From Fodinisporobacter ferrooxydans (lineage in GTDB: Bacteria; Bacillota; Bacilli; Tumebacillales; MYW30-H2), in NCBI RefSeq assembly GCF_022818495.1, contig NZ_CP089291.1, positions 124,001 through 188,000 of the forward strand: DNA of 64,000 nucleotides, written 5' to 3'. The notes under the pieces were generated by a model. It was not told the origin of the DNA, ran no database searches, and worked only from the letters and a program-made list of their open reading frames with translations. The position numbers were made by a program, and so were the translations under genes. This document shows, in pieces, positions 1-64,000 of this stretch (position 1 is its first letter; the number at the start of each line of letters is the position of its first letter).

Positions 1-145
1 CGCCATTTATGAAGCGACATTGGAAGCGATCGTTGACGGTGTGCGGACGGCAGATCTTCATGGCAGCGCAGGGACGACAGAATTTACGGATGAAGTCATC
101 CGGCGGGTACGAACAAAAATTGAAGTATGGAGCACATTGGGTTAA
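1..145 (+). CDS. Isocitrate/isopropylmalate dehydrogenase family, C-terminal end (partial)
   Basis: The reading frame is open from the window edge to a TAA at 143-145. The 47 visible residues resemble the C-terminus of NAD(P)-dependent isocitrate/isopropylmalate dehydrogenases: a helix with AIYEATLEAIVDG, then a RTADLHGSAGTTEFTDEVI block. That block is the usual tail in which the last helix follows a Gly-Ser and Thr-Glu-Phe-Thr element. The family oxidatively decarboxylates beta-hydroxy acids in the TCA cycle or leucine synthesis. The visible part cannot decide which member this is. It is followed by a hairpin terminator. Confidence 0.7.
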   Translation, partial: AIYEATLEAIVDGVRTADLHGSAGTTEFTDEVIRRVRTKIEVWSTLG

Positions 146-188
146 ATGTCGATTGTTTTCGATACAATTTCCATGAAAATAGGGAGAT

Positions 189-220
189 AAGGGCAGAAAT
201 GTTTCTGTCCTTTTCTTTTT
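189..220 (+). terminator. Intrinsic terminator after the dehydrogenase gene
   Basis: An 11-bp stem with one mismatch (AAGGGCAGAAA / TTTCTGTCCTT, 2-nt loop) runs straight into TTCTTTTT. It lies about 45 nt after the stop codon. Confidence 0.75.
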
Positions 221-305
221 CCATCTAAAAAACACCCTCTGTCAGAAAAATGTTATATGCGATTCCATTTCAAATAACTCTCTATTAATAAATTTTATCT
301 ACTAA

Positions 306-331
306 CAATTTTTATAACATATTAAAAATTG
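306..331. promoter_or_regulatory. Inverted repeat upstream of cydAB
   Basis: CAATTTTT and AAAAATTG form perfect 8-bp arms separated by 10 nt, about 105 bp upstream of the cydA start in an AT-rich stretch. This is a candidate operator for an oxygen- or redox-responsive regulator. It does not match a Rex box well, so the regulator is unknown. Confidence 0.3.
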
Positions 332-436
332 GTATGTTTTCCTCCAGAACGTGAATACTACGTTTTGTCATTTAGCAGATTTCAGATGCAATGCTAACGA
401 TTCCGACAATAGAATGCGTTTCAGGAGTGAAAACAT

Positions 437-1774
437 GTGGACACAGTACTCATTAGCCGGATGATGATCGGCATTACACTAGGCTTTCATATCATTTTTG
501 CCACTCTTGGCGTAGGCATTCCTTTTATGATCCTGTTGGCCGAGTGGTTCGGGATGATTCGAAAGGATCCGCAATACAGCCTGCTGGCGAGGCGGTGGGC
601 GCGCGGTTATTCGATTACTGTCGCAGTTGGCGTTGTGACGGGAACGATCATCGGATTGCAGTTATCTTTATTTTTCCCTGGGTTTATGCGGATTGCCGGA
701 CATGTCATATCTTTGCCGCTGTTTTTGGAGACGTTCGCGTTTTTTTTCGAAGCGATCTTTCTCGGCATATACTTATACACTTGGGATCGTTTCAAAAAGC
801 CGGTCACACATCTGTTGTTGTTGTTTCCCGTTGTCATCGGCTCGGGATTGTCCGCCTTTTTTATCACAACCGTCAATGCTTTCATGAATACGCCACAAGG
901 ATTCACCATTCGAAACGGAGTCATACTTGAAATCGATCCGCTCAAATCGATGTTCAATCCTGCCACGCCTACGGAAACAACACATGTCATTGCATCGGCC
1001 TATATGACTTGTGCCGCCGTTTTGGCCGCAATCAGCGCATTTTATATCTTGCGCGGCAAACGGATCGATTACTACCGGAAAGCTCTGCGCTTGACTGCCG
1101 GAACTACGTTCGTGTTGACACTGGCAACATCGATTATCGGCGATCTGTCGGGAAAATTTTTAGCAAACCAGCAGCCGGAAAAATTAGCGGCAGCAGAATG
1201 GCTGTTTCATTCGGAATCACCTGCCGACCTATTGATCGGCGGCGTGCTTGACCCTGTTACACAGCAAGTGAAATATGGGATTAAAATTCCCGGACTGCTC
1301 AGTTTCCTTGCACACGATGATTTTCATTCAAAGGTTATTGGTTTAAATGAATTCCCCAGGGATTTATGGCCGCCGCTCTTTGTGCATTATCTATTTGATT
1401 TGATGGTTTCCGTCGGAATATTCAGCGCGGCTGTCACCGCTTTTTTTGTATGCATTCGCTATCTGATCAGCCGCCTGGAATGGAATCGCTGGCTTTTGCG
1501 CGCACTCCTGATCAATGGACCGCTGTCGATGCTGGCGATTGAATTTGGTTGGACGTATGCGGAAATCGGCCGTCAACCATGGATTTTAAGGGGGTATATG
1601 AAAGTGGCGGAAGCGGCCACCACATCCCCGCAAGCCGGCAGCATGCTCGTTGTATTCTGCGCCCTCTACCTCGTCCTTGGAATCCTTAGTTCCTATATTT
1701 TGATGCGCATGGCAAGCAGCAATCCGGTGGAAAATGAAATGGAAAAACGGGGAGTGAAATGGAATGCCATATGA
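437..1774 (+). CDS. cydA: Cytochrome bd-type quinol oxidase subunit I
   Basis: This is the haem-bearing subunit of a bd-type terminal oxidase in the cytoplasmic membrane, which oxidises quinol and reduces O2 to water. About nine hydrophobic segments are visible. His18 sits in the first membrane helix, as expected for a haem ligand, and the family signature GRQPW occurs at residues 378-382. At 445 aa it is on the short side, as in CioA-like or short Q-loop forms. The start is GTG at 437, preceded by AGGAG at 422-426; an ATG two bases earlier is in a frame that stops at once. The end overlaps cydB by 11 nt, so the two are translationally coupled. Confidence 0.93.
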   Translation: MDTVLISRMMIGITLGFHIIFATLGVGIPFMILLAEWFGMIRKDPQYSLLARRWARGYSITVAVGVVTGTIIGLQLSLFFPGFMRIAGHVISLPLFLETFAFFFEAIFLGIYLYTWDRFKKPVTHLLLLFPVVIGSGLSAFFITTVNAFMNTPQGFTIRNGVILEIDPLKSMFNPATPTETTHVIASAYMTCAAVLAAISAFYILRGKRIDYYRKALRLTAGTTFVLTLATSIIGDLSGKFLANQQPEKLAAAEWLFHSESPADLLIGGVLDPVTQQVKYGIKIPGLLSFLAHDDFHSKVIGLNEFPRDLWPPLFVHYLFDLMVSVGIFSAAVTAFFVCIRYLISRLEWNRWLLRALLINGPLSMLAIEFGWTYAEIGRQPWILRGYMKVAEAATTSPQAGSMLVVFCALYLVLGILSSYILMRMASSNPVENEMEKRGVKWNAI

Positions 1775-2780
1775 ATTGATCGGAATTTCCGTTTTATGGA
1801 TATTTCTTTATGGGTATGTAATCACCGCTTCCATTGATTTTGGCGCCGGATTTTTTTCCTACTACGGTAAAATGACAGGCAAAGGCGAAATGATTCATGC
1901 GGTCATTTCCCGCTATCTTTCACCCGTGTGGGAAGTGACGAATGTTTTTTTGGTGTTCTTTTTTGTCGGCATTGTCGGGTTTTTTCCGGAAACGGCATAT
2001 TATTACGGCACAGCATTGATGGTGCCTGCATCGATTGCCTTGCTTTTGCTAGCCATTCGCGGGTCATTTTATGCGTTCAGCCATTACGGAAATCCCAAAA
2101 GTCATATCTACCATCTACTCTACGGCGCAACGGGATTATTGATTCCTGCCGCCCTCTCTACCGTCCTCACCATTTCCGAAGGCGGATACATCAGCAAACT
2201 TGGGAATACAATCACCTTTCATGCAGGAGCATTGTTTGCCAGCCCATATTCCTGGTCAGTCGTATGTCTGGCATTGGTTAGTGTCATGTTTATCAGCGCA
2301 ACGTTTCTCACGTATTATGCAAACAAAGCGAATGACCGGCAGGCGGAAGAAATTTTGCGGACATGGGCGTTATTTTGGAGTTTGCCGACGATATTTGCCA
2401 GCATTTTAACCTTTATGGCGTTATATGTACAGAATCCGGAACATTTTAGCCGCATGATGAACAACAGCTGGTGGTTTATTCTTTCCTTGGCTTTTTTCCT
2501 AAACGTTGTCCGCTTGCTGATTTTAAAGCGTTCCTACGGATTTGGATTTGTTTCTGTCATGCTGCAGTTTTTTACCGCTTTTTGGGGTTACGGGGCATCC
2601 CATTTGCCATATCTGCTTTATCCCTATCTGGTTATTCAATCAAGCATGACAAGTCCCAAAATGGCGCTTGCATTGATATGGGCGTTTATCGGCGGACTTT
2701 GTCTGTTCATTCCTTCCATTACTCTGCTGTTACGGTTATTTTTATTTAACGCGAACTATAGGAAAGGTGTAATAAAATAA
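1764..2780 (+). CDS. cydB: Cytochrome bd-type quinol oxidase subunit II
   Basis: A 338-aa membrane protein with about eight hydrophobic segments. It begins with the family pattern in which a first helix leads to ASIDFGAGFF, and it contains SPVWEVTNVFLVFFFVG, typical of CydB and its relatives. It pairs with CydA to build the oxidase. The ATG lies inside the last codons of cydA, indicating one operon of two genes that ends at a terminator just downstream. No cydCD assembly genes are in this window. Confidence 0.92.
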   Translation: MPYELIGISVLWIFLYGYVITASIDFGAGFFSYYGKMTGKGEMIHAVISRYLSPVWEVTNVFLVFFFVGIVGFFPETAYYYGTALMVPASIALLLLAIRGSFYAFSHYGNPKSHIYHLLYGATGLLIPAALSTVLTISEGGYISKLGNTITFHAGALFASPYSWSVVCLALVSVMFISATFLTYYANKANDRQAEEILRTWALFWSLPTIFASILTFMALYVQNPEHFSRMMNNSWWFILSLAFFLNVVRLLILKRSYGFGFVSVMLQFFTAFWGYGASHLPYLLYPYLVIQSSMTSPKMALALIWAFIGGLCLFIPSITLLLRLFLFNANYRKGVIK

Positions 2781-2795
2781 CACGGCTGCCGTTTC

Positions 2796-2828
2796 AACCC
2801 CTTTGAAGCTCTGAAAAAGGGGTTTTTG
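2796..2828 (+). terminator. Intrinsic terminator of cydAB
   Basis: The stem AACCCCTTT / AAAGGGGTT is followed by TTTG, 15 nt after the cydB stop codon. Confidence 0.85.
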
Positions 2829-2970
2829 TGTCTAAACGTTCGTTTCTTTTACCGATACTAGTAAAGGATTGCCAAAAGCACTTGTTAAACATTCGGGAAA
2901 ATCCTTTATCCTGAACCTTATCGACATTCGATACGTCTTTTACCATAAGAAAGAAATCAGGGAGGGTAAA

Positions 2971-3723
2971 ATGAAACAACGCTTCCGCAAAGTTATCAGA
3001 CGACTCGTTTTGGTTTTGTTGATCCTGCTGTTTGCCAATATCGGCTTTTCATACTATTTTCAATCCGTGTTCCCGATCGCCAAAATACTCGATGCAAATG
3101 TACATCAAGATGTAAAAAAGCATCACGGTACGTATGTGCCGCTGAGCGCGATTCCGCAAACATTGCAGCAAGCGATGATTGCAACAGAAGACAGACGTTT
3201 TTTTACAGATCCCGGAATTGATCCGATCGGAATCGTGCGCTCGCTTTTCGTCGATATCAAAAATCAGCACTATACAGAGGGTGGCAGTACGATCACACAA
3301 CAGTTGATTCGCAACGTGCTGCTCAACCAAAACAAGACACTGATACGAAAAACGAAAGAAGTGATTCTTTCCATTGCCGCCTATCAACAGATCAGCAAGC
3401 CGCAGATTCTGGAATACTATCTGAACGACATCTACTTTGGTCAAGGCGCATATGGTGTGGAAAATGCAGCCATGACGTATTTTGGCAAGCCTGTGCATGA
3501 ATTATCGGATGCCCAGCTGACGATGCTGGCCGGATTGCCCAACGCACCTTCCTATCTGGACCCGTTTCATTCTCTGCAAGCTGCGAAAGAACGGCAACAA
3601 ATCATTTTGGAGAATTTGGTGGATGTAGGATATATCTCGCAAACTCAGGCGGATGTATGGTATAAAGAACCGCTGCACTTAAAGGGGACGCCGGACCAGA
3701 AGCAAACGAATCAGAATCCATAG
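2971..3723 (+). CDS. Monofunctional peptidoglycan glycosyltransferase (GT51)
   Basis: A 250-aa protein with one N-terminal membrane anchor (about residues 10-30) and a single GT51 transglycosylase domain. It has no transpeptidase domain, so it resembles MtgA/SgtB rather than a class A PBP. Motif 1 is ATEDRRFF with the catalytic Glu at residue 73. EGGSTITQQL and the later LNDIYFGQGAYGVENAA and LAGLPNAP motifs are intact. It polymerises lipid II into glycan strands outside the membrane. The ATG at 2971 has a clear GGGAGG site 6 nt upstream; an in-frame start about 100 nt earlier lacks one. Confidence 0.88.
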   Translation: MKQRFRKVIRRLVLVLLILLFANIGFSYYFQSVFPIAKILDANVHQDVKKHHGTYVPLSAIPQTLQQAMIATEDRRFFTDPGIDPIGIVRSLFVDIKNQHYTEGGSTITQQLIRNVLLNQNKTLIRKTKEVILSIAAYQQISKPQILEYYLNDIYFGQGAYGVENAAMTYFGKPVHELSDAQLTMLAGLPNAPSYLDPFHSLQAAKERQQIILENLVDVGYISQTQADVWYKEPLHLKGTPDQKQTNQNP

Positions 3724-3776
3724 AAAACGCATGATTTCATGCAAATATCACCGCAACTTCCCGCATCCAAAGGCAT

Positions 3777-5135
3777 ATGAATACAGAAACACTACTTGGA
3801 TTGCGGGTGAACCGTATGTTTTCAAACATGCCGCCATGGATGAAAGAGATTCTGAAAGAATTTACGAAGCCCCCCACATTCTTGCATCATCACACATACC
3901 AAAAAACAGGCAGTTCTCAGCCAAAATCAGATAAAACAGGTGGAGACGGGGATTCATATTCCAATGATGGAAAAAAAAAAGTGAATCGCAAACATTTTTC
4001 CGATGATTCTTCCTCCCCGACCGATCCGCCAGCAAAGGGAAAATCCGCGTCCCGTAAATCGAAAGCCTCCACAAAATCCAACGGGAGCGGATTTGCTCTT
4101 GGAACTGCCCGATCGGAAGAGAAAGATTCCCTGCATCCCGATTACGACATGCGGGTGCTGCAAGCATATCCGTTTGCTGTACAAAACGCATCTGTCCACC
4201 AAAACATCATAAAAATTGAAACAGGCAAGGATGCGTTTCTGGCCTTTAAAGCCACACAATTGCCGGCCGAACGGATTTTGTTCATGAATCGGGCATTGCA
4301 ATATGTGAGACACAAAGGATTTCAGCGCTTTAGCCCGATGGTTGTCACAAAACAGGGCAAAGCGTTTGTAAAAGACGGAGTGCAAACCTATTATGTGACT
4401 CGCTGGATCGATGGAGCTCCTGTTGATTTCTCACAATTGACGCAGCTTGGAAAAACGGCTGACACACTTGCCCGTTTTCATGAATCATCGATCGGATTTG
4501 AGCTGATCGGCAGACATCCGAAAATGGCGTTTGATTTATACCAACGCTATTTGGAGCGCAGTCAGCAAATGGCTTCCTACGTCCACTTTTTACAATCCAA
4601 GAGCAAACAGACACAGACGGATAAACTGATCATCAAACATGCGGCAAATTTCCATCAACAAGCAAGTTACGCGCTGTCTTTATTAAAACAGCCGATCGTG
4701 CTGAAACATCTGGATCGTGAAGAAGATACGCCGGGCCTTTGCCACCTGGATGTGGTGGAGCGAAATGTGATCATGCATCCATCCAAACAAGCCTATCTGA
4801 TTGATTTTGATCATATGACATATGCCCCCCGCGTTCTCGACCTGGCACATTTGATCCGGCGCGGCATGCAAAAAACCGATTGGTCCTCACAAGTAGCGCT
4901 GGTCTCTTTGATTAACTACAATGGAATTCGGCCATTGGCACATCCCGAATACCTGATTCTGGAAGCTTTACTGGCGTTTCCACACCGCTGGTGGCGGCTT
5001 TTGCAAATGTATGCAGACACTCCCAGTGCGTCGATCCAGCCGTTGCTGGAAACGATGTTGCACCAGGAAACCAACCGCCAACAATTTCTCCGTTCCTTCA
5101 GCCAACAAGTCACCCGGCACAAAACCGTATCATGA
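3777..5135 (+). CDS. CotS/YsxE-like spore coat kinase-fold protein
   Basis: A 452-aa protein. Residues 1 to about 125 are low-complexity and rich in Lys, Ser and Pro; the rest has an aminoglycoside-phosphotransferase (APH) fold. The Brenner-type motif HLDVVERN places the catalytic Asp near residue 325, and IDFDHM follows near 342. This matches the CotS family of spore coat proteins, some of which are glycosylation-linked or inactive kinases. The N-terminal extension is unusual for CotS. Start choice is weak: only AAAGG lies just before the ATG, and later GTG/ATG codons are possible. Confidence 0.75.
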   Translation: MNTETLLGLRVNRMFSNMPPWMKEILKEFTKPPTFLHHHTYQKTGSSQPKSDKTGGDGDSYSNDGKKKVNRKHFSDDSSSPTDPPAKGKSASRKSKASTKSNGSGFALGTARSEEKDSLHPDYDMRVLQAYPFAVQNASVHQNIIKIETGKDAFLAFKATQLPAERILFMNRALQYVRHKGFQRFSPMVVTKQGKAFVKDGVQTYYVTRWIDGAPVDFSQLTQLGKTADTLARFHESSIGFELIGRHPKMAFDLYQRYLERSQQMASYVHFLQSKSKQTQTDKLIIKHAANFHQQASYALSLLKQPIVLKHLDREEDTPGLCHLDVVERNVIMHPSKQAYLIDFDHMTYAPRVLDLAHLIRRGMQKTDWSSQVALVSLINYNGIRPLAHPEYLILEALLAFPHRWWRLLQMYADTPSASIQPLLETMLHQETNRQQFLRSFSQQVTRHKTVS

Positions 5136-5149
5136 TGTGGGAATTTTTG

Positions 5150-6292
5150 TTAAACAGACTCCAACTGTTGAATGGCCTGCAAAATCTCATGTTTTACAAC
5201 TTCATCCGTCTCCTGCTCCAAAGCCGTGTGCAAAAACGGGATCTGATCACTGCTGCCGATCTGCCCCAGGGACCAAGCGGCAGCAGCCCGAATTTCCTCC
5301 CGAGGATCCTCTACAAGTGCCTTTAGTTTGGGAATCGCCCGTTGATCATGCAAATTCCCAAGAGCGAGAATGGCATTTCGCTGCATCACTTTCAATCCCC
5401 GCCATGCCAATGCCGTATGACCAAAGATACGCTTGAACTGGCGATTGCTCATTTCCAAAATCGCCATCAAATCCGGATAGGCCAACTCCGGCTCGGGCAG
5501 AAACTGTTCATGCAAACTAAGCAACAGGTTCGGATGCTTGTTTTCCGGACAGACAACCTGACACGTGTCACATCCCCAAATCCTTTTTCCCAATTTTTTT
5601 CGATATTCTTCCGGAATATGTCCTTTCATCTGTGTAATGTAAGAAAGGCACTTGGAACTATTTGTCGAAAAGGGTGTTAAAGCGCCGGTCGGACATGCCG
5701 TAATACAGAGATCGCAGTCTCCGCATTGGGAGAGTATGGGTTGTGACCATTCGGCAAATGGCAAATCGGTCACCAATTGCCCCAAAAACACCCAGGATCC
5801 ATGCGCTTCTGTAATGATCGAGCAGTTTTTCCCGACCCATCCGATCCCTGCGCGATTGGCGACTGCACGATCGACCATCGGACCCGTATCGACAGACATA
5901 TGGTATTGAAACGGATGTCCTGCATACACTTCCAATTCAGCAACAAGCTGCACCAATTTCTCCCTTAAAACATGATGATAATCTTTTCCCCAGGCATACT
6001 TGGATACCATGCCGCGAATCCCCTCGGCAGGCTTTCTGGTGCGATCCGTCTGCGCTGTTTTGTATGCGATGGCAATGGCAATGATCGACTTTGCATCAGG
6101 AACAAGCAGGGAAGGGTCCATTCGTTCCTCGATCACCGGATGTTCAAAGCCTGTTTCATACCCATGTTCCCGATAGGCTTCCAGTATCGGCTTTAATTCC
6201 AAAAAGGGACGAGCATCTGTCACTCCGATTGCATCAATGCCGATTCGCTCGGCGATGTCTTCCAAAATCCCGCGTGTGAGCAACTGACTCAT
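5150..6292 (-). CDS. queG: Epoxyqueuosine reductase
   Basis: QueG reduces epoxyqueuosine to queuosine in tRNA, using cobalamin and two 4Fe-4S clusters. The 380-aa sequence has the N-terminal cobalamin-binding domain with VDTGPMVDRAVA, then the ferredoxin-like motifs CGDCDLCITACPTGAL and CDTCQVVCPEN. A C-terminal PBS/HEAT-like repeat region (about 300-380) is common in Bacillales QueG. The start codon overlaps the end of rnhA by 4 nt, so both are probably co-translated. The cobalamin need is consistent with the B12-regulated permease at 20.7 kb. Confidence 0.93.
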   Translation of the reverse strand: MSQLLTRGILEDIAERIGIDAIGVTDARPFLELKPILEAYREHGYETGFEHPVIEERMDPSLLVPDAKSIIAIAIAYKTAQTDRTRKPAEGIRGMVSKYAWGKDYHHVLREKLVQLVAELEVYAGHPFQYHMSVDTGPMVDRAVANRAGIGWVGKNCSIITEAHGSWVFLGQLVTDLPFAEWSQPILSQCGDCDLCITACPTGALTPFSTNSSKCLSYITQMKGHIPEEYRKKLGKRIWGCDTCQVVCPENKHPNLLLSLHEQFLPEPELAYPDLMAILEMSNRQFKRIFGHTALAWRGLKVMQRNAILALGNLHDQRAIPKLKALVEDPREEIRAAAAWSLGQIGSSDQIPFLHTALEQETDEVVKHEILQAIQQLESV

Positions 6293-6780
6293 TTGGGAAT
6301 CGCCGCCCTCGCCAGCTCGTCGCAGCGTTCATTCCAGTCGACACCGCTATGGCCTTTTACTTTCTCCCATTTCACGTGATGATGATCCTGAAGCTGCAAA
6401 AGTTCCTGCCATAATTCTTTATTTTGCACCGGTTCTTTCTTGGAATTTTTCCAACCGTTTTTCTGCCAATTCACATACCACTTTTGCCGAAAACAATTGA
6501 TCAGATAGGCGCTATCACTATACAATGTGACGTTGCACGGTTCCCGCAATGCCTTTAATGCTTCAACAGCGGCAACCAACTCCATTTTTTGATTTGTTGT
6601 CAAGCGGTCGCCACCCGATAACTCTTTTATATTCTCACCATACATCAGTACCGCCCCCCATCCGCCCGGCCCGGGATTGCCGGAGCAAGCACCGTCTGTA
6701 TAGATCGTAACATCTTTCACGTATCCAACTTCCTTCCTCATCCATCTTGAAAAATTATCCAGATTAAATTCATTGCTCAT
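6289..6780 (-). CDS. rnhA: Ribonuclease HI
   Basis: RNase HI cuts RNA in RNA-DNA hybrids. All four acidic active-site positions are visible: Asp29 in YTDGACSGNPG, Glu in NQKMELVAAVEAL, Asp in YSDSAYL, and the last Asp in NERCDELA; the loop HSGVDWNE is also present. The 163-aa product has about 22 extra N-terminal residues compared with the core domain. GGAGCGGAA immediately before the ATG supports this start. It is the upstream partner of queG. Confidence 0.94.
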   Translation of the reverse strand: MSNEFNLDNFSRWMRKEVGYVKDVTIYTDGACSGNPGPGGWGAVLMYGENIKELSGGDRLTTNQKMELVAAVEALKALREPCNVTLYSDSAYLINCFRQKWYVNWQKNGWKNSKKEPVQNKELWQELLQLQDHHHVKWEKVKGHSGVDWNERCDELARAAIPK

Positions 6781-6966
6781 TTCCGCTCCTGTTCATTGCT
6801 ATCCATTTGTTGGCATCATAAGAAATAAAGGCTAGGAAATACTAACACCTACACAAAAAGAATGGTTACGAACGTCTGAAGGAGGGAACGGTAGTTATTA
6901 GAACAAGTGTATCATAGTGAAATTGCGATGAAAAATCGAAATCAATAGGAAAAAGGAGGTGTCTGC

Positions 6967-7683
6967 TTGCTATCAAAATCATTGGTGATTCCCTGCTTGA
7001 TAGTGGCACTCCTTCTCGTGACAAGCATATCCTCACAAGCAGCAGGAACAGAGGCCCCTATGAGTTCCATACGGGATCTTTATGTGAAACATGTGAAAAT
7101 GAAGAGAAAATTAGTAGCCTTGACATTTGACGATGGACCGGATCCCAGATATACTCCGAAGATTATTGAAGAGCTAAACAAATTTGGTGCAAAAGGAACT
7201 TTTTTTGTCATCGGCATGCGGGCAAAACGATACCCGGATCTTTTAAAATTAGAAATCGCCAATGGAGATGAGATTGGAAATCACTCTCTGAACCATCGGT
7301 TAACGAAACTTATCCAGATTGAGGATATCGAAGGCTGTGATCAAGTCGTCTTTGATGCAACCAATCATCACACACGGCTCTTCCGTCCACCGGGTGGATT
7401 TATCAGCAAACAAATTCTTGACAGCGCAAGTAAAGCAAATGAGACGGTCGTAACCTGGAGTTGGGATGAAGATTCCCGCGATTGGTCAAAACCAGGAGTC
7501 TCCAAAATTGTAAATCGCGTACTGAATCACTTACATCCCGGTGATATTATCTTATTTCACGATGGTGGAGGAAAACGGGATCAAACCATTGAAGCATTGC
7601 CGAAAATATTGGAAGGGATTCGAGAACAAGGATTTCAGTGTGTAACTGTATCTGAATTGATTCAAAACTTTGGCGGTACATAG
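6967..7683 (+). CDS. Secreted polysaccharide deacetylase (NodB domain)
   Basis: A 238-aa exported enzyme of the carbohydrate esterase 4 family, likely acting on peptidoglycan or another cell-envelope polysaccharide. A signal peptide covers about residues 1-26. The NodB motifs are in order: ALTFDDGPD with the catalytic and metal Asp pair, the metal-binding HSLNH, the RPPGG loop, a DSRDW element and HDGGGKR. The start is TTG at 6967, with AAAAGGAGGT ending 6 nt before it. Length and layout resemble PdaB-like enzymes of spore formers, but the substrate cannot be fixed from sequence. Confidence 0.88.
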   Translation: MLSKSLVIPCLIVALLLVTSISSQAAGTEAPMSSIRDLYVKHVKMKRKLVALTFDDGPDPRYTPKIIEELNKFGAKGTFFVIGMRAKRYPDLLKLEIANGDEIGNHSLNHRLTKLIQIEDIEGCDQVVFDATNHHTRLFRPPGGFISKQILDSASKANETVVTWSWDEDSRDWSKPGVSKIVNRVLNHLHPGDIILFHDGGGKRDQTIEALPKILEGIREQGFQCVTVSELIQNFGGT

Positions 7684-7720
7684 GATTGAAAAAACTTGGC
7701 ATTCATCCGCACAAAATACC

Positions 7721-7757
7721 AAGATGGTCCGGAAAACAATCAAATCCAGACCATCTT
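7721..7757. terminator. Bidirectional terminator between convergent genes
   Basis: AAGATGGTC and GACCATCTT form a 9-bp stem with a 19-nt loop, between the deacetylase and the DUF309 gene that face each other. Confidence 0.6.
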
Positions 7758-7797
7758 ACAAATCCGACAAACACCAACCAAATCGAATGCAACATAT

Positions 7798-8226
7798 TTA
7801 CTCATCCTCAAGCGGTGACAATGTCCAATGCTCAAGTATCCCCTGTAAAGAATCATCGACAATTTGAATATAGATATCCGGTAAATTCCATGTTTGAACA
7901 TCTTCAGCAGCGACACGGTCGGCATCTGGCAGCAATTGATGCAAACGATTCATATCTTCGTAAATAGTTCCAATATGAATCCCCATATGGACAGGTTTAT
8001 ATGGTTCCAGATATCCACTGGCTTTTGCCCACATGATTCTTGACCCTCGCAAATTTCCGTTTTCCAGGTGATACAGGGAGACGGCTACTTGAATCAATCC
8101 TTTTAAAAATTCCGGCCGTCCCGTATCCAACCACAGATGCTCACCATACTCGTGGCAATCAAAAAAGTTTCTTAGTGTATTAAAACAATATAAGTAATCA
8201 ATATAAAACGGAGCATACTCCTCCAC
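7798..8226 (-). CDS. DUF309 domain protein
   Basis: A 142-aa cytosolic protein of the DUF309 family, function unknown. It shows the family pattern: CHEYGEHLWLDTG followed by FLKGLIQVAVSLYHLENGN LRGS and a tail with YLEPYKPVHMGI. The start is GTG with AAGGTG 6 nt upstream. It lies 45 nt downstream of nth on the same strand and may be co-transcribed. An N-terminal segment rich in Tyr and Phe replaces the usual shorter start. Confidence 0.8.
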   Translation of the reverse strand: MEEYAPFYIDYLYCFNTLRNFFDCHEYGEHLWLDTGRPEFLKGLIQVAVSLYHLENGNLRGSRIMWAKASGYLEPYKPVHMGIHIGTIYEDMNRLHQLLPDADRVAAEDVQTWNLPDIYIQIVDDSLQGILEHWTLSPLEDE

Positions 8227-8271
8227 GCATTCACCTTCTCGAACCCGTACTTTACGGATCTGTATGATATT

Positions 8272-8934
8272 CTATCGGATATTTGCATTCCTTGCGACTT
8301 TCTCTTGTTTTGCATGGCGGCATTCGGCAAGAAGCGGACAAATGGAACATTTCGGTGAACGGGCGGAACAGATCTGCCTGCCATGATAGATCAGCCAATG
8401 ATGTGCATCCGACCATTTTTCCTTCGGTATCCGCTTCATTAACTGTTGTTCCGTCTGCAACGGATCCTCGCTTTTGGCCAATCCGATGCGATTGGATACT
8501 CGCTGAACATGTGTATCGACCGCAATTGCAGGCACACCGAATGCATTGCTGATTACTACATTCGCCGTTTTGCGTCCGACCCCCGGCAATTCCATCAACT
8601 CTTCCCTTGTCTTGGGAACTTCTCCGTTGTATTTGTCCATGAGGATTTTACAGGTTGCCAAAATATTTCGGCTTTTTGTCTTAAATAACCCGCAGCCTTT
8701 AATCTCTTCTTCCAATTGCTCTGCTGTCAATGTCAGAAAGCGACTCGGATGATTGTATGTTTCGAACAAACCGGCTGTGATTTCATTGACCCGCTTATCC
8801 GTACATTGTGCGGAAAGAATCGTCGCAATCAACAGTTCAAATGCATTCCGATGCTCCAGCGCACATTTGGCATCCGGATACTCCGCTTCTAAAATCCGCA
8901 AAATTTCGTCTGTTTTCACCCTCGGTAATGCCAT
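8272..8934 (-). CDS. nth: Endonuclease III (DNA glycosylase/AP lyase)
   Basis: A base-excision repair enzyme that removes oxidised pyrimidines. The helix-hairpin-helix is visible as LPGVGRKTANVV, followed by the catalytic Asp in AVDTHVQR. The catalytic Lys lies in LSAQCTDKRVNE. The C-terminal 4Fe-4S loop is C-x6-C-x2-C-x5-C, ending at LLAEC. The ATG at 8934 is chosen because AAGGTGGGAACC precedes it; an upstream in-frame ATG adds 12 non-conserved residues. The product is 220 aa, usual for Bacilli. Confidence 0.93.
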   Translation of the reverse strand: MALPRVKTDEILRILEAEYPDAKCALEHRNAFELLIATILSAQCTDKRVNEITAGLFETYNHPSRFLTLTAEQLEEEIKGCGLFKTKSRNILATCKILMDKYNGEVPKTREELMELPGVGRKTANVVISNAFGVPAIAVDTHVQRVSNRIGLAKSEDPLQTEQQLMKRIPKEKWSDAHHWLIYHGRQICSARSPKCSICPLLAECRHAKQEKVARNANIR

Positions 8935-9037
8935 GGTTCCCACCTTTTTCAAGTATAAGATGATGTTCAAAAAGTAGTCAAAACTTCACGGCGGATTGCT
9001 TTGCCGAATCAATCCACACATACTACAGTACTCGATA

Positions 9038-9655
9038 CTACAAAAGTTTATAAAGAGGTACTAGTGTTTTTATTGTTTCATATGCTTTTTCATAAAACTC
9101 CTGGCCCGTCATCTTGACGGCTTCCTGTCGCGGTATTTGAATTCCGCAGAGCAATTCGGAATTCTTATGTTTTATCAATCGTTCCGCGAGCTTCCCGATC
9201 TGTGTGCCCACATCTCCATGAGGATACGGGTGTGGTTTGATATGATCATCATACCAAATGTAATCATCGGGAATCTGCCCGCGAATGGATGCCCAATGTT
9301 CCAATAGTTTCTCGCCAAACTCTTCCTTGCGCGCACATTCGTAGATGATCGCAAATTGAATGAACGCATGTGTCGACCAAAGTCCGATTTGAAAATGCGG
9401 CAACATTTTATAGCCTCTGGGCGAAGTGGCAAAACTTAGCCAAGAGTCATTGGGCGGATTCACTTTTCTCCTGGCATGTTTCGCAATGTGCACGTAAAAC
9501 TCTTCGCCGATCAGCGCAGAGATATCCCCCACTAATGCCTGTCCAATTTCTTTAAACTTCGGTTGAACAAATGTCCTTAGCGCATCCATTCGCTCTTCCA
9601 GTCCTGGAATCCCGAACACTTCAAACTCTTGTGCCGTAAACCCTGAAAAACTCAT
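9038..9655 (-). CDS. DUF1054 (YktB-like) protein
   Basis: A 205-aa cytosolic protein of the DUF1054/YktB family, known by structure in Bacilli but not by function. Recognisable features are the start MSFSGFTAQEFEVFGIPGLEERM, the HIAKHARRKVNPPNDSW segment and a later PHFQIGLWSTHAFIQFAIIYE. The start at 9655 has AAGGGG 8 nt upstream; an earlier in-frame codon would add 26 residues lacking family similarity. It appears monocistronic. Confidence 0.82.
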   Translation of the reverse strand: MSFSGFTAQEFEVFGIPGLEERMDALRTFVQPKFKEIGQALVGDISALIGEEFYVHIAKHARRKVNPPNDSWLSFATSPRGYKMLPHFQIGLWSTHAFIQFAIIYECARKEEFGEKLLEHWASIRGQIPDDYIWYDDHIKPHPYPHGDVGTQIGKLAERLIKHKNSELLCGIQIPRQEAVKMTGQEFYEKAYETIKTLVPLYKLL

Positions 9656-9895
9656 ACACACACCCCTTGCTGCCATCTGCTGATGGATCGAACGTTTTAT
9701 GCCAGCATCACCGGCCGACTCGCAAAGAATCATTGCGGATGTCGCCTTGGTTGTGACAACTTACTATCTAACATCATAGCATAATGTACAGATACCTCAA
9801 CAAAAATGGATTCATAGAGAAAAAGCAGGATCACGTATCTTTCCTTTCATTTTTGGACATAACATTATTAAATAGTTAATATGGAGGATGGTTGT

Positions 9896-10588
9896 ATGCA
9901 AATGATCGAACGCTGGGCTACCCGTTCGGACTCATGGAGTTCTGAAGATGACCGTCGTCTCGCGGAAATTGTGCTTAGGCATATACGTGAAGGAAGTACA
10001 CAATTGAAAGCATTTGTGGAGTGTTCCGACGTACTGAGCAGAACACCGGCTGCCTGTGGATACCGTTGGAATGGCGTTGTTCGCAAGCACTATGAGACAG
10101 AAATCAAACAAGCCAAATTGGATCGCAAGCACCGAATGTCAAACAGAAAAGACACAGTTGTTTTTAAACAATCGCCTCCCACGAAGGCGTTTCATAGTCC
10201 TAACTACAGCGACCGCCCTTTGTCAACTGTCAAGCCGACGGTTTCGCTGTCAAAACCTTTAGAAACAAACCGTTTGTCAGATGCACTTACTTGCATCGAA
10301 GCGTTTGCTGCATCTTATAAAGATTTGCAAGCAAAAAATATTCTTTTGGAAGAATCCATTTCCCAGTTCAAACAAAGAATTCGGGAGTTGGAAGAAGAAA
10401 TTGATAGATTGCGGGAGATGCCCGTTACGCCTATTTCACAAGCGGAACAATTAAACGAAGATTCCAAAACGCTGCTGCAAATTATGGATCGGGCACGTAA
10501 AATATTGGATTTGGACGTGGAAAGCAATGAGCCGAAAGTAAAATTCCGTATGGATCGCAATGGGAATTTGGAGAGAATTCACGTTTGA
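9896..10588 (+). CDS. RsfA-family (Myb/SANT-like) sporulation regulator
   Basis: A 230-aa protein with an N-terminal Myb/SANT-like DNA-binding domain, covering about residues 5-70: [14 protein letters not shown], then [18 protein letters not shown]. The middle is a linker, and the C-terminal half (about 125-200) is a coiled coil of Gln/Glu/Leu heptads. This is the layout of RsfA/YlbO, prespore regulators that tune sigma-F genes. The start at 9896 has GGAGG 8 nt upstream; an ATG at 9881 overlaps that site. The role in this strain is inferred by family. Confidence 0.8.
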
Positions 10589-10782
10589 GAGATTGTTTTT
10601 TCTAAGCTACCTAATATCACATATGCACATGAAATGCTGCGGATGACCAAAAGGTATCGAAAGGTTTTCGAGCATTGTCATCCCAGCATTCCGTGCAAAC
10701 ATGCAAGCGTATTAAGTTGCGTCAGCTATCTTGCGGCATACTGTAGAATCAGAACGCAAGAGTTTTTTGATTCACGATTTGA

Positions 10783-11574
<792 letters not shown>

Positions 11575-11628
11575 TCATTTTCAAAGACAGTATAATCGCT
11601 CATACTGATCATATATAGCTAAAAACCC

Positions 11629-11949
11629 CTATAAACGCATGCGATAGGGCAACGCTGAATTTTTCGATCGCAGTTGAAATTCCCGGACAGCAGAATCATA
11701 ATCCAGTGTCATATGTGGATCCAGATAAATGTCTGTCGTGGGATCGACGAGGATCGATACTTTGTGCTCTGCTTGTTCCTGTGTAAATATTTGATCCGAA
11801 GGCTTTGGTTCATCCAGAACCATATCAAATTGGATGCCGGCACCTCAGCCGCCTTCCAGATTCACAAAAATTCGCACATGGACAGTGTGCAAAGGCTCCA
11901 ATTGATAGCTTGCCAATTGCTCAAACGCTTCCTGACTGATTTCGATCAA
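11629..11949 (-). CDS. HesB-like selenoprotein (in-frame TGA = Sec35)
   Basis: A 106-aa HesB/IscA-like protein, a family of Fe-S assembly and carrier proteins. The frame contains one TGA at complement 11845-11847, codon 35, in LEGG-U-GAGIQFD. This is exactly where HesB proteins carry their first conserved Cys. The C-terminal Cys-Gly-Cys of canonical IscA is absent, so this belongs to the HesB-related selenoprotein subgroup rather than IscA proper. The start is TTG with GGAGGG 7 nt upstream; coding resumes in the same frame with conserved VLDEP and TLDYD motifs. A conventional start after the TGA would lose half the domain. Selenocysteine is inferred, supported by selD in the window. Confidence 0.85.
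11811..11836 (-). promoter_or_regulatory. Candidate bacterial SECIS in the HesB-like gene
   Basis: Beginning 9 nt after the TGA, CATCCA pairs with TGGATG around a 14-nt loop that contains a GGU. Distance fits bacterial SECIS elements; the loop is larger than usual, so the folded form may differ. Confidence 0.45.
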
Positions 11950-12051
11950 CGCTGAACCCTCCAAGATCTACATGGACTTCAAATGAGCTGCATGTGAGTG
12001 CCAACTGTTCCCTGTAATACGTGATTATTATGCGTCCGGTTTGTGCAGCCA

Positions 12052-13179
12052 CTAACTCTCATGCTTGTCATTCGTATTGTTCCCAGTGACAATCTTACTA
12101 TTTGAGTGTGATTGTACGGGAATGAAATCGATAAACATTCTCGCTTTGATTAATGATTTGATTGCGATCACCACAATAGGTCCCAAAAATAAGCCAAGAA
12201 CTCCCATAGCTTTCATCCCGATATACATGGCAATCAGTGTAGACAATGTATCAAGTCCAACGCTATTTGCCAAAATCTTTGGCTCAATAATATGTCTGAC
12301 AAGCGAAATAAATCCTTGTAATATCAACAACTGAATGCCAAGGGGGATATCACCGGTCACAAACGCATACACGGCCCATGGCACACTCATGATGCCGGAT
12401 CCGACAATCGGGACCAGCCCTGTAACACCAAGGAGAATCCCCAGCAATATGGCATAATGGACATGCATGATCAAAAGCCCGATGATGCTTAAAATCATGG
12501 TAACGATCACAAGTATAATTTGTGCACGAATCAGTCCAACAAACGAACGGTTCACATCATGGACGACAAGATCCAATTTCTTATCCCAGCCCGGCGGTGA
12601 GAACGCCTGGATTCGTTTCCAGAGCTTTTCCCGATCCGCCAAAAAGAAATACGCCGCAATCAAAGCCATGACGATCATGACCACTTTTTCCGGCAAACCG
12701 CTGATTCCGGTTATAATGCTTTGCAAAAAATCGGTTGCGAAATGCTGCAATTGAACTAACATATTTGATGAAGTCGTTTGGATTTTTTCTTTTACATTTA
12801 ACGGAAGGGAACCGTAAAACAATTTTCCCTTGTCCATTTGATCCTGAAACCATTCCCCCCAAACAGCAAAATAGGCGGGAATATTCCCGGATAATACGTT
12901 GGCCTCTTGGGCAATCTGAGCGACCAGAAAAGTCGTGCTGCCAATCAACAAGCCGATGACGGTAACCATCGCTGTCAAAATCGATACAGTCCGAGTAGCC
13001 CCGCGTTTCTCCAGAAAGCTGGTAAGAGGATGCAACAGCAATGCAAGAATCAGGCCAAGCACAAACGGCATGGTATAATCCAGCGTTTTTACAAATACCC
13101 AACCAAAAGCCGCAAGAAAAACAAGTAATGCAATCACTTCCAGTACGTTCCGCAGATAGCGGCGAAGTGCCGGATTCAT
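12052..13179 (-). CDS. ytvI: YtvI-type sporulation membrane protein (AI-2E transporter family)
   Basis: A 375-aa polytopic membrane protein of the AI-2E/UPF0118 family with about eight hydrophobic segments. The C-terminal half has the typical pattern GVTGLVPIVGSGIMSVPWAVYAF, HIIEPKILANSVGLDTL and GVLGLFLGPI. Among family members it most resembles YtvI, a sporulation-associated integral membrane protein. The start at 13179 follows AGGAGG by 7 nt. It sits 11 nt after the histidine kinase gene on the same strand, suggesting co-transcription. What it transports is unknown. Confidence 0.75.
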   Translation of the reverse strand: MNPALRRYLRNVLEVIALLVFLAAFGWVFVKTLDYTMPFVLGLILALLLHPLTSFLEKRGATRTVSILTAMVTVIGLLIGSTTFLVAQIAQEANVLSGNIPAYFAVWGEWFQDQMDKGKLFYGSLPLNVKEKIQTTSSNMLVQLQHFATDFLQSIITGISGLPEKVVMIVMALIAAYFFLADREKLWKRIQAFSPPGWDKKLDLVVHDVNRSFVGLIRAQIILVIVTMILSIIGLLIMHVHYAILLGILLGVTGLVPIVGSGIMSVPWAVYAFVTGDIPLGIQLLILQGFISLVRHIIEPKILANSVGLDTLSTLIAMYIGMKAMGVLGLFLGPIVVIAIKSLIKARMFIDFIPVQSHSNSKIVTGNNTNDKHES

Positions 13180-13190
13180 AATGAACCTCC

Positions 13191-14585
13191 TCATGTACAA
13201 GGTAAAGATACGGTTATTGCGCCACCGCCTTGCGGATGGTTGCTGGCATGAATGGTGCCGCCTGACTTTTCCACAATTGCACGTGTGATTGCGAGTCCGA
13301 GACCCGTATCCCCTTTTTCTCCGCGATAGAATCGTTCAAAAATCCGATTGAGATCTTCTTTGCCAAACCCCTTTCCATCGTCTATCACTTGGATGATTGC
13401 ATGTGTCTTTGTTTTTTCACATGTGCATACCACTTTTGTATTTGCATGACGTATGGCATTGCCAATAATGTTGATAAATGCTTGCAAACATTTATCCGGA
13501 TCGACGGCAACCAGAAAGGATTGTTCTTGAAAGTTTTTATCTGTTTCGATTAGTATCGAAATATGATTCTGGTGTGCCAGACTTCCCAGACGCTCCACTG
13601 TATCTGCGAGCATCTCATATAGGTTTAACCGGACGGGCCGATACAAATCCTGCATCGTTTCCAATTTCGACAGATAGATCAACTCATCCACCATCTTCTT
13701 TAATCGGCCACTTTCCGCAACGATCGTATCGAGCCCTTTCTCCGCCTCGCTGCCTTGGAAGATCCCATCTTTAATTCCTTCCGCATATCCTTGAATCGCC
13801 ATCAAAGGCGTTTTTAATTCATGTGATGCGTTTTGCAAAAATCTCCGTTGACCTTCATCGTATTGCTTTAATTCCTTTATGACTTGATGCAGCGTCACGC
13901 TAAAATCCTCGAGTTCATCGCCGGTTTTTATAATTTCAGACGGGGTAAAATCCCGTTTATTGAGCCGTTGCACCGCTTGTTTTAAACGTGCGATCGGGCG
14001 CGTAATGGAACGAGCCATGAAAAGCCCCAAAAATACGACAAATGCGCCTACAACCAGGAAAATGCGAAGCAGGATGGTGACAATTTCCTGAGAAATATCT
14101 TGAATATCTTGCAATTTGGCAACGATTACGAGCGATTCCGTCGGCACCGGACTTTCCGGTGTATGGATTGGATAAGCGACCAATACAAACTCAGGTTTGG
14201 TTACCGGATATACATCAGAGAATGTTTTCCCTGCAATCATGACTGGCCGAATCTTTTGAATCAGCGGAACGGTCGATACATTGATCGTTCCTTTTCTCGC
14301 CAGGATACGCTCCGCCTGCAAGTCGACCAATAAAAACGTTCCTTGAATGGAACGGGTGGGCAGATACACCAAAATCCTTCTGCTGAATAAAGGATTATCC
14401 AATAATCTTGATATATTCTCATACGTTTGAACGACATGTTTGGCTTCATTTAATAATGTATTTTCTGTCGATTGCACAAAATAACGCGGAATGAACACAT
14501 TGAAAATAATTCCACTGATCACCAGCGTAATCACCACAATGACAAAATACGACATCATCAGCTTGCTTCGAATACCCATTTTCAT
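13191..14585 (-). CDS. Sensor histidine kinase
   Basis: A 464-aa membrane sensor kinase. It has two membrane helices (about 10-30 and 165-190) flanking an extracytoplasmic sensor region, a HAMP domain with RSITRPIARLKQAV, a HisKA box NASHELKTPLMAIQGYAEG, and an HATPase with N box INIIGNAIRHA, DDGKGFG, and GDTGLGLAI. It is complete. Its ATG overlaps the stop of the response regulator gene by 4 nt, so the two form a coupled pair. The signal is not evident; three-gene linkage to ytvI suggests an envelope or sporulation role (inference). Confidence 0.9.
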   Translation of the reverse strand: MKMGIRSKLMMSYFVIVVITLVISGIIFNVFIPRYFVQSTENTLLNEAKHVVQTYENISRLLDNPLFSRRILVYLPTRSIQGTFLLVDLQAERILARKGTINVSTVPLIQKIRPVMIAGKTFSDVYPVTKPEFVLVAYPIHTPESPVPTESLVIVAKLQDIQDISQEIVTILLRIFLVVGAFVVFLGLFMARSITRPIARLKQAVQRLNKRDFTPSEIIKTGDELEDFSVTLHQVIKELKQYDEGQRRFLQNASHELKTPLMAIQGYAEGIKDGIFQGSEAEKGLDTIVAESGRLKKMVDELIYLSKLETMQDLYRPVRLNLYEMLADTVERLGSLAHQNHISILIETDKNFQEQSFLVAVDPDKCLQAFINIIGNAIRHANTKVVCTCEKTKTHAIIQVIDDGKGFGKEDLNRIFERFYRGEKGDTGLGLAITRAIVEKSGGTIHASNHPQGGGAITVSLPCT

Positions 14586-15310
14586 CCGCTTATTTGTGCA
14601 GGTCCGGCAATTTTATAACCATATCCCCAGACGGTTTTGATTTCCACGACCGATTCGCATTGGTTTAACTTCTTGCGAATTCTCTTGACCAAATCATCAA
14701 TGGCACGGACATCGCCAATATAATCGTACCCCCACACTTGATTCAATAATTGTTCGCGGGTGAATACTTTTGGCTGATGTAAGACAAGATAGGAAAAAAG
14801 TTCGTATTCTTTGGCGGTCAGAGAAATTTCTTTTTCATTGCATTTTACGCGCCGTTCATCTGTATAAATTTGGATATCATGAAAATTCGTGACCACTTCA
14901 TCTGATGTATCACCACTTGGCGCATCACCGGAAAAATTGGCTGTTCTCCTGAAAACTGTCTTTACGCGAGCGACCAACTCTCTTGGGCTGAAGGGTTTCG
15001 ACAGATAATCATCACTGCCAAGTTCCAATCCTACAATTTTATCAACTTCTTCATCCTTTGCCGATACCATGATGATAGGAACTTCGCTTTCCGCCCGAAC
15101 CTTTTTACACAATTCATATCCATCGATCCCAGGCATCATAATATCCATGATCAACATATCCGGTTTGTATTGCCGAAAAGAGTCCAATACATCTTCTCCA
15201 TCTGAAAATGTCCTGACGCGATATCCTTCCTGCTGCAAATACCGTTCGATAATCAGACGGATCGTCGGATCATCATCAATGATAAAAATAAGTTTATTGG
15301 AATTATCCAT
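14582..15310 (-). CDS. OmpR-family response regulator
   Basis: A 242-aa regulator with a receiver domain (acidic pair IDDD, phospho-acceptor Asp in LIMDIMMPG, and Lys in LSKPF) and a C-terminal winged helix with LTAKEYELFSYLV and a VWGYDYIGDVRAIDDLVKRIRKKL recognition segment. It pairs with the kinase encoded just downstream. The start at 15310 has GGAG 9 nt upstream. An in-frame GTG 9 nt earlier is the alternative. Confidence 0.92.
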   Translation of the reverse strand: MDNSNKLIFIIDDDPTIRLIIERYLQQEGYRVRTFSDGEDVLDSFRQYKPDMLIMDIMMPGIDGYELCKKVRAESEVPIIMVSAKDEEVDKIVGLELGSDDYLSKPFSPRELVARVKTVFRRTANFSGDAPSGDTSDEVVTNFHDIQIYTDERRVKCNEKEISLTAKEYELFSYLVLHQPKVFTREQLLNQVWGYDYIGDVRAIDDLVKRIRKKLNQCESVVEIKTVWGYGYKIAGPAQISG

Positions 15311-15315
15311 AATCG

Positions 15316-15498
15316 TCACTCCATACGCATAATACGTTTCCGCATCATAAACCCGAATCCGATCAACACAATTGCAATGGCAAAAGCAATGATACTCATG
15401 CTAAATTTCGCTTGTCCAATAAAAATGGCACCTGTCGCAAGTGTTGCCATGACTGTCAGCGAAAGCAAAAAAAACAAAAACTTTTGTATACGATTCAT
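15316..15498 (-). CDS. Small membrane protein, DUF5325-like
   Basis: A 60-aa protein with two hydrophobic helices (LFFLLSLTVMATLATG and SIIAFAIAIVLIGFG) and a basic tail MRKRIMRME. The layout is that of DUF5325/YlaF-like proteins found in Bacilli. It ends 5 nt before the response regulator start, so it may be the first gene of the two-component operon. Start choice is uncertain: an upstream ATG at 15519 has a weak AAGGG site. Confidence 0.5.
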   Translation of the reverse strand: MNRIQKFLFFLLSLTVMATLATGAIFIGQAKFSMSIIAFAIAIVLIGFGFMMRKRIMRME

Positions 15499-15796
15499 GG
15501 GTGATGGTGTTCTCATCATTCATTCATGCCCTTTCTAAAATTGAAAATAAATCAAGAAATAAAATCAATCAATCTCCGGTCAACAATAGAAATATGCTTT
15601 CATGTACTACTTTGTATGCTTTTAAAAAGGACATGCAAAAATAGTACGCTCTTATTGTAGCACTACATGTGGGATAACTGAAACTGTTGCAAGTAAACCG
15701 ATGAAGATTACCATAATTTTTCAGATGAATATTTGCATAATGATGTTGGTTTCGTGTCATTCTATAACCACAAACTTCAACAAGAGGTGATACAAC

Positions 15797-16000
15797 ATGG
15801 CAAACAACAACAGCAGCAACAACTTGGTGGTATCTAACGCGAGTCATGCCCTCGAACAAATGAAGTATGAAATTGCGTCAGAGTTTGGTGTTCAACTGGG
15901 CGCAGACACTACCTCTCGTCAAAACGGCTCCGTAGGAGGCGAGATTACAAAACGTTTGGTAGCATTTGCCGAACAATCTCTCTCCGGAAAACAATTCTAA
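15797..16000 (+). CDS. Alpha/beta-type small acid-soluble spore protein
   Basis: A 67-aa SASP that coats DNA in the dormant spore. Family motifs are [20 protein letters not shown], where the Glu-Ile-Ala stretch forms the germination-protease site, and [20 protein letters not shown]. It is preceded by AGAGGTGATACAAC and the ATG, a strong site. It stands alone and is probably expressed late in the forespore under sigma-G (known for the family; no promoter box was confirmed here). Confidence 0.95.
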
Positions 16001-16042
16001 GTTGTTGAATTGGTACAAGACAATACGATAGAATTGATAGCT

Positions 16043-16064
16043 GACCCCGGGTAACGCCGGGGTC
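16043..16064 (+). terminator. Hairpin after the SASP gene
   Basis: GACCCCGG and CCGGGGTC pair over a 6-nt loop, 43 nt after the stop codon. The following T-run is weak, so this may act more as an mRNA stabiliser. From here to 16502 nothing well supported was seen. Confidence 0.5.
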
Positions 16065-16502
16065 TCCATGTTTAATGAATCACCCGCTTCTTGAAGCGCC
16101 CGCCTCTTACATCGTGAATGTTGCCGATGGATAAAACGGAAACGCCTATTCTTGGATAACTTTCTATGATTCCCCATTCTCTTCCCCTTTCTTTTTGAAT
16201 CATTGCAGTTGGGTACATTATACGGTTTTACTGCCGACATTTCACTCGTTTCACTCTTGAAATTGGTTTTCGGTCAAAAGAAAAAACGTTTAGTCCATCA
16301 TTTTTTAAAATATTCTGCATGTTCTATTTCTATTTGTTTTAAAATATATTACTATATTTTCTAATATACCTTGGAAACAGGCGCATATAAAATCCAGGCT
16401 CTGGAGCAAAGAATCCCATCTCCCGGAATACGTGCAACGAAACGTATTTGGAGTTCTACTTGCTGATTTGAAATCATTTACTATAAAAAGGGGTTGAAAA
16501 CA

Positions 16503-16745
16503 ATGACGCTTGCACGTGAAATTACGAATGATTATGAATTCATTGCAATTGCCCAAATTATTAAGGAAAGAGAAAATTTGTCCTACGCAGACATTGCGGC
16601 AAGAACAGGGAATAAAGTAAGTGAGTCCACTGTACAAAGCTTCTTTAAAACGGAGCGTTGGAACGGTATTCCCTCTTCCCGCCGTCTCGATCTGGCCCTT
16701 GCCATTTGCAATGCACTGGGCATGACAATTAAGATTGAGTACTAA
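16503..16745 (+). CDS. Small HTH-like protein
   Basis: An 80-aa protein with a helix-turn-helix-like arrangement: LSYADIAARTGNKVSESTVQSFFKTERW followed by RRLDLALAICNALGM. This resembles lambda-repressor-type DNA-binding domains, with SYADIAARTG as helix 2 and SESTVQSFF as recognition helix. No further domain is present. ATG at 16503 follows AAGGGG by 8 nt. Its target is unknown. Neighbours give no clue. Confidence 0.6.
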   Translation: MTLAREITNDYEFIAIAQIIKERENLSYADIAARTGNKVSESTVQSFFKTERWNGIPSSRRLDLALAICNALGMTIKIEY

Positions 16746-16823
16746 TAAAAATATACCGCTCTACCTTTCACCGAGCGTTTCATTGCCGATAACCTGGGAG
16801 CTGTAGCTTATACAAAGCGAAAA

Positions 16824-16863
16824 GAGCTGCCCCAGAAGCAGAAACTCTACTTTGGGGCAGCTC
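16824..16863. terminator. Strong hairpin terminator
   Basis: GAGCTGCCCCA and TGGGGCAGCTC form a perfect 11-bp stem with an 18-nt loop. On the minus strand it is followed by TTTTCG, so it best serves the minus-strand genes at 16.9-17.7 kb, and it also closes the plus-strand HTH gene. Confidence 0.7.
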
Positions 16864-16912
16864 TTGAAAACGCATGGCATACTTAATTTTTTTATTGAAA
16901 TACAAAGAAAGC

Positions 16913-17074
16913 TTAATGTATATAGAAACGTGACAGATATCTGGCATCGCTTTTTCGGCCGGACTGCGGTACAGACCATTTCCGTGAACGATTTCGATGC
17001 TTCAATTTATCGAGACGGTTTTGAATCTCCATGTTTTTCAAAAACTTTTTAAGCTCTACTCGCTTCCCTTGCAT
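16913..17074 (-). CDS. Small basic protein, unknown
   Basis: A 53-aa frame, very rich in Arg and Lys (KHRNRSRKW, SGRKSD), starting at an ATG with GGAGG 6 nt upstream. It lies between the c-di-AMP-regulated gene and the strong hairpin, on the same strand. No family is recognised. It may be a real small gene or a chance frame. Confidence 0.3.
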   Translation of the reverse strand: MQGKRVELKKFLKNMEIQNRLDKLKHRNRSRKWSVPQSGRKSDARYLSRFYIH

Positions 17075-17161
17075 ACGATCCTCCGTCCTTTCCTTCGATA
17101 GATACGTGTTTCCCATACGAACAGTTCGATCGGCCGAATCGGCAGTGGTCGCAATTGATTC

Positions 17162-17695
17162 TCAACCATAATTTACACCCATATCATCTGTTGCACTACG
17201 GACACCATTCAATACGGCATTTCGATACGCATCGGAAATCTCATCATTCGATGCCAATTCCACTGCATGCAATGCACCCGCAGCTACGATTTCGGCAAGG
17301 TCGATCGGGTCTCCACCCAAGCGATCCATACTATGAATGACGCCTCGAACAGATTCACAAACGATAAACTCATTCAGATTCATTACTTCAATGGCAGTAG
17401 AAACGGAGATCCTGGCCGTTTCATATGCAATCCTTGAAAGGTATGGACTGTCAATATGATCATGTAAATTGTACAAAAGGGAATCTTCCAGAACTGAGGC
17501 TAACTGAAATTCACCGAAAGATTTTTCCTTCCAGATCATATACGCAAGATGTTCCCTTGTCTTTTGCAGATCATCGTACATATCGTTTCTCATTTGCGAT
17601 TCCTCCTTTTGCAGATAAAATCTTGGGGCTTCCTGACAAAACCTTTGGATTGATTCTACGGGGAGGAATTTGAGTACGTGTAAGTGATCATACAT
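17162..17695 (-). CDS. Unknown protein under a c-di-AMP riboswitch
   Basis: A 177-aa soluble protein with no recognised domain. It is largely alpha-helical, starting MYDHLHVLKFLP. The middle is acidic (DDLQKTREHLAYMIW) and the C-terminal half has small-residue helices such as DLAEIVAAGALHAVELASN. No signal peptide or membrane segment is visible. The start at 17695 has AGGAGAG a few nt upstream. A ydaO-type c-di-AMP riboswitch ends just before this site. Members of that regulon usually serve cell-wall remodelling, potassium or osmolyte balance; a role there is inference. Confidence 0.7.
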   Translation of the reverse strand: MYDHLHVLKFLPVESIQRFCQEAPRFYLQKEESQMRNDMYDDLQKTREHLAYMIWKEKSFGEFQLASVLEDSLLYNLHDHIDSPYLSRIAYETARISVSTAIEVMNLNEFIVCESVRGVIHSMDRLGGDPIDLAEIVAAGALHAVELASNDEISDAYRNAVLNGVRSATDDMGVNYG

Positions 17696-17712
17696 CCACT
17701 CTCCTCTCATCA

Positions 17713-17836
17713 ACGCTTACGAAGTTAGCTGACGGACTCGGGTCTCTGAGAATAACCCTACTGATCATAAAAAATCCTTATACGATCAGATTCGCCCCAA
17801 ATATTTGGTTCCTCCGCTCCTTTTCAGGATTCAGCG
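17713..17836 (-). promoter_or_regulatory. c-di-AMP riboswitch (ydaO/yuaA type)
   Basis: Read on the minus strand, the consensus blocks come in order: CGCTGAATCCTGAAAAGGAG, then TTGGGGCGAATC, an AGGGTT...ACCCGAGTCCGTCAGC core and TAACTTCGTAAGCG, whose end pairs with the beginning to make P1. This matches the ydaO-yuaA class. It lies 18 nt upstream of the unknown gene. High c-di-AMP normally turns such genes off. Confidence 0.88.
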
Positions 17837-18048
17837 AGTATTCTATGTGGTTGTGAGACAAGTATAGCTTTTCTATCATCTTCAAACAAACCGGTTATAC
17901 GATAGGATTCATGAATATGCGCGAGTTCTCAAACGAATACTAGAGTTCCTGTATCTGGAAGGTAAAAGAGTGTATATTCTCTTGTATAATCAACTTAAAG
18001 GGTGCAAAATGATGATAGAATCATAAAAAATGAAGGTGTGAAACGATA

Positions 18049-18183
18049 ATGAACCAGCCGGAATCCATTACATGTTGTACCTGTGAAACAGATGATTTTG
18101 ACCAAGAGCTTATTCGCTGCGACAAATGTGGCGCCATCGCATGTTCTGAGGCATGCATGTATCAACATGTTTGTGAATCATAA
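18049..18183 (+). CDS. Small Cys-rich zinc-finger-like protein
   Basis: A 44-aa protein with seven Cys and one His: CCTCETDD, then RCDKCGAIACSEACMYQHVCES. The spacing suggests one or two zinc-binding knuckles of the kind seen in small treble-clef or RING-like proteins. AAGGTG precedes the ATG by 8 nt and a good terminator follows, supporting a real gene. Function is unknown. Confidence 0.65.
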   Translation: MNQPESITCCTCETDDFDQELIRCDKCGAIACSEACMYQHVCES

Positions 18184-18249
18184 AGATTGTAAGCAATTTT
18201 TCTCTATTATTATAATGACATAATGGTCTGTCAATCGCATCGACAGAGG

Positions 18250-18286
18250 AAAACGAGGCAGTAGTCTGTAACAGCCTCGTTTTTAT
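18250..18286 (+). terminator. Intrinsic terminator of the Cys-rich gene
   Basis: AAAACGAGGC and GCCTCGTTTTT form the stem with a 14-nt loop and T-run. Between it and 18512 no further feature was recognised. Confidence 0.85.
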
Positions 18287-18512
18287 GATTGCGTATATAG
18301 GAATAGAAACTTATAAAGAATATTCTTTCGTTCCTCGGTAATTCAACCATTGTTGTATCATTTTTTGCAATCGTCCTTGACGATACAGTAATAATCTCAG
18401 AATAAATTCACGTTTCAGCTTACCGGATGCGCAACCGTATATCGACAATCAAACAAATCGTACAATGGTACCGATTCGCTTTGTACTTGAACAATTAGGA
18501 GGTTTCATTCCT

Positions 18513-19634
18513 ATGAAGAAAAAATGGTTCCCGCATGGAAAATGGCCGCAATTTTATGTGATGCTGCATTATTACACGATTGTATCCTTTATCGGTCTCC
18601 TCATTACGGGACTTGCACTCTATCTTCCATTTTTACATGTGGCGCTGATCCGGTACCTGTCCATCTTATATGATATACATATATTGCTTGGCATTCTGTT
18701 CTTTCTTTCGTTATTCTCCCCGCTTATCCTGAGACTTCCCCGGACAAAACACATACGGATCATCGATTGGTTTATGCCGATCGCGTTTGGCATGGCAATT
18801 GTTCTCGCAGGAATGCCATTGTGGCAGATCACGTGGTTCTCCGCAGATTGGAGAGAAACGGCATTCAGTTGGCACGGCAACTTGGCCTATTTCCTTGGTT
18901 TCTGGTTCATCGTGCATGGTGTTTTCAAAGCATTCGGGTTCAAATACCCGGAAACGCAAGCGACAAAAAAGATGGATCCGGAACGGAGACGATTTATAAA
19001 ATGGGGCGTCACAGGGCTTGTCGGCGGCGTTTTGGCGATGACTCCATTCTCTCAGTTGTTCCTGCAGCAAGGGAATCGTTTGGGCGGGACACCAGGTGTG
19101 AACACGTCCGTTGCCACAGGTGTGCACGACTTCCCGGAATATTTTACCGTGACCAATTCATACCCGAAAGTACGGATCGACAAGTACCAGTTGCAAGTCG
19201 ATGGATTGGTGGCAGCGCCTGCATCATTATCGTTTGAACAACTGGCAGCATTACCGGTAACAACAGAGACAAAGGATTTCCAATGCGTCACCGGATGGGC
19301 TGTACCAAATGTTCGCTGGGAAGGCATCCATTTGAAAGAACTTGTGCAACTGGTCAAACCGGCCCCAGACGCTGCGTTCGTGACCTTCTACTCTGCGGAC
19401 GGCGTATATACGGAAAGCCTTACGCTGCAAGAAGCGCTTGAAGCGGACGTATTGCTCGCTTTTAAAATGGACGGACAATCCCTTCGAGTCGAACAAGGAT
19501 ATCCGCTTCGATTGGTTGTGCCGCGCATGTATGGGTATAAGTCGATTAAATGGGTAAACCGTGTGGAATTTGCCCGAACTCGCGTGCAAGGCTACTGGGA
19601 ACAACGGGGATATCCAGCCGAAGCTGCGTTTTGA
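18513..19634 (+). CDS. Cytochrome b561-like domain fused to a molybdopterin (sulfite oxidase-type) oxidoreductase
   Basis: A 373-aa fusion. Residues 1 to about 150 carry four membrane helices with His residues (LHYY, IHILLG, SWHGNLAYF, IVHGVF) suited to haem b binding. After a RRRFIKWG stretch and another helix comes an extracytoplasmic Moco domain of the sulfite oxidase/MsrP (YedY) family. The Moco-ligating Cys is in DFQCVTGWAVPNVRW, and GYPLRLVVPRMYGYKSIKWV is the conserved end. The fusion would move electrons between the quinone pool and an outer-face substrate such as sulfite or sulfoxides. AGGAGG lies 11 nt before the ATG. Confidence 0.85.
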   Translation: MKKKWFPHGKWPQFYVMLHYYTIVSFIGLLITGLALYLPFLHVALIRYLSILYDIHILLGILFFLSLFSPLILRLPRTKHIRIIDWFMPIAFGMAIVLAGMPLWQITWFSADWRETAFSWHGNLAYFLGFWFIVHGVFKAFGFKYPETQATKKMDPERRRFIKWGVTGLVGGVLAMTPFSQLFLQQGNRLGGTPGVNTSVATGVHDFPEYFTVTNSYPKVRIDKYQLQVDGLVAAPASLSFEQLAALPVTTETKDFQCVTGWAVPNVRWEGIHLKELVQLVKPAPDAAFVTFYSADGVYTESLTLQEALEADVLLAFKMDGQSLRVEQGYPLRLVVPRMYGYKSIKWVNRVEFARTRVQGYWEQRGYPAEAAF

Positions 19635-19719
19635 CGGCGGGAAGCCCGCCTGATCCAGGTTCGTGAGACATATTGAATATTTTTGGGAGGGATAAGAAAA
19701 ACAATTTTCTTCTGCCAAA

Positions 19720-20535
19720 TCAAATGTGTCCAGTTTCAACATCAAATTTTTTATGCGTATTGATAAATTCTGTAATCAGGCTATTCAATTGACTCGCAGC
19801 CTTAGTAGGAATTTGATGGTTTACACCCTGTATAAATGTCAGTTCACTATTTGGCAAATGATCATGCAGAAGGCGGCCGTAGGAATGAAATTGTTTGTCT
19901 TTCGCTCCGTAAATCAGCAAAACGGGAAGGTGAATCGTTGAAAGCCGTGATGTACAATTATAATTCAGACTGAATCGATAATATTGTTCTATATTTTTGT
20001 TGTTTCCCCGTCTGGCCATGTTAAATAGATTCCAAAACAATCCGAATGAATCCGGGTTGCTCCAAGCTACCGAATTGCTCCAAGCTACTGATAAAGAAAG
20101 GAAACGAATGGCTCCCACTTTAGCCAGCATGCTTCCCAAAAATATCACGCTTTTCAAGCGTAAATCGTGGACTTCTGACATTCCGCCAATCAGAATCCCG
20201 CCACATGACCGTTCGGGATGATTCAACAAAAATTCAAGCACAATGGAGCCTCCGGTTGAATAGCCGCAGAAGAACGCTTTTTCTATTTCAAGAACATCCA
20301 TTAATTGCTTGATATCTTCAACCAATAAAGGATATGTCAACTCCACTTGGGAAGGTTGGCTCTTGCCGTGCCCTCTGATATCGAATGTGATCGTTTGGAA
20401 TTGGTTTGACAGCATCCCGGTCTGGTATGTGAAATTCATGCTATTGAGCAAGGGCGGGTGTATAAAAATAATCGGGATTCCTTTTCCATGTACTTCATAA
20501 TATGTCTCAATTCCATTTATCATTGTAACTGGCAT
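19720..20535 (-). CDS. Alpha/beta hydrolase
   Basis: A 271-aa alpha/beta hydrolase. HPPLLNS forms the oxyanion region, GYSTGG holds the nucleophile Ser, YGAKDKQ the acid and GVNHQIP the catalytic His. The substrate is unknown. Residues near 150-165 contain the hexapeptide SVAWSN twice in tandem, from an 18-bp direct duplication at about 20057-20092, so the lid region may be altered. It is convergent with the Moco fusion gene. Confidence 0.82.
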   Translation of the reverse strand: MPVTMINGIETYYEVHGKGIPIIFIHPPLLNSMNFTYQTGMLSNQFQTITFDIRGHGKSQPSQVELTYPLLVEDIKQLMDVLEIEKAFFCGYSTGGSIVLEFLLNHPERSCGGILIGGMSEVHDLRLKSVIFLGSMLAKVGAIRFLSLSVAWSNSVAWSNPDSFGLFWNLFNMARRGNNKNIEQYYRFSLNYNCTSRLSTIHLPVLLIYGAKDKQFHSYGRLLHDHLPNSELTFIQGVNHQIPTKAASQLNSLITEFINTHKKFDVETGHI

Positions 20536-20683
20536 ATGTGAGATAACCTCAATTTTATCAATTTTTTCGAATCTGAGTAATCATGAAAGCAATGTAACCA
20601 CACAACACACACAATCAACGGATAGACTCCCCTAAAGCAGCCAAATTATACTCGAAAAGAAGATTTTTTAAAATGTTGGCACA

Positions 20684-20709
20684 GAAAAAGGGCTGTCCCC
20701 TTAACAGCC
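20684..20709 (-). terminator. Intrinsic terminator of the Ni/Co permease gene
   Basis: On the minus strand GGCTGT and ACAGCC pair around a 7-nt loop and are followed by CTTTTTCTG. Confidence 0.75.
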
Positions 20710-20750
20710 GCAAATGGTCTCATGCCATCTATTTTATTTTCCACTCCCCA

Positions 20751-21551
20751 TCATTCCTGATCGTTTATCATTACGATCTGTGACTTCGCTTGCAAATTCA
20801 CTCCTATGTAACAGATTACCAAGCAAATAAAGATAACGACTCCTACAATCTCAAAATCAAGTTCCGCCTGGGGATTGAAGAAAATGAACGCTTCATAAAA
20901 GGAAACGCCATACGCAAGGAATACAATGACCCAGCCCATCACTCTTGAAGCCGATTGGCCCAATTTGCTTGACTGACTGATCATCCGATAGGCAACCATG
21001 GAATCAATCGTATCCGTCAGCATGATGCCGAACATGAAAACCAACCCTAAAATGATTGGCATAGAATTGCCTGAATTTCCGGCGGCAAACGCCCATACTG
21101 ACGTCTGGCTTACCGTATCTGCCGCCATCGCGAATAAGCCTCCAACCAAAATAATCGCGAAAGGATTCGTGGTTCCCCGTACGAATCTTGATATCAACTT
21201 TCCTTTGATCCCTCGCAGTTCAAAGTCTTGCTTTGTCGCCTTTGTACGAAGAAGATGATAGATATTCAATGTTCCGATCAAAAATAATGAAACAATCGAT
21301 AACCACGTCGCAAACGTATTAAATGAATCAGGAAATTGAAAGTTTTTGATAAACATTCCGAGAGTCACTGCGACACTTGCCACGACAAATCCATGACCAA
21401 ATGAAAATAGCGTGCCGACCCAGCGGGCAATCGGACTTCCCATTCGCCAGTTGTAACGTGTCTGCCCATCGATAAATGCCAAATGATCCGCATCCAATCC
21501 ATGACGAAGACCTAATACAAAAACCAGCAAGAGTAATGATACAGTTGTCAT
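20751..21551 (-). CDS. NiCoT/HoxN-like permease, likely cobalt uptake
   Basis: A 266-aa membrane protein of the nickel/cobalt transporter family. The signature RHGLDADHLAFID in helix 2 contains the metal-binding His-x4-Asp-His. Other family elements are FSFGHGFVV and a central LMLTDTIDSMVAYR-like segment (FGIMLTDTIDSM). A cobalamin riboswitch plus terminator precede it, so cobalt for B12 synthesis is the likely cargo rather than nickel. The start at 21551 follows GGGGG by 9 nt; an ATG 24 nt upstream is possible. Confidence 0.85.
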   Translation of the reverse strand: MTTVSLLLLVFVLGLRHGLDADHLAFIDGQTRYNWRMGSPIARWVGTLFSFGHGFVVASVAVTLGMFIKNFQFPDSFNTFATWLSIVSLFLIGTLNIYHLLRTKATKQDFELRGIKGKLISRFVRGTTNPFAIILVGGLFAMAADTVSQTSVWAFAAGNSGNSMPIILGLVFMFGIMLTDTIDSMVAYRMISQSSKLGQSASRVMGWVIVFLAYGVSFYEAFIFFNPQAELDFEIVGVVIFICLVICYIGVNLQAKSQIVMINDQE

Positions 21552-21621
21552 CCATGATTTCCCCCTTGATTGCATTGATTGAAAAAAATTGATTCACAAA
21601 AGATTGATTGGATCCGAAACG

Positions 21622-21652
21622 TAAAAAAGCCCCGACCTAAATCGATCGGGAC
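21622..21652 (-). terminator. Riboswitch expression-platform terminator
   Basis: On the minus strand AGTCCCGA pairs with TCGGGGCT (one G-U) and a T6 run follows. It lies between the B12 riboswitch and the permease start, as expected for transcription attenuation. Confidence 0.85.
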
Positions 21653-21737
21653 TATGCGTACATATTTTTAAACGACGAACGGGCATGACAATCGTGTCGT
21701 TTCAAGTACACCACTCCTTTTCTCCGAAGGCGTTTTT

Positions 21738-21917
21738 GGTGTCGCAATCTAGGCAGGTCTTCTGGCTTCCGAATCATTGCCATTCCTTCTGTCTTCCCCG
21801 GGCTTGCAGCGAGTGACGTTATGCGAAGGCGGCTCATCGGTTACAGCGGCGGGACCGCTCGGGATTTACACCCGATTCCCTATTATCCCTTGCTCTCACA
21901 AGGGCACCTACATGCTA
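21738..21917 (-). promoter_or_regulatory. Cobalamin riboswitch
   Basis: The minus strand shows the conserved blocks in order: TAGGTGCCC, GGGAATCGGGTGTAAATCCC, GCTGTAACCGATGAGCCGCC, and the B12 box AAGCCAGAAGACCTGCC. It controls the permease gene downstream; cobalamin binding should favour the terminator at 21622-21652. Confidence 0.93.
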
Positions 21918-22030
21918 CATGATGAAATTGTGTGTTTGGTATTTAATATATATTCTTGATTGAATGTAAAATTCCTCTTGCCGCTGGAACGTATTGTCCT
22001 CGATTCACTACCTGCCGGTGCCAAAATGAT

Positions 22031-22924
22031 TTAAACGTAAAAGATGCCATGTTTGCGCAGAAAAGTCTTGAAAGCGAGCATGGCCGGCGACGGATGCTTT
22101 CCTTTATGTGAAACAATATAAAAGTTCCGATGGATGGCATATGGCTCGTGATCATACATGCTCATCAATCCGCACTGCACTTCATGATGAATGGAAAACT
22201 TCGACAAAAAACCGATGGCAGGGCCCGCAATGATTGCTTGTTTGATCGCCTCTGTCGTGTCAAATTCAACGGTTGAAATCGTATCCCAACCGATTCTCGC
22301 AAAATGCTGCAAAATGGTCTTTCTGCTATGAGATCCTTCACTTCTCACTAAAATCGGGTATTGACTTAGTGAATCAAATAAAATGTCGTCTTCACCAACC
22401 AACGGATGGTTTTTGCCCATCGCGAGAACGATCTCGTCTTTAAGAAAAGGCTCCACATACAGCACGTTCGACTCGATGGGCCCTGCTATGATGGCGATAT
22501 CGACATCTCCTGCTTCTGCCCGCTCAAGCATGTGTTTGGTGCAATCGATGTTGACGTGGATTTGAATCCCCGGATACTTGCGGATAAATTTCAAGACTAC
22601 GCTCGGCAATATATAATTCCCGACAGTCGAACTGCAACCGACGCGCAACGAACCGGATTCAAGATTTTTCAATGTTTCAATGGCTGCCTGGGTGCCTTCG
22701 ACAAGTCTTAAAATCTGCTCGCACTGCTTGTACAGCACATATCCTGCCTCGGTCAATGAAACGCTCCGCCCAATTCGGTTAAACAGCGGCAGGCCAAGGT
22801 TTTTTTCCAGCGCTTCGATTTGTCGGGATACGGCAGACTGGCTCATATTCAAATCCTCTGCGGCACGTGTAAAATTCAGACGCTGGGCAACATGGTAAAA
22901 TGTATTGAGTTGATAAAAATCCAT
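22031..22924 (-). CDS. LysR-family regulator divergent from selD
   Basis: A 297-aa LysR-type regulator. The N-terminal winged HTH reads FYHVAQRLNFTRAAEDLNMSQ followed by SAVSRQIEALEKNLGLPLFNR; a type 2 periplasmic-binding-like effector domain fills the rest (GCSSTVGNYILPSVV). It resembles the group annotated as selenium metabolism-associated LysR regulators, and its divergent position about 120 bp from selD supports that. The start at 22924 follows AAGGGG by 10 nt. A sulfur or selenium compound as effector is inference. Confidence 0.87.
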   Translation of the reverse strand: MDFYQLNTFYHVAQRLNFTRAAEDLNMSQSAVSRQIEALEKNLGLPLFNRIGRSVSLTEAGYVLYKQCEQILRLVEGTQAAIETLKNLESGSLRVGCSSTVGNYILPSVVLKFIRKYPGIQIHVNIDCTKHMLERAEAGDVDIAIIAGPIESNVLYVEPFLKDEIVLAMGKNHPLVGEDDILFDSLSQYPILVRSEGSHSRKTILQHFARIGWDTISTVEFDTTEAIKQAIIAGPAIGFLSKFSIHHEVQCGLMSMYDHEPYAIHRNFYIVSHKGKHPSPAMLAFKTFLRKHGIFYV

Positions 22925-23044
22925 ACACCGATCCCCTTGCCTACCATAACCCGGATAATTGTTGTATACTCGATTCAAGCAATTTCATTATACCAAAAGA
23001 TGGCGAGTTTTCTATCTTTGCAGTACTTGACAGGTGGTGATCGG

Positions 23045-24094
23045 ATGGAGGCGCTACCTCCCATACATTTGACATCCTTTTCTCCGGGAGCCGGCTGAGC
23101 GTGTAAAGTCGGTCCGACCGACTTGGCGCACGTGCTGCGCTCGTTGCCGATAGCGATGTCTCCTGATATATTGCTTGGCCGTGGGGATGATGCAAGTGTT
23201 GTTCGCATCTCGGATGACTGTGCAGTCGTTCAGACCATTGATTTCATCAGCCCCGTTGTCAACGATCCGTACGAATTCGGACGCATTGCAGCGGCAAATG
23301 CACTTAGCGACATTTATGCAATGGGCGCGACCCCGTCCTTTGCATTGAATATCGTCGGTTTCCCCATTCATTCGTTGCCGATTGGATATCTGGAAGAGAT
23401 TCTGCGCGGTGGAACTGACATGATGAATCAAGTTGGCGTACCGATTGTTGGCGGACATACGTATGACGACCATGCGCCAAAGTATGGATTGACCGTGACG
23501 GGATTTGTGCACCCGGATCGCTATGTAAAAAGAGGATCCGCCCAACCGGAAGATGCCTTGATTTTGACCAAGCCGCTGGGCGTTGGCATCATTACAACAG
23601 CCATTGACAAAGGATTGGCTTCCTTCGAAAATGAACGCAAGGCGATAGAAATCATGACGACGCTCAATGACAAAGCTGCGAAAGCAATGATGTCTGTCGG
23701 AGTCCATGCGTGTACGGATGTGACCGGATTTGGACTTTTGGGACATCTCTATGAAATGGTCAAGGACGGTGAACTGTGTGCGGACATTCACCTCTCACAA
23801 GTACCTGTGCTGCCGGAAGCATGGAAACTGATTTGCGAAGATACGCTGTCTATAGGAACAAAAAATAACAGGCAAATGTTGAGTGAGAAGGTGTTTTGGG
23901 ATTCGGCTGTCAACGAGAATGAACGGTGGATCTTGTGTGATGCCCAGACTTCCGGCGGCTTGCTTATTGCGGTCCCGGAAAAAAAGAAAACGGAATTGCT
24001 GGATGCATTCGGCAAGGCCGGGTGTTCTGCGGCAGAAATCGGCAAGATCCGCCAGCGTTTGCATGAGGAACGTCCACTTTCCGTAAAAAAGTAA
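23045..24094 (+). CDS. selD: Selenide, water dikinase, selenoprotein form (TGA = Sec18)
   Basis: SelD makes selenophosphate, the Se donor for Sec-tRNA and for selenouridine. The 349-aa frame has one TGA at 23096-23098 (codon 18) in TSFSPGAG-U-ACKVGPTDLAHVL. This aligns with the catalytic Cys/Sec of the Gly-Ala-Gly-Cys/Sec motif, so the enzyme is itself a selenoprotein. The downstream ATP-binding motif GRGDDASVV, DFISPVVNDPYEFGRIAAANALSD and HTYDDHAPKYG are intact. ATG 23045 has AGGTGGTGA upstream. A later ATG would remove the active site. Sec is predicted, not proven. Confidence 0.94.
23106..23124 (+). promoter_or_regulatory. Candidate SECIS in selD
   Basis: Seven nt after the TGA, AAGTCGG and CCGACTT form a 7-bp stem with the loop TCCGA; the palindrome can extend to 9 bp. 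Position fits SelB-dependent UGA recoding. Confidence 0.7.
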
Positions 24095-24105
24095 ATGGAT
24101 TGTAT

Positions 24106-24133
24106 TGAAAAACCGGCCATGTGCCGGTTTTTT
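24106..24133 (+). terminator. Intrinsic terminator after selD
   Basis: AAAAACCGGC and GCCGGTTTTT pair around CATGT and a T-run follows. It separates selD from the MBL gene. Confidence 0.9.
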
Positions 24134-24255
24134 TATGTTGTTTGATGAGAATTCTGCATCATATATATGAAAAAGATGCATTTTACACATTGTATAAGAT
24201 GATAGATACTTTAAGCAGATTATTATAATAAGTAATCTCACGGAGGTGTTTAACC

Positions 24256-25005
24256 ATGTACTTTCGCCAATATCTGCACAAAGAACCGATCGCAGCTTCT
24301 TATCTATTCGGCTGAGGGGGCAAAGGATATGGAGTAGTGGTGGATCCACTCGATCATGCTGTTGATTTTTACATGCAAGAAGCCGAGCAAGCGGGTTTGA
24401 ATATTCACTATGTGATCGATACGCACGTCCATGCGGATCATATATCGGGGGCGCGGGAACTGGCCGAACGAACCGGCGCCAAGCTGGCACTTTATGCAGA
24501 AACGCCGGCGGAATACGCATTTACGCCGCTTGCGGACGGAGAACGAATCGACTTGGGCAACGTGGTCATCGACGTTGTTCATACACCCGGCCACACGCCG
24601 GAGCATATCAGTCTGATTGTGACAGATCATCGCCGGGGGCCTGAACCTTGGTTTGTACTCACAGGCCACACCTTCATGATCGGCGATGTAGGCCGACCGG
24701 ACCTGGTCGTGGAAGATGGGGCACAGGATCTGTACCATAGCATCTTTGATAAAATGCTTTCTTTGCCGGATTATCTGGAAGTGTATCCCGGCGCATTTTC
24801 CGGCTCGACCTGAGGGCGGGAACTTAGTGGAAAGGTCGTTTCCACCATTGGGTTTGAACGTCGCTTCAATAAAGCGGCAGAGCTGCGTTCCAAGGATGCG
24901 TTCGTTTCTTTCATGCTGGAAGATTTGCCGAATAAGCCGAAGAACTTTGATTTGATTCGCGCCTATAACATGGGCAAAATCAGCGAAAAACCGGCTGTTG
25001 AATAG
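24256..25005 (+). CDS. MBL-fold persulfide-dioxygenase-like selenoprotein with two Sec (20 and 186)
   Basis: A 249-aa metallo-beta-lactamase-fold protein of the group that includes persulfide dioxygenase (ETHE1/Blh-like) and MBL-rhodanese proteins. The metal motif THVHADHISG, then HTPGHTPEH and GDVGRPDL, are intact. TGA codons occur in the same frame at 24313-24315 (YLFG-U-GGKGYGVVVDP) and 24811-24813 (FSGST-U-GRELSGK). Relatives carry Cys at both places, in the usual YLxGC start and the GSxCG loop. ATG 24256 has CGGAGG 9 nt upstream, and the frame ends at TAG 25003. It likely oxidises or hydrolyses a sulfane sulfur species; substrate is inference. Confidence 0.88.
24336..24350 (+). promoter_or_regulatory. 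Candidate SECIS for Sec20 of the MBL protein
   Basis: AGTGG and CCACT pair around the loop TGGAT, 21-35 nt after the first TGA. Confidence 0.55.
24827..24845 (+). promoter_or_regulatory. Candidate SECIS for Sec186 of the MBL protein
   Basis: GTGGAAA and TTTCCAC form a perfect 7-bp stem with the loop GGTCG, 14-32 nt after the second TGA. The GGU in the loop is like the SelB-contact GU of the E. coli fdhF element (known). Confidence 0.75.
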
Positions 25006-25008
25006 AGG

Positions 25009-25041
25009 ACAAGGGAACGGAGGGCATGTCCGTTCCCTTGT
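25009..25041 (+). terminator. 13-bp hairpin between the MBL and MFS genes
   Basis: ACAAGGGAACGGA and TCCGTTCCCTTGT are perfect complements with a 7-nt loop, starting 4 nt after the MBL stop. There is no T-run, so partial termination or 3'-end protection is likely rather than full stop. Confidence 0.55.
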
Positions 25042-25069
25042 TCGCAATCAGAAAGGAGAAACAACGTTT

Positions 25070-26308
25070 GTGAAAGATCATCGATTGGTTCTTGGGCTAC
25101 GACCGAATCTGGCCCAATTTATACTGCTTGCTGTCAATAATGTATTTGTCGGTACCATGGTAGGATTGGAGCGAACCGTGCTGCCGATTCTCGGAAAGCA
25201 TACATTCCATTTGACATCCGTCTCTTTGTTGCTTTCTTTCATCGTATCTTTCGGCATAGTGAAAGGGTTTCTCAATTTGATCGCCGGCAAACTGGCGGAT
25301 CGCTGGGGCAGAAAGCCCGTTCTGCTGGCGGGATGGTTGTTGGGATTGCCGGTCCCGCTCCTTGTCATATTTGCCCCCGACTGGTCCTGGATCATCTTTG
25401 CAAACATACTGCTTGGCGCCAATCAAGGGTTTGCATGGTCGATGACCGTTACCGGCAAAATTGACATCGTAGGACCGACACGGCGTGGCCTGGCGCTTGG
25501 AATCAACGAGTTTTCCGGCTATATTGGCGTAGCTTTGACAAGTGCGGCAACCGGATATCTGGCAAGCGCATATGGCCCCCGGCCAGTGCCATTCCTATTT
25601 GGCGAAGGGATTGCCGTCATCGGTTTGCTCATGGCCTGGCTCATGATTCGGGAGACGCTGCCGTATACCCGACTTGAAATTGCCAAAGGAAGCTACGATC
25701 TTTCGAAAGAAACACTGTCCCTTGGCCAGATCTTTGCGAAAGTCAGTTTTCAGGATCGAACCCTGTTCGCCTGCAGCCAAGCAGGTATGATCAACAAGTT
25801 TAGCGATTCGGCGGTGTGGGGGCTCGTCCCTGTAATAATGGCAGCCGAACATTTTACTGTTGCGCAAATCGGAATGATCAGCAGCGTCTATGCCATGACA
25901 TGGGGAGTGTTCCAGCTCTTCACCGGCATGTGGAGTGATCACGTCGGCCGCAAGATACCGATCGCGCTTGGACAGCTTATAAATGGTATCGGTGTGGCTC
26001 TCGTGCTGTGGGCACATGCATACGGCATGTGGTTTCTCAGCGCGCTTCTAATGGGTGCGGGCACAGCATTGATCTATCCGGTTTTGCTGTCGGCGGTCGG
26101 TGACAAGTCGCATCCGGCGTGGCGCGGCTCCGCACTGGGCGTGTATCGAATGTGGCGGGATGGCGGGTATGCAATCGGCGGGCTGTTATTAGGGTTTGGA
26201 GCGGATTTTCTCGGCATTCATGCGATTTTTGCAGTTTTGGCTGCCATCGTAATCCTGTCGAGCTTATTGGTAATCGTGTTCATGAAGGAAACGTTGGGAC
26301 AACACTAA
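25070..26308 (+). CDS. MFS transporter
   Basis: A 412-aa major facilitator protein with 12 predicted membrane segments. The loop 2-3 motif reads AGKLADRWGRKPVLLAG and the equivalent in the second half is TGMWSDHVGRKIPIALG. Start is GTG at 25070, 11 nt after AAAGGAG. It sits between the selenoprotein MBL gene and the DsrE/SQR-like genes and ends at its own terminator, so it probably handles a sulfur, selenium or related small anion (inference by context). No substrate motif is diagnostic. Confidence 0.82.
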   Translation: MKDHRLVLGLRPNLAQFILLAVNNVFVGTMVGLERTVLPILGKHTFHLTSVSLLLSFIVSFGIVKGFLNLIAGKLADRWGRKPVLLAGWLLGLPVPLLVIFAPDWSWIIFANILLGANQGFAWSMTVTGKIDIVGPTRRGLALGINEFSGYIGVALTSAATGYLASAYGPRPVPFLFGEGIAVIGLLMAWLMIRETLPYTRLEIAKGSYDLSKETLSLGQIFAKVSFQDRTLFACSQAGMINKFSDSAVWGLVPVIMAAEHFTVAQIGMISSVYAMTWGVFQLFTGMWSDHVGRKIPIALGQLINGIGVALVLWAHAYGMWFLSALLMGAGTALIYPVLLSAVGDKSHPAWRGSALGVYRMWRDGGYAIGGLLLGFGADFLGIHAIFAVLAAIVILSSLLVIVFMKETLGQH

Positions 26309-26331
26309 ATGTTTTTGCAAAACGATTTCTG

Positions 26332-26358
26332 CCCGGTAATTGTGCCGGGTTCCTTTTT
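26332..26358 (+). terminator. Intrinsic terminator after the MFS gene
   Basis: CCCGG and CCGGG pair over an 8-nt loop, followed by TTCCTTTTTC. Confidence 0.7.
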
Positions 26359-26492
26359 CAATTTAATCCATGAACATATCGCATTGAATAAATGATTAAT
26401 ATGCATTTTACACATTATTCGATTCCCTTCATACTAATTCATGAGGAAAGAATCTCAAACACACCAAAAATTTTATTTCGGAGGGATTCATC

Positions 26493-26843
26493 ATGAACAT
26501 GCTGTTTATTTTAAATGATCCTCCTTATGGATCGGAACGCTCTTACAACGGTCTTCGCCACGCAACCTCTATCGCAAAAACAGAAGGGGCAGACGTGCGG
26601 ATCTTTTTGATGGCGGATGCGGTTAGTTGTGCAAAGAGAGGACAAAAAACTCCAGATGGCTATTACAACCTGGAGAAAATGTTGACAGTTGTCGGCCGCC
26701 GCTGTTCTTCCATTGGCGCCTGCGGTTCCTGCTTGGATGCACGCGGAGTCAAGCCTGAGGATTTGCATGAATCTGTACACAGGTCTTCTATGGAGGAACT
26801 CACCGAATGGACCTTGTGGGCGGATAAGGTCATTGTCTATTAG
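26493..26843 (+). CDS. DsrE-family sulfur carrier-like protein (first copy)
   Basis: A 116-aa DsrE/DsrF-like protein. It begins MNMLFILNDPPYGSERSYNGLRHA, then has VRIFLMADAV in the second strand and the Cys pair ACGSCLDARGV, where sulfur is normally bound as persulfide. It ends with ELTEWTLWADKVIVY, a family hallmark. CGGAGGG lies 10 nt before ATG. It starts the operon that continues with the SQR-like flavoprotein and a second DsrE. Confidence 0.87.
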   Translation: MNMLFILNDPPYGSERSYNGLRHATSIAKTEGADVRIFLMADAVSCAKRGQKTPDGYYNLEKMLTVVGRRCSSIGACGSCLDARGVKPEDLHESVHRSSMEELTEWTLWADKVIVY

Positions 26844-26883
26844 GAAGTCAACATGACGTGAACCGAGCGGAGGAGAAATATCC

Positions 26884-28032
26884 ATGAGACGTTCTATCGT
26901 TATTCTAGGTGGCGGTGTCGGCGGGGTCATCACCGCAAACCTCTTGAGAAAAAAACTTTCTGACGAATATGAAATCACCCTGATTGACCGGGAGACGAAT
27001 CACGTTTTCGCACCGTCTTTATTGTGGTTGATGACAGGAGACCGAAATGCCGAGAAGATTTCTCGCCCTTTAAGTCGCCTGAAAAGAAAAGGAATCGAAT
27101 TCATTCAAGGTGAAATCGAGCAGATCGATGCTCAGAATCGCACAGTCATCGTAAATGGAGAAAACATTTCAAGCGATTATCTAATCATCTCGTTGGGAGC
27201 TGTTTTGACGCCGGAGGAGATCTCCGGACTGGAAACCGGATTCAGCTTTTATGACCTGAAGGAGACTGAACGCCTAAAACAAAAGCTTTGGGAATTTCAA
27301 AAAGGACGTGTCGTCGTGGTGACGGCTTCCCCCGTTTACAAATGTCCGGCGGCCCCTTACGAAGCAGCGATGCTCATCCACGCTTTCTTTCAGAAACGAG
27401 GCATTCGTCCGCAAGTCACAATGAGCTTCTACGCTGCTGAACCGGCACCGCTTGCCGTAGCAGGAACCAATGTGTCTGAAGGAGTTCAGCAAATGCTGCG
27501 GGAACGGGACATTTCGTATTATCCGCAACACCAGATTACAAAAGTGGACCCGGATAAGCGGGAACTATATTTTGCAAACGGGGTTCATGATTCTTATGAC
27601 TTGCTGGTCTACGTCGCTCCACACAAACCGCCACGAGTCGTACAGGAATCCGGTTTGGTCGGTAAAAGCGGTTGGGTTACGGTTGACCGGCATACGCTCG
27701 AAACGAAAATTCCTGGTGTCTATGCCATCGGCGATGTCACCGGCATTCCTCTCGAACTGGGCAAACCTCTCCCAAAAGCAGGAGTTTTTGCCCATGGACA
27801 AGCAAAAGTGATTGCAAATAATATCGCCCACAAGATAACAGGCGAAGGCCAACAAATCGAGTTTAACGGCCATGGCGAATGTTTTATCGAAATTGGCAAC
27901 AACAAAGCAGGGTTCGCTCGCGGCAATTTTTATGCAAGCCCGGCGCCAACAGTTAAGGTTCATCAACCAGGCATACGATGGCATCTTGGAAAGATCGCAT
28001 TTGAAAAGAGCTGGTTTCGAACATGGTTCTAA
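26884..28032 (+). CDS. Sulfide:quinone oxidoreductase-like FAD protein
   Basis: A 382-aa flavoprotein. The FAD Rossmann motif ILGGGVGGVITAN is at the N-terminus, a second nucleotide site occurs near 140-150, and YAIGDVTGI is the C-terminal FAD motif. PVYKCPAAPYEA carries the Cys that SQR-type enzymes use for sulfur transfer; a second Cys lies in GECFIEIGNNKAGF. The canonical third Cys of SQR was not seen, so the enzyme may act on a persulfide carrier. GGAGGA precedes ATG. The DsrE genes on both sides suggest direct hand-over of sulfur or selenium. Confidence 0.83.
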   Translation: MRRSIVILGGGVGGVITANLLRKKLSDEYEITLIDRETNHVFAPSLLWLMTGDRNAEKISRPLSRLKRKGIEFIQGEIEQIDAQNRTVIVNGENISSDYLIISLGAVLTPEEISGLETGFSFYDLKETERLKQKLWEFQKGRVVVVTASPVYKCPAAPYEAAMLIHAFFQKRGIRPQVTMSFYAAEPAPLAVAGTNVSEGVQQMLRERDISYYPQHQITKVDPDKRELYFANGVHDSYDLLVYVAPHKPPRVVQESGLVGKSGWVTVDRHTLETKIPGVYAIGDVTGIPLELGKPLPKAGVFAHGQAKVIANNIAHKITGEGQQIEFNGHGECFIEIGNNKAGFARGNFYASPAPTVKVHQPGIRWHLGKIAFEKSWFRTWF

Positions 28033-28073
28033 AAAATGCACCGCTACAGAATACCGATTGGGGGAAATAAACG

Positions 28074-28394
28074 TTGAAAATCGGCATTATTCTTGAAACG
28101 AAAGAACCCGAAAAAGCATGGAATGCATTTCGTTTCGCCAATACTTGTGTTTCAAAGGCACATGAAGTACAAGTTTTCTTGATGGGCGAAGCTGTCGAAT
28201 GTGAACAGATTCAACATGAAACCTATAACGTTCCTGAACAAATGAACAAGTTCCTGGAAGCTGACGGCGTTCTGTATGCTTGTGGAACATGCATCAAATC
28301 CCGGCAACTGGAAGACAAGACAGCCTGTCCGATCTCGACCATGAATGATGCGATCAAATTGGTCGAATGGGCTGATAAAGTTGTGACATTCTAA
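28074..28394 (+). CDS. DsrE-family sulfur carrier-like protein (second copy)
   Basis: A 106-aa relative of the first DsrE. It starts MKIGIILETKEPEKAWNAFRFA, has VQVFLMGEAVECE and the pair YACGTCIKSRQ, and ends LVEWADKVVTF. TTG start at 28074 with GGGGGA upstream. Sequence identity to the first copy appears low outside the core, so the two may form a hetero-oligomer as DsrE/DsrF do (inference). Confidence 0.84.
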   Translation: MKIGIILETKEPEKAWNAFRFANTCVSKAHEVQVFLMGEAVECEQIQHETYNVPEQMNKFLEADGVLYACGTCIKSRQLEDKTACPISTMNDAIKLVEWADKVVTF

Positions 28395-28478
28395 AAACAT
28401 CAAAAAATTGACGAACTGGAATGACTGTACTATTGGGGTAGGGAAAATTCTAAAAATAGAAGCGACAGACAGTAAATA

Positions 28479-28562
28479 GGAGCAATCCGTTTTAGTCTCG
28501 GGCGATACACAACCAAAGCCGAAATCGACCAAGCATTGCAATGGTTAAAAGAAGTGATTTGA
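28479..28562 (+). pseudogene. 3' remnant of a cysteine desulfurase gene
   Basis: Twenty-seven codons ending in TGA read GAIRFSLGRYTTKAEIDQAL followed by QWLKEVI. That is the conserved C-terminal end of class V aminotransferase-fold cysteine desulfurases (NifS/IscS). A stop codon lies three codons upstream in the frame and no other part of the enzyme is found. This is therefore a decayed 3' end. Its position after the sulfur genes suggests that the operon once encoded its own desulfurase. Confidence 0.7.
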
Positions 28563-28854
28563 AATATTTTACCTTTCATACTGTGATAAATGAATGTCTA
28601 TGTGTTCGTATAATAAGGCTTCCTCCCGCTTATGGAAGAAGTCTTTATTCATGCAATGGAGTCGGAATTGTGCTGCATTTGACCCAATACAAAACTGCGC
28701 CAAGTAACACAACCCAAATCATAGACTGCAAACCACTGGAGTTATTCCATATATCACCATCCCCCCCAAAAGCATAACCTTCCCTTAAAAAGTTATTCTA
28801 CAGATAAAATCCCCATATCACTTTATTCGAATTTCAATTTTTACATTCAAACAT

Positions 28855-28870
28855 TCAAATGAACATTTGA
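28855..28870. promoter_or_regulatory. Operator-like palindrome upstream of the ArsR/ATPase genes
   Basis: TCAAATG-AA-CATTTGA is a perfect 7-2-7 palindrome, about 80 bp before the regulator start. It resembles SmtB/CadC-type operators. Between the desulfurase remnant and this site (28563-28854) nothing else was recognised. Confidence 0.65.
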
Positions 28871-28949
28871 TTTTAATGATGAATATTTTTATAATAGAAG
28901 CAAATACAAAAGTTGCTTTGATTGGATGTTTAGCAAGGGGGATTTCGAA

Positions 28950-29366
28950 ATGGCTTTCGATAAACATGATCTTCCAAAACAGCAAGACTGTAACGATACG
29001 TGCGATATCTTCATGTATGATCCGGAAAAAGTCCAACGCCGCCAAACCGAAATGAATCGAACAGATCGGATCGTTCCCTTATTCAAGGCCTTGGCGGATG
29101 AAACTCGGTTGCGCATCGTATACGCACTAAGCAAAGAAAACGAACTTTGTGTATGTGATGTGGCTACGATTATCGACTCGTCGAACGCTACCGCTTCCCA
29201 TCATCTGCGTCTGCTAAAAAATATGGGACTGGCCAAATATCGGCGGGAAGGAAAAATGGTGTTTTACAGCTTGCAAAGCCCGCACATCCGGCATTTGATT
29301 CAGGAAGCTCTCCATCTGCAGGAAAATACGGATGATTGTGGACATTGCGAATGGGATGAGGAGTAG
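28950..29366 (+). CDS. ArsR/SmtB-family metalloregulator (CadC-like)
   Basis: A 138-aa regulator with a winged HTH: FKALADETRLRIVYAL, ELCVCDVATII and SNATASHHLRLLKNMGL. The Cys pair in ELCVCDVA is the alpha-3 metal site of CadC/ArsR proteins and DCNDTC near the N-terminus could supply the other ligands, as in CadC (Cd/Pb/Zn). A C-terminal DDCGHCEWDEE adds more potential ligands. It directly precedes the P1B ATPase gene and likely represses both from the palindrome upstream. The start at 28950 follows AAGGGGGAT by 8 nt. Confidence 0.88.
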   Translation: MAFDKHDLPKQQDCNDTCDIFMYDPEKVQRRQTEMNRTDRIVPLFKALADETRLRIVYALSKENELCVCDVATIIDSSNATASHHLRLLKNMGLAKYRREGKMVFYSLQSPHIRHLIQEALHLQENTDDCGHCEWDEE

Positions 29367-29387
29367 GAGTAGGAGGCGAACGTCAAC

Positions 29388-31490
29388 ATGACTGCGGAAA
29401 AAAAATCGGTCTATCATATAACAGGCATGACCTGAGCAGGTTGCGCCGCCAAAATTGAGCGGCATCTTCAGGCGTTGCCTGAACTGACAGAAGTATCTTT
29501 ACATTTTGCCACAGCCAAATTAATGGTCATCGGTACGCTTTCCAAAGATCAATTGGAAAAAGAAGCGAGAAAAGTCGAACAGGTTTCCTTCGCTGAAGAG
29601 GGTTCTGCCCAATCTTTGATACAGCTTCCCTGGTATCGTTCACAAAAGGTTTGGACAACCGGTTTGTCTCTCGTATGTCTGCTGTTGGGATGGGGATTTG
29701 GGTCATTCGCATCGGGACGGCTCTTTCTGCTTCTTTCCATCCTTCTTGGCGGATATTCGGTCGCGAAAAAAGGTTTGCGAAATGTTATGCGCCTTGATTT
29801 TGACATGAACGTATTAATGACAGTTGCTGTCATTGGCGCACTGTTCATCGGCCAGTGGAAAGAGGCAGCAACCGTAGCCTTCCTGTTTTCCGTGAGTGAA
29901 ATGCTGGAGTCGTATTCCATGGAGAAAGCCCGCTCCTCGATCCGGACGTTAATGGATCTTGCGCCAAAAGAAGCCATCGTGATTCGCGGCGGGCGTGAAG
30001 TTCGGCTGCCTGTTGAACAACTGGCGATCGGAGATGAACTGCTCGTCAAACCCGGGGAGAAACTGGCAATCGATGGCGAAATCATGGCAGGTGCCACCAC
30101 TATCAACGAAGCGGCGATTACAGGCGAATCGATGCCTGTCGAAAAGCAGGCGGGCGATGCGGTTTATGCGGGAACCTTGAATCAAACAGGTACCATTCGC
30201 ATGCGTGCCACAGCTCTTGCACAGGATACTACATTGGCAAAAATCACCCATTTGGTGGAAGAGGCACAAAACCAAAAGGCTCCTTCCCAAACATTTGTCG
30301 ACCGTTTTGCCAAACATTACACGCCGATTGTCATGAGCTTGGCATTGATGACTGCCTTTGTTCCTCCCCTCTTCTTTCATGGGGATTGGAAACATTGGAT
30401 ATACGAAGCCTTGGCATTGCTCGTCGTCGCTTGTCCTTGTGCACTCGTCATCTCGACACCGGTCGCGATCGTTACCGGAATCGGCTCGGCTGCACGCAAC
30501 GGAGTTCTGATCAAAGGCGGCTTATATCTGGAGGAACTGGGGAAATTAAAAGGAATTGCCTTTGACAAGACCGGAACTTTGACAAAAGGCAAACCTGTTG
30601 TCATGGATTGGGATACCACAAGCTCACGTTCGAAGCTGGAGATCCTTACACTTGCCGCAATGCTGGAAAGAGGTTCGGAACACCCGCTTGCCGGCGCGAT
30701 TCTCGCCAAAGCGGATGCCATGGGTGTCAGTTCCCCGCAAATGGCGGAAACCATGCAAATCCTTGTCGGCAAAGGCGCATCTGGCAGGATCGACGGCAAA
30801 ACCTATTATATCGGCAATGTCCGTTTGTTCCATGACCTGCATATCGATTTGTCGACCGTTCAGGAGGAAATCAACCGGATCCAGGCACAAGGCCAAACCT
30901 TGATGCTGCTGGGGGATGAATACGAGATTCTTGGCTGGATCGCTGTCTCGGACCAGGTACGTGAACAAAGCGCCGCTGCAATTCAAGCGCTGCATCATTT
31001 AGGCATTCAACAGATCGTCATGTTATCCGGCGACACACAGCAAACGGCCCGTGCCATTGCGGAACGTGTAGGCATTCGGGAGTATTACGGAGAAATGCTT
31101 CCGGAACAGAAGCTGGAAAAACTGAAGAAGTTGCTGCAAACACAAAAAAAGGTGGCAATGGTCGGCGATGGGATCAATGACGCTCCGGCACTCGCAGCCG
31201 CCACTGTCGGAATCTCCATCGGGAAAGCGGGAACGGACGTTGCGCTGGAAACTGCAGACGTCGCATTGATGTCGGACGATGTATCCAGGATACCATATGC
31301 CATTGCATTAGGCAGAAAGGCGCTTGGCATTATCAAACAAAATATTTTCTTGGCTTTGGCACTGAAGACCATTGCCGTATTGCTGGTATTCCCAGGCTGG
31401 CTGACACTTTGGTTTGCAATCGTTTCGGATATGGGGGCAACACTGCTCGTCACGTTAAACGGCTGGCGCTTGCTGCGATCCCGGCCATAA
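29388..31490 (+). CDS. Zn/Cd/Pb-type P1B ATPase, selenoprotein (TGA = Sec16 in the HMA CxxC)
   Basis: A 700-aa heavy-metal exporter. The N-terminal HMA domain reads YHITGMT-U-AGCAAKIERHL: the TGA at 29433-29435 replaces the first Cys of the CxxC metal site. The ATPase core has TGES, CPCALVISTP (Cys349 and Cys351), DKTGTLTKG with Asp393, HPLAGAIL and [10 protein letters not shown], typical of ZntA/CadA. AGGAGG lies 11 nt before ATG 29388. A start after the TGA at 29475 would lack both the first Cys and a good ribosome site. Whether the TGA is really read as Sec, or is a nonsense change with reinitiation, must be tested. Confidence 0.83.
29445..29463 (+). promoter_or_regulatory. Candidate SECIS in the P1B ATPase gene
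   Basis: GCCGC and GCGGC pair around a 9-nt loop, 10-28 nt after the TGA. The stem is short and GC-rich; the loop contains a single G. Confidence 0.5.
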
Positions 31491-31546
31491 CTTTTGAAAT
31501 GTAAAAATTTAAATTTAAAAGTTAAACGGAACACTTATATGCAATT

Positions 31547-31585
31547 CAAAAATCCCTCGAAACGATTCGTTTTTGGGGGATTTTG
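31547..31585 (+). terminator. Intrinsic terminator after the P1B ATPase gene
   Basis: CAAAAATCCC and GGGGGATTTTG form the stem over an 18-nt loop and TTTTG follows. Confidence 0.7.
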
Positions 31586-31668
31586 CATTTGCTCAAATGA
31601 ATCTGGTTATACTATCCATGTTATTTTTTTATCCACACGTTTGAAATATAAAAATGGAGAGAACGTTC

Positions 31669-32586
31669 GTGAAAGCACTTGTATTGACAACTCCACACAT
31701 CTATCTGATTGTCATCGCGATCATTGGCGGTACACTTGCCCGAATCGCTACACTTCGGGAAGATTACCGGCAATACCCCTCTTTTCCAAACGGATATTTG
31801 AATCAGGCAGTGTTTGGGTTTGTAGCCTCCACATTAGGCGCAGTGGCCATTCCTGCCCTCATGGCGAACAATTTTACAGCCGTTACATTTCTGACTCTTG
31901 CATTGACGCAATTTCAAAACGTAAGAAAATTGGAATTGAACAGTCTGCAACTTTTAGAAGAAACGGAATATACGAAACGGGGAAATGCGTACATAGACGG
32001 CATTGCCAAAACGTTTGAAGCAAGAAATTACATTTCCCTGCTGGTTGCGATCGCAATCGGTATATGTATGGAAGTCTTGGAGCACAAAAGCATTCTGTTA
32101 CGCATCCTTGTCAGCATCATTGCTGGTCTTGCCGTTTTCTTTGGATTGACCAGATTTTCAAGAGGAAAACGGATCGGAGACATCGCGGAAGTACGGCAAG
32201 GGGAGATTTTGATTAAAAACGGTGAATTATACGTCGATACTATATTTGTATCCAATCGGATTGGCATCGAACGTGGCCAGGAAATGATCCTGAATGAAGG
32301 AATGGCAGTTGTCGTATATCCCAAATCCCAACACTACCGGATCGCTCTTGATAACTTTGGCCAAAGACAAGCCATCCTGTTTGAAATCACGCGAAGTCTA
32401 GGTGTGAAACGCTACCATTATACGCGAAAAAATTATGAAGATGGACGCATTGTCTTTTTTGTTGTCCCGATTCTACATGATATCGAAACGATGATCCAAG
32501 TGGTTCGGCATACCCCGGTTCTGGAAAGCATCAAAAAAACGCATCTTTTTTTAAGAAAGTGGGAAGAAGAACATGTCCGGCATTAA
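31669..32586 (+). CDS. YIEGIA-family membrane protein
   Basis: A 305-aa membrane protein of the family named after its YIEGIA motif, seen here as YIDGIAKTFEARNY. Several hydrophobic segments lie in the first half (IYLIVIAIIGG, AVFGFVASTLGA, ISLLVAIAIGI); the second half is soluble. The family occurs in spore-forming Firmicutes next to a small capping-complex subunit, which is also the case here. Start GTG 31669 has GGAGA 8 nt upstream. Function is unknown. Confidence 0.8.
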   Translation: MKALVLTTPHIYLIVIAIIGGTLARIATLREDYRQYPSFPNGYLNQAVFGFVASTLGAVAIPALMANNFTAVTFLTLALTQFQNVRKLELNSLQLLEETEYTKRGNAYIDGIAKTFEARNYISLLVAIAIGICMEVLEHKSILLRILVSIIAGLAVFFGLTRFSRGKRIGDIAEVRQGEILIKNGELYVDTIFVSNRIGIERGQEMILNEGMAVVVYPKSQHYRIALDNFGQRQAILFEITRSLGVKRYHYTRKNYEDGRIVFFVVPILHDIETMIQVVRHTPVLESIKKTHLFLRKWEEEHVRH

Positions 32587-32773
32587 CATTTATGCGATCA
32601 TTGCTACCGAAGCGCATGATATCAATATCGTGAATCCTGGCAATTCTGTCTTGATACGCGCCAAAAATGAAGAAGAGCAACAGGTGATCATGCGGGAAAT
32701 AGCTTTAGCCGTTATGGGCGATGTCGTAAAATTAAGCAATGGCATGTATATGATCATTACAGCCGTTCGTTAG
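32573..32773 (+). CDS. Capping-complex subunit of YIEGIA
   Basis: A 66-aa soluble protein, MSGINIYAIIATEAHDINIV at its start and LSNGMYMIITAVR at its end. It overlaps the YIEGIA gene by 14 nt and is found with it in spore formers. Its role is known only as partner of YIEGIA. Confidence 0.72.
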   Translation: MSGINIYAIIATEAHDINIVNPGNSVLIRAKNEEEQQVIMREIALAVMGDVVKLSNGMYMIITAVR

Positions 32774-32854
32774 CTTGATTACAGTGTCGATGCAACAACG
32801 CAGCAAGACATCCATAACTTCCGGAGCAAAAATGCAAATCCGTTCCATTCTATT

Positions 32855-32891
32855 GCAAAAGATCGCCTCATTGCTGAGCGCGACCTTTTGC
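32855..32891. terminator. Bidirectional terminator
   Basis: GCAAAAGATCGC and GCGACCTTTTGC pair with one mismatch between convergent genes. It overlaps the end of the minus-strand gene. Confidence 0.7.
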
Positions 32892-33152
32892 ATCCTTTAA
32901 ACCTACAACATTTGAGTACGATTGCTCCTGAAGGGAAGATTCTTTCAGTGCTTGAATTTCCTTCATGAGGTTGTGATTTTGTTCGATTAAATCAGCCATC
33001 CGGATTTGCATCATGTTGAAATCCGTTTGGGTAACAACGGATGTTTTTGTCTCTCCATGAGATCCTCCATCCTTCTTCCCTCCAAACATGCCCTTCATAC
33101 AAAAGAGCATCATTAAAGGGCACGCCAAAAGCAAAAGCAAACTCCAATTCAA
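32868..33152 (-). CDS. Small membrane protein, DUF2933-like
   Basis: A 94-aa protein with one N-terminal hydrophobic segment NWSLLLLLACPLMMLFCMKG, a Gly/Lys/Asp linker, and a C-terminal helix of coiled-coil type (IEQNHNLMKEIQALKES). The Cys-Pro-Leu-Met-Met-Leu pattern in the membrane segment resembles DUF2933 proteins, often found in metal resistance clusters. The start is TTG at 33152 with GGAGGAGGG upstream. Its promoter carries the repeated 11-bp operator. Confidence 0.62.
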   Translation of the reverse strand: MNWSLLLLLACPLMMLFCMKGMFGGKKDGGSHGETKTSVVTQTDFNMMQIRMADLIEQNHNLMKEIQALKESSLQEQSYSNVVGLKDAKGRAQQ

Positions 33153-33200
33153 GTGTATCCCTCCTCCACTTTTTCGTTTAGCATACATGAAAAATGTGTG

Positions 33201-33233
33201 GAAAGATTGAGGAACGTATGAAGAATGTATGAA
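33201..33233 (-). promoter_or_regulatory. Triple 11-bp direct repeat (OmpR-type operator), site a
   Basis: On the coding (minus) strand: TTCATACATTC, TTCATACGTTC, CTCAATCTTTC, in tandem with no spacer, 49-81 bp before the DUF2933-like gene start. Confidence 0.7.
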
Positions 33234-33263
33234 GAACACTTTCTGTGGATCGTTTCAGTTATT

Positions 33264-34934
33264 TTACCCTGCACAGCACGATAATTTCGACACGTCCCTG
33301 TCAAATGTAAGCGAGGCAAGTTTGATCCCCTCAGCCATTGTTAAATAAGGGGCCAGCGTTTCCCGCAAGTCTTCAATGGTAAGTCCGAATTTTATAATCA
33401 GTGTGGCAGCGTAGATCACATCCCCGGCATTTTCAGCAACGATGTGAGCACCGAGTACTTTTCTGGTTTTTGCATCTGCCACGAGCTTGAATACGCCTGT
33501 TGTCTCCCGGTTGACAAGTGCTCTTGGTACAGCATCCAGCGGCAGAACGGATGTCAAAACTTCGAATCCGTCTGCTTTCGCTTGTTCTTCCGTCAGTCCG
33601 ACGGTCGCAATGGATGGATTGGTAAATGTAACGCCTGGAACGGTCCGAAGATCCAGCTTTTTGTTTGCACCGCCAATTGTATTTTCGACGACGAGTGCTC
33701 CCTCATAAGCTGCTACATATACGAACTGTGGTCCCATCGTGACATCCCCTGCGGCGTAAATTCGCGGATTTGTCGTGCATAATGTTTGATCGACTACAAT
33801 TTCTCCGCGCTCGCCTATTTTTACATCAGCAGCTTCAAGGTTCAAAGATTTTGTATTCGATTGTCGGCCTGCAGCTACAAGAATTTGATCGGCTTCGATC
33901 ATCTGTTCGCTGCCGTTTGCCGTTACATATACACGTTTGACATGCTCCTGCTGTTCGACTTTATGGAACGTGACCCCCGTTAGCATGTGAATGCCTTGGT
34001 CTGTTAACGCTTGTGTGATTGCTTCCGATACTTCCGGATCATAGGATTTTAGCACACGATTGCTTCGTTGCATCAACGTGACATCCGATCCGAGATTGCG
34101 AAAGAGTTGCCCCAACTCCATCGCTATGTATCCGGAACCGATCACGGCAAGCCGTTTTGGAACTTCTTGCAGTTCCAATGCAGTCGTGCTTGTCAGATAG
34201 TCAATGTCTGCAAGACCTGGAATTTCGGGTATGTACGGTGAAGCACCCGTTGCGATCAGGAAATGCTTTGCCGTCATCTGTCTCCCCTCTACTTCAACCG
34301 TTTGGGGATCGAGGAACCGTGCTTCCCCATGGATCAGTGTAAATCCGTATTCTGCAATTAAATCGACATATTTCTGTTGGCGGAGATCCGCTACCAATTG
34401 ATTTTTTTGCTCGATCAATTGTTTCAAATTTACCGGATCGGCGGATGTCTGCAGACCCTGAAACGGATTGCGATGTGCAAGATGATTGATTTCCCCCGCA
34501 CGCAACATTGTTTTGGAAGGAACACATCCGATATTTACACAGGTTCCGCCAATGATGCCACGTTCAATCATGACGACCTTTGCACCGCGTCCTACCGCTT
34601 GGATCGCAGCCGAAAAAGCGGCTCCTCCGGATCCTATGATCAGTAAATCATACTCGTAATCTTCATTAGACATAGTTGCAGTATTGCTTACACTTCGCTT
34701 TGGTTCATTGAGAATTTGCGCATCCCCTGGATGATATCCAATTTTTTCAATCGCTTGTTTCGCTGCTTCAATAGCTTCTGAGCTCGATACTTGGAAAGTC
34801 GCTTCATTCCGCCTAAAGTTTGCGGCTGCTGCCACGGCTCCAATACTCTTGAGCGCTTGTTCCACATGCTCTTCACAACCGGTGCATGTCATGCCTTGAA
34901 CCTCTAGCCGAACTTGTAAGTATGTATTTCCCAT
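33264..34934 (-). CDS. merA: Mercury(II) reductase
   Basis: A 556-aa enzyme that reduces Hg(II) to Hg(0) with NADPH. It has an N-terminal HMA domain ([16 protein letters not shown]), the FAD motif [12 protein letters not shown], the redox disulfide [21 protein letters not shown], and IYAAGDVTM. The C-terminus ends LSCCAG, the vicinal Cys pair that delivers Hg(II) to the active site. All catalytic elements are intact. It is the last gene of the mer operon on this strand and is separated from the CcdA-like gene by 36 nt. Confidence 0.96.
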
Positions 34935-34970
34935 CAATCATCCACTCGCTTTTTTTAAAACTTTTATTGC

Positions 34971-35639
34971 TTACGCATGTATTGGTAAAAAAGGGATCCA
35001 ATATAGGACCAAGTAAACTCCTGTAGCCAATGTAATCACGCCGCTTACTTTTCCCATCCATTTGGCGCTGGAACGAACGAACTTGATCATCATTTGCTGA
35101 GAAAGCGTTGAAACAAAAGAGATTGTTGTGACAACAAGTCCCATGCCGATCGCATACAGAAAGAAATTCAACATCCCATTTGCAAATCCACTAGTAGAAT
35201 GAAACGACGATAAAATCAAAACAGAGAATAACGGCAACGTACAGCCGAGCGATCCGAGCGCATAGGCAACACCATAAAGAAACAGCGATACGTTCGATTC
35301 TTTTTTTAATTTCCAGTTCCCGCCGAAATGAAAGGATAAACCGGATTTTCCAAATAGCATGAAACTTCCGGAAACAAGAAATAGGATTCCGATACAAAAG
35401 GCAATCCATGCAACGACTTTTCCCAATATGTATGCGAATATCATGGAAATCGATCCTACTATTAAAAATACAAGCAAAAATCCGGATGTCATGAACAAAC
35501 CTGCCCACAGACCATCGATTGCCCGTCTTTTTTTGCCGCCCAACAAATACGCAATGTAAGATGGCAGCATGGCGATTCCGCAGGGATTAAAAGCAGCCAT
35601 GATACCGGCAGTCAAAATAAACGCCGCTTGCCCATTCAC
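34971..35639 (-). CDS. CcdA/DsbD-like membrane protein of the mer operon
   Basis: A 222-aa protein with about six membrane segments. FNPCGIAMLPSYIAYLLGG and LGSLGCTLPLFSVLIL each contain the Cys of the CcdA family that carries electrons from cytosolic thioredoxin across the membrane. It starts inside the end of the TlpA-like gene (4-nt overlap), so the two likely form an outside reducing pair. Such a pair could keep Hg-binding thiols reduced or support transport (inference). Confidence 0.87.
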   Translation of the reverse strand: MNGQAAFILTAGIMAAFNPCGIAMLPSYIAYLLGGKKRRAIDGLWAGLFMTSGFLLVFLIVGSISMIFAYILGKVVAWIAFCIGILFLVSGSFMLFGKSGLSFHFGGNWKLKKESNVSLFLYGVAYALGSLGCTLPLFSVLILSSFHSTSGFANGMLNFFLYAIGMGLVVTTISFVSTLSQQMMIKFVRSSAKWMGKVSGVITLATGVYLVLYWIPFLPIHA

Positions 35640-36178
35640 GCCAACACCTTCTTCAGATCTGCACTGGAGGGAGCAACACCTTTATAAATCACCTGGCCAT
35701 GATGAAGCACGATCACGGTATCAAGTTCTGTAATATGGAACTGCTGTATCAGGCTTTGATTCGTATCCATGACATAGGGCCAAGTGGCACCGGTCGCTTT
35801 TTTAAAAGTTTGGATACTGTCCGCGTTGTCGTTTTGCGGATCCACGTCAATCGAGATAAGCTGTACGTTGTTTTGATTTTGAAACTTTGTTAATGTTTCT
35901 TCAGTTGGAAGACATGTAGAACAAGAGGTGACCATAAAATGGAGAACTGTCAGTTTGTTTGGATCGATTTTCACAGGTTTCCCATTGATATCTGTCATGG
36001 ATAGATTTGAAACTGACACTGCCTGCTGCTGTTGTGTTTTTGCATCTGTTTGCTTTGTTGCTGTCTGTTTTGCCGGTTGTGTTGTGGCAGATGAGGCTCG
36101 ATGTATAAATTTGGAAGATGCAAATCCAATACCTGCTACAGCCACTATCAGGATCATAACGATTAAGATTCGTTTCAT
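35636..36178 (-). CDS. TlpA/ResA-like thiol-disulfide protein of the mer operon
   Basis: A 180-aa membrane-anchored thioredoxin-fold protein. The N-terminal segment ILIVMILIVAVAGIGFAS is a signal anchor. A Gln/Thr-rich linker follows, then the thioredoxin domain with HFMVTSCSTCLPTEETL, active site Cys-Ser-Thr-Cys. This differs from the usual WCxxC motif and is closer to SCO/TlpA proteins. The start at 36178 follows AGGGGGCGG. It is coupled to the CcdA-like gene. Confidence 0.82.
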   Translation of the reverse strand: MKRILIVMILIVAVAGIGFASSKFIHRASSATTQPAKQTATKQTDAKTQQQQAVSVSNLSMTDINGKPVKIDPNKLTVLHFMVTSCSTCLPTEETLTKFQNQNNVQLISIDVDPQNDNADSIQTFKKATGATWPYVMDTNQSLIQQFHITELDTVIVLHHGQVIYKGVAPSSADLKKVLA

Positions 36179-36203
36179 TGAATCGCCGCCCCCTAAACAT
36201 TCT

Positions 36204-36539
36204 TTACATTCTTGTACAGCAACGGATGTGCTCCGCATTATCCGCTACAATGCTTTTTGCCAGATCTAGAATGGTTCGAACCCGTTCATCGGAAATTCGA
36301 TAGAGCACATACTTTCCTTCTTGTCTGGAAGTCACATAACCGCACCACTTCAAGCATGCAAGCTGATTGGAAACCTGACTTTGCGACTGGCCCAGCATCT
36401 CCACGAGTTGTCCGACATTCTTTTCACCATCCAGCAGAATTTCAATGATGCGAAACCTGGTCGGATTCGATAATCCATGGAAGAATTTCGCGTATAGATC
36501 TGTTTGAATCGCCGTATCTTGTTGTACTGGTTTTTCCAA
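36204..36539 (-). CDS. ArsR-family regulator of the mer operon
   Basis: A 111-aa ArsR-type regulator. The HTH reads FFHGLSNPTRFRIIEILLDGE with QSQSQVSNQLACLKWCGYV as recognition part. Cys in LACLKWCGY and the C-terminal HIRCCTRM are candidate Hg ligands. Most mer operons use MerR; an ArsR-type regulator is known from Streptomyces and some Firmicutes. The start is TTG at 36539 with CTGGAGG upstream; an upstream frame extension lacks sequence sense. A palindrome precedes the operon at 36864. Confidence 0.85.
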   Translation of the reverse strand: MEKPVQQDTAIQTDLYAKFFHGLSNPTRFRIIEILLDGEKNVGQLVEMLGQSQSQVSNQLACLKWCGYVTSRQEGKYVLYRISDERVRTILDLAKSIVADNAEHIRCCTRM

Positions 36540-36556
36540 AGTATCCACCTCCAGAA

Positions 36557-36832
36557 TCACAAGGAATGTTGGTTGTCTGTTGGAATTCTGCAACAATCGT
36601 TTCGTTGAAATTTTCGTTTGCGAATCGACAGGATTAGCATGATCATTCCCATCACAAGTACCATTCCGCCAAAAATCCAATATCTTTGCGCGATCATGAA
36701 TGTGCTGAGCGCAGTAAAACCAATCGCACCTAAAAGAACCGGCAATCCGCAACAAATAACAGCAATGCCGGATATCCCCGCCAATGCACGCAACCCTGAT
36801 TCAGATTTCCTCCCATTGTTGTTCTCCATCCT
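36557..36832 (-). CDS. MerF/MerT-like mercuric ion transport protein
   Basis: A 91-aa protein with two membrane helices. The first contains the vicinal Cys pair in GIAVICCGLPVLLGAIGF, and the second pair is in RNDCCRIP after helix 2. This is the arrangement of MerF: one pair in the membrane and one on the inner side. It is the first gene of the mer operon. GGGAGAG precedes the ATG by 9 nt. Alternatives are other small MerT-like importers. Confidence 0.75.
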   Translation of the reverse strand, partial: RMENNNGRKSESGLRALAGISGIAVICCGLPVLLGAIGFTALSTFMIAQRYWIFGGMVLVMGMIMLILSIRKRKFQRNDCCRIPTDNQHSL

Positions 36833-36863
36833 GAACACTCTCCCAAAATCGATATAATATATC

Positions 36864-36881
36864 ATAATATTTTAATATTAT
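36864..36881. promoter_or_regulatory. Palindrome in the mer promoter
   Basis: ATAATATT-TT-AATATTAT is a perfect 8-2-8 palindrome, about 32 bp upstream of the MerF-like start, between it and the divergent ynfA-like gene. It fits an ArsR-type operator. Confidence 0.65.
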
Positions 36882-36979
36882 ATTGTCAAACAAACCAAGA
36901 ATATGTTTTATTTGCAGCATTTGTGTAAAATAAGGAAAAGCCAATAAACAAACATGTTCTTTTATGGGAGGGATTTTTC

Positions 36980-37303
36980 TTGCTGCGAGCAACCATTTTA
37001 TTTTTCTTAGCCGGTCTTTCCGAAATTGGCGGGGGATATCTCATTTGGCAATGGCTGCGAAACGGAAAGCCATTATGGATCGGAGCGCTTGGCGGAATCG
37101 TGATGGTCTTGTACGGAGTCATCGCCACCTTTCAGGAATTCTCTTTTGGAAAGGCATATGCTGCATATGGCGGGGTCTTTATTGTATTGGCGGTTCTTTG
37201 GGGATGGATCATAGACAAACGGTCACCTGATGTAAATGAGTGGATCGGATCGTTCATCTGTTTAATCGGGGTAGCCGTTATGTTATGGACGACTCATAAG
37301 TAG
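36980..37303 (+). CDS. YnfA/UPF0060-family small membrane protein
   Basis: A 107-aa protein with four membrane segments of the UPF0060 (YnfA) family, related to small multidrug transporters. Family patterns: FFLAGLSEIGGGYLIWQWL, GKAYAAYGGVFIVLAVLWGW, and SFICLIGVAVMLW. The start is TTG at 36980 with GGGAGGG 9 nt upstream. It diverges from the mer operon. Substrate is unknown. Confidence 0.88.
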   Translation: MLRATILFFLAGLSEIGGGYLIWQWLRNGKPLWIGALGGIVMVLYGVIATFQEFSFGKAYAAYGGVFIVLAVLWGWIIDKRSPDVNEWIGSFICLIGVAVMLWTTHK

Positions 37304-37363
37304 CAATTCTAAACATCATAAATTCGATTTGTGATCCATAAGATGTTTCCATATCTGCACAGC

Positions 37364-37456
37364 TTATCCCTTTGTTGATAGAAAGAACCTTTTAATGATA
37401 ATCATGTTTAAAATAAGTAAACTTATACTTGAACCCCATTGAAGAATGTCCATCAT
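37364..37456 (-). CDS. Very small membrane peptide behind a repeat operator
   Basis: A 30-aa frame, MMDILQWGSSISLLILNMII, then IKRFFLSTKG: one hydrophobic helix plus a basic end. CAGGAG lies 8 nt before the ATG pair, and the 11-bp operator repeats sit 51-83 bp upstream in the correct orientation. Together these suggest a real, regulated small protein. Function is unknown. Confidence 0.55.
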   Translation of the reverse strand: MMDILQWGSSISLLILNMIIIKRFFLSTKG

Positions 37457-37506
37457 ATTGTCATCTCCTGTCCTGATTTATTCCAACTATAAAAAATAAA
37501 TGTGTT

Positions 37507-37539
37507 GAAAGATTGAGGAACTTATGAAGAACTTATGAA
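37507..37539 (-). promoter_or_regulatory. Triple 11-bp direct repeat, site b
   Basis: Coding (minus) strand: TTCATAAGTTC, TTCATAAGTTC, CTCAATCTTTC in tandem. The first two units are identical. Confidence 0.75.
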
Positions 37540-37602
37540 TTTTGTCATGATTCATAGGAAAAATGAATCCTTAATGGATATGCGAGAAGCGATCAATTGG
37601 CC

Positions 37603-37637
37603 AAAAGTTGGCATCCGATGACGGAATGCCAACTTTT
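37603..37637. terminator. Hairpin terminator
   Basis: AAAAGTTGGCAT and ATGCCAACTTTT form a 12-bp stem with an 11-nt loop, downstream of the SHOCT gene on the minus strand. Confidence 0.75.
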
Positions 37638-37721
37638 CGTTGCAATGCAAATCAATTTTTCAAATCCTGAATGCGGGTATTGCCAAGCATGTTAAAAAAT
37701 CCGAAATGACACTTGATTTCT

Positions 37722-37883
37722 TTATTGGACGACCAATTCCGGTTTGATCTTTTCATACTCCTCAAATGTAATTTCCCCTCGTGCCAGCCGTAACTTTAAA
37801 AGATCCAACGGACTCAAATTTTTTTCTGCATTATTCTCATTTTGCGAATTTTTCTTGCCGGAAGAAGGTCCACAGCAACCCAT
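37722..37883 (-). CDS. Small SHOCT-domain protein with N-terminal Cys pair
   Basis: A 53-aa protein. MGCCGPSSGKK at the start is a potential metal ligand group; the C-terminal 30 residues form a SHOCT motif (LDLLKLRLARGEITFEEYEKIK). GGGAGG lies 9 nt before the ATG. A tandem 11-bp operator lies 96-117 bp upstream. SHOCT domains are short oligomerisation helices; the specific role is unknown. Confidence 0.75.
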   Translation of the reverse strand: MGCCGPSSGKKNSQNENNAEKNLSPLDLLKLRLARGEITFEEYEKIKPELVVQ

Positions 37884-37978
37884 GATTCATACCTCCCGTT
37901 AATTTTGGTTTCGTGATCATCTTTTATCATTTTTGTAACTGAACTTAGTATAGCCAACAGTTTTGTTTAATTTTTGAT

Positions 37979-38000
37979 GAATGAGTGAAGAAACTATGAA
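37979..38000 (-). promoter_or_regulatory. Double 11-bp direct repeat, site k
   Basis: Coding (minus) strand: TTCATAGTTTC, TTCACTCATTC, upstream of the SHOCT gene and just past the methyltransferase stop codon. Confidence 0.55.
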
Positions 38001-38015
38001 GTTAAAAATAATTGC

Positions 38016-38618
38016 CTACTTCCGATTTAACGCCTCAATGAACAGAAAAAGTTGGTTATGGTATGCTTCCGTATCGATAATTTCCAGGCCGGATTGTTTT
38101 GCCATTTCCAATGTATTCCGGTTTAAATGGCATCCGTCACAGAGACGTTTCCATACGGGTGTGAGCCAATCCTGAATCTTTCCCAACATCGGCGGATCGT
38201 TTAATCTGACATGTTCAAACAAAAGAACTTTGCCGCCCGGTTTGCAAACTCGCCGAATCTCACCCAAAGCACGCATAGGGTCTGCAATGGTGCACAAAAC
38301 CAACGTGCCTACTACCGTATCAAACATATTGTCCGAAAATGGCAGATCTTCTCCTTTGGCTGGTAGAATTTCAATGGGTACACTGGCACGTTTCGCTTTC
38401 TGAAGAGCCTGTTCCCTCATCCTCTGTGAAGGTTCAATTGTCATGACATGTTCCACCAGTTCATGATCATAATAGTGAAAATTCGCACCTGTTCCCGAAC
38501 CGATTTCCAAAACGTTTCCTTCTGCCTTTCCGATTAATTGTTTGCGAATATCCCGGATGAAACGTTTCTCCAACGGCTCCATCACACAATCATATACAAC
38601 AGGAAACCACTTTCCCAT
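38016..38618 (-). CDS. Class I SAM-dependent methyltransferase
   Basis: A 200-aa methyltransferase of the UbiE/PMT type. Motif I is VLEIGSGTGANFHYY, then LPFSDNMFDTVVGTLVLCTI and GEIRRVCKPGGKVLLFEHV. Substrate is unknown; similar small enzymes act on phospholipids or quinones. The start at 38618 follows GAGGTG by 6 nt; a GTG just upstream is possible. Confidence 0.85.
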   Translation of the reverse strand: MGKWFPVVYDCVMEPLEKRFIRDIRKQLIGKAEGNVLEIGSGTGANFHYYDHELVEHVMTIEPSQRMREQALQKAKRASVPIEILPAKGEDLPFSDNMFDTVVGTLVLCTIADPMRALGEIRRVCKPGGKVLLFEHVRLNDPPMLGKIQDWLTPVWKRLCDGCHLNRNTLEMAKQSGLEIIDTEAYHNQLFLFIEALNRK

Positions 38619-38683
38619 AGTCATCACCTCGAAGGCTACATGTATAACCGCATAATCGTGGGATCATTTTCGATATCCTACGA

Positions 38684-38887
38684 TCATTTTCGATTTTTCA
38701 TTTTTATAATGATATATGCGACTGTTGCAAATACCAAAGGAATACTTGCCCACAAGCAAATTTGCAATAACATGCTTACAAACGGTTGAACGGCAGTTTG
38801 ACTTGCTGTCGCGGTGGCGGACATCGTGAGACACAATAAACCGATGACAATCAACGACAGGGCGATCAGCCATTCGGTGAATTTCAT
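38684..38887 (-). CDS. Small two-helix membrane protein
   Basis: A 67-aa protein with two hydrophobic helices (LIALSLIVIGLLCLTMSATA and LLQICLWASIPLVFATVAYI) and a basic tail MKNRK. It overlaps the kinase stop by 4 nt, so it is translated with the two-component operon. No family recognised. Possibly an accessory of the kinase (inference). Confidence 0.6.
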   Translation of the reverse strand: MKFTEWLIALSLIVIGLLCLTMSATATASQTAVQPFVSMLLQICLWASIPLVFATVAYIIIKMKNRK

Positions 38888-40302
38888 GATTTTCTCCTTT
38901 CCTTTTCCGATTCAATCGGAAAGCGAACCTCAAATCGAGTGCCTGTTCCTGATTGGCTATGTACTTGAATCTGTCCGCCATGAAGTTCCACCAATTGTTT
39001 TACAATGGCAAGTCCCAATCCCGTGCCGCCATACTGTCGGGATCGCGATTTTTCAACCCTGTAAAACCGTTCAAAAATATGTTTCAATTCCTCTTGCGGA
39101 ATGCCAATGCCCGTATCTTCCATCGAAACCAGGACGTGCCTGTCAGCCACTCGCTGCAAATCGATAACGATCTTGCCTTTGTTCGTATAACGAATCGCAT
39201 TCGTCAGCAAATTCATAAAAATTTGTTCCATCCGCAATCCATCCCCAAAAATCAGCGGCAGTTCATGCCCAATGTTCAACTGTATATCCAATCCTTTTTC
39301 CTTTGCCTGTAACGAAGTGTTCCGAACCAGATTCTCCATGATTTCCACCAGGTCAACCCATTCCAGATCTAAATCAAATTTCCCTGCTTCCATCTTGGAC
39401 AGCTCAAATAAATCATAAATCAAACGGCCCATTCGTTGCGATTCTTTTTGAATGATACCCAGATATTGATTTTTCTCTTCTTCTGAAGCATACAAACCTT
39501 CCTTTATTACTTTCGCGTAACCTTCCAGATAGGTAATGGGTGTTCGCAGTTCATGAGAAATATTTGCAAAAAACTCACTGCGAGTATCCCGATATCGTTG
39601 CAATTCGACCGCCAAGTCATTAATCGCAGCAGCTAATGAGCCGATTTCATCCTTTGCCATGGCATCCACACGTATGGAAAAATTTCCTTTTGCAATTTTT
39701 CGTGTGGCTTGCTCCATCCGTATCAATGGATTCGATAACTTTTTTGTGAGGACAAATGTAAATCCGACCGCCAGAAAAAACGCACCGAAACCGGAAAGAA
39801 TCAACAATTGCCGTATTTTCAGAATCGATTGATGAATCAATTCGATCGATGAAACCACAAATACACCACCGTAAAACCTATCCTGATCGATAATGGGCTT
39901 ACCGACAATCAGATAGCTTATTTTCGATATCGGATCTTGATAGTGTTTTTGGATCGATGTTCCTGCCGACAGCAGTTTCAGTTCCTGATCGGGAATAAAT
40001 CCCTGCTTGGATATAGATGGCAGGCTTGTATTCACAATAATTTTCCCTTGCGCGTCCGCAATATATAATTTCACTCCTGAAAACTCAGCCATCATTTGCA
40101 TCACGTCAACCATCATCGAATCGTGGTAATGCGCAATCGATTGAGCCAATCTGGATGACGTTTGATCCATTTCCTGCTGTACATTTTGATAATAAAAATT
40201 GGTAAAAATCTGATTGATAACAAACCCAAAGGGCAACAAAACACCGAGAAAAAACAATAAGATACTACCGCTTAATTTATATACAATCCGGTTTGCGATC
40301 AT
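38884..40302 (-). CDS. Sensor histidine kinase
   Basis: A 472-aa membrane sensor kinase. It has a first membrane helix (15-35), an extracytoplasmic sensor (about 40-170), a second helix, a HAMP domain (LSNPLIRMEQATRKIAKGNF), HisKA with NISHELRTPITYLEGYAK, and a full HATPase (LLTNAIRYTNKG, DTGIGIP, GGTGLGLAIVK). It is intact. Its start overlaps the response regulator by 4 nt. It is one of two candidate sensors behind the 11-bp repeat operators; the other kinase at 48 kb is broken. Confidence 0.92.
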   Translation of the reverse strand: MIANRIVYKLSGSILLFFLGVLLPFGFVINQIFTNFYYQNVQQEMDQTSSRLAQSIAHYHDSMMVDVMQMMAEFSGVKLYIADAQGKIIVNTSLPSISKQGFIPDQELKLLSAGTSIQKHYQDPISKISYLIVGKPIIDQDRFYGGVFVVSSIELIHQSILKIRQLLILSGFGAFFLAVGFTFVLTKKLSNPLIRMEQATRKIAKGNFSIRVDAMAKDEIGSLAAAINDLAVELQRYRDTRSEFFANISHELRTPITYLEGYAKVIKEGLYASEEEKNQYLGIIQKESQRMGRLIYDLFELSKMEAGKFDLDLEWVDLVEIMENLVRNTSLQAKEKGLDIQLNIGHELPLIFGDGLRMEQIFMNLLTNAIRYTNKGKIVIDLQRVADRHVLVSMEDTGIGIPQEELKHIFERFYRVEKSRSRQYGGTGLGLAIVKQLVELHGGQIQVHSQSGTGTRFEVRFPIESEKERRKS

Positions 40303-41012
40303 TTTGCATCTGCGGGCATTTGAAATTTATAGCCGATTCCCCAGACAGTCTGGATGGGAGAATAGGTTAATCCCCCATCCCGAAGCTTTAGCCGAACATT
40401 TTTTACATGCGTATCCACAGTGCGTTCGCCTCCAAAATAATCCGCCCCCCAAATCCGTTCCAATATCGCTTCTCGACTGAAAACTCGTTGCGGGTGTTCT
40501 GCCAGTAATACCAATACATCAAATTCTTTGATGGTGAGCTCAATTGGATGATCGTTTACAGTCACTTGCCTTCGCTCCGGATCCATGACTAATTCCTGAT
40601 GTGCAATCATTTGCGATATTTGCTGCGAGTTTGCCATATCCGATACATTGGATCGCCTCAGTAAAGCAAATACACGTGCCATCAACTCTTCCGCGTCAAA
40701 CGGTTTCACCACATAATCATCCGCGCCTGTCATCAATCCATATACTTTATCTTTGGTCTCTGTCCTGGCTGTTACCATCAAAATTGGAATTTGGCTGGTT
40801 TCACGAACTTTCGCACATACTTCCCAACCATTCAAATCCGGCATCATGACATCCAAAATCATCAAATCAAAACTGTGTGTTTCCAACAAATCGATTGCCT
40901 CATGGCCATTTTTAGCTTCCGTTATATGGAACCCGTTTTTTGTAAGGTAAATCCGGATCAGATTGCGCATATTCCACTCATCATCGACTACAAGTATCCG
41001 ATTTGTGTTCAT
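40299..41012 (-). CDS. OmpR-family response regulator
   Basis: A 237-aa regulator with a full receiver (DDEW, LMILDVMMPDLNG, VVKPF) and winged helix (LTIKEFDVLVLLAE, RIWGADYFGGERTVDTHVKNVRLKL). ATG 41012 has AGGAGGTG 8 nt upstream. Receiver and kinase overlap. It could bind the tandem 11-bp repeats seen in this region, as many OmpR-family proteins bind such repeats (known for the family); assignment is inference. Confidence 0.93.
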   Translation of the reverse strand: MNTNRILVVDDEWNMRNLIRIYLTKNGFHITEAKNGHEAIDLLETHSFDLMILDVMMPDLNGWEVCAKVRETSQIPILMVTARTETKDKVYGLMTGADDYVVKPFDAEELMARVFALLRRSNVSDMANSQQISQMIAHQELVMDPERRQVTVNDHPIELTIKEFDVLVLLAEHPQRVFSREAILERIWGADYFGGERTVDTHVKNVRLKLRDGGLTYSPIQTVWGIGYKFQMPADAK

Positions 41013-41088
41013 CAAACACCTCCTAATCGGCTCTTCATTAGACTGTTTTTCGTTTAAGAAAGATTATAAAAATATTTTACAAACAGTT

Positions 41089-41122
41089 AACCCGTACCAC
41101 TATACGAGTGAATACGGGTTTT
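41089..41122 (-). terminator. Hairpin after pspA
   Basis: AACCCGTA and TACGGGTT form an 8-bp stem over 16 nt, about 45 nt beyond the pspA stop. The minus-strand T-run is weak. Confidence 0.45.
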
Positions 41123-41165
41123 CTGGTACTAAATGTTGAAGAGCAACTCTTTTGAGACAGCGCCT

Positions 41166-41843
41166 TTATTTCGATTCGCTATGCAATTCCGCACGCAACT
41201 TGGTTAATGCATCATCGACTTTCGATTTTTTTTCTTGTTTTTCCAATTCGTCAAATTCATAACGCAAGGACGATTGCAGTGTTACATTCGCGGCTTCTGC
41301 TTCCGCCTCTTTCGCTTTTACTTTCTCTTCCATTCGATCGAATTTGCTGAGCGGATCATCGCCGGACAATCCGGATACCGCGTTTGCAAGAGATTTTTGC
41401 GTTTCGGCAAGGCGGTTTCTACTGATCAAATCGTCTCTTTTTTCTCTTGCTTCTTCGAGTTTTTCCTCAAGGCTCTGCAGTTGTTCCTTAAGTTGGGCAG
41501 ATGTCTTTTCTGCCTGTTCCAACTGCGGTTGCAGTTTTTCCAGACGGTCTTGCTCATGCTGCTCTTTTTCAAGCGCTTTGCGAGCCAAGTCTTCTTTTTC
41601 TTCCCGTATGGCAAGTTTTGCTTTTTCGTGCCAATCGGAAATCATCGACTCACATGTTCGGATCTCTTTTGCAATCCGAATTCGTTCTGCTTCAAAGCGG
41701 CTCACTTCCACTTTGAACTGGCGCAATTGTTCGATTGCATCTTCAATGTACAAATTGAGAGCTTTCTCCGGGTCCTCGGCTTTGCTGATGATTTCATTGA
41801 TATTCGCACGAACGATGTCTTTTATTCTTCCAAATATCGACAT
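41166..41843 (-). CDS. pspA: PspA/IM30 family protein
   Basis: A 225-aa nearly all-helical membrane-protecting protein of the ESCRT-III-like PspA family. It begins MSIFGRIKDIVRANINEIIS, with the amphipathic N-terminal helix, followed by coiled coil over about 25-190 (EDAIEQLRQFKVEVSRFEAE, LQSLEEKLEEAREKRD). The start at 41843 has GGGGG 8 nt upstream. It follows the unknown 349-aa gene by 19 nt, so the two form an operon behind an 11-bp repeat operator. It probably responds to envelope damage. Confidence 0.92.
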   Translation of the reverse strand: MSIFGRIKDIVRANINEIISKAEDPEKALNLYIEDAIEQLRQFKVEVSRFEAERIRIAKEIRTCESMISDWHEKAKLAIREEKEDLARKALEKEQHEQDRLEKLQPQLEQAEKTSAQLKEQLQSLEEKLEEAREKRDDLISRNRLAETQKSLANAVSGLSGDDPLSKFDRMEEKVKAKEAEAEAANVTLQSSLRYEFDELEKQEKKSKVDDALTKLRAELHSESK

Positions 41844-41862
41844 ATGGATTCCCCCCAATGAT

Positions 41863-42912
41863 TCAATCTTCACAATACTGTCTTTCCGCATGTTGGAAAG
41901 AAGCTTGTGTAATCAAACGCCCTGCTTGCCCGTTTTCTCCGTAATCCCACACAAACATGTGACCGGCAGGAACCGTGTATCCCAGGATCTGTAGCGGCCC
42001 GCGCAACACCCGATACACAGGTTGAAATGGACAACAATTCCAGTAGCCTTCTGCCCGTATGTCCCTTCCGTTTTCCAACTCCGAAACAATCGTTTCATAT
42101 TCACGTTCCATTGCCGTAATCGAATGTTTTTCCCAAAACTCGGCAATGTCTTTTTCAGCCTCTTCCCACTCCCCCGATTGACGAATATCTTGCATGGCAC
42201 GTCTCGATGTTATCCGCCAAATATCGTTATTTTGCTGATGTCGGGGTTTTTTTACGGTTTCCCATGCAATACTCGGATCTTCCAGTTGCTGGGCGATTTT
42301 AAAATATGTTTCAAGCGCATCCCAGTATCCTTCTTCCGCTTTTTCATGGCTTTCCTCCGATACTTTTTGCCCTTGCATGATCGAGCCAACCATTGCATCC
42401 GCAATTTGCCGTTTTGTTCGTGCTTCTTCAAATCGCAATAGCATAGGTTTATTGTCATCCGAAGCCCGGAACCGCTCCATCGATGATTGCAGCAGGCGTT
42501 CCATTTCATCAGCCGCCCGCCTCATTCCAGCCAAATGGCGCGTGGGGCATCTTCGATCCGACATAATTTGATCCGATAAAGAAATCGGAAGTTTGACTTT
42601 GGAACTATGGTCCATGACGTTTTCTTGACGTATCCCAATCAACAAATCCGGAATCAAACCGTAAAATTTTTCGGCTTGCTCGTGTGTAACGCTTGATACC
42701 GGTTTATTATCAAATGCTTCTTTTAATAGTGCTTCCGATATGATGTTCAGACTTTTGGCCGCAGCCAATAATGCCCGCACTCGCGGCTTTTGGCAATCGG
42801 ACATCTCTACTTCCACTTCATATACTTGCTCACCAATTCGTTTATAACTGTCCAGATGCTCCTTTGAACAAATTCGTTCACCAGTCAACATCGAGCGAAT
42901 ATGGTCGAACAT
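41863..42912 (-). CDS. Unknown protein, operon partner of pspA
   Basis: A 349-aa soluble protein with no recognised domain. The middle (about 120-250) is helical and rich in charged residues (RRAADEMERLLQSSMERFR, SEESHEKAEEGYWDALETYF); the C-terminal 90 residues are richer in Trp, Tyr and Pro and hold EGYWNCCPFQPVYRVL with a vicinal Cys pair. There is no signal peptide. Start at 42912 has AAGGAA 8-9 nt upstream; another ATG lies 6 nt before. Triple operator repeats lie 84-116 bp upstream. Confidence 0.7.
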   Translation of the reverse strand: MFDHIRSMLTGERICSKEHLDSYKRIGEQVYEVEVEMSDCQKPRVRALLAAAKSLNIISEALLKEAFDNKPVSSVTHEQAEKFYGLIPDLLIGIRQENVMDHSSKVKLPISLSDQIMSDRRCPTRHLAGMRRAADEMERLLQSSMERFRASDDNKPMLLRFEEARTKRQIADAMVGSIMQGQKVSEESHEKAEEGYWDALETYFKIAQQLEDPSIAWETVKKPRHQQNNDIWRITSRRAMQDIRQSGEWEEAEKDIAEFWEKHSITAMEREYETIVSELENGRDIRAEGYWNCCPFQPVYRVLRGPLQILGYTVPAGHMFVWDYGENGQAGRLITQASFQHAERQYCED

Positions 42913-42995
42913 CAGCATACTTCCTTTCCAAATACGTTCAGCAATCAAACCATGTTGCCCGGTTGGTAAGCTTGAGTATAAATAAAACATGTGAT

Positions 42996-43028
42996 GAAAG
43001 AATGAGGAACTTATGAAGAAATTATGAA
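42996..43028 (-). promoter_or_regulatory. Triple 11-bp direct repeat, site c
   Basis: Coding (minus) strand: TTCATAATTTC, TTCATAAGTTC, CTCATTCTTTC. Upstream of the unknown gene and pspA. Confidence 0.75.
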
Positions 43029-43052
43029 GTGTATCAAACAATCCTTTTCATA

Positions 43053-43092
43053 AAGGAGTGTGTCCCATTGTTACTTTTGGGACGCACTCCTT
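43053..43092. terminator. Hairpin terminator after copA
   Basis: AAGGAGTGTGTCCCA and TGGGACGCACTCCTT form a 15-bp stem with one mismatch and a 10-nt loop. Confidence 0.75.
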
Positions 43093-43160
43093 AGTAGGAT
43101 CGCTAAAAATCCCGCTATTTACTATATTCGGATTTCGATCTATCCATTCATGGTCGACAA

Positions 43161-45584
43161 CTAAAGTCGAACCCGTTGCAAACGCAGCGCATTTAACACG
43201 ACAGATACGGAGCTGAATGCCATTGCGGCGCCGGCAATCCATGGCGCCAAAAATCCAAGCGCGGCAACCGGAATCCCGAGTGAATTATATACCAGCGCCC
43301 AAAACAGGTTTTGGCGAATATTGGTCATGGTTTTCTTGCTCATCCGAATCGCATCCGGAATGCTTTGCAAATCTCCGCGCATGATCGTGACATCGGCGGC
43401 TTCCATCGCGATATCCGTACCTGTGCCGATCGCAATCCCGATATCGGCTTTTGCAAGTGCCGGCGCATCGTTGATGCCGTCCCCGACCATCGCGACGATC
43501 TTACCTTCTTTCTGCAGTTTTTCCACTTCCGCCGCTTTTCCTTCCGGCAATACTTCCGCCCGGACATGGTCAATGCCAACCTGCTCTGCAATCGCCTTGG
43601 CGGTTCGTTCGTTATCCCCCGTAATCATATATACGTCAATTCCCAACTGCTTCAGACGCAGGATAGCCGCTTTGGATGTTTCCTTGACCGTATCCGCGAC
43701 TGCCACAAATCCGGCGTAATTGCCGTCAACGGCAGCCAGCATGACCGTTTTCCCTGCCGTCTCCAGTTGTGTTTTTTGTTCCGATGCATGTTCCGAAACT
43801 TCTACTTGATAGCGTTCCATTAATTTTGTGGTTCCGACTATCACATCTTGCCCATCGATCTGAGCGCGAACTCCGAAACCTGGAATCGCTTCGAAGTCGT
43901 TGGTGTCTTTGCATATGATCCCACGGTCGGCAGCACCTGCAACTATCGCTTCCGCCAAGGGGTGCTCAGAATTTTTTTCGGCACTTGCCACAAGTGACAA
44001 AAGTGTTGATTCTTCCAGCGATTCCGGCATCACATCTGTCAGTTCCGGCTTTCCTTTTGTGATGGTACCTGTTTTATCTAATAAAATGGTATTGATCTTA
44101 TGTGTTGTCTCTAAATGTTCTCCACCTTTAAACAAAATGCCAAGTTCCGCGGCTCTTCCCGACCCGGCCATGATCGATGTGGGCGTTGCAAGGCCAAGGG
44201 CACACGGGCAAGCGATAACGAGGACTGCAATTGCTTTTTCCAACGCATTCGCAAAGGCATACGGATCGACCCAAAAATACCAGATCAAAAATGTAAGCAG
44301 TGCAATCCCAACGACAATCGGAACAAAAATGCCGGAAATGACATCCGCAACCCTCTGAATGGGAGCTTTGGATCCTTGCGCTTCTTCTACCACTTTAATG
44401 ATTTGCGCCAATGCTGTTTCTTTTCCAACTTTTGTTGCTTTGATTTTGATCACGCCATTTTTGTTGACGGTCGACCCAATCACCGTATCGCCCGGTTGTT
44501 TCTCCACCGGCAGGCTTTCTCCCGTCAACATCGATTCATCGATCGCAGTCCTGCCGTCGATTACCTCGCCGTCAACAGGCACTTTCTCTCCCGGGCGAAC
44601 CAGCACAATATCACTCACGACTACTTCTTCGACCGGTATGTTGACTTCTTCGCCATTTCTCATGACGATTGCGGTTTTGGCTTGCAAGCCCATCAGCTTC
44701 TTAATGGCTTCGGAAGATCGTCCTTTTGCCATCGCTTCAAAAAGCTTGCCGAGAATAATCAAGGTGATGAGAACTGCGCTTGTTTCATAATACGTATCCT
44801 GCATCATGAACGGCTCGTTCAGATGAATCACGGTCATGTACAAGCTGTAAAAGTATGCGGCCGATGTCCCGAGTGCCACCAAGACATCCATATTTGCACT
44901 TTTATTGCGGAGCGCTTTATAGGCCCCGACATAAAACTGTTTGCCAATAATGAATTGCACAGGTGTCGCAAACAAAAATTGTACGAATGGATACATCAGA
45001 AACGCCGGAACCCAAAGAAACGATGTAAATGAGAAATGACTGACCATCGTCCAAAGCAGTGGCAAGGATAGGATCACAGAAACAATAAATTTTCTTTTTT
45101 GCCGCGTAATTTCTTTTTGTCTGTAGTCTTGCTGCGCATCTGACTGCTCTTCCTTCGTAACCGCTTGATAGCCAAGGTCCTCAACTTTTCGAACCATATC
45201 GGAAATGGTGACTTCCGCCGAATTGTATTCCACATGTGCCGTTTCCAACGCAAAGTTAACGGTTGCTTTCGTCACACCTGGCAATTTGTTCAATCCTTTT
45301 TCAATCCGGTTGGCGCAGGCTGCGCAAGTCATGCCGGACAATTGCAGCTCTGCAGTATCTTTGACCACTTTGTATCCCAATTGCTCCACTTTTTGTTCCA
45401 TTTTTTCGAAGCTTGTTTGATTCGGGTCAAACGTCACAGAAGCCTGTTCCAATGCAAAGTTTACATTTGCATCTGTGACTCCTTCCGTCTTTTTCAGGCC
45501 TTTTTCAATCCGGTTGGCACAGGCGGCACAAGTCATGCCGGAAATCTTAAGAGTTGACTGTTTTAATGCGAGTTGTTGATCCAT
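43161..45584 (-). CDS. copA: Copper(I)-exporting P1B ATPase
   Basis: An 807-aa Cu+ exporter. Two N-terminal HMA domains carry [16 protein letters not shown], both with intact Cys-Ala-Ala-Cys. Then come [18 protein letters not shown] (Cu-type CPC with the later Asn and Tyr motifs [10 protein letters not shown] and [11 protein letters not shown]), [16 protein letters not shown] and [10 protein letters not shown]. The start at 45584 is chosen because GGTGATAACA precedes it and the first HMA begins 15 residues later. It follows copZ, with a terminator-like hairpin between them. Confidence 0.95.
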
Positions 45585-45654
45585 TGTTATCACCACACAA
45601 ATAGGATACATCTTTATTAAAATACATACTTGATTGCGCATTTGCATCTTTGAA

Positions 45655-45684
45655 AAAAGGAGTCATTCCATCATGACTCCTTTT
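45655..45684 (-). terminator. Intrinsic terminator between copZ and copA
   Basis: AAAAGGAGTCA and TGACTCCTTTT form an 11-bp stem with 8-nt loop and a T6 run on the minus strand. It would uncouple copZ from copA, giving more CopZ than CopA. Confidence 0.8.
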
Positions 45685-45707
45685 CAAATGATTTCCAAAT
45701 CAGTTTT

Positions 45708-45914
45708 TTATGATTCAGCAACATCATATCCTTGATCTTCAATTGCTTCTTTTATTGCATCCAAAGTGACTTTGGATGCATCGAATTCAACAGCAACCGT
45801 TTTGTTTTCCAAACTGACCTTGCCTGTTGCTCCGGCTTTTTTTAATGCGCCTTCAATTGCATTGACACAATGATTACAGGACATGCCTTCAACATGTAAT
45901 ACGACTTGTTGCAT
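45708..45914 (-). CDS. copZ: Copper chaperone
   Basis: A 68-aa Atx1/CopZ-type HMA domain. Metal site VEGMSCNHCVNAIEGAL with Cys-Asn-His-Cys, then VSLENKTVAVEFD and IEDQGYDV. It passes Cu+ to CopA. The 11-bp operator was not found here; instead a TATAC dyad sits 137-155 bp upstream. Confidence 0.93.
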   Translation of the reverse strand: MQQVVLHVEGMSCNHCVNAIEGALKKAGATGKVSLENKTVAVEFDASKVTLDAIKEAIEDQGYDVAES

Positions 45915-46050
45915 GATTGTTCAACCTCCATGGCAAATGTTATTTTATCTGTTTATTCGTTGCTCTTAACAAATCTTTAACAAATCAGGCGGCTTTATCG
46001 TCTTCTTGCTGAATACACCCACTCCTCCTTTGCCTTTAATACAAGTATAC

Positions 46051-46069
46051 TATACCCACATACCGTATA
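46051..46069. promoter_or_regulatory. TATAC dyad upstream of copZ
   Basis: TATAC-CCACATACC-GTATA is an inverted repeat with a 9-nt centre. It resembles CsoR-type copper operators. No CsoR, CueR or CopY gene is close by. Confidence 0.45.
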
Positions 46070-46194
46070 CAACATAATATTTTAGAACATTTCTTGTCAA
46101 TTGCCTGTTGCTCACCTGATTTAACCATATAGTCTCAGAAAATACTCAGGAATAATCGGCAAAATCAGAGGAAGGGATTATGATGACAAATCAC

Positions 46195-46422
46195 TTATTT
46201 CCCTAAAATATTTCTCATGCGTCTGTATTCTTCTTCTGAAATCTCACCTCTGGCAAAGCGCTCTTTCAAAATTGCCACGGATTGAAACTCTGCCTCGGCT
46301 TTATCGCTTTTTGTTCCTTTTATTATGAAATAAACAACGCCCACTATCAGAAGCAGTGGAAGTAACATCCAGATCCATCCCAATCCAAACCCGCCAAATC
46401 CATATCCATATCCACCCATCAT
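46195..46422 (-). CDS. SHOCT-domain membrane protein
   Basis: A 75-aa protein: a Gly/Tyr/Met-rich start MMGGYGYGFGGFG, one membrane helix WIWMLLPLLLIVGVVYFII, and a C-terminal SHOCT (LKERFARGEISEEEYRRMRNIL). AAAGGAG is 8 nt before the chosen ATG. Such proteins are common in copper/metal loci; role unknown. Operator site d lies 35-75 bp upstream. Confidence 0.8.
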   Translation of the reverse strand: MMGGYGYGFGGFGLGWIWMLLPLLLIVGVVYFIIKGTKSDKAEAEFQSVAILKERFARGEISEEEYRRMRNILGK

Positions 46423-46456
46423 GTCAATCACTCCTTTCTTACTCTCATAATAATCC

Positions 46457-46497
46457 CGAATTATGAAAATCTTATGTAGTTCCGTTGAAGAACTTCC
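46457..46497 (-). promoter_or_regulatory. 11-bp repeats, site d
   Basis: Coding (minus) strand: GGAAGTTC, TTCAACGGAAC, TACATAAGATT, TTCATAATTCG. Weaker match, but period and orientation hold. Confidence 0.55.
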
Positions 46498-46587
46498 TTA
46501 TTAAGAGGTGGGGGCATTCTGATGAAAAGTGGATATTGGGACGAGTTCATCCTGCTTTCAAGAAAGATGATCGATTCCTTTTTTAGG

Positions 46588-46616
46588 TAAAAAAAGAGGA
46601 CATCGCTTCGATGTCC
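46588..46616 (-). terminator. Intrinsic terminator of the multicopper oxidase gene
   Basis: On the minus strand GGACATCG and CGATGTCC pair over 3 nt and TCTTTTTTTACC follows. Confidence 0.85.
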
Positions 46617-46634
46617 ACCTGTTCATTCATAGAT

Positions 46635-47831
46635 TTATTTGCTTGGCATATTCATGGTATTTGATGAAGAACCGGACATTTGCATCGTATCGGATGATTG
46701 ATTCGTATTATTCATGTTGCTTGTAGTATCGCTTGCATTTGTTTTAGCCGTAAACGCCGGCGGCCATGGTGTGCCTTGATAGTGGAAAGCTGTTAGCATA
46801 CCGCCATCCTTGCCATTCAAGCCAGCCGTATGATGCGGCAAATGGCAATGGAATACCCACGTTCCCGGATTGTCTGCCGTAAATTCGATATCGTAGGTTT
46901 CTCCCGCTGCAATATTGATTGTGTTTGCCATATATTGTGCAGACTCCGGCAATGGATTGCCATCTTTTGCAACCACTTTAAAGTTATGTCCGTGCAGATG
47001 CATGGGATGGCTTTGCATACTCAAGTTGGCCAATCTGACCAAAACTTTGTCCCCTTGTTTCACTTCCATTGGATCTGTCGAAGGAAACTGCTTCCCATTC
47101 AACGTAAACGTATTCCAGCTCATACCTTCCGGGTTTACATCATATGTGCCTACTGGTACTTGTCCTTCACCAAATTGACTCATATCCATTCCATTGGCGG
47201 AACCTGGTTTTTGCAATTGCCATTCCTGCAGCAGAATCGAGTAGTCGCGGTTTACCGGTTTTCCGTTGACTGTATCGCCATTTTTCGGTAGAGAAATAAA
47301 CATGCCATCCAATCCCATCATTTCATCTTTGGATGGCTGGTAATGGGAATGGTACATGAATGTACCGACCTGCTTTACCGTAAATTCATACGTAAAACTT
47401 TTGCCGGGCTCGATGACCGGACTGGGTTCCGCACCTGGAACACCATCCATGTTGTTCGGAACAATCAATCCATGCCAATGTACTGTTGTCGGCCCTGGCA
47501 ACTTGTTGTCGACGACAACCTGTATTTTATCACCTTCATTTACGACAATGGTGGGACCAGGAGTACTCCCGTTGTATCCCCAGGCATTGACGAACACTCC
47601 TTTTGACACTTCTTGTTTCACTTGTTCCGCCGTCAGATGAAAAACTTTCACACCGTTTTTCATTTCATATTTTGCTATGGGAACATTCGGTGTAACAGGA
47701 TTGACGGATGCATCTGCACGCTGAGCGGAAAAGAAGGAACCTTTCCATATTCCCCATCCGGATCCGACCAACACCAGTACGACGACTGCCGTAATGAAAA
47801 ATTTGAAATTCTTTTTTGTGTTTCCTGACAT
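46635..47831 (-). CDS. Multicopper oxidase, exported
   Basis: A 398-aa two-domain multicopper oxidase. The N-terminal part is a membrane anchor (FKFFITAVVVLVLVGSGWGIW). Copper motifs: HWHGLIVPNNMDG, MYHSHYQPS, HPMHLHGHNFKV, and WVFHCHLPHHTAGLNGKDGGM, which holds the type 1 Cys and His. A Met/Ser/Asn-rich tail follows. It likely oxidises Cu+ or other reduced metals outside the membrane. The start at 47831 follows AGGAGGAG by 10 nt. Operator site e is upstream. Confidence 0.92.
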   Translation of the reverse strand: MSGNTKKNFKFFITAVVVLVLVGSGWGIWKGSFFSAQRADASVNPVTPNVPIAKYEMKNGVKVFHLTAEQVKQEVSKGVFVNAWGYNGSTPGPTIVVNEGDKIQVVVDNKLPGPTTVHWHGLIVPNNMDGVPGAEPSPVIEPGKSFTYEFTVKQVGTFMYHSHYQPSKDEMMGLDGMFISLPKNGDTVNGKPVNRDYSILLQEWQLQKPGSANGMDMSQFGEGQVPVGTYDVNPEGMSWNTFTLNGKQFPSTDPMEVKQGDKVLVRLANLSMQSHPMHLHGHNFKVVAKDGNPLPESAQYMANTINIAAGETYDIEFTADNPGTWVFHCHLPHHTAGLNGKDGGMLTAFHYQGTPWPPAFTAKTNASDTTSNMNNTNQSSDTMQMSGSSSNTMNMPSK

Positions 47832-47882
47832 TTGATTGAATCTCCTCCTATTTGACGAACTCATGGTCATAGGATACCAGAC

Positions 47883-47904
47883 AGTTATGTAGAACTTGTG
47901 AGGA
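47883..47904 (-). promoter_or_regulatory. 11-bp repeats, site e
   Basis: Coding (minus) strand: CTCACAAGTTC, TACATAACTGT, 52-73 bp before the multicopper oxidase start. Confidence 0.6.
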
Positions 47905-47929
47905 TGTAGCGATTCTTAAGTTATTTTTA

Positions 47930-48768
47930 TTATTTTTTGCAATTCAGCAAACGAATCAACACATGCGTTCCCCTTCCAACTTCACTTGTGATCCAAATCG
48001 AACCGTTATGCAACTCTACCAGCTTCTTGCAGATGGCTAACCCGATTCCTCTACACAAACGTTCCATTCAATTCCTTTTTGGACACATTCAACACACATC
48101 ATATCAACACATTGGAGGATGATATCGCTCAGATTATGCACTTGCAAATCCAGCACCAACTCGGGAGACTCAATAAATGACAACTGCTCCAAATCGCTTA
48201 CCAAACCAATCAATCGTTCAATTTCCTCATAGCAGGAATGGATTCGTTCCGGCGTTGGTTCCCATATCCGATCCTCGAACGCTTCCATGTGGCCTTTCAG
48301 AGTGGCAAGGGGTGTCCGCAATTCATGCGCCACATCCGCTGTTAAATTCCTTCTTAATTCCTCTTGGGTTTGTAGTTGGGACGCAAGCTGATTCAGCGTG
48401 GTTGCCAATTTCGCCAATTCATCATTCCCTTGTATCGCGACACGGGAATGCAAATCGCCGTGACCGATTCGTTTGGCAACGCGTGTCATATCTTCAATCG
48501 GTCTGGTCATGCGTTTTGCCATATAGAAACTGACTGCGATTGCGAGTACCATAGCCCCGATCATCGTCAACAGGATCGACTGAATCAATGCTGTTTTCAA
48601 ATGCAAGTCAAGCGGCACGATGTATTTGTGGAATGCCGGCATTTGCATTTGATAAATCATGAAGTGTCGATTGGTTTGCCAAATGATTAGGAGACTCGCG
48701 ATGAGAACAATTATGAAAGTAATCCCGACAAGCGCTAGAAAGAGACGGGTACGCAATTTTGAAATCAT
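47930..48768 (-). pseudogene. Sensor histidine kinase with internal deletion
   Basis: The first 243 codons encode two membrane helices, HAMP (MTRPIEDMTRVAKRIG) and HisKA (LTADVAHELRTPLATLKGH). The frame then ends at TAG about 48037. Directly overlapping in another frame is the true C-terminal end of a kinase: [20 protein letters not shown] followed by [18 protein letters not shown]. So the middle of the HATPase domain (N box, D box and part of G2, roughly 60-70 residues) is missing and the frame is shifted. The protein cannot be an active kinase, though it might still act as a phosphatase. Its start overlaps the intact response regulator gene by 4 nt. Confidence 0.82.
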
Positions 48769-49457
48769 ACGTCCCCTCCCTGAAATTTATAACCAAAGCC
48801 AAAAACCGTGATCAAATACACTGGTTGTTTTGGATTGTCCTCAATTTTTTGGCGCAAATTTTTAATATGCTGGTCGATGACCCGAAGATCCCCCTCATAT
48901 TCATGGCCAAGAGCGGTCTCCAACAATTCATTCCGATGAAATGTTCGCCCCGGATACCTTGCAAATGTCACAAGAAGCTTATACTCGATTGGTGTTACAT
49001 TGATTGCCTCACCGTTTTTATATACTTTGTTGCGTACCGAGTCAATCATCAATTGGCCTTCTTGGAAAGAGATTCGTTCCGCAAGCAATTCATTCTCGGC
49101 AGAGCGACGCAATAGCGCTTTAACACGAGCGACCAATTCACGCGGGCTAAACGGTTTTACCACATAGTCATCGGCGCCGATTGCCAATCCGTTGACCCGA
49201 TCTTTTTCAGCAACTTTTGCGGTGAGCATGAGAATCGGAACGGGTGAAAGATTCCGAATTTTTTGGCATACCTCCTCACCCGATACATCCGGCAGCATTA
49301 AATCCAAAATTACCAGATCGATGTTGCGTTCTTTAAATTGACGCAGTGCTTCCGTACCCGATTCGGCTTGAAACACTTGATATCGTTCATGATTCAAATA
49401 GGATACGATGACTTCACGAATTTTCTCTTCATCATCCACGATTAGAATGGATTTCAT
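48765..49457 (-). CDS. OmpR-family response regulator with broken partner kinase
   Basis: A 230-aa regulator with intact receiver (VDDEE, LVILDLMLPDVSG, VVKPFSPREL) and winged helix (VTPIEYKLLVTFARYPG, EYEGDLRVIDQHIKNLRQKI). Three tandem 11-bp operator repeats (site f) lie 118-150 bp upstream, consistent with self-control. Because its kinase is disrupted, it may be driven by another kinase such as that at 38.9 kb, or work constitutively (inference). Confidence 0.92.
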   Translation of the reverse strand: MKSILIVDDEEKIREVIVSYLNHERYQVFQAESGTEALRQFKERNIDLVILDLMLPDVSGEEVCQKIRNLSPVPILMLTAKVAEKDRVNGLAIGADDYVVKPFSPRELVARVKALLRRSAENELLAERISFQEGQLMIDSVRNKVYKNGEAINVTPIEYKLLVTFARYPGRTFHRNELLETALGHEYEGDLRVIDQHIKNLRQKIEDNPKQPVYLITVFGFGYKFQGGDV

Positions 49458-49574
49458 GTCGAATCCCCCCTACTCTCCCCCACTATTTCTTTTATCACAT
49501 GAAAGATCTACGGAATTCAAATCCCCGTATATCCAACCGCAGCGAAATACCCTTGCTTGATCGTATCGTAACAA

Positions 49575-49607
49575 GAACTTGTGAAGAACTTATTTAGAAC
49601 CTTTGAA
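49575..49607 (-). promoter_or_regulatory. Triple 11-bp direct repeat, site f
   Basis: Coding (minus) strand: TTCAAAGGTTC, TAAATAAGTTC, TTCACAAGTTC, upstream of the response regulator at 48.8 kb. Confidence 0.72.
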
Positions 49608-49635
49608 TTGCGTGCATGCCAATTTGTGCTGCAGG

Positions 49636-50502
49636 CTATACACAGCCGGTTCCAAATACAAAAAGAAATGAAACGACTAACACAAGCAAATACGTAGTAT
49701 GCTTTTTTGCAAAAAAGAGAGATTCCCCTGTCTCATATCCCAATACATTTCGTATTCGAATATTGATCCTGTCATCAAATCCATTTATACCATAGGGTCT
49801 TTGCCGATTTGTCTGATTCATATGAATGATTTTTACCAAAGCAGATCCAAGTGGCTCCATTCGCTTCATGATGCGGATCGCATACTGATCCGCCAGCAAC
49901 TCCTTGTACATGAGATAGTTTGATCCAAGCTGCTGAACCGTCGGCACAAAGAACAACACGTGCATAATGATCTTTGCGACAAAGACTTTCCACGTATCGT
50001 GGTATTTGATATGTGCTTGTTCATGCAACAAAACCGCTTCCAATTCCGCCTGGGACAAGTGATTGAGAAATCCTTTTGAAATATAAATGTTGGGGCGAAT
50101 GAATCCATAACAGAATGCAAATACTGTATCATCATTTACAATACAAAGGGAATGAAGTCCTTGATGGGATCTCACGATGGTTTTCACATGCAAAGGCATT
50201 TCCATACATTCATAGTTCTGAAGCGAGGAATAAAAACGATATTCTTTTACAATCACGGAAACCAATCGAATGGTCATGATGCCACATATCCCACAAACAG
50301 CAATTCCGAGCGAAACGCTCCACCATATCCCATGTGTTCCGACCGTTGTACAAAACTTTATCCATCTTTGCAGGAGATTGATGCGATCATTCAAAAAAAT
50401 ATGTATGATAAGTCCGCTCATGATGAAAACGAGCAAGAGAAAACTCATGACAATCCTTGCAAATGCTTGATTTTCCAACTTTAAAAGAGTTTTTTCATCC
50501 AT
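49636..50502 (-). CDS. M56-family (BlaR1-like) membrane metalloprotease
   Basis: A 288-aa membrane protease with the zinc motif LLHEQAHIKYHDTWK (His-Glu-x2-His) and membrane helices on both sides (FLLLVFIMSGLIIHIF, IIMHVLFFVPTV). It lacks a C-terminal penicillin-binding sensor, so its signal is unknown. The C-terminus ends in a last membrane helix with GTGCV. It diverges from a BlaI-type repressor, its likely cleavage target or signalling partner. Confidence 0.85.
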   Translation of the reverse strand: MDEKTLLKLENQAFARIVMSFLLLVFIMSGLIIHIFLNDRINLLQRWIKFCTTVGTHGIWWSVSLGIAVCGICGIMTIRLVSVIVKEYRFYSSLQNYECMEMPLHVKTIVRSHQGLHSLCIVNDDTVFAFCYGFIRPNIYISKGFLNHLSQAELEAVLLHEQAHIKYHDTWKVFVAKIIMHVLFFVPTVQQLGSNYLMYKELLADQYAIRIMKRMEPLGSALVKIIHMNQTNRQRPYGINGFDDRINIRIRNVLGYETGESLFFAKKHTTYLLVLVVSFLFVFGTGCV

Positions 50503-50667
50503 ACTTTATGAGTTCTCCTAAGCGCTTATTTTATCGCATGTCTTGCCACCTCCATCATATATCTCTTTCTGTTTGTTTGCTATTCTTAAAAATGGATACC
50601 AGCTTCATTTTGTTTATTGACAGTTTCTCGTCGATACGTGACAATTTGGACTATGGAGGGGATGAAA

Positions 50668-51084
50668 ATGGCAAGAAGAAAAGATGCACGTTCCTTTCAT
50701 TTGAATGCCGAAGGAATTGAACGCGTTTTAGGACCGTTAGAGACGGAAATTATGCATATATTTTGGGAAAACGGCGAATTGTCCATACGGGAGGTCCGGG
50801 ATCTCCTCTTGGTAAAACGGGAGATTTCATTTAATACGGTTATGACGATCATCCATCGCCTTGCGGAAAAAGGACTTTTGCAAAAAAAAGATAGAAACAA
50901 ATCGTCCCCCTATATCCCTACCAAAACCAAGGAATCATTCCTTGCGGAAATATCCCATGATGTAACAAGCGTGCTCATAAAGGATTTCGGAAAATTCGCC
51001 GTTTCACAGTTTGTTGATATTTTGCATGAAGTGGATCCTTCATTACTTCGAGAACTGGAAAAGCGTATTGAAAAATACAAATAA
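50668..51084 (+). CDS. BlaI/MecI/CopY-family repressor
   Basis: A 138-aa winged-helix repressor. LGPLETEIMHIFWENGELSIREVRDLL and FNTVMTIIHRLAEKGLLQKK are the family HTH; the C-terminal helix pair (VDILHEVDPSLLRELEKRI) gives dimerisation. There is no Cys hook of CopY. GGAGGGGATGAAA precedes ATG 50668. A 15-bp palindrome at 51246 before the TlpA-like gene is a likely target. Confidence 0.88.
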   Translation: MARRKDARSFHLNAEGIERVLGPLETEIMHIFWENGELSIREVRDLLLVKREISFNTVMTIIHRLAEKGLLQKKDRNKSSPYIPTKTKESFLAEISHDVTSVLIKDFGKFAVSQFVDILHEVDPSLLRELEKRIEKYK

Positions 51085-51245
51085 ATAGCTCAAATAGAAA
51101 GTAAAACTTGAATCAGAAATTGGTTCTGCAATTCTTTCAAGGATGCGGAACTTTTCTTTCACAGAAGCCATACAATCATTTTGAAAATTCGTCAAAGATT
51201 TGTAAATTGACAAGTACTGCTATGGACCGTATGATTGGAAATATT

Positions 51246-51260
51246 ACTACAATTTGTAGT
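51246..51260. promoter_or_regulatory. BlaI-type operator before the TlpA-like gene
   Basis: ACTACAA-T-TTGTAGT is a perfect palindrome containing TACA...TGTA half-sites as in BlaI/MecI/CopY operators, 17 bp before the ATG. Confidence 0.7.
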
Positions 51261-51276
51261 GGAGGTATTGAAAACG

Positions 51277-51831
51277 ATGAAGAAATTGGTTCGATTTGGC
51301 ATCCCGATTCTTGTTTTATTCATCATGGTTGCAGGCATTGTCTACAGCAACCAAAGCCAGAAAAAATCGGCGGAACAAACGGTTAGTAAAGGTATTCCTT
51401 CACTTCCCCAGGAAAATTATTTGGCACCGGATTTCACCTTGAAAACCATAGACGGTAAAACCGTAACGTTGCGTCAATTGCGCGGAAAGCCTGTATTCAT
51501 AAACGTTTGGAATTCCTGGTGCCCTCCGTGTAAAGCAGAAATGCCGGATATCGTAAAAGAATATGACAAATACAAAGACAAGATTCAGTTTTACGGAATC
51601 AATCTGACGACAAACAACGATAGTGTAGCATCTGCAAAAGACTTCATTAACCATTTCCATGTGACATTCCCGACATTAATGGACACAGATGGAAAAGTGG
51701 GAGTTCAATATCAAATTGTTGGAGTGCCAACAAGCTTATTTATTAATGACAAAGGAGTGATCGTGGCTCGTATTACAGGTGCGATGGATGTCCCGACAAT
51801 GGAAGCCAATTTCCAAAAACTGATCAAATAA
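51277..51831 (+). CDS. TlpA/ResA-like membrane thioredoxin
   Basis: A 184-aa anchored thioredoxin. The anchor is FGIPILVLFIMVAGIVY; the redox domain has APDFTLKTIDGKTVTLRQL, FINVWNSWCPPCKAEMPDIV (Cys-Pro-Pro-Cys) and the cis-Pro region IVGVPTSLFINDKG. It would reduce thiols outside the membrane, with cytochrome c maturation or copper-protein care as possible roles. ATG 51277 has GGAGG 11 nt upstream. It is followed 41 nt later by an Lgt-like membrane gene. Confidence 0.88.
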   Translation: MKKLVRFGIPILVLFIMVAGIVYSNQSQKKSAEQTVSKGIPSLPQENYLAPDFTLKTIDGKTVTLRQLRGKPVFINVWNSWCPPCKAEMPDIVKEYDKYKDKIQFYGINLTTNNDSVASAKDFINHFHVTFPTLMDTDGKVGVQYQIVGVPTSLFINDKGVIVARITGAMDVPTMEANFQKLIK

Positions 51832-51872
51832 TCAAACGATCGGGTTGCAATCGTCCTGGAGGTGAAAAACCG

Positions 51873-52643
51873 ATGTTAGCATTGCTTGGAGGAATACAAA
51901 TCGGGCCTTTCTTACTGAAATACAGCTGGATCGGAGCCGCTTTAGGCTTTTTTATCGCGTCGTTTCATTTTCGTCGTTTTTCCGTTCCGGACAGTGATGA
52001 CGGCAAAATCTTACAGAACAAAGTGCTGGATATGTATTGGAACGGCTTCGTCATCTGGCTTCTTGCTTTTAAACTGGCGAAAATAGTGGTCGCACCTGCC
52101 GCCTTTTTTCAAAATCCCATTCTTGAATTTTTCAGTACCCCTGCTCCAAATGCCGATATCGTGGCATGGATCGTTGTACTGATATATTTTATCTATAAAA
52201 AATACCGCCTCAAGATCTCCATATTCCAGATGGCCGATATTCTTTTGCCTGCTTTTGTACTAGGCTTTGGAGTCTATGAATTGTTGGCGTTGCAATTGGG
52301 AACTGCCACCCAAGTGCCCTGGGGCATTCATGTCGGACAAAACGGTTATCACCCGGTCAATTTCTATATCGCCATTTGTTTGTTGCTGGCATATTGGATC
52401 ATCATTCGCTGGACAGATCAAATAAGAATCGGCTCACTTACAGCCCAATCTTTGATCGCTTTCGGCTTTTCTTTGCAATTGTCGACGTATTTCCTGGTTC
52501 CTGGTCAGCTCTATTTTGGTTTAACGAAAGCTCAATGGCTCTATTTGGCCATTCTTGTGATTGGAATTTTACTTTTCTATCAAACCACAATGTTTTCAAA
52601 AACACAGATCGATACAAAAAATGGTGAAGAGACCAAAAAATGA
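51873..52643 (+). CDS. Lgt-like integral membrane protein, possibly redox-linked
   Basis: A 256-aa protein with about seven membrane segments. The layout recalls prolipoprotein diacylglyceryl transferase (LLKYSWIGAALGFFIA at the start, then ADILLPAFVLGFGVYELLAL and HPVNFYIAICLLLAYWI). The Lgt active-site block HGG and the RxGNFxNxE-type motif are not present, so transferase activity is doubtful. Its position behind the TlpA-like gene suggests it could supply electrons or anchor that protein (inference). Confidence 0.55.
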   Translation: MLALLGGIQIGPFLLKYSWIGAALGFFIASFHFRRFSVPDSDDGKILQNKVLDMYWNGFVIWLLAFKLAKIVVAPAAFFQNPILEFFSTPAPNADIVAWIVVLIYFIYKKYRLKISIFQMADILLPAFVLGFGVYELLALQLGTATQVPWGIHVGQNGYHPVNFYIAICLLLAYWIIIRWTDQIRIGSLTAQSLIAFGFSLQLSTYFLVPGQLYFGLTKAQWLYLAILVIGILLFYQTTMFSKTQIDTKNGEETKK

Positions 52644-52674
52644 TTGAATGCACAGATTGTGTACGTAAAAACAT

Positions 52675-52709
52675 AGATGGAGCAATGCGACCGTTTCCTT
52701 GCTCCATCT
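52675..52709. terminator. Bidirectional terminator
   Basis: AGATGGAGCAA and TTGCTCCATCT form an 11-bp stem with a 13-nt loop between convergent genes. Confidence 0.8.
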
Positions 52710-52751
52710 TCTGTTGTTCAACTTAAAATGATCCTTGAGCAAAAATAAAAG

Positions 52752-53732
52752 CTACTCATATTTTACAATTGTAAACATGCCGCCCATTTTTGACTGGTGT
52801 TCATTTGTCATATGATGGGGTTTATGACAATGGAACGCCCATGTACCCGGGTTATTCGCAACAAATTCAATATCCCATGTTTCGCCGGGCGCTACATTGA
52901 TGGTGTTTTTAAAAAACGGAGCAGGCAAGAGGGATCCATCCGTTGCAGTCGCTTGAAAATAATGTCCATGCAAATGCATGGGGTGTGAATTCATGCTAAG
53001 ATTCGCCAAGCGGATCCGAATGCGTTCCCCATACCGTACAAGAATCGGATTGATATCGGGGAAGGATTTTCCATTCATGGTAAAGTAGTTAAAATCCATA
53101 CTCATCGGATTGATATTCTGGATTTCTCCAGAGCCGGATCCCATTCCCCCCGAACGATTCATCCCCATCTGCATCTGATCCATTTTCATGGTGTCTTGGC
53201 CTTGCTTCATACTTCCTGTCGCAACACTCCATTCTTGCAGTAACATGCAATAGTCTCTGTCAACATGATCTCTTGTCCGCTCCCTTGGCAGCACGACAAT
53301 CATCCCGACCAGCCCCATCAGCTCTTCCAGCGGATCATTGGCATGTGCATGATACATATAGGTTCCCGATTGCCGGACCACAAAATCATAGACAAATGAT
53401 TCTCCTGGCTTTACAATAGGCCCGGCTCCGATTCCCGGCACACCATCCATATTGTCAGGCACAATCAACCCGTGCCAATGAATCGATGTAGGCTCTGATA
53501 ACCGGTTGTGCAGCACGATCTGCACCCGTTCCCCTTCGTAAAACACGAGAACCGGCCCTGGGGTGGAAGCGTTATACCCCAATGCCCGAATCTTTACTCC
53601 TTTGACCAACTCCTGTTCCACAACTTCCGCTGCCAAATGGAATCTGCGGATTCCTCCAATGACTTCATGGCGGGCAAACCCGATATTCGGTGCCAACAAT
53701 TGATAGGTGTTCCGATTCATCCAGTCAAACAT
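52752..53732 (-). CDS. Multicopper oxidase without export signal
   Basis: A 326-aa two-domain multicopper oxidase. Motifs: HWHGLIVPDNMDGVPG, MYHAHANDP (His-Ala-His in place of His-Ser-His), HPMHLHGHYFQA and WAFHCHKPHHMTNEHQSKMGGM. A Met/Gly-rich insert (MKMDQMQMGMNRSGGMGS) lies at about 185-205 and could bind copper. No signal peptide or membrane anchor is seen, unlike the first oxidase. It may be cytosolic or associated with the spore coat like CotA (inference). ATG 53732 has AAGGAGAAGGG upstream. Confidence 0.88.
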   Translation of the reverse strand: MFDWMNRNTYQLLAPNIGFARHEVIGGIRRFHLAAEVVEQELVKGVKIRALGYNASTPGPVLVFYEGERVQIVLHNRLSEPTSIHWHGLIVPDNMDGVPGIGAGPIVKPGESFVYDFVVRQSGTYMYHAHANDPLEELMGLVGMIVVLPRERTRDHVDRDYCMLLQEWSVATGSMKQGQDTMKMDQMQMGMNRSGGMGSGSGEIQNINPMSMDFNYFTMNGKSFPDINPILVRYGERIRIRLANLSMNSHPMHLHGHYFQATATDGSLLPAPFFKNTINVAPGETWDIEFVANNPGTWAFHCHKPHHMTNEHQSKMGGMFTIVKYE

Positions 53733-53870
53733 GGGCAAATCCCTTCTCCTTTCAAACTTTGCTGAGCTATTCTATGCAAAGGGGAAGGTATTTGCCCATG
53801 GATGAAAAAACTGACCGGCTTGTTTTCTTAATCTGGCATTGACCAAACGTATTGGAGATCAACTCCATCA

Positions 53871-54077
53871 TTAAACATGGCTGTTGATGATTGTGGCTTT
53901 TTTCCTGGATTCATAAATACTTTGAGGAGAAGGAGGTTCACATACGACAAACGGTTCCGGACTTTCCAACGAATAATCGTTCAACCATGGACAGTCCAAA
54001 CATTCATCATACGCCGAAATTTCTCCTTTTAACGGACAAGATACAAGCCCTTCTAGGATTTGCAATGTAAGTTCCAT
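53871..54077 (-). CDS. Small Cys-containing protein behind a repeat operator
   Basis: A 68-aa soluble protein, MELTLQILEGLVSCPLKGEI at the start, with CLDCPWL and one further Cys (VVCEPP). C-x14-C-x2-C spacing may bind a metal. GGAGGG precedes the ATG by about 7 nt. Three operator repeats (site g) lie 144-176 bp upstream. Similar small proteins appear in anaerobic and metal-stress loci, but no family is certain. Confidence 0.6.
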   Translation of the reverse strand: MELTLQILEGLVSCPLKGEISAYDECLDCPWLNDYSLESPEPFVVCEPPSPQSIYESRKKATIINSHV

Positions 54078-54220
54078 TTTTTTGCCCTCCATACAATCTT
54101 ATGGTATAGAAATGAAATGCAATTGATTCGCACTCCTTGTGTCTTACTTAACCACTTTTTGAACACGCACTTAAAAGTGTATGGTAAAAACTTCGTCCCC
54201 TTGCTTTATAATCTTAATTC

Positions 54221-54253
54221 CAACTTATGAAAAACTTGTTTAGAACTTCTGAA
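54221..54253 (-). promoter_or_regulatory. Triple 11-bp direct repeat, site g
   Basis: Coding (minus) strand: TTCAGAAGTTC, TAAACAAGTTT, TTCATAAGTTG. Confidence 0.7.
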
Positions 54254-54342
54254 TTTATGATGCCGTACATATAGTTAAACATCGATTCATGCATACATAA
54301 GTAATAACAGGAAAAATCCATTCGATTCCTGAACAAGGAAAC

Positions 54343-54456
54343 TTATGAGTTTCGGTTTCGTTTTACTATTCCAAAATGGTACTGAGGGATCATCGGGATA
54401 TTCAAATTTAGGATAACAGGTTCACAAGAAACGTTTTTGCACTGATTCTTTTTCAT
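54343..54456 (-). CDS. Possible small peptide gene
   Basis: A 37-aa frame, MKKNQCKNVSCEPVILNLNI, then PMIPQYHFGIVKRNRNS. AAAGGGA lies about 6 nt before the ATG. It begins 10 nt after the NlpC/P60 stop codon on the same strand and could be a short downstream gene. No family recognised. Confidence 0.3.
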   Translation of the reverse strand: MKKNQCKNVSCEPVILNLNIPMIPQYHFGIVKRNRNS

Positions 54457-54466
54457 AAAATTCCCT

Positions 54467-55174
54467 TTAGTTTTCAATGACAGATCTGGCGCCGACGTAA
54501 CGAGGACCCCAATAATATGGGTCATCGATGGAATCGATTTGAACCTTTGTGCTATCAGCAGAAATAAATTTGCCGCTTCCCAAGTAAATTCCTACATGTG
54601 AGGGGCCGCTGTCATATGTACTGAAAAACACCAAATCGCCTGGTTTTAATGCTGCTTTGTCAACAGCCTTCCCAATCCCATACTGATCTTGTGACGATCG
54701 CGGCAAAGAGGTCCCCGCTTGTGCAAAAACATATTTCGTAAAACCTGAGCAATCAAATCCGCTCGGTGACGCTCCGCCCCATTGATAAGGGCTTCCGTTT
54801 AGACTTTTTGCTTCGTCAATAATAGTTTTGCGAAGAGTATCGCTGCTTGACGCAGAAGCTTTCTTTATGGCAAGAGCCTTAAGAATTGCGGTTTCAGTCG
54901 TTTTTCCCACTTTTTCTTTGTCTGTAAGCTTGTAATCATTCTTAAATGCCAGGACAGCTTGTTTGGTAGTTGTGCCAAAATAGCCGGTTGTTTCAACTGA
55001 ATTCGGGAAATAACCGAGTTCTTTCAATTGTTCTTGCAATGTTTGTACATCTGCTCCTTGGGAACCGTATTCCAAAACTGTATCGCCGACTGCAGCAAAT
55101 GCGGGAGCAGGAAAAAAGACGACAGTTGTAATCGTTCCTGCACAAAGGAAAGCAGCTAGTACTTTTTTTGGCAA
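54467..55174 (-). CDS. NlpC/P60 peptidoglycan endopeptidase with binding domain
   Basis: A 235-aa secreted wall hydrolase. A signal peptide ends at about residue 28 (FFPAPAFAAVG). A PG_binding_1 domain follows (GSQGADVQTLQEQLKELGYF), then the NlpC/P60 domain with the catalytic Cys in SGFDCSGFTKYVF and His in GPSHVGIYLGSGKF. It cuts stem peptides in peptidoglycan. Start is TTG 55174, 8 nt after AAAGGAG. A c-di-AMP riboswitch lies just upstream, the classic arrangement for wall hydrolases. Confidence 0.93.
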   Translation of the reverse strand: MPKKVLAAFLCAGTITTVVFFPAPAFAAVGDTVLEYGSQGADVQTLQEQLKELGYFPNSVETTGYFGTTTKQAVLAFKNDYKLTDKEKVGKTTETAILKALAIKKASASSSDTLRKTIIDEAKSLNGSPYQWGGASPSGFDCSGFTKYVFAQAGTSLPRSSQDQYGIGKAVDKAALKPGDLVFFSTYDSGPSHVGIYLGSGKFISADSTKVQIDSIDDPYYWGPRYVGARSVIEN

Positions 55175-55193
55175 AATAAAAACTCCTTTCAAA

Positions 55194-55291
55194 TGCCTCC
55201 GAGGTTAGTTGACGGGTTTGGGAAGAAAGGTATCCCATCACATTTCCATGTGATTCACCCCAAAAAAAGTCCCCCGTACTGCCCAAAGCAA
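55194..55291 (-). promoter_or_regulatory. c-di-AMP riboswitch (ydaO/yuaA type)
   Basis: Minus strand: TGCTTTGGGCAGTACGGGGG, then TTGGGGTGAATC, GGGATACC, then CCCAAACCCGTCAACTAACC and TCGGAGGCA at the end. This matches the ydaO consensus, including P1 pairing TGC/GCA. It precedes the wall hydrolase gene. Confidence 0.9.
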
Positions 55292-55390
55292 GTAGAAAAA
55301 CCTACAAACTTTGAATAGATTCGGCAAATTTTTTAGTATTTTCTTATATTCTATCAAGTCGAATGATTGTTTCTTTACCGATACATTCCG

Positions 55391-55816
55391 TTAATTGCCC
55401 ATATGATGGCTCGCATGATCCACCGGCGCATTCGGAGACATCGGGACCGATGAAGGTGTTCCTGTAAACTGTGAAAACGATGTAGCGACGACAATGATGG
55501 AAATCAAAGAAGAAATCAAATATACCCATGCTGCCGGTCGGTTGGTGATTCGTTTTCTCCATGCGACGAATAGCATCCAAAAAGAGATGATGAGAGAAAG
55601 GATCATGAATCCGGTTCGAATCGCTGGCGGCATCGATATCAAACTCGCACCCAAGCTGGTGAGGCCAAAAGCGATCAACAATGTGTGCAGCCAATGGTGG
55701 GAGGATGCGATAAATGCAAATAAGATAGACAAAATCGAGCCTCGAATCCCTTTCCCCTTTTTTGTTTTTCCGTGTTGGTCCATTGCATGGCCATGAATTG
55801 CATTGCCTCGTTCCAT
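55391..55816 (-). CDS. Small polytopic membrane protein, His/Met-rich
   Basis: A 141-aa protein with three to four membrane helices (ILSILFAFIASSHHWLHTLLI, MILSLIISFWMLFVAW, AAWVYLISSLISIIVVATSF). N-terminal HGHAMDQHGKTKK and C-terminal DHASHHMGN carry His and Met clusters suited to metal binding. GGGGAGG precedes ATG 55816 by 8 nt. No family is known. Operator site h lies 109-141 bp upstream. Confidence 0.68.
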   Translation of the reverse strand: MERGNAIHGHAMDQHGKTKKGKGIRGSILSILFAFIASSHHWLHTLLIAFGLTSLGASLISMPPAIRTGFMILSLIISFWMLFVAWRKRITNRPAAWVYLISSLISIIVVATSFSQFTGTPSSVPMSPNAPVDHASHHMGN

Positions 55817-55924
55817 TGTTTTTTCCTCCCCTGTCTTTGCCATCCATTACTTTTTACTATAAAAAATCCAAAACGGTAAAATATCATCCATTACCTTTTA
55901 TCTCGTTGTTTTTAATCATAATCT

Positions 55925-55957
55925 CAACTTGTGAAGATCTTGAGTAGAACTTCTGAA
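55925..55957 (-). promoter_or_regulatory. Triple 11-bp direct repeat, site h
   Basis: Coding (minus) strand: TTCAGAAGTTC, TACTCAAGATC, TTCACAAGTTG, followed by the 55.8 kb membrane protein gene. Confidence 0.68.
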
Positions 55958-55987
55958 CAATTATGAAGAAGAGCCTATCTTTTACAT

Positions 55988-56203
55988 TTACCCGGAAGGT
56001 TCCTTATGCCCGTCACTTTTCAATAAAGAAGCCAAAAGCAATTCCAAACGCAATAACTCGTCTTCCACGATCTTTAACTCATCCTGTACCAAATGTATTT
56101 TGCTGTGTTGAAATAAAAGCAACCGTATAGCCAGCAAAGAATTTCGCACTTCATTCACCTGAGACCGGGAAATGATATGGGAAAGTGATTGATTTTCTTC
56201 CAT
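55988..56203 (-). CDS. Small helical protein, unknown
   Basis: A 71-aa predicted two-helix coiled coil (VNEVRNSLLAIRLLLFQ, LKIVEDELLRLELLLASLL). No Cys and no membrane segment. It lies between the cytochrome b gene and the site h promoter on the same strand. No strong ribosome site was seen. Real gene status is moderate. Confidence 0.5.
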   Translation of the reverse strand: MEENQSLSHIISRSQVNEVRNSLLAIRLLLFQHSKIHLVQDELKIVEDELLRLELLLASLLKSDGHKEPSG

Positions 56204-56305
56204 TTAACCGATCACTCCAGATACAAGAACTTCAATGACTCAATTGGAATCATGGCGGCCGATTCCCCTGTTTGCGTGTAGCAACATGTAGCGTGCTTGA
56301 GAAAA

Positions 56306-56331
56306 GAAAGGGGCAAGCATTTGCCCCTTTC
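56306..56331 (-). terminator. Intrinsic terminator of the cytochrome b gene
   Basis: GAAAGGGGCAA and TTGCCCCTTTC form a perfect 11-bp stem with a 4-nt loop; the minus strand continues TTTTCTC. Confidence 0.88.
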
Positions 56332-56346
56332 ACCACTGATTTATAA

Positions 56347-58275
56347 CTATTTTTCAGAATACAAGCCCTTTGCTTTGTTCAATGCCTGCTGCATGGTTGT
56401 CAAAATCGAGTTCGCTTTGTTCCAATCGGGCTGCGCGGCTTTTAATACTTCGGCCAATCCGTCTGTATTGAGATCGTTGACCAGTTTGGCATCTTTCTCT
56501 TTTAACTTGTCTTTCACCGGATCGAGGGATTCATCCAGATCTTTTGCTTTCATGACCGCCATTGTATCGTCTTTGTTTTTAATGGCCATCTGCAGTTCAT
56601 TTACGATCGACAAGTTTTTATTCAATGTATCAACAACAAACAAATCAGCAGTTTGATTGAGCGCTTTTTGCATGGTTGTCACAATGGTACTTGCCTTGGT
56701 CCAATCCGTGTTCGCATCTTTCAGCACCTCAGACAGTCCGTCCGTATTCAATGCTTTTACCAAATCTGCATGTTTGGCTTGCAATGTGGCTTTCAAAGGA
56801 TCCAGCGTCTCGTCGAGTTGTTTTGCCTGATTCATGGCTGCCATTTGGTCTTTGCCGGCGATGGCCGTTTGCAGTTTCTTGAGAATGGCGATACCATCAT
56901 CCACTGCAGCCGTTCCAGCCGGAAACAGACTGTTGGCTTTCTGAATGCCGGTCTGCATGGCGGTTAAAGTTACGTTTATTTTTGCGGTATCCGGATTCGC
57001 GGATGCCAAAAGTGTTTTCAGATCATCCGTTTTTAACTGCTTCACCAACTGTGCATCATTTGTGCCGATCACGGTTTTCGCCGGATCCAGCGCTTTATCC
57101 AGTTGTACCGCTGCTTGTTCTGCATCTGCAAACTTCTTGTTGTCTACATCTGCTTTAATTTTTTTCACAAGATCTTGCGACGTTTTGAGAACACTTGCGA
57201 CAGTGGCATTATCGATTTGTGCGCCGCCATTCATCCCTTCCATGCCAAGGTGCTGTTTCGGCTTGGTGACATATGCATTCGCGGTCATTCCGCCGAGTAC
57301 AAGAACGAGTATGGCAACAATTGAGACGAAGTACTTGCGATCTTTAAACATCTGTGTTTTGCCGCGGTCAAACAACGGTACCAGGAATAAAAGCACGACT
57401 ATGATGATGCCCGTCCAAAGAAGTCCGGGCAGACCCACCCAGTTTTCCACACTGAAGATTCCCATGAATACCCAAGGCGGCTGTGTGGATTCGATTCCGT
57501 CTACCGGAGCCGGACCGAGTTCCGGCGGGAACAGAATCGCCAAAATCAACAGCAAGCCGACAGTCGCAAACCCATAACCGATCAATTTGTAAAAATGGTG
57601 AACGAACGTATGGTTTTCCTTTGGATCTTCCTTCTTTCCTTCATAAGGAAGCGGTGAAATTTTTAATGTCTTGATCAAGAACAAGTGTATGACGATCACA
57701 ACAGCCAATAGTATGGGAAGCACACTGATGTGCAAGACAAAAAATTTGTTCAGCAGCGAAACGTTAGGCGCGAACGTATTGGAAAAATAATATCCGAGCG
57801 GCCCAAGCAGTCCGCCAAGGGCGACAGCATGTGATAATGCTTCACTGGCTTCCTGGTCCCATTTTAAAATCGTACCGGTAAATAACAGACCGATCATCAG
57901 AACAAACAGGACAACACCAAACAACCAGTGAACTTCTCTCGGCTTTTTGTAGGAACCATAGAACAACACGCGCAACAGATGCAAAAGCAACGTGACGGTT
58001 ACCAATTGGGCGGCCCAAATGTGCAAGCCGCGAATGAGGCTGCCGAATCGAACCTGCGTTTCAAAGATGCGAATGCTTTGATTGGCCAGTTGGGGATTTG
58101 GATCATAATAATGAGCCAAAAGAATCCCCGTGACGATCAGGACGACAACATTGATCAATGTGATGCCGCCAAGGGAAAACAGGAACGTATTGGCGTGCTT
58201 TGGAACTTTATACGAAAATGTGGACAACGGAAATCGTTCCTGGAACCAAGATTTCGATTCGCTGGCTTTTGACAT
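56347..58275 (-). CDS. Cytochrome b fused to three tandem extracytoplasmic repeats
   Basis: A 642-aa protein. Residues 1 to about 340 form a cytochrome b6/b-type membrane domain: His in IRGLHIWAAQLVTVTLLLH and in FFVLHISVLPILLAVVIVIH are positioned for two haems, and the PPELGPAP/TQPPWVFMGIF elements match subunit IV-like ends. From about 355 to 642 there are three tandem repeats of about 95 residues, each with a ...LDETLDP..L....DLVKALNTDGLSEVL core. The repeats seem unrelated to known haem c domains (no CxxCH). The gene runs with the 162-aa membrane protein 19 nt upstream. Confidence 0.82.
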   Translation of the reverse strand: MSKASESKSWFQERFPLSTFSYKVPKHANTFLFSLGGITLINVVVLIVTGILLAHYYDPNPQLANQSIRIFETQVRFGSLIRGLHIWAAQLVTVTLLLHLLRVLFYGSYKKPREVHWLFGVVLFVLMIGLLFTGTILKWDQEASEALSHAVALGGLLGPLGYYFSNTFAPNVSLLNKFFVLHISVLPILLAVVIVIHLFLIKTLKISPLPYEGKKEDPKENHTFVHHFYKLIGYGFATVGLLLILAILFPPELGPAPVDGIESTQPPWVFMGIFSVENWVGLPGLLWTGIIIVVLLFLVPLFDRGKTQMFKDRKYFVSIVAILVLVLGGMTANAYVTKPKQHLGMEGMNGGAQIDNATVASVLKTSQDLVKKIKADVDNKKFADAEQAAVQLDKALDPAKTVIGTNDAQLVKQLKTDDLKTLLASANPDTAKINVTLTAMQTGIQKANSLFPAGTAAVDDGIAILKKLQTAIAGKDQMAAMNQAKQLDETLDPLKATLQAKHADLVKALNTDGLSEVLKDANTDWTKASTIVTTMQKALNQTADLFVVDTLNKNLSIVNELQMAIKNKDDTMAVMKAKDLDESLDPVKDKLKEKDAKLVNDLNTDGLAEVLKAAQPDWNKANSILTTMQQALNKAKGLYSEK

Positions 58276-58294
58276 ATCTCTTCACCCCTTTGCT

Positions 58295-58783
58295 TTACAT
58301 TTGCATGCCGCTGTGCGTATGCATATTGTTTTTTACAATTCTTGGCTTTGCGAGCCATTTCACTTTGTAAACGATATAAGCTCCAATTAGAATCAAAATC
58401 ACTGCAAGAATTAAGAAAAACGTATTCATGGCGGATGGCGTATATTGTAAATCGAATGCCAATACGTCAGATGTTTTGGGGTTTACTTTGAGAGATTCTG
58501 CCAATAGTACTTTCGCATCCTCCAGTTTCGATTGCTGTAATGCAGCAATGGCTTGCTGGAGTTTGGATTTGTCGATCATATCATTGCCGACTGCAAACAT
58601 CGCCAGTTCTGCTTTCATTTCTGCTTGACTTGCATCATGGACTCCCTCCACAAACGCAATCGATTGTTTGATCAAAGTAGGTGCGTTTGCAGGTGCACCA
58701 CCAACGGCATGAGCAAATGCCAACGAAGATGACATGAATAAAATAAAGACCCCCATAAGCAGTGAAAGAAATGTTTTACGCAT
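58295..58783 (-). CDS. Exported membrane-anchored helical protein
   Basis: A 162-aa protein with a signal peptide (LSLLMGVFILFMSSSLAFAHA), a helical external domain (about 25-115), and a C-terminal anchor (NTFFLILAVILILIGAYIVY). The tail MHTHSGMQM is His/Met-rich. Its helical unit with LQQAIAALQQSKLEDAKVLL recalls the repeats of the fused cytochrome b, so the two may assemble. Function is unknown; position upstream of the cytochrome suggests a partner. Confidence 0.7.
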   Translation of the reverse strand: MRKTFLSLLMGVFILFMSSSLAFAHAVGGAPANAPTLIKQSIAFVEGVHDASQAEMKAELAMFAVGNDMIDKSKLQQAIAALQQSKLEDAKVLLAESLKVNPKTSDVLAFDLQYTPSAMNTFFLILAVILILIGAYIVYKVKWLAKPRIVKNNMHTHSGMQM

Positions 58784-58989
58784 ATTGTTCTACCTCCTTG
58801 TGATCATTCTCATTCATGGAACGATCTGAAAAGCAACAGGCCGCCTGCATATTACTCATTCATTTTGTATCCCCTCACTTTCGTTACCTTCTAACCTTAT
58901 CCTATACCTAGGTACTGTATTTAAATAGATACGATTGGATGATTTTCCATAGCGCGAACATACTATCGAACATTTACTGGCACAGCAAA

Positions 58990-59019
58990 AAAGAAAAAGA
59001 GCCTGTTTATCAAGGCTCT
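58990..59019 (-). terminator. Intrinsic terminator of the LuxR gene
   Basis: On the minus strand AGAGCCT and AGGCTCT pair over 8 nt, followed by TTTTTCTTTTTTG. Confidence 0.8.
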
Positions 59020-59055
59020 CATTGCAAAGTATCGATTTGCAGGAAACAGGTTCGT

Positions 59056-59721
59056 TCAAATGATATGTTGGCGAATGGCATATTCAATTGCTTCATGGCG
59101 ATTCAAACAATTGAACTTTTTCAAAATTTTACTGATATGAAAACTGACTGTACTTTTTGAGATTTGCAGTATACGGGCAATTTCCCAAGTCGATTTTTTT
59201 GCGAAAATCAGACGTAAAATCTCCAATTCCCGTTGTGTCAACTTCATGTTCATCCATTTGGAACCATCTTTCTTTTTGTACTCCATGAGGATTTTCTTTA
59301 ATAATGGACCCGGCAAAGCACTCTCCCCTTTTCTGATACGTTCTACCAGGTCCAGCAGCTTGGCAGACGTCATGGGCCGCAAATAATATGCACATACACC
59401 CATTCGCATCGCCTGAATTAATACCTGATCTTTATTGCTCAAAATCAAGATTCGAAGATTGGAATGCTCGCTCTTCATTGCGCGGATCGTTTCCTTCTGA
59501 AAACAAGACATATTGCGAATCACCATCAACACCACATCCGGCAAACATTCCCGGCATTTTGTCACTACTTCCTGATCCGTTACTACATTTGCAACAATTT
59601 TGCACGTATCCGATTGCAAGCATGGATCCTTTTGCAAGTGAAGAAAATGAACATCCCGAGTCAATGACATCGAATCACCTGCAACCAATATCCGAATCTC
59701 ATCACAATTGTCCCCGTTCAT
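59056..59721 (-). CDS. LuxR/NarL-type regulator with degenerate receiver
   Basis: A 221-aa protein. The C-terminal LuxR HTH is normal (LTQRELEILRLIFAKKSTWEIARILQ and STVSFHISKILKKF). The N-terminal receiver is altered: the phospho-acceptor Asp that normally follows in a PDVVLMD pattern is Val (PDVVLMVIRNM), and the conserved Lys-Pro is Arg-Pro (YLRPM). So phosphorylation control is probably lost and it may be ligand- or constitutively active. Several Cys (DPCLQSDTC, KCREC) are found in the receiver. Its target may be the neighbouring cytochrome genes (inference). Confidence 0.82.
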   Translation of the reverse strand: MNGDNCDEIRILVAGDSMSLTRDVHFLHLQKDPCLQSDTCKIVANVVTDQEVVTKCRECLPDVVLMVIRNMSCFQKETIRAMKSEHSNLRILILSNKDQVLIQAMRMGVCAYYLRPMTSAKLLDLVERIRKGESALPGPLLKKILMEYKKKDGSKWMNMKLTQRELEILRLIFAKKSTWEIARILQISKSTVSFHISKILKKFNCLNRHEAIEYAIRQHII

Positions 59722-59866
59722 ATCTCATTCACTTCCCCCAAATCAAATTCGCTTTCTTTACACTGTACTATACTTATGTAGTGTATATATGACAATAGTC
59801 TGGACGTACTAATTAAAAAGTCTGGAAAAAATCGCAAAGATTGTCTAAATGGCAGGCGCTCCTGCC

Positions 59867-59910
59867 TTCATAACTTCCTCATAATCTCCACACTATTTCT
59901 TCATTTTATC
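59867..59910 (+). promoter_or_regulatory. Four 11-bp direct repeats, site j
   Basis: Plus strand: TTCATAACTTC, CTCATAATCTC, CACACTATTTC, TTCATTTTATC, 43-86 bp before the Met-rich secreted protein gene. Confidence 0.68.
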
Positions 59911-59952
59911 CGGCTATCCTAAAGACAAACAAATGAAGGAGGCGTTACATGT

Positions 59953-60345
59953 ATGAAAAAGTTAATGATTGGCTTAGTTGCGGCAGGATTGATTACGGGA
60001 CTTGGAACAGCTGCATATGCAGAAACAACCCCATCGAACGATCTTATTAAGAACAATGCAGTACAGCAGTTCAGTCCAGAGCCGGTTACACAAAATGCTT
60101 CAACCGCTCCGGGAACAACGAATGCGTTTCCGTCATTTGAACAAATGTTGCCGTATATGAAACAAATGCATCCGAACATTTCCGATCAACAATTCAAAGC
60201 TATGTATGATGCGATGCAATCCATGATGAACGGCTCCAACGGCCAAATGATGGGCGGAAATTATGGTCAGAACGGGTTCGGCGGTATGATGGGAAATTGG
60301 AAGCCACAAACACCACAAACACCGCAAGTACCAAACAGCAAGTAA
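59953..60345 (+). CDS. Secreted Met/Gln/Pro-rich protein
   Basis: A 130-aa protein with a signal peptide (MIGLVAAGLITGLGTAAYA). The mature part is low-complexity with many Met and Gln: FEQMLPYMKQMHPNISDQQF, then MYDAMQSMMNG, MMGGNYGQNGFGGMMGNW and a Thr-Pro-Gln tail. Met clusters like this can bind Cu+ outside the cell (inference). AAGGAGG lies 15 nt before the ATG. Operator site j precedes it, placing it in the same regulon as the oxidase. Confidence 0.72.
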   Translation: MKKLMIGLVAAGLITGLGTAAYAETTPSNDLIKNNAVQQFSPEPVTQNASTAPGTTNAFPSFEQMLPYMKQMHPNISDQQFKAMYDAMQSMMNGSNGQMMGGNYGQNGFGGMMGNWKPQTPQTPQVPNSK

Positions 60346-60370
60346 TTGCGTAGCCATCCCCTTTTTGCAA

Positions 60371-60410
60371 AATGCTGAACATCCTTAATTGGATGATCAG
60401 CATTTTTTAT
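60371..60410 (+). terminator. Intrinsic terminator of the Met-rich gene
   Basis: AATGCTGA and TCAGCATT with an inner CATCC/GGATG stem, then TTTTTATTTC. Confidence 0.88.
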
Positions 60411-60442
60411 TTCAAAAAATCCCCATTACTCAGGCATTTCGG

Positions 60443-62494
60443 CTAGCCACTTAATTGCTTCCGCAAATACGGGATCAAATTGCCGCGCAAGATGTCGTCG
60501 GAAATCTCGAGTTGACGATTGGCTTCCTCATACAAATCTTTGACCTGTGAGCGGTCGACGGATTTTCCTGTTTTCAAGTCGTACGCGGTGCCATGATCAA
60601 ATGTGCCGTCTTTGGTAATGAAGAAATACTTGCCGTTCGTAAAGGAATGGTCGCGGAACACGATCAATTGATCGGTGCCGGATGTCACATCTCCCCCCAT
60701 CATCGGGTATGCGCTCGTATCAATTCCGAGCAAGTGCAGCAGTGTGGGAGCCAAGTCGAGCTGCCCGGCCGTTTGTGTATAAATGCCGCTATTTTGCCCA
60801 TGCGGCAAACGGATGATAAGCGGTGTCTTCATCTGCCTGTACCAGCCGAGATCGTCGTTTGGCGACAGGTTCATAAATTTGTCGTAAATCGGATCGCTTT
60901 CGGAAATGCCGTTATCGTGGTCGCCATACAGGACCACGACCGAGTTGTCCAGCAACCCGGTTTGTTTCAGATTTTGCAAAAACGCCCCCAACGCCGCGTC
61001 CGTATAATGCACCGACTCAATATAATTGCCGACCATCGTGCCTTGCAGATCGCCTACATTCATCGTCTGATACTTGTCAGGAATGTCATACGGACCATGG
61101 CTCGACAACGTGATCAGGAATGAAAAAAACGGCGACTTCAACTGCTGCAGTTTGGGCAGCGCCTGTCGGAAGAACGATTGATCCGTAAGCCCAAGGCCGA
61201 ATGTCTCATCGATCTTGTAATCGCTGACGCCGTAGAATTTTTGAAATCCTTCCGCCTGGTACATCGCCTGCCGATTCCAGAACGTTGGATCGAACGCGAC
61301 GCTGGCAACTGTTTGGTATCCGTTTTTCGCCAAAATCGACGGCATGCTGGCGAATTGGTTGCCCACATAGCGAAAGTAGACAGATCCGGCGTCGACCGGA
61401 TACAAGGAATTCATCGATAGAAACTCGGCATCAGAGGTCCGCCCTTGTGCTGTTTGCCGATAGTAATTCGGAAAGTACATGCTTTGTTTCAAAAACGCGT
61501 TCAGGTTCGGCGTAATCTCCTGATTGTTGACCATTTTGCCGATTGTCCAATTTTGTACCGACTCCATCTGGATGACGATCAGGTTTTTCCCTTTCGCCGC
61601 CCCGAACAAAGGATCTGCATCGCGCTCTTGTTGTTTGCCGTGTTGTTGGAACCACGCCGCGATTTGCTGTTTACGCACATCCGGAATACGAGTGTGGCTA
61701 AACACGTCATCGACAATAAATCGATCCAGATCATTGACATGATAGCCGATAATGCCGATTTGATTGACCACAGCCAAATGTGAAAAGACAGATGTCAAAA
61801 GTGCCGGTGTCGTTTGATCTGCCACGCGGATTTGATTGGCGGTCGGCAACACGCCGATCAAAAACAGGCTGGCAGCGGCAGCGGATCGTTTCCACAGTGT
61901 TCGAATCCGCATTGTCCGCAGTCCTGAAGTTATGGGTCTTTCCTCCTGCTGTTTCCCCGCAGCTGTCTCGCGGCGCTCCAAACCAGCCGCATTCGCAAAG
62001 AATCTAAAATTCCTTGACTGTCTGCGCAGCAAACACCACACAGCAAACCCGATCAACAGAGCGAACAGGTCGATGCCAAACAGCAGATCGTGCCACTGCA
62101 TCAACGTCAATACGCTGCCGCCGATCTGGTTTAATTGAAACGCCTCGATCAAAACGGGGATCGAGATAAAATCATGAAAATATCGAAAATATAACGTATC
62201 GGCAAACGCCAACAGCGAAATAGCCAAATTGATAAAAAACCAAACGTACGGCCGTATCTGCGGCCGCAACAGAAACGTCCAACTCGTCAGCACCAGCACA
62301 GCGCCGGCGTTCGACAGAATCGTTCCCCACTGCCACCACAAATTGGCGACATCGAAAAAGAGATAGTGCAATTTCCAATATAGTAAGCCGATCTGCAGCA
62401 AATACAGCCAAATGGCAGGGGACACGACGCATCGAAGCAGGGTATGACGGAGCGCAGGTGCTCGATCCTGCAACTGATAAGCAGGTCTGTTCAT
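60443..62494 (-). CDS. LTA synthase family sulfatase-fold protein
   Basis: A 683-aa protein with about five N-terminal membrane helices (to about residue 220) and an extracellular sulfatase-type domain. Metal and active-site motifs: LIVIQMESVQNW with metal Glu, YYRQTAQGRTSDAEFLSMNSLYP with the nucleophile Thr, LSSHGPYD, and YGDHDNG. It is the LtaS/YvgJ group, which builds or primes lipoteichoic acid from phosphatidylglycerol. ATG at 62494 is chosen because AAGGAGAG lies about 10 nt upstream; an in-frame ATG 27 nt earlier has no site. Confidence 0.9.
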   Translation of the reverse strand: MNRPAYQLQDRAPALRHTLLRCVVSPAIWLYLLQIGLLYWKLHYLFFDVANLWWQWGTILSNAGAVLVLTSWTFLLRPQIRPYVWFFINLAISLLAFADTLYFRYFHDFISIPVLIEAFQLNQIGGSVLTLMQWHDLLFGIDLFALLIGFAVWCLLRRQSRNFRFFANAAGLERRETAAGKQQEERPITSGLRTMRIRTLWKRSAAAASLFLIGVLPTANQIRVADQTTPALLTSVFSHLAVVNQIGIIGYHVNDLDRFIVDDVFSHTRIPDVRKQQIAAWFQQHGKQQERDADPLFGAAKGKNLIVIQMESVQNWTIGKMVNNQEITPNLNAFLKQSMYFPNYYRQTAQGRTSDAEFLSMNSLYPVDAGSVYFRYVGNQFASMPSILAKNGYQTVASVAFDPTFWNRQAMYQAEGFQKFYGVSDYKIDETFGLGLTDQSFFRQALPKLQQLKSPFFSFLITLSSHGPYDIPDKYQTMNVGDLQGTMVGNYIESVHYTDAALGAFLQNLKQTGLLDNSVVVLYGDHDNGISESDPIYDKFMNLSPNDDLGWYRQMKTPLIIRLPHGQNSGIYTQTAGQLDLAPTLLHLLGIDTSAYPMMGGDVTSGTDQLIVFRDHSFTNGKYFFITKDGTFDHGTAYDLKTGKSVDRSQVKDLYEEANRQLEISDDILRGNLIPYLRKQLSG

Positions 62495-62646
62495 ATTCTT
62501 TAAGCTCTCCTTCATATCCAATCGTTGACTGCATCACACAAAAAAACGATGCTAGAATCATTGACATATTTCATTGATTTTAACATCTTTTTTTTACAAT
62601 CACATGAAATAAATTTGGAAAAAGTGTAGAAACCACTTGTAGAAAC

Positions 62647-62679
62647 CACTTTATGAAGCTCTTATTTGGAACTTCTGCA
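62647..62679 (-). promoter_or_regulatory. 11-bp repeats, site i (toward the LTA synthase gene)
   Basis: Minus strand: TGCAGAAGTTC, CAAATAAGAGC, TTCATAAAGTG, 153-185 bp before the LTA synthase start. Confidence 0.5.
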
Positions 62680-62702
62680 GAACTGCGAATCGATTGCATG
62701 TC

Positions 62703-62724
62703 TTCATACTTTCTTCACATGAAT
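62703..62724 (+). promoter_or_regulatory. 11-bp repeats, site i' (toward lgt)
   Basis: Plus strand: TTCATACTTTC, TTCACATGAAT, 42-63 bp before lgt. The two divergent sites in one intergenic space make this region a shared control point. Confidence 0.58.
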
Positions 62725-62765
62725 CTGCTACCATTGGAACCAAGAAAAGTTAAGGGGTGAATGGA

Positions 62766-63560
62766 TTGTTGCCTATTTTGTTTCATATCGGCAATTTTGC
62801 AGTACACACATACGGTTTGGTGGTCTTGTTGGCGATCGTCCTGGGGACGCAAGTTGGGATCACATTAGCCCGTTATACGATGAAACAATATGAAGAGCAT
62901 ATCGTACCTTTGGTATATACCTCTGTAATCGGAGCAGTCATCGGAGCGCGGATTTGGCAAGTGTTTTTCTTTGAGCCCAACTATTATTTGGCACACCCGC
63001 TGGAAATGATCGCATTTTGGAATGGCGGGTTATCGATTCAAGGGGGCATCGTAGGCGGAATCCTGACTGGTTTCTGGTATTGCAAAAGAAAAGGTCTATC
63101 TTTCTGGAAAGTTGCGGATCTTTTGGCACCATCCATTATATTGGGGCAAGGAATCGGGCGCATTGCTTGTCTGCTCAATGGGGATGCGTTTGGTTCGCCG
63201 ACAGGAAAGGGCTATGGACTTGTATATCCGCCTGGCACATTTGCTTATGATACGTACGGCTCAAAACCGCTCTGGCCTGCGGAAGTATGGGAAGGCCAGA
63301 TCGATTTTGTCATTTTTGCAATCCTGTTTGCACTATTAAGAAAAAAGCTGCCTACTGGCACGATGTTCGTACTGTACAATATCCTATATGCGCTCGCGCG
63401 ATTTGGTCTTGAGTTTCTCCGCGGAGACAGCCCGCGGTATCTATTCCATTGGACGGCCGCCCAATGGACCAGCGCGGCTATAGTTTTCATCGGCATAGCT
63501 GCTTTGTTGGTATTGAGAATGAAGGACAGGAACGTAGCGTCGACTCTTTCCCAATCGTGA
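62766..63560 (+). CDS. lgt: Prolipoprotein diacylglyceryl transferase
   Basis: A 264-aa membrane enzyme that moves diacylglycerol from phosphatidylglycerol to prolipoprotein Cys. It has seven membrane segments; the typical HTYGLVVLLAIVLG start, GARIWQVFFFEPNYYLAHPLEMIAFWNGGLSIQGG, and GRIACLLNGDAFGSPTG motif are present, and the conserved Arg in the LRGDSPR block. The start is TTG 62766 with AAGGGG 8 nt upstream; GTG 62757 is an alternative. Operator site i' precedes it. Confidence 0.92.
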   Translation: MLPILFHIGNFAVHTYGLVVLLAIVLGTQVGITLARYTMKQYEEHIVPLVYTSVIGAVIGARIWQVFFFEPNYYLAHPLEMIAFWNGGLSIQGGIVGGILTGFWYCKRKGLSFWKVADLLAPSIILGQGIGRIACLLNGDAFGSPTGKGYGLVYPPGTFAYDTYGSKPLWPAEVWEGQIDFVIFAILFALLRKKLPTGTMFVLYNILYALARFGLEFLRGDSPRYLFHWTAAQWTSAAIVFIGIAALLVLRMKDRNVASTLSQS

Positions 63561-64000
63561 TGTTTGCAGGTCCCGGACATCGGAGAGATATGTGTACTTC
63601 CATTCCCGTTTTCGCCAGCATCACGTTTGCAGGCAGCAGATATGGATGTGTAATGTCTACACCGTGCGACATGTGTGTAAAAACCGCTTGTACCGGATGT
63701 ATTTCGTCAATTAGCTGCAGTGCTTCAACCATATCATAGACGGATCTGGTTTTAGGATCGGCATCTTCTCTATAGAAGCTTGTACCGAGGACCAATAGTT
63801 GAAGATCAAATAGAAACGCTTTTTCTTTATCCTTTAAATGAATGGAATCAGGGCAATACACCCAGTTGAATCGTTGTTTTATAAAACGGTATGCATACGA
63901 GAATCCGTTTTTGCCGTGACAAACTTTAAATGGTTGAATGTGCCAACCTAAAAAATCGATACTTTGCCCAATATCATGGTAAATGAGGTGATTGTCTAAC
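63487..64000 (-). CDS. MBL-fold metal-dependent hydrolase, partial
   Basis: The frame is open from the window edge to 63487, 171 codons of the C-terminal part. Features: IDFLGWHIQPFKVCHGKNGF, FTHMSHGVDITHPYLLPANV, typical of PhnP/PqqB-like MBL proteins that keep the C-terminal His after the metal motifs lost outside the window. The last 24 codons overlap the 3' end of lgt in the opposite sense by 74 nt. The true stop could be read only with the full gene. It likely hydrolyses a cyclic phosphodiester, but this is inference. Confidence 0.65.
   Translation of the reverse strand, partial: LDNHLIYHDIGQSIDFLGWHIQPFKVCHGKNGFSYAYRFIKQRFNWVYCPDSIHLKDKEKAFLFDLQLLVLGTSFYREDADPKTRSVYDMVEALQLIDEIHPVQAVFTHMSHGVDITHPYLLPANVMLAKTGMEVHISLRCPGPANITIGKESTLRSCPSFSIPTKQLCR

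Follow-up and report, generated by a model that had tools for sequence, protein, structure and literature searches.

Cysteine dioxygenase is an enzyme with a triple-His iron site on a cupin fold. Persulfide dioxygenases, which are among the closest described relatives of the protein considered here, hold their metal with two histidines and one aspartate in P. aeruginosa, as stated in the available part of PMC12856154, and the ligands of the Acidithiobacillus caldus enzyme are H57, H113 and D130, with H171 predicted to hydrogen-bond D130 (PMC6060420, accessible sections). In the same sections cysteine dioxygenase is named as the triple-His comparison, and the engineered D130H variant, called a triple-His mimic of that enzyme, retains 0.5–2% activity and little iron. 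For the hairpins (SECIS elements) that accompany selenocysteine (Sec) codons in bacteria, the accessible text of a 2026 review (PMC13188914) gives a model with a loop of 3–9 nt containing an early G, a stem of 4–16 bp, a spacing of 16–37 nt and an energy of −7.5 or lower.

The window analysed here is a stretch of 64,000 nucleotides from Fodinisporobacter ferrooxydans (contig NZ_CP089291.1), and its gene at 24256–25005 on the forward strand encodes an MBL-fold protein of 249 residues with two Sec codons. The frame is open from its ATG, which by eye is preceded by a Shine-Dalgarno-like GGAGGTG, to the final stop, and is interrupted only by two in-frame TGAs, at 24313–24315 (residue 20, in YLFG-U-G) and at 24811–24813 (residue 186, in GST-U-G). 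When both TGAs are read as residues the product matches PF00753, MBL being the only domain found with Pfam, and the NCBIfam profiles gave matches far under their cut-offs only. An earlier note, made from the letters alone, had placed both TGAs where relatives have Cys, and the alignment of homologues agrees with it at both columns. The same alignment puts the protein in a subfamily of CstB/ETHE1-type MBL-fold proteins that stand alone and have, without exception, either Cys or Sec at residues 20 and 186 (33 of 33 rows); other sense codons at these sites, which the note had named as evidence against its idea, do not occur there. Among more distant rows with an Asp metal site, Cys 186 is present in 56 of 56, and Cys 20 is missing from 14 of 56 (12 gaps, one Ser and one Asp). 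Both UGAs are almost certainly read as selenocysteine. The best explanation as a whole, a genuine double-Sec MBL protein that works as a soft-chalcogen enzyme, has in our estimate a probability of roughly 0.7, and its functional part (the metal site, the Se/S pair, the substrate and the export) is a good deal more tentative.

The pair of TGAs recurs in other genomes. A first search of 200 relatives returned eight genomes besides the gene's own with a copy at about 58–63% identity, one of which (G041) has TGA at both columns and seven of which have Cys at both; Sulfobacillus harzensis, among the matches listed, also has TGA at both columns. The loci named individually are the best 80 of 587. 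When ten genomes were tested, tRNA-Sec and SelB scored over cut-off in exactly the three with TGA/TGA copies, and neither did so in the seven Cys genomes. The order of Sulfobacillus was then represented by 42 genomes, chosen because of the S. harzensis match. TGA stands at 186 in 19 full-length copies from 17 genomes, the window gene included, which are mostly of the Sulfobacillus order, and the case is thus not the rarity in a single Bacillus-like genome for which it had been taken. In these 19 copies residue 20 is encoded by TGA in 16 (the window gene and 15 others) and is Cys in three, and the combination of Sec 20 with Cys 186 is found in no copy of this full-length set. Sec 186 is therefore more persistent than Sec 20.

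Of the 17 genomes in which residue 186 is encoded by TGA, 15 yielded a tRNA-Sec; in the other two (G619 and G621) it was not found with the stricter filter, and SelB is over cut-off in both. One genome of the Sulfobacillus order, G609, has tRNA-Sec and SelB, yet its copy is Cys/Cys. Nine genomes of this order (G618, G589, G590, G592, G601, G602, G611, G614 and G615) show two or three tRNA-Sec matches over cut-off each, with scores that are sometimes clearly different. For the counts, G516 was represented by its twin G611 (same contig coordinates and score), G609 was taken as Cys/Cys with G608 left out, and L155 (G200, contig 396) was left out on the assumption that it is the same locus as L051. 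Three copies were dropped beforehand, namely that of G614, which has TGA at 20 and stops at a contig end before 186, and G598b and G621b, which are distant Asp-site copies without TGA.

Each TGA is followed by a SECIS-like hairpin, which was also part of the earlier note, and recurrence at the same offset supports both, the first being weaker than the second. The first hairpin (24336–24350, forward strand) has a 5-bp stem, AGTGG/CCACT, with the loop TGGAT, 25 nt past its TGA. The second (24827–24845, forward strand) carries the loop GGTCG on a 7-bp stem, GTGGAAA/TTTCCAC, just as described beforehand, and the loop lies 20 nt past the TGA. Measured against the limits in the available text of the review, the second hairpin fits in loop, stem and spacing and with −9.9 kcal/mol over 40 nt, a value that includes a second small hairpin (−7.2 alone), and the first fits in loop, stem and spacing, but its 40-nt value for this gene, −5.6 kcal/mol, falls short of −7.5. 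Over 48 nt the first hairpin reaches −9.3 kcal/mol, and its counterparts in G041 and S. harzensis reach −13.8 and −18.2 kcal/mol over 40 nt. Rfam gave no SECIS family match in the window, and at a relaxed threshold the segment 22900–29700 gave one sub-threshold, unrelated match.

Folding energies as such are not exceptional. Ranked against synonymous recodings, the two hairpins of this gene gave p values of 0.34 and 0.027, and two other Sec genes that were tried gave 0.20, 0.13, 0.11 and 0.083; these single-hairpin values are weak and do not serve as proof here. When synonymous codons were shuffled, all pairs formed at the exact position with probabilities of 0.005 (this gene), 0.009 (G041) and 0.004 (S. 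harzensis) for the second hairpin and of 0.055, 0.090 and 0.092, respectively, for the first, and a joint value is not a proper p, since the places were picked on the tested sequences and these share ancestry. What lifts the hairpins above chance, more strongly than energy, is that they recur at the same offset and that their synonymous codons are nearly frozen in the 19 sequences. Behind residue 186, each of the 19 copies forms all seven pairs at +20 nt, with the loop GGTCG in 16 and GGTCT, AGTTG and ACTCG in one each (the last, in the Sec186 copy of G621, is without the expected early G). Behind residue 20, all five pairs are formed in 16 of 16 Sec20 copies at +25 nt, with the loop TGGAT.

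The 13 hairpin codons have a mean top-codon share of 0.86 versus a background of 0.52 (89 conserved degenerate codons outside the hairpins, none of them at 0.95 or above), and no random codon set in 100,000 was as high. In the second hairpin the shares are 1.0 for AGT, 0.95 for GGA, 0.89 for AAG, 0.94 for GTC, 1.0 for GTT, 1.0 for TCC and 0.63 for ACC, and in the first they are 0.89 and 1.0 for the two GTG codons, 0.89 for GAT, 0.79 for CCA, 0.42 for CTC and 0.76 for CCT. Cys copies display no such codon freezing at the hairpin codons, except for GAT (0.89). Furthermore, the second hairpin's loop contains the codon for residue 194, and this residue is Val in 18 and Leu in one of the 19 Sec186 copies but Pro in 29 and Ser in one of the 30 Cys rows of the subfamily, as though the choice of amino acid were imposed by the RNA loop.

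The three Cys20 copies show what happens to the first hairpin when its UGA is gone. They retain 4, 2 and 3 of its five pairs, respectively, and keep the second hairpin, and in the tree they group as a single clade nested in that of the order's Sec/Sec copies (100/100, within a 98/88 branch). This nested position and the lost pairs indicate that Cys probably replaced Sec 20 and that the first hairpin decayed afterwards.

The genome itself (4.86 Mb, one contig) is equipped for Sec insertion. Its tRNA-Sec scores 60.5 bits against a cut-off of 47 and is called tRNA-SeC with anticodon tca by ARAGORN, SelB is above its cut-off, SelA reaches 598.7 bits, and SelD is encoded next to the MBL gene; the lack of selA, selB or selC in the genome, which had been put forward as grounds for giving up the idea, is thus not what was found. 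The selenophosphate synthetase gene selD (23045–24094, forward strand, start chosen by eye from the ORF list) lies directly upstream of the MBL gene, and the codon of its own catalytic Cys is a TGA at 23096–23098 (GAG-U-ACK), as indicated by the read-through translation, by AIRS and AIRS_C (Pfam) after the TGA, and by a hairpin. The selD of G041 has an in-frame TGA too. Divergent from selD is a gene for a LysR-type regulator (22031–22978, reverse strand; Pfam LysR_substrate and HTH_1), an arrangement shared with G041 at 47% identity. As a separate observation, a heavy-metal P-type ATPase, so recognised by eye, is encoded at 29388–31490 (forward strand) with a TGA at 29433–29435, which would give the N-terminal metal motif GMT-U-AGC if read as Sec; Table 1 of PMC13188914 lists a matching family, 'cation-transporting ATPase, UxxC', and selD, the MBL gene and this gene, all within 8 kb, bring the number of candidate Sec codons to four.

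Regarding the protein itself, an AlphaFold2 model (Sec modelled as Cys, metal-free) has a mean pLDDT of 94.9. Its best PDB matches are the MBL-rhodanese protein 3tp9 and the S. aureus MBL protein 3r2u (VIA-align Z of 36.0 and 34.9), followed by the ETHE1-type persulfide dioxygenases 4ysb, 8zbd and 4chl (31.9, 31.8 and 31.7). PF00753, the fold and HxHxDH all place it in the MBL superfamily, H57, H59, D61 and H62 being invariant in the alignment of copies. The 2-His-1-Asp triad of persulfide dioxygenases is changed, as the protein has His at 138, a position that aligns to the iron-ligand Asp of 4ysb, and Ala at 180, which according to the PGH motif would be the counterpart of A. caldus H171. Positions 138 and 180 are exchanged together: among 89 aligned rows, two of which (L016 and L049) are identical, 56 have Asp/His, 33 have His/Ala and none is mixed, and His/Ala is also found in 20 of 20 when the 19 Sec186 copies and that of G609 are considered, some of which are already among the 33. 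In the tree, five His/Ala rows from gamma-proteobacteria are placed with Asp/His rows (99/98), and the swap may therefore have arisen more than once or been reversed. The description 'persulfide-dioxygenase-like' is consequently right as regards the fold and the nearest structures, but dioxygenase activity cannot be assumed with the iron-ligand Asp replaced by His and a coupled His-to-Ala change. Since the A. caldus D130H variant is nearly inactive, a natural triple-His site may not be an oxygenase.

Taken together, the following mechanism can be proposed. To judge from the comparison of copies, UGA 20 and UGA 186 are almost certainly each recoded through the hairpin directly downstream by the cell's own SelA, SelB, SelC and SelD, and the adjoining selD would secure the selenium. 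H57, H113 and H138 would hold one metal, probably iron, in a predicted triple-His site, and residues 186 and 20 would work as a pair in which Sec186 is the nucleophile or a soft ligand and residue 20 the partner that resolves it; the greater persistence of Sec 186 suggests that residue 186 is the reactive one. The pair would take up either a soft metalloid bound to a thiol or a sulfane-sulfur species (persulfide or selenopersulfide), the enzyme would oxidise or split what is captured, the neighbouring MFS carrier would export the product, and ArsR-rhodanese or LysR genes would control expression. The role would presumably be the detoxification of sulfane sulfur or soft metalloids. A more specific version is speculative: the family might have turned a 2-His-1-Asp site into a cysteine-dioxygenase-like triple-His site by jointly replacing the ligand and the residue hydrogen-bonded to it, perhaps repeatedly, and in Sec users the site would work with the Sec pair (a diselenide or two selenolates) on persulfides, selenopersulfides or thiolated metalloids. 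If true, this would be a metalloenzyme in which two Sec residues serve one metal site.

The alternative that survives best accepts the Sec insertion and considers the two residues structural or protective, as a diselenide or selenenyl-sulfide lock in an otherwise ordinary persulfide dioxygenase. Two other cysteines of the A. caldus enzyme form a disulfide that is thought to be stabilising or protective (PMC6060420, accessible sections), and the nearest structures include persulfide dioxygenase types, but an ordinary dioxygenase hardly agrees with the coupled loss of the Asp ligand or with the residual activity of the engineered Asp-to-His variant, which renders this alternative rather unlikely.

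The neighbours of the gene bear on what the proposed soft-chalcogen enzyme might act upon. An MFS transporter gene follows it at 24998–26308 (forward strand; Pfam MFS_1), for which the ORF list gives a TTG start, a GTG near 25071 being likelier by eye, and NCBIfam placed the carrier in no specific family over cut-off. The window gene adjoins selD and the LysR gene, and the usual partners in the subfamily are an MFS transporter and an ArsR-rhodanese regulator. Of 32 His/Ala neighbourhoods, counted with that of the window gene and after removal of one duplicate, 28 contain an MFS homologue within 4 kb, that of S. harzensis L051 contains a fragment, and three contain neither (in one of these the sequence stops 126 bases away from the gene). 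Within the same distance, ArsR-rhodanese fusions occur in 25, selD in two, and ACR3 with ArsC in three. In the Sulfobacillus order, 17 neighbourhoods (16 Sec copies and G609) have a full MFS gene in 16 and a cut one in one, and a full ArsR-rhodanese gene in seven, a partial one in four and none in six; selD, ACR3 and ArsC are found in 0 of these 17. Loci with flanks among the best 80 of 587 include 20 named His/Ala loci, with MFS in 18 and ArsR-rhodanese in 16, and 40 Asp-site loci, in which these neighbours are less frequent (15 and 14, respectively). As relatives with an Asp site thus have them too, the gene context is not informative about the His site in particular.

Several further features were seen around these genes. 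In S. harzensis an MFS remnant lies behind the double-Sec gene (L051, about 7071–7250), and the second copy, L160, has a full one, and in part of the Sulfobacillus order (L166, L167 and L168) the MBL and MFS genes are separated by one for a protein in which two rhodanese-like stretches can be recognised by eye. Directly after its MFS gene, the window has a DsrE-like gene, a gene for a sulfide-dehydrogenase-like flavoprotein and a second DsrE-like gene (26493–28394, forward strand). It also holds a cobalamin riboswitch (21735–21925, reverse strand) upstream of a NicO-type transporter gene (20751–21575), and two c-di-AMP riboswitches (17699–17846 and 55179–55336, both reverse strand).

An arsenic or other metalloid resistance enzyme partnered with the MFS carrier would also fit some of the neighbourhoods. 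In two of the three with ACR3 and ArsC, ArsI adjoins as well (G130, and G065 by clustering). Plasmids contributed 34 records with a relative at E up to 1e-50, and in the six examined, ArsR/SmtB and MFS genes lie next to or near the relative, with mercury genes in two; these six copies have Cys at the first site and PGA with GSVCG at the second, and TGH in the four that match the pattern. The arsenic linkage that G130, G065 and G056 had suggested is not upheld in the wider set, as ACR3 and ArsC are missing near the other 29 of 32 and from the whole Sulfobacillus-order set, and a metalloid resistance role is thus unlikely. Sulfane-sulfur chemistry is favoured over arsenic by the constant partners, a rhodanese-type sensor and an MFS carrier, and by the dioxygenase-like Asp-site relatives in the same module. 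A separate candidate, the Sulfobacillus thermotolerans MBL protein that is 6.3-fold up on arsenopyrite (PMC7409299, accessible part), was set aside, having 312 residues versus 249 and no established identity with the window protein.

Less probable still is a selenium-handling protein that, together with SelD, traps reactive selenium for selenophosphate synthesis or detoxifies an excess of it: the order selD(U)-MBL(UU)-MFS is shared by two distant genomes, the window's own and G041, but selD is a neighbour in only two of 32 cases and nowhere in the Sulfobacillus-order set, and Cys forms occur in genomes without tRNA-Sec. A pseudogene, a sequencing error or a code that reads TGA as Trp, to which the two stops within the frame might point, is hardly credible given the identical two TGAs in other genomes, the purifying selection downstream of them, relatives that show Cys rather than Trp, and a tRNA-Sec with a UCA anticodon.

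The double-Sec MBL protein would add a family on a fold outside the 119 selenoprotein families listed in Table 1 of PMC13188914, where no row names an MBL-fold protein, a metallo-beta-lactamase or a persulfide dioxygenase; the accessible text of that review has 0 matches for MBL and 0 for hydrolase. Titles and abstracts of the literature, covered in part, yielded no Sec-containing MBL-fold protein and no ArsR-rhodanese/MBL/MFS module. Moreover, the Sec/Sec, Cys/Sec and Cys/Cys copies amount to a natural SECIS experiment in which hairpins are kept with UGA, the first has decayed where UGA became Cys, and one residue is apparently set by the RNA. Predicted natural triple-His relatives of persulfide dioxygenases would also make the role of the site testable, considering how nearly dead the engineered variant described in part of PMC6060420 is.

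A triple-His site would be common to cysteine dioxygenase and the window protein, the three histidines of which are candidates by alignment only, and the folds differ. The ETHE1-type enzymes (4ysb, 4chl, 8zbd and the A. caldus persulfide dioxygenase) have in common with it the fold, the HxHxDH and GH motifs and two His ligands, but their third ligand is Asp where the window protein has His; in the alignments, 4ysb has Asp instead of Cys at 20, and 4ysb and 8zbd are without the GSxC segment. The CstB-type proteins, 3tp9 and 3r2u (the latter of which we take to be CstB), have the same fold at 33–39% identity and Cys at both columns, which by eye correspond to C44 and C225 of the 3r2u chain, or to C20 and C201 if it carries a 24-residue tag. 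Compared with them, the window protein, with its 249 residues and its MBL domain alone, lacks a C-terminal rhodanese domain and has His instead of Asp at 138, Ala instead of His at 180 and Sec in place of Cys. With known bacterial selenoproteins the gene shares a UGA at a Cys column, a downstream hairpin and the Sec machinery, and, set against the 119-family inventory and the literature, its sequence points to a new double-Sec family whose fold is that of known enzymes and whose metal site is altered.
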